The notes beneath the pieces are model-generated. The model made no database searches. It was not told where the DNA came from and saw only the letters and a program-made list of their open reading frames with translations. Shown piece after piece: positions 1-10,019 of a stretch of DNA of 10,019 nt. The stretch covers positions 1 to 10,019 of the forward strand of contig JAGCMZ010000268.1 in NCBI GenBank assembly GCA_017646225.1, written 5' to 3'. The DNA is from Paludibacteraceae bacterium. GTDB taxonomy: Bacteria > Bacteroidota > Bacteroidia > Bacteroidales > Paludibacteraceae. The position numbers were made by a program, and so were the translations under genes. Numbering within the stretch: position 1 is the stretch's first letter; each line of letters starts with the position of its first letter.

Positions 1-243
1 CAAGATTCCTTCTTTTTCAGAAGCATTTACTTTTTTAGCAGCATCCTTCAACGCAACATCTAAATCGTCTTCAGATAGGTTTTCAACCAAAGCAATAGCA
101 GCTTCTAAATCTGCTTTTAGGCTTTTAATGCCTAGCTCTTCGCCAATTTCTTGAACTAGTTCTTGTTCAAACTCGTTGTATTCACCATCAGCCCATACTG
201 CTGCAGCAAGGAATGATGCTAATACCTTTGATTCTGTTTTCAT
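1..243 (-). CDS. TerB-like protein, C-terminus beyond window
   Basis: The reading frame starts at ATG 243-241 and stays open to the window edge, giving the first 81 residues; the 3' end is missing. The protein is small and acidic, with a helical pattern. The stretch around residues 10-39 (AAAVWADGEYNEFEQE, then LGIK) resembles the acidic motif of TerB-like domains, which occur in tellurite-resistance and general stress contexts and are thought to bind metal through acidic residues. It has no signal peptide or membrane segment, so it is probably cytoplasmic. It starts 19 bp after the OmpA-like gene and is the last visible gene of the minus-strand operon. The TerB assignment rests on motif resemblance only. 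It could be another acidic helical protein, and the missing C-terminus might carry a further domain. Confidence 0.6.
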   Translation of the reverse strand, partial: MKTESKVLASFLAAAVWADGEYNEFEQELVQEIGEELGIKSLKADLEAAIALVENLSEDDLDVALKDAAKKVNASEKEGIL

Positions 244-262
244 AAAATATTTTTAATGGATA

Positions 263-1219
263 TTATTCAATAACTACAAATTCTGTTCTACGGTTTTCTG
301 CCGCCATTGGATCGGCCGCTTTTTTGGGTTGTGTACTACCCAAACCTTTGAACGATACACGACCGGCATCTACACCTCTTTCGTTTACCAAGAAATCTAC
401 AGCTGCTTTGGCACGTGCTTCTGATAATTTTTGGTTAAACGTAGGGTCGCCTTCGGCGGAAGTGTGACCTTGAATTTCTAACTTAAGACCTTCATTAGCA
501 TTGATAACTTTAGCTAAATCGTGTAGTACAAATTTGGCGTTTTCTGTTAAATCTGCTTTGCCTTGCGCAAATTCTGCTGCATTAAAGTTCTTTTCGATTT
601 CGGCAATTTGTTGAATAAATAGGGTGTCGCGAATAATCACCGTTTTTTCTACCTCAACCACTTTTTCTACTTCAACTACTTCGGTTTTACGACAAAATGT
701 TAGAAGCAACAATAACAAGATAGCAAGAGCAGCAATCAACCCCCAAACCCATGCTGGAATGCCTTTTTTAGTGGGCACTGGTGGAACATAGCCATTTAAG
801 TATTCCAAGCGGTAACCACCACGTTTACCCCAACCTTTTTCTGCTGGAATAAATTCTGCCACCTCAACATCGTATAGTTTAGCTTGTGCTACAATTTTTG
901 GGAAATTGTCTTTTGTCCACATAATATTGTAGAAGGTAATTTTGTCGCCATTTGACAGGGTAACGTATATGTTCTTTTCAAGAACATGCGCTACATGTTC
1001 ATCATCAAACGTTGTTTTTGTAGCTTTTGCTTTTTCTTTTATATTCTCAATGGTATCCCATAGTGGTTCTTCTGGATGACTATCTGTGAACGCCTTGCGA
1101 GGAAATGCTTTGTTGATATCTTCTAATGTAGCATGTGGATACATTTTTGTATATGCATCTACAATACCAAGCGCAGTCCAATATTGCGCTTTCCCGTAAA
1201 CTCTTACTTTACTTGCCAT
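263..1219 (-). CDS. Single-pass membrane protein with C-terminal OmpA-like peptidoglycan-binding domain
   Basis: The protein has 318 residues. Residues 1-150 form a soluble domain I do not recognise and carry no signal peptide. One hydrophobic helix spans about 154-175, preceded by KK at 151-152, so the N-terminal domain is probably cytoplasmic and the C-terminus periplasmic. A short valine/glutamate repeat (VVEVEKVVEVEK, about 180-191) may be a coiled-coil stalk. Residues about 212-318 form an OmpA-like domain (GHTSAEGD at 251-258, NQKLSEARAKAA at 262-273, NRRTEF near the end). In characterised members an Asp in HTD and an Arg in LSxxRA hold diaminopimelate of peptidoglycan; here the Asp position is Ser254, while Asn262 and Arg269 are kept. 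Most OmpA-domain proteins are outer-membrane barrels or lipoproteins, so this inner-membrane layout with a cytosolic head is less usual. It lies in the operon between the histone-like gene and the TerB-like gene. Confidence 0.88.
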   Translation of the reverse strand: MASKVRVYGKAQYWTALGIVDAYTKMYPHATLEDINKAFPRKAFTDSHPEEPLWDTIENIKEKAKATKTTFDDEHVAHVLEKNIYVTLSNGDKITFYNIMWTKDNFPKIVAQAKLYDVEVAEFIPAEKGWGKRGGYRLEYLNGYVPPVPTKKGIPAWVWGLIAALAILLLLLLTFCRKTEVVEVEKVVEVEKTVIIRDTLFIQQIAEIEKNFNAAEFAQGKADLTENAKFVLHDLAKVINANEGLKLEIQGHTSAEGDPTFNQKLSEARAKAAVDFLVNERGVDAGRVSFKGLGSTQPKKAADPMAAENRRTEFVVIE

Positions 1220-1282
1220 AATATTCTTATTTAATAGTTAATTAGTTTTTTCTCTTAGCACAGCTACTTCATCACCTGTAAA

Positions 1283-1804
1283 TTATTTCCAAACCCCTTT
1301 TTTGCAACCGTTTTTCTCACATTCTTCGTTGAATGCAGCCAGTGTCTTTTCGTCATTAGCTCCACTGGTGTAGTATCTGCTTCCATCTGCTGTTGTATAG
1401 CATACTTGAGCGTACAAACCAAATACGGTATCGAATTCTTTTTCGAGCGATTTGATTTTTTTGTTGCCAGAAATACTAATATCACCACCCGAATCTGCAC
1501 GCCTAACAGATGCTAGTGTTCTGTCATCTGGAATTCTAGCTGATAAGGTTTCTCCTCTTTTCACCATATCACGTCCATAACTATAGCAAACCCACAAGTT
1601 GAGATATGGAAATTTTTTATTAAATTCCTTGCGTAATGTTCCTACTTTCTTATTGCCAGACACCGATATTTCGGTTGCTTTTTTAGCAGGTTCGGCCTTT
1701 TTAGCCGTGGTAGTTTTTTTAGCGGGAGCTGCTTTCTTAGTTGTGGTAGTTTTTTTAGCTGTTGTGGTTTTCTTTGCAGCTGCTGTTTTCTTTGCGATTG
1801 CCAT
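1283..1804 (-). CDS. Histone-H1-like protein: lysine-rich tail plus two tandem copies of a small domain
   Basis: The protein has 173 residues. Residues 4-45 are seven perfect hexads of the form (A/T)KKxxx, giving a highly basic Lys/Ala/Thr/Pro tail like eukaryotic histone H1 and bacterial H1-like proteins. Two related domains follow: 46 to about 102 (starts ISVSGNKKVGTLRKEF, contains VCYSYG, ends TLASVRR) and 109 to about 160 (starts ISISGNKKIKSLEKEF, contains VCYTTADG, ends TLAAFNE). They align over about 55 residues with the SGNKK, LxKEF, VCY and TLA blocks conserved. The C-terminus is ECEKNGCKKGVWK. No membrane segment or signal peptide is present. DNA or nucleic-acid binding by the tail is inferred from composition, and the role of the repeated domain is unknown to me. 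Residue 1 is the natural start because the hexads begin immediately after it. The gene lies 34 bp after the 54-residue gene and 63 bp before the OmpA-like gene. Confidence 0.85.
   Translation of the reverse strand: MAIAKKTAAAKKTTTAKKTTTTKKAAPAKKTTTAKKAEPAKKATEISVSGNKKVGTLRKEFNKKFPYLNLWVCYSYGRDMVKRGETLSARIPDDRTLASVRRADSGGDISISGNKKIKSLEKEFDTVFGLYAQVCYTTADGSRYYTSGANDEKTLAAFNEECEKNGCKKGVWK
1670..1795 (-). repeat. Seven 18-bp coding repeats encoding KK-containing hexads
   Basis: Codons 4-45 of the histone-like gene encode seven consecutive six-residue units, each with Lys-Lys at positions 2 and 3. At the DNA level the units are degenerate but similar, with several A7 runs on the coding strand. 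Such arrays can gain or lose units by slippage in steps of 18 bp without breaking the reading frame, so tail length may vary between strains. Confidence 0.8.
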
Positions 1805-1838
1805 AATTGTAATTTTTTAATAAGTGAATAATAGTTAG

Positions 1839-2003
1839 TTATTTTTTCTTTCCGAATATTCCTTTTAAAATAGCGCCACCTATTTTGCGTTCCAAACCTT
1901 GTTTGGTGGTAGGGACTCCTACTTTTCTAGCGACTTTGGTTTTTAAGCCCGATATACCTATTGCTCGCTTAAGCGAAAAACTTAATCCTGGAATTCTAGC
2001 CAT
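1839..2003 (-). CDS. Small basic protein of 54 residues
   Basis: ATG at 2003-2001 opens a frame that ends with TAA at 1841-1839 and gives 54 residues. It begins MARIPGLSFSLKRAIGISG and ends GAILKGIFGKKK. It is strongly basic (many Lys/Arg, a single Glu), has no acidic cluster and no clear membrane helix, although the C-terminal GGAILKGIF stretch is amphipathic. The gene fits tightly between neighbours: 6 bp after the lipoprotein stop and 34 bp before the histone-like start, all on the same strand. That spacing, and the unbroken frame across otherwise unexplained DNA, argue that it is real. The function is unknown. The charge would suit nucleic-acid, ribosome or membrane-surface binding. I recall similar short basic proteins in Bacteroidota but cannot confirm a family. 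Confidence 0.7.
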   Translation of the reverse strand: MARIPGLSFSLKRAIGISGLKTKVARKVGVPTTKQGLERKIGGAILKGIFGKKK

Positions 2004-2009
2004 TGTCTT

Positions 2010-3290
2010 TTAGTTTAAATAGTACTCTGTTTTAAAGTATTCTTTGATTGGTTTTGAAGCTAACACCTCTACCCAAACATAGTTTGCATATCGTGTGCGT
2101 TCGTTTTCAAAACCCAAATAAATCACAGATTTGCCTTTCGCTGGGATACGACCAGTGCTAGATTGCATACCCATAATGGAATGATTGATATCGTAAACGA
2201 TATTTCCATTTGTGTTGCGGTCATTAAATTTTTTAGCATGAGAAGCACTGTTGAACACGTACATATTGATGTAAGCATCTTCTTCGCGCAAGGGCGTATA
2301 ATCGCCTAAAATGGTTTTGATAATACCCGAACTCTTATTTGACTCATACACAGGGAGTCCAAGCATCTTAACCTTACGATACGAAGTATTCATATTCTCT
2401 CCAAACTCACCATCTGAAGAACGATCTGCTTCGTTGGTAGAAATACGCATGCTGTACAAAATATCTGTAGCACCTGCTGGCACTTGAATAGGTACTATAC
2501 CACGATATGTACCTGAAAATGCAGCCTTCAGCTGACCACGTAATGTAAATTTACGGGGCTCGTCAAAGATTTTAATCATTTCTATACCAGGAGAAGACCA
2601 AGCTAGGAAGTCACCTTGTTTGGCTTCTACCGTACGCTCATTAACCTTTACTGGTGTGAGTCTTTCTATTGTAGTAGTGGTATAAGCAACTGCAAAATCA
2701 GCGTATTGTGCGTTAGATCCGGGATTAAATTCGACTAAATAAATAGCTGAATTTTCTATTGGCATACTAAAATCGAAATTGGTTCTGCCAGAAAAGGTTT
2801 TAAGCGTAGAACGCGAATCGTAGTTATAAACTTTTACCGTAGCGGGAGACTTGCATTTTATTTTAACATATAGCTTGTCACCCCTTTTTAGGTAAACAGG
2901 GTAGGTAACTTTCTTTTCCACCAAACAATCTACATTGTCTACCACTGGCACGTACAATTCGCTCAAATGGGTGGTAACTGTGGTATAAATATCGTCCTGT
3001 AAACGTTCAAGTCGATGTTGCAACTCTTCGCATTTGGCAACAGAAGCCGAGTCCAAACTAAATGGATCGTAGGTATAGTTTAATTGTTCCGATAATTGAA
3101 GTAATTGGGTGGCTTGATTATAGTCCAAACTAGTAACACGCCTCAACGATCTTTGCACATCCCTAGCCAACGACAATGTTTTTTGGTAGAGTTCTAACTC
3201 GTCTTCATCTAATTGTCTCTTAATCTGCAAGCAACCTACCACTAGCAATAGGCACAGAAAGAAACTAGTATTTTTTATGAATTTGTTCAT
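2010..3290 (-). CDS. Predicted lipoprotein of unknown function, first gene of operon
   Basis: The protein has 426 residues. The N-terminus is a lipoprotein signal peptide: basic MNKFIKN, a hydrophobic core at about 8-18, and lipobox V17-V18-G19-C20, so Cys20 would be lipidated. There is no Asp at +2, so nothing marks it for inner-membrane retention. Residues about 26-110 look helical and charged, possibly a coiled coil. About 111-205 is rich in alternating beta-type segments (YPVYLKRGDKLYVKIKC, then VKVYNYDS and AIYLVEFNP), suggesting a beta-sandwich resembling GOLD-like or pre-peptidase-type domains; this is a fold guess. The rest, to about 426, is another mostly beta region containing a conserved-looking aromatic stretch (RYANYVWVEVL). 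It heads the operon, with a good promoter 17 bp before ATG 3290-3288 and a G14 tract further upstream. Function is unknown, but the context suggests an envelope component working with the OmpA-like protein. Confidence 0.85.
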   Translation of the reverse strand: MNKFIKNTSFFLCLLLVVGCLQIKRQLDEDELELYQKTLSLARDVQRSLRRVTSLDYNQATQLLQLSEQLNYTYDPFSLDSASVAKCEELQHRLERLQDDIYTTVTTHLSELYVPVVDNVDCLVEKKVTYPVYLKRGDKLYVKIKCKSPATVKVYNYDSRSTLKTFSGRTNFDFSMPIENSAIYLVEFNPGSNAQYADFAVAYTTTTIERLTPVKVNERTVEAKQGDFLAWSSPGIEMIKIFDEPRKFTLRGQLKAAFSGTYRGIVPIQVPAGATDILYSMRISTNEADRSSDGEFGENMNTSYRKVKMLGLPVYESNKSSGIIKTILGDYTPLREEDAYINMYVFNSASHAKKFNDRNTNGNIVYDINHSIMGMQSSTGRIPAKGKSVIYLGFENERTRYANYVWVEVLASKPIKEYFKTEYYLN

Positions 3291-3306
3291 TGCTTTGATT
3301 TTTTTA

Positions 3307-3338
3307 CAAAACTAAACAAACTCAAAATACGTGTCAAA
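3307..3338 (-). promoter_or_regulatory. Promoter of the lipoprotein operon
   Basis: On the minus strand a TAGTTTTG box (3314-3307) fits the Bacteroidota -7 consensus TAnnTTTG. A TTTG (3338-3335) lies 20 bp upstream as the -33 box. Transcription would start near 3303, leaving a leader of only about 13 nt before ATG 3290. The -33 box overlaps the downstream half of the 24-bp shared element. Confidence 0.75.
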
Positions 3339-3359
3339 GTCCTTATTAGTCCATATTTT
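3336..3359 (-). promoter_or_regulatory. Shared 24-bp element, copy 1 (lipoprotein operon)
   Basis: In the direction of transcription it reads AAAATATGGACTAA, then TAAGGACTTT. GGACT occurs twice, 10 bp apart, which is one helical turn. It matches copy 2 (4086-4109) at 20 of 24 positions. It ends 21 bp before the -7 box, and its second half overlaps the -33 box. It is probably an activator or regulator binding site; the identity of the protein is inferred from the neighbouring regulator gene. Confidence 0.6.
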
Positions 3360-3360
3360 C

Positions 3361-3374
3361 GGGGGGGGGGGGGG
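3361..3374. repeat. Homopolymer tract of 14 G (C on the minus strand)
   Basis: Fourteen consecutive G lie one base upstream of the shared element and about 60-70 bp upstream of the predicted transcription start of the lipoprotein operon. Tracts of this length are prone to slipped-strand mispairing and, when placed near promoters, are a known basis of phase variation. The true length may vary in the population, and it is also a position where sequencing or assembly errors are likely. Confidence 0.9.
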
Positions 3375-3410
3375 AAAGTGAAAAAGTGCGTAAAATTAAG
3401 GCCGTTAGGC

Positions 3411-3440
3411 AAAAAAAGAGGCATATTTTGTATATGCCCT
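3411..3440 (-). terminator. Rho-independent terminator of the regulator gene
   Basis: On the minus strand GGCATAT (3438-3432) pairs with ATATGCC (3426-3420) across a 5-nt loop, followed by TC and seven T (3419-3411). It lies 37 bp after the regulator stop codon and should separate that transcript from the lipoprotein operon downstream on the same strand. Confidence 0.8.
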
Positions 3441-3476
3441 TTGTGTTATTTATAGATAATCGACCAAAATAGTTTA

Positions 3477-4049
3477 TTATTTCTTAAGTCTTACCGTTAG
3501 CAGTCCTTTTCTAGAACCTGCCACGTAAGAGGTAGGTTGGTGGCCGTCGCGCAAAAGATTGTCGAGATACATGGGATGTCCTTCTAAAAAGCACATGGTT
3601 TGAAAGGTATCACCCTCTAAAATTTTGGCATTAGCACTTTGAATTACCTTGTAGGTATTTTGACCTAGATACCTGAATACACAATGTCTGTTGGGCAACC
3701 AAGTTACTTCTATTTCTTGGCCTGCTTGTAGGTCTTCTGAACGAATACCAGACTCTATAAACTGCACACTCTCTTCGTCTTCTAATGTTTTAAGGTGCTC
3801 TAAATAGCCCTCAAAGTCGTTAAATCCTAGGAATTTAGATAGCAAACAAAGGGTAGAACGACGGGTGGTGTCTGCCCCATCTATGTATCCCCATAATCTT
3901 TTAAGTGTAGTGGGCGAGATATTTTCGTGCAGACGTTCCCATACCACTCCTGCCAAGAACTCAAAGTCGTAAGGTGTTTTGATTTGCCTGTTGACTTCAT
4001 TCTCGATGTCTTGACGTAACGATACTATTTCTGGTGAGTATTTATTCAT
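3477..4049 (-). CDS. Putative DNA-binding regulator, Bacteroidota family
   Basis: The protein has 190 residues and belongs to a family I recognise as widespread in Bacteroidota but usually annotated only as hypothetical. Residues about 1-85 are helical, with a segment (SPTTLKRLWGYI, 45-56, and RRSTLCLLSKFLGF, 63-76) that resembles a helix-turn-helix or XRE-like fold. Residues about 107-190 are a beta-rich domain with conserved-looking motifs: EVTWLPNRHCVFRYLG, then YLDNLL and YVAGSRKGL. There is no signal peptide or membrane helix, so it should be cytoplasmic. Transcription regulation is inferred from the N-terminal pattern; the C-terminal domain may sense a ligand or oligomerise. The start at 4049 fits the usual family beginning and lies just 8 bp from a -7 box, giving an almost leaderless mRNA. 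Its promoter carries the 24-bp element also found at two neighbouring promoters, suggesting autoregulation. Confidence 0.8.
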   Translation of the reverse strand: MNKYSPEIVSLRQDIENEVNRQIKTPYDFEFLAGVVWERLHENISPTTLKRLWGYIDGADTTRRSTLCLLSKFLGFNDFEGYLEHLKTLEDEESVQFIESGIRSEDLQAGQEIEVTWLPNRHCVFRYLGQNTYKVIQSANAKILEGDTFQTMCFLEGHPMYLDNLLRDGHQPTSYVAGSRKGLLTVRLKK

Positions 4050-4056
4050 AGCACTA

Positions 4057-4064
4057 CAAAGATA
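4057..4064 (-). promoter_or_regulatory. -7 box of the regulator promoter
   Basis: TATCTTTG on the minus strand (4064-4057) fits TAnnTTTG. No TTTG or TTG is present at the expected -33 position, where TAAA is found, so the promoter may need an activator bound at the shared element just upstream. The predicted start site lies only a few bases before ATG 4049-4047. Confidence 0.65.
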
Positions 4065-4085
4065 GTATTAAATCTAATAGGTTAT

Positions 4086-4109
4086 TTAGTTCTTGTTAGT
4101 CCATATTTT
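4086..4109 (-). promoter_or_regulatory. Shared 24-bp element, copy 2 (regulator gene)
   Basis: In the direction of transcription it reads AAAATATGGACTAA, then CAAGAACTAA. The two half-sites GGACTAA and GAACTAA are 10 bp apart. The element ends exactly 21 bp before the -7 box, the same distance as copy 1. Copies 1 and 2 agree at 20 of 24 positions, including 14 in a row. Confidence 0.6.
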
Positions 4110-4125
4110 TATATAGCACACGAAT

Positions 4126-4149
4126 GAAGTACGGACTAAATAGGGATAA
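4126..4149 (+). promoter_or_regulatory. Shared 24-bp element, weaker copy 3 (argF')
   Basis: It reads GAAGTACGGACTAA, then ATAGGGATAA, and agrees with the consensus of the other two copies at about 17 of 24 positions, with the core GGACTAA intact. It has the same orientation to its gene as the other copies but lies 35 bp from the argF' -7 box instead of 21. Copies 2 and 3 form an inverted pair between the divergent regulator and argF' genes. Confidence 0.4.
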
Positions 4150-4157
4150 TTTTTATT

Positions 4158-4192
4158 TTTGGTAGAAATTAAAAAGAATATCTGTACCTTTG
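4158..4192 (+). promoter_or_regulatory. Promoter of argF'
   Basis: TACCTTTG (4185-4192) is a strong match to the -7 consensus. The best -33 candidate is TTTG at 4158-4161, with a rather long 23-bp spacer. Transcription would start near 4196-4199, giving an A-rich leader of about 20 nt without a Shine-Dalgarno sequence. Confidence 0.75.
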
Positions 4193-4216
4193 TAGCATTA
4201 TAAAAAAACAATAAAT

Positions 4217-5170
4217 ATGAGAACCTATACTTGCGCTGCCGATTTGGGCGATATTAAAGCGGCTGTAAAAGAAGCCCTAGAAGTAAAAGCCAATCCTTTT
4301 AAATGGGATACCATGGGTAAGAACAAAACCCTGTTGATGGTATTTTTTAACTCTAGTTTGCGTACTCGTTTGAGTACCCAAAAAGCGGGCATGAACTTGG
4401 GCATGAACACCATTGTACTAGACGTAAATGCTGGTGCATGGAAGTTGGAAACCGAACGTGGTGTTATTATGGACGGTGATAAACCCGAACACCTATTGGA
4501 AGCCATTCCAGTGATGGGTAGCTACTGTGATTTGATTGGTGTGCGTTCTTTTGCTCGTTTTGAGAACAAGCAATTTGACTACGAAGAGGTAATTCTAAAC
4601 CAATTTATTAAATACTCGGGTAAACCTGTGTTTAGCATGGAATCGGCTACTTGCCACCCCTTGCAAGCCTTTGCCGACCTTATTACCATAGAAGAATACA
4701 AACAAGTGGAACGACCCAAAGTAGTATTGACCTGGGCTCCTCACCCACGTGCGCTGCCTCAAGCGGTGCCTAACTCGTTTGCCGATTTTATGAATGCGGC
4801 CGATGTAGATTTTGTAATTACCCACCCAGAAGGTTACGAATTGGCTCCTGAATTTGTGCGTGGTGCACGCGTAGAATACGATCAACGCAAAGCCTTTGAA
4901 GGTGCTCACTTTATTTATGCTAAAAACTGGTCGGCCTACCAAGACCCCCACTACGGCCAAATTTTGTGCCAAGACCGCGCTTGGACCGTTGATACCGAAA
5001 AAATGGCGCTTACCGACAATGCTTACTTTATGCACTGCTTGCCTGTTCGCCGCAACATGATTGTTACCGACGATGTAATTGAAAGCGAACGCAGCATTGT
5101 AATTCCCGAAGCTGCTAACCGCGTAGTATCGGCTCAAACCGTTATTAAACGCATGTTGGAAGCGATGTAA
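4217..5170 (+). CDS. argF': N-succinylornithine carbamoyltransferase
   Basis: The protein has 317 residues, the usual length for the Bacteroides enzyme. It transfers carbamoyl from carbamoyl phosphate to N2-succinylornithine, giving N-succinylcitrulline in the succinylated arginine pathway of Bacteroidota; it acts in the cytoplasm, normally as a trimer. Visible motifs are the carbamoyl-phosphate loop SSLRTR (46-51), HPLQ (147-150), Lys236 in YAKNW, and HCLPVRR (273-279). Pro90 (DGDKPEHLL) is the residue I recall as separating succinylornithine enzymes from the acetylornithine enzymes of Xanthomonas, which have Glu there, so the succinyl substrate is favoured. The whole sequence resembles the B. 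fragilis enzyme from end to end. The gene stands alone with its own promoter and a terminator, with no other arginine genes in view. A possible regulator site lies upstream (4126-4149). Confidence 0.95.
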   Translation: MRTYTCAADLGDIKAAVKEALEVKANPFKWDTMGKNKTLLMVFFNSSLRTRLSTQKAGMNLGMNTIVLDVNAGAWKLETERGVIMDGDKPEHLLEAIPVMGSYCDLIGVRSFARFENKQFDYEEVILNQFIKYSGKPVFSMESATCHPLQAFADLITIEEYKQVERPKVVLTWAPHPRALPQAVPNSFADFMNAADVDFVITHPEGYELAPEFVRGARVEYDQRKAFEGAHFIYAKNWSAYQDPHYGQILCQDRAWTVDTEKMALTDNAYFMHCLPVRRNMIVTDDVIESERSIVIPEAANRVVSAQTVIKRMLEAM

Positions 5171-5228
5171 CCCTTCGACAAGCTCAGGGACCGGCTCAGG
5201 GACTGGCTCAGGGACGGTTCGGGGACCG
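5171..5228. repeat. REP-like intergenic element with 12-bp tandem units
   Basis: Immediately after the argF' stop comes CCCTTCGACAAGCTCAGGGA (5171-5190), whose ends CCCT and AGGG are inverted. It runs into imperfect tandem units of GGCTCAGGGAC at about 5181, 5193, 5205 and 5216, spaced 12, 12 and 11 bp. The sequence is more GC-rich than its surroundings. Sequences of the TTCGACAAGCTCAGG type recur in intergenic DNA of many bacterial genomes as I recall them, so this is probably a copy of a dispersed repeat that has partly expanded. No coding function is seen. Confidence 0.65.
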
Positions 5229-5256
5229 ATAACGGTGAGTCGGTGAACTAAATAAC

Positions 5257-5285
5257 AAAAAGGCGACCATAATGGTCGCCTTTTT
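5257..5285. terminator. Bidirectional rho-independent terminator between argF' and the AsmA-like gene
   Basis: GGCGACCAT (5262-5270) and ATGGTCGCC (5272-5280) form a near-perfect inverted repeat, flanked by AAAAA on the left and TTTTT on the right. It can therefore terminate transcripts from both sides. It separates the convergent argF' and AsmA-like genes and ends 2 bp before the AsmA-like stop codon. Confidence 0.92.
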
Positions 5286-5287
5286 GT

Positions 5288-8200
5288 TTATTTATTGTCT
5301 TCGAGGATTTCCTTTATTACTTTGTCGTGGAAGTTTTGGCGGATGTCTACGTCTTCTTCGCGAAGCAAGTAACCACCTTTACCAATAACGGTTTTTCCGT
5401 CTTTAAATTTGGCCGATGTGAGCCTAAATTTCATGTTGTCGTAATTGGTACCGTACACATCTAAGCCCGCTCGTATGGGTTTTAAAAGGGCGATGTGGAA
5501 ATCAAAATTACCAGAAATTCCTTGAGTACCCCCTACTCCTAAACGGTATTTATCCATCGACACCATAAAGGGGAAGATTTCTATTTCGTTGTTTTTTACC
5601 AATAGTTCTACCGATACACTGTCGATGATGTTGCGTGTTTTTTTACTAAACATCAACATTTTGGCAATTTCGGTAAAGGTTTCACCGTCCATCAACACCA
5701 AACTATCGCCCCGTAACCATGCTCCAGCATTAACGGTGGGCAATTGAATATTCATAGCAGAGTCTAATTGCGCATTGGCCGATAGCTCGCAGGCTACACT
5801 GCCATCGAACGAACGCAACATAGGCATAATGCTATCCAACTCTGGCAACGCATACACCAAACTGCCTATTTGCACACTATCCATATCTACCGCCACTGCC
5901 ACATCGGCATTTTTAACGTCTTTGCAGGTATAACTTACGTGCATAGCCGCTTTACCTACTTGGGTGCTAGTAGAAAGGTTAGCAATACTCATAACCTGAT
6001 CCTTAACACGTACATTACCCGTAAAATCGGCTAACTTCATTTTGCTAAACAGCACCGTATCTATTTGGGCATTGAATCGCAAATCTAAATTTTTGGGCAA
6101 AACCACCAAGGCTACACCCGACAACGAATCGACAGCCATGTCTTGGGTTTCATCGTACAAGCCCAATGTATCTGCCTCTGCTAGCAAGGCATTGTCTTGT
6201 GCTACCAAACTATCGGCTGGCATGCTTTCTACCGCAGTATTGGCAGCTCGTAACAATTGATTGATATCCAAACGTCTCGATTTTAATTGCAAATCGGCAT
6301 GTAACGTACGTCCATACATTAAAAAGCGACGAATGTTGTCTACTTGCCCCGACAAACGTATATTAGAACGACCCATGCGCAAACGCAAATCGTCCAAATG
6401 CAAGGTGTCATCGTTAAAATCAATGTCTACCTTGGTTAGTGATGTACGCAAGGGGAAATAAGGATCGCGCATGCGGAACGATTTTAGGTACAAATGCCCC
6501 TTGCTGGTAAAATGTTTCAGGTAGTCTTCTGACATCTGGCTGCTATTGGCCACTTTCATGCCTATTTGATACAAGCTGTCTAGGTTAATCACTTTTTGAT
6601 CGCTATCTTGTATCTTAACACGTTTATTGCCCACCTTTTTGTGGGTTCTAAAACGAGGGGTGGCATCGAACGTAAGGCTGGTAGAATCCAACACCATACC
6701 TGCTTTGGGCGACGACCATAAAAGCGAATCAAAATAGAAACGCACAGCACCTGTTGGCACAAATGTGTGTTCTCTATTGGGCATAACGCTGGTAGATACC
6801 ATGGCACGTTTTGCCTTAAATATAAGGGTGTCGTTGGCCACACCATCAAATCCTTTGCAAGAGAGCGATACGCGCAAACGAGGCGCCTTGTTTCCACTTA
6901 AATCGTCTGCCAAAAAGCTAGCCGATAATCGTTCAATATTGGCGCGAACATTGCGACGATTTCTAACACTCATATCGCTAAAAGAAATACGTGCATTTAC
7001 CAACGAGGTATCAATGCGCGAAGAACGTCTGCCAAATTTAACACCCGTATTGGTAAACAAACTTGCCCTAAGTGAATCTACTTTTACAAATGTTCTTGCT
7101 TGGGGAATATTTACAAAAACATCGTCGCCCGTTAGGGTACTTTGTGAATGAAGGTGGTAGATTTTTTTCTGCAATAAATCCGACAAATAGAACTGAGCAT
7201 TTATATCGGCATCAATCAACCCTTTTACGCGCGAACGCTCGTAGAACGGATATAGTTCGTTCAGTTCCTTTAAGTTAAGGTGTCCTTTGAAACGCAAATC
7301 CCAATGCTCGCGTTTTTGCTTGTACTTAGCATCTGCCTGCAAGTTTAGGTGCGATTGACCACTTTTAAAAATAAAGTTCTCTATTTTTAGGTAGGTAGAA
7401 TCTTTGCTATTGGGATGATAGGCCGCCTTGGCATTTAATTGCAAACGGTCTATTTTTTCTTTACGGCCTTTGGCGCTACCTTTTAAATTGTTCAATGCCA
7501 ACGATGCTTGCACCGAGGGAAGTTGTTTGTTACCATAAAAACCTTTGGCAGCGGCTTCAGCTTCAACACCCCCACTTAATCGGATACCCTTAAAATAAGG
7601 CGATAAATTTTTAGGCAATACGGTCAGTATCTTTTCTAATTTTGGGGCATGCATTCTTACGTTGGCATCTACATAATAGGTACTATCTGATTCGTAAATA
7701 TGTGCCAACCCATCGGCAGAAAGTTCGGTTTCATCGAACAAAATAGAACACTTGTCTATAGCAAACTTTGTATACGTAGTATCTGCCTTGGCCTCTACTT
7801 GCAGTTGCAATGGTTTGCCCACAATGGCCAACAAAGAATCGCTCATGGTTACTTGTGGTGCATCAATTTTCGCTTTTAAGGCTACACTATCGGCATGCAT
7901 CGAAGCATCGGCCATTAGGCTAAACTGATGAATGGCATAATGCGCATTGGCAGGTTGCTCGTTGTAAGCAATGCTATCAATGTTCATTTGCAACAAGGCA
8001 CGCATTTGCAAAGGAGTATATACTGCTTGGCCATTTAGTTGTATTTGTTGCACCGAAGCTTGGTAATGAGCCGTATCGTTTTGGTAAAAAATAGCCCCGT
8101 CAGCTAAACAAAGCGTATCGACATACACAGGAGGCAAGGGCGATGATGCCGTGGTATCGGGCTCGGAAGGAAGCATCACATCCCAATTGTTGGCTTGGGC

Positions 8201-8575
8201 AGTGGTGCGGGCAAATACACGTGGACTGCCTAGGTAAAGGTTGCATATACGCAATTCATCGTTCGATAAAAAATCGCCTACATTTATACAAGCATGCAAA
8301 CTATCGGCGCACAAAAGAGTGTCTTTGGGCGTTAACACATTGCTGTACACCACCACCTTGTTCAAGGTTAAGGACACATGGGGCCACGTACTAAACAAGG
8401 TGTAATCCATATCGCCTATTTCTACCTCTGCATGGGCATATTCGGGTACTACCATCTTTAATAGTTCGGAACGAACAGAAGGTGTAATGGCTATGCGCAA
8501 TGCTACAAAAGGCAAGGCAAGCAGCAATCCCAACGAACAAAGAACAATGATGGATATTATCGCAGCTTTTTTCAT
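5288..8575 (-). CDS. AsmA-like envelope protein
   Basis: The protein has 1095 residues. An N-terminal hydrophobic helix (about 4-28) would anchor it in the inner membrane with the rest in the periplasm. The N-terminal region (about 30-135, including FSTWPHVSLTLNKVVVYS and later NNWDV) matches the start of AsmA-type proteins. The middle is a long succession of beta-strand repeats typical of the AsmA/TamB/YhdP group, which form elongated grooved bridges implicated in phospholipid transfer to the outer membrane and envelope integrity. The C-terminal segment (about 956-1035, GDSLVLMDGETFTEIAKML, then GISGNFDFHIALLKP) matches the AsmA C-terminal domain. The length suits Bacteroidota members. Its start codon overlaps the stop of the upstream U32-family gene in an ATGA, so translation is probably coupled, and no separate promoter is seen. 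Family assignment is confident; the exact substrate cannot be told. Confidence 0.88.
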   Translation of the reverse strand: MKKAAIISIIVLCSLGLLLALPFVALRIAITPSVRSELLKMVVPEYAHAEVEIGDMDYTLFSTWPHVSLTLNKVVVYSNVLTPKDTLLCADSLHACINVGDFLSNDELRICNLYLGSPRVFARTTAQANNWDVMLPSEPDTTASSPLPPVYVDTLCLADGAIFYQNDTAHYQASVQQIQLNGQAVYTPLQMRALLQMNIDSIAYNEQPANAHYAIHQFSLMADASMHADSVALKAKIDAPQVTMSDSLLAIVGKPLQLQVEAKADTTYTKFAIDKCSILFDETELSADGLAHIYESDSTYYVDANVRMHAPKLEKILTVLPKNLSPYFKGIRLSGGVEAEAAAKGFYGNKQLPSVQASLALNNLKGSAKGRKEKIDRLQLNAKAAYHPNSKDSTYLKIENFIFKSGQSHLNLQADAKYKQKREHWDLRFKGHLNLKELNELYPFYERSRVKGLIDADINAQFYLSDLLQKKIYHLHSQSTLTGDDVFVNIPQARTFVKVDSLRASLFTNTGVKFGRRSSRIDTSLVNARISFSDMSVRNRRNVRANIERLSASFLADDLSGNKAPRLRVSLSCKGFDGVANDTLIFKAKRAMVSTSVMPNREHTFVPTGAVRFYFDSLLWSSPKAGMVLDSTSLTFDATPRFRTHKKVGNKRVKIQDSDQKVINLDSLYQIGMKVANSSQMSEDYLKHFTSKGHLYLKSFRMRDPYFPLRTSLTKVDIDFNDDTLHLDDLRLRMGRSNIRLSGQVDNIRRFLMYGRTLHADLQLKSRRLDINQLLRAANTAVESMPADSLVAQDNALLAEADTLGLYDETQDMAVDSLSGVALVVLPKNLDLRFNAQIDTVLFSKMKLADFTGNVRVKDQVMSIANLSTSTQVGKAAMHVSYTCKDVKNADVAVAVDMDSVQIGSLVYALPELDSIMPMLRSFDGSVACELSANAQLDSAMNIQLPTVNAGAWLRGDSLVLMDGETFTEIAKMLMFSKKTRNIIDSVSVELLVKNNEIEIFPFMVSMDKYRLGVGGTQGISGNFDFHIALLKPIRAGLDVYGTNYDNMKFRLTSAKFKDGKTVIGKGGYLLREEDVDIRQNFHDKVIKEILEDNK
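8572..8575 (-). other. ATGA stop-start overlap
   Basis: On the minus strand ATGA (8575-8572) contains the start codon of the AsmA-like gene and the TGA stop of the U32-family gene. Such overlaps usually mean that ribosomes terminating on the first gene reinitiate on the second, fixing their expression ratio. Confidence 0.9.
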
Positions 8576-9849
8576 GCGGTAGTGACGATTTTAAATAGTT
8601 TATCGTTTCGGCGCAGCACCTCGGTAGTTTTAATGGAGAACACATCGCCTTTTTTAACCTCATCAACGGGTTTTAAATCTAATCGAAGTTCGTCGATGGT
8701 AGCCTCGTAAGCACCTGTGGTTTCGCCTGTAACCAAAATTTTATCGCCTATTTTTAGGTTTTGGGTTTCTAAGATGCATTCGGCCACCCCTATCTTTTTA
8801 AAGTAATTGGTAATTTTTCCAATGTACATTTTCTTTTCTACTGCCGACGAACCATAACGGGGGCTCCACTCGCCCAAACGTTGGCCCAAGTAATAACCGT
8901 TCCAGAAACCACGGTTAAATACGCGCGATAGGCTATCGTCCCAAGCAGCTATTTTTTCTTCGCTAAAGGTGCCGTCTAAACAGCTATCAATGGCTTCGCG
9001 GTAAGCACTGACTACATGCTTAACGTATTCGGCACCACGGGCGCGTCCTTCTATCTTGAATACCCGTACACCCGATTGCATCATTTTATTGATGAAATGG
9101 ATGGTTTTTAAATCTTTGGGCGACATAATATAGGCATTATCAACGTCTAACTGCACATCTCCTTCTTTATCTAAAACGGTATAAGCCCTGCGGCAAACTT
9201 GCATACAAGAACCACGGTTGGCACTGCGGTTAAACTCGTGCAAACTCAAATAGCATTTGCCCGATACGGCCATGCACAACGCCCCGTGGCAGAACATTTC
9301 TATGCGTACTTTTTTGCCATTCTTACCGCAAATATTTTCTTCTTGGATGGCTTGGTAAATTTTGGCTACTTGGTCCATGTTCAACTCGCGCGCCAACACC
9401 ACCACATCGGCAAATTGGGCATAGAATTTAAGGGCTTCTACGTTTGCTATGTTTAATTGGGTAGATAAATGCACCTCAACACCCTGGCTACAAGCGTATT
9501 GCATAGCAGCCACATCGGCTGCAATAATGGCCGATACACCCGCTTCTTTGGCGGTATCAACAATGGCACGCATGGCTTCCAAATCGCCATCATATAACAC
9601 GGTATTAACCGTTAAGTACGTTTTAACGCCCTTTTCGTTGCAACGTGCCACAATTTGGCGCAAATCGTCGTGCGTAAAATTACTAGACGAGTGGCTGCGC
9701 ATATTTAATTTTTCGATGCCAAAATACACCGAATCGGCACCTGCCTGCAAGGCTGCTGCCAAACTCTCCCACGACCCCACTGGGGCCATAATTTCGTAAT
9801 CCTCTCTACTACCCAACAAGGCTGGGTTTACTAATGTTTCTGGGTTCAT
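8572..9849 (-). CDS. U32-family protein (TrhP/YegQ/RlhA-like), probable RNA hydroxylation factor
   Basis: The protein has 425 residues. It carries the U32 signature EMFCHGALCMAVSGKCYLS (184-202). Cys192, Cys199, Cys215 and Cys219 form the four-cysteine set expected to hold an iron-sulfur cluster. The N-terminal half (MAPVGSWESLAAALQAGADSV, about 21-41) is the conserved TIM-barrel-like start, KIEGR (265-269) is also conserved, and about 340-425 resembles the small C-terminal beta-barrel of the YegQ type. The family was named as a peptidase, but the characterised E. coli members TrhP (YegQ) and RlhA act in hydroxylation of tRNA U34 and 23S rRNA C2501, respectively, using a prephenate-linked pathway. 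I infer an RNA-modification role and cannot choose between tRNA and rRNA; proteolytic activity is less likely. It is the first gene of an operon with the AsmA-like gene, with which it overlaps by 4 bp. Confidence 0.9.
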   Translation of the reverse strand: MNPETLVNPALLGSREDYEIMAPVGSWESLAAALQAGADSVYFGIEKLNMRSHSSSNFTHDDLRQIVARCNEKGVKTYLTVNTVLYDGDLEAMRAIVDTAKEAGVSAIIAADVAAMQYACSQGVEVHLSTQLNIANVEALKFYAQFADVVVLARELNMDQVAKIYQAIQEENICGKNGKKVRIEMFCHGALCMAVSGKCYLSLHEFNRSANRGSCMQVCRRAYTVLDKEGDVQLDVDNAYIMSPKDLKTIHFINKMMQSGVRVFKIEGRARGAEYVKHVVSAYREAIDSCLDGTFSEEKIAAWDDSLSRVFNRGFWNGYYLGQRLGEWSPRYGSSAVEKKMYIGKITNYFKKIGVAECILETQNLKIGDKILVTGETTGAYEATIDELRLDLKPVDEVKKGDVFSIKTTEVLRRNDKLFKIVTTA

Positions 9850-9898
9850 ATAAAAGGGTTTTTATACAAAAGCTATACTTCTAAACTAGATTAGCTTA

Positions 9899-9931
9899 CA
9901 AAGGTAGCGTTTTTTAGGTTTTTTTTTGCAA
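9899..9931 (-). promoter_or_regulatory. Promoter of the U32/AsmA-like operon
   Basis: On the minus strand TACCTTTG (9906-9899) is a strong -7 box and TTG (9931-9929) lies 22 bp upstream as the -33 box. Transcription would begin near 9895, giving a leader of about 45 nt that is AT-rich and shows no obvious hairpin. The -33 region overlaps the TTGCAA repeat pair. Confidence 0.7.
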
Positions 9932-9957
9932 TGGTTTGCAAAAAATCATTATTTTTG
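9925..9957 (+). promoter_or_regulatory. Divergent promoter reading rightward
   Basis: TTTG (9925-9928) and TATTTTTG (9950-9957) are separated by 21 bp and fit the Bacteroidota -33/-7 pattern on the plus strand. It faces away from the U32-family operon and would start transcription near 9961. Because AT-rich DNA can produce such matches by chance, confidence is moderate. Confidence 0.5.
9926..9941. promoter_or_regulatory. TTGCAA pair, possible operator between divergent promoters
   Basis: TTGCAA occurs at 9926-9931 and again at 9936-9941. Each copy is itself a palindrome, and the centres are 10 bp apart. The pair covers the -33 box of the leftward promoter and overlaps the -33 box and spacer of the rightward one, a position where a bound protein could affect both. 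No regulator is identified. Confidence 0.35.
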
Positions 9958-9958
9958 T

Positions 9959-10019
9959 ATGATGTTGATATACACGACTATTAACAATACCATAGCTGCA
10001 ATTAACTCAAAAATCATAC
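9959..10019 (+). CDS. Possible start of a rightward gene, truncated by window end
   Basis: Two adjacent in-frame ATG codons (9959 and 9962) open a frame that stays open to the window edge, about 20 residues beginning MMLIYTTINN. They lie directly at the predicted start site of the rightward promoter, so the mRNA would be leaderless. Twenty open codons in AT-rich DNA are weak evidence, and the true gene may start beyond the window. The protein is not recognised. Confidence 0.3.
   Translation, partial: MMLIYTTINNTIAAINSKII

Follow-up and report, generated by a model that had tools for sequence, protein, structure and literature searches.

The window analyzed here is a stretch of 10,019 nucleotides (contig JAGCMZ010000268.1) from a Paludibacteraceae bacterium whose genome assembly comprises 1.4 Mb and is 78% complete. 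Its minus strand carries the gene for a 190-residue protein (3477..4049), below referred to as the regulator, and an operon encoding a 426-residue lipoprotein (2010..3290), a 54-residue basic protein (1839..2003), a 173-residue protein (1283..1804), a 318-residue protein with a C-terminal OmpA domain (263..1219), and a TerB-like protein that is cut by the contig end (1..243) and falls below the Pfam cut-off, with a homologue in genome G008 scoring just above it. A terminator-like hairpin (3419..3439, minus strand) is located between the regulator gene and the promoter of the lipoprotein operon, so that the two are probably separate transcripts.

The regulator yielded no match to the Pfam, NCBIfam, and PHROG models, and hence no helix-turn-helix (HTH) family model; nor did any appear when 26 N-domains of the family were compared with Pfam. 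Likewise, we found no match to a receiver domain or an OmpR/PhoB-type DNA-binding domain in Pfam and NCBIfam, nor to a MerR model (regulator in Pfam and NCBIfam, the 26 N-domains in Pfam). Structure models and comparisons point to an N-terminal five-helix domain (pLDDT 92), whose likeness to lambda-repressor-like domains is weak, and a C-terminal beta domain. An initial genome search returned a regulator match in 19 of 61 genomes, and among 772 candidates we counted 724 homologues at E<=1e-3. The regulator is a member of an unnamed Bacteroidales family without a match in the family-model libraries searched. A scan of named genomes yielded 79 distinct loci, taken from the best 80 of 189 matches, whose titles refer to Bacteroidales, Paludibacteraceae, and related metagenome-assembled genomes. 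Downstream of the regulator gene in one relative (L006, G023:C23), a tandem array of units of about 55 bp was seen by eye.

A Direct-Repeat Element in Front of Two Transcription Units

A preliminary description of this DNA had proposed that a 24-bp element stands before both the lipoprotein operon and the regulator gene, and this proved correct. The sequence AAAATATGGACTAA is present unchanged at both 3359-3346 and 4109-4096 on the minus strand, and the full elements (3336..3359 and 4086..4109, minus strand) agree at 20 of 24 positions. Their conserved core, GGACYAAnAAGGACY, holds two half-sites 10 bp apart, as had also been proposed; the element is a direct repeat, and a palindromic arrangement was not found. 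The core of the operon element, GGACTAATAAGGACT (3338-3352), ends exactly 23 bp ahead of TAGTTTTG (3307-3314, minus strand), and that of the regulator gene, GGACTAACAAGAACT (4088-4102), exactly 23 bp ahead of TATCTTTG (4057-4064, minus strand); both boxes correspond to TAnnTTTG, the -7 box consensus reported in PMC9723704 and PMC12632263. The claim of equal spacing at the two promoters therefore stands, while the 21 bp given for it before had counted two further bases as part of the element.

Given the distribution of the core in 300 genomes of the family (see below), these elements are not chance occurrences, and we regard them as a real operator. With up to two mismatches allowed, AAAATATGGACTAA was found twice in the window versus 0.24 matches expected, and GGACTAANAAGNACT occurs in the bacterium's own genome solely at the two window promoters. 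A 22-mer search of the same genome with up to three mismatches returned just the two window elements, and its reversed control likewise gave two matches. Of the element's AAAATAT prefix, relatives conserve no more than a short A-run. Next to the operon element lies a stretch of 14 G residues (3361-3374) that L004 and L005, the nearest relatives, lack in their promoters; since it is situated upstream of the element, a change in its length would leave the spacing to the -7 box unaltered.

A third, weaker copy, GGACTAAATAGGGAT (4133-4147, plus strand), had been noted facing the carbamoyltransferase gene. It exists, with two mismatches to GGACTAANNAGNACT, and is positioned 37 bp from TACCTTTG (4185-4192). 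This is the wrong spacing, and weak copies are not above chance level in the window, where 10 sequences with up to three mismatches to GGACTAANNAGNACT stand against 7.05 expected; we judge the copy not to be functional. Furthermore, in each of the 15 other genomes from the genus, the orthologous carbamoyltransferase gene has no upstream element with fewer than three mismatches. Given the out-of-register copy and these 15 genomes, we rejected the arginine gene as a member of the regulon, to which arginine synthesis had provisionally been assigned. Directly after the carbamoyltransferase gene, near-repeats of a GGGACyGGCTCA-like sequence can be recognized by eye (5174-5228).

Spacing and Repeat Geometry in Related Genomes

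Among 28 of 30 loci chosen by the core pattern alone (L122 and L135, in which the script failed to locate the core, were left out), an exact TAnnTTTG followed at 23 bp in 20 cases and at no other position within 80 bp after the core in any of the 28. When 37 sites were added and one box mismatch was allowed, the box was present at 23 bp in 36 of 44 sites from genomes with a regulator homologue (E<=1e-20) versus 3 of 21 from genomes without one. A box at 33 bp was found in two more of the 44 and one more of the 21 sites, and the remaining 17 of the 21 had no such box within 70 bp; five of these 17 sit in frames open throughout the 615 bp read. The fixed spacing to the -7 box in relatives supports the earlier suggestion of a factor acting next to -33. 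In a genome without a detected homologue (L202, G007:C41), an element placed 33 bp from a -7-like box precedes an ORF that by eye resembles superoxide dismutase. Because this core recurs at the same distance in front of different genes across many other genomes, a recent promoter duplication that left two similar elements without a meaning of their own is contradicted and has a negligible probability, even though the two window copies have 20 of 24 bases in common.

The 10-bp design extends beyond the exact core. RRACY pairs in the 79 named loci (from the best 80 of 189 matches) were most common at a gap of 5 bp (120, versus 43-86 at eight other gaps), while RRACY triplets at these loci, from the same best 80 of 189, were not enriched at that gap (5, versus 7 at a 7-bp gap). 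Identity at a period of 10 over positions -48 to -24 was 0.50 for 38 close promoter boxes and 0.45 for 13 distant ones, not all of which belong to different genes; the next best periods gave 0.40 and 0.39, and an upstream control 0.25 and 0.28, respectively. The length of the direct repeat varies: there are two half-sites in the window, four in L023, L095, and L096, and, by eye, five ahead of a gene in L089.

Co-occurrence of the Core with the Regulator

In 300 genomes of the family, the core pattern GGACYAANAAGRACY is represented by 123 sites across 71 genomes, and its reversed control by 81 finds (hand count). The 80 genomes with a regulator (E<=1e-60) hold 93 of the 123 sites, the other 220 hold 30, and 57 of the sites are on the same contig as a regulator. 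By genome, 45 have both motif and regulator, 26 only the motif, 35 only the regulator, and 194 neither (Fisher p 2.6e-14). This co-occurrence, looked for as a check on the initial proposal, holds inside as well as outside the largest genus, g21. Within its 120 genomes the counts, in the same order, are 30, 7, 30, and 53 (odds ratio 7.6), or 26, 11, 8, and 75 at a stricter, hand-listed cut-off near 1e-87 (odds ratio 22); among the 180 other genomes they are 15, 19, 5, and 141 (odds ratio 22).

Half-Site Sequence and the Putative Recognition Helix

We listed the own-gene promoters of 76 named homologues and typed helix and half-site classes from that list. By reading, the element is present in 40 of the 76, with seven placed one base and one a full turn out of register. 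The 22 promoters belonging to SPTTLK helices carry GGAYY-, GGAAC-, or GAACY-type half-sites, with C at half-site position 4 in 18; STSTLK helices go with GAACC (4 of 4) and ALSTLE helices with GAAGT or GAAAT (14 of 14). In some cases, two helix classes occur within one genome (for example, L053 with L088 and L059 with L090). Since each helix class is a clade and the rows include near-duplicates, the Fisher value of 1.3e-7 overstates their independence. More telling than these statistics is genome G002, whose regulator is 30% identical to that of the window and has the half-site GCACT. There, a run of genes homologous to four of the five proteins of the window operon is preceded by GCACTAACAAGCACT, 23 bp away from the -7 box, and GTACTAACAAGCACT is found 23 bp before the regulator's own gene. 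The pattern GCACTAANAAGCACT occurs in 6 of the 300 genomes: G001, G002, and G012 belong to the window's genus and have distant regulator homologues, and the other three belong to other genera. G010, which also carries distant homologues, has no exact GCACTAANAAGCACT match. As judged from these promoters, the half-site differs between regulator subfamilies and goes with the putative recognition helix; the natural helix/half-site pairs amount to a ready-made specificity code for Bacteroidota-type promoters.

Co-occurrence across the 300 genomes, the helix-linked half-sites, and the G002 target promoter bear out the earlier choice of the 190-residue protein as the best candidate, and the regulator very probably binds the element. 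We consider it quite improbable that another conserved factor does so and that the 190-residue protein is just a member of its regulon. Such a factor would account for the three in-register sites in genomes without a detected homologue, and a small canonical XRE-type gene is indeed located near L087, L091, L106, L177, L245, and L248. However, small XRE-type genes are present at just 3 of the 79 named loci (best 80 of 189 matches), the half-sites track the helix of the 190-residue family, and the homologous targets in G002 carry the half-site of the G002 regulator. Still less credible, and very unlikely in our estimation, is that the element works without a dedicated protein, as a phased A-tract or UP-like feature of the promoter: A-rich spacers and the 10-bp repetition would suit this, but the core tracks the presence of the regulator, and the half-site letters track its helix. 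The conservation of GGACY among the typed promoters is no test of this alternative, since these sites were picked by that pattern.

Predicted Regulon and Neighboring Kinase Genes

When 90 regulator loci, many of them cut short, were searched for the operon proteins of the window, all five had homologues, from 5 loci for the TerB-like protein to 13 for the small basic protein. The lipoprotein and the 173-residue protein each have homologues at 10 other regulator loci, and the former occurs in 5 of 16 genomes of the genus, its own included. In several relatives, the ORF that comes first after the element encodes a homologue of the small basic protein, and in G008 the first gene behind an element encodes one of the OmpA-domain protein. 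The ORFs that recur behind in-register elements encode 52-54-residue basic proteins, 122-residue FTNAEF proteins, lipoproteins, and the regulator itself; the neighborhoods further contain OmpA-like, TerB-like, DUF456, and ion-transport proteins. Together with the same core and fixed spacing at both window promoters and the homologous target genes in G002, this supports the small regulon of self and envelope operon proposed before. Ion-channel-like proteins recur near L173, L174, L175, and L245 (Pfam Ion_trans in the two tested), and proteins named by eye as pyroglutamyl-peptidase-like are found at L173, L175, and L245.

Using BLAST with six kinases from the named loci, we found a Ser/Thr kinase ORF no more than 4 kb away in 64 of the 79 named loci (best 80 of 189 matches). 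Of the 75 named loci, again from the best 80 of 189 matches, that have at least 600 bp downstream, 37 have the kinase behind the regulator and on its strand. One representative matched Pkinase in Pfam over part of the model, and by reading, a hydrophobic stretch as well as catalytic-loop and DFG-like motifs can be recognized in the six sequences. The 78% complete genome of the window's bacterium yielded no kinase gene, and a kinase step therefore rests on the relatives, in which the regulator may be controlled by the membrane Ser/Thr kinase of the adjoining gene. These kinase genes beside most named homologues (best 80 of 189 matches), the longer arrays, and the same 10-bp design at distant homologues go beyond the preliminary description. 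Small canonical XRE-type genes lie near the kinase gene in L177 (5837-6061), L245 (5477-5689), and L248 (4289-4504).

Proposed Mode of Action

We propose that the element is the operator of the 190-residue regulator, a probable class-II-like activator of its own gene and of the envelope operon, and assign this account as a whole a probability of about 0.82. The 5-bp half-sites of the direct repeat are one helical turn apart, so that protomers would line up head to tail along one face of the DNA. In other bacteria, class-II activators sit next to -33. In Flavobacterium psychrophilum, the TAnnTTTG box occupies positions -12 to -5 (PMC9723704); with the 23-bp gap, the first half-site would then fall at -50 to -46 and the last one at -40 to -36, adjoining -33. 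A bound array would thus lie just upstream of, and touch, the -33 region, from where the regulator probably recruits RNA polymerase to its own gene and to the operon for the lipoprotein, small basic, OmpA, and TerB-like proteins. In relatives, arrays can be longer, and the adjacent membrane Ser/Thr kinase may control the regulator.

Activation is the sign that we prefer, and the regulator probably activates both targets. An array beside -33 might instead block RNA polymerase until a signal, perhaps from the kinase, frees the promoter. The position of the element is compatible with either sign, and a TTG that might be a -33 box is kept beside it in 14 of 33 in-register promoters. Self-repression is common among XRE-type regulators. 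Such regulators are described as often autoregulatory (PMC12565409). Repression is nevertheless unlikely, if a serious contender: the exact -7-box spacing at 36 of 44 sites is stricter than simple blocking requires, and 19 of the 33 in-register promoters are without such a TTG, as expected for activator-dependent promoters.

A broader reading, to which we give even odds, is that of an unrecognized Bacteroidales signaling module, in which a membrane Hanks-type Ser/Thr kinase would act with a divergent HTH regulator, and the latter would polymerize on decameric direct repeats at a fixed distance from the -7 box. Where one genome has paralogous modules, these would be insulated by matching helix and half-site changes, each running its own set of envelope lipoproteins, OmpA-like and TerB-like proteins, and ion channels. 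Hundreds of family members are present in public data (724 at E<=1e-3 with the window regulator as query), and the family is unmatched by the models in the libraries searched; an operator and a regulon can now be predicted for it, and relatives supply a candidate signaling partner, which makes regulator function directly testable.

Comparison with Known Systems

Activators of the PhoB/OmpR type also bind direct repeats with a spacing of about one turn, immediately upstream of the promoter core, and possess receiver domains and a histidine kinase partner. Unlike these, the window regulator has no receiver-domain match, and relatives have a Ser/Thr kinase gene next door. XRE/lambda-repressor-like regulators resemble it in the possible N-domain fold and apparent self-regulation, but are described as dimers on palindromes (PMC12565409), whereas the operator in the window is a direct repeat. 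ArdK of plasmid R388 is likewise an HTH regulator acting on direct repeats in several promoters; as described in PMC9723621, it belongs to the KorA family of plasmid repressors and binds as a dimer, while at least four half-sites can stand in a row here. Apl of phage 186 shares direct-repeat binding sites one helix turn apart, but it is a phage excisionase and repressor, and its abstract (PMC7498355) is silent on a fixed promoter-box distance or an envelope regulon. BldC of Streptomyces, as presented in PMC5859096, forms head-to-tail oligomers on direct repeats, occupies sites of variable length, and controls a regulon, all of which is matched by the design proposed here. It differs in being a 68-residue MerR-like protein, whereas the window regulator has no family-model match, is modeled with a weakly lambda-repressor-like domain plus a beta domain, and has its repeat locked 23 bp from the -7 box.
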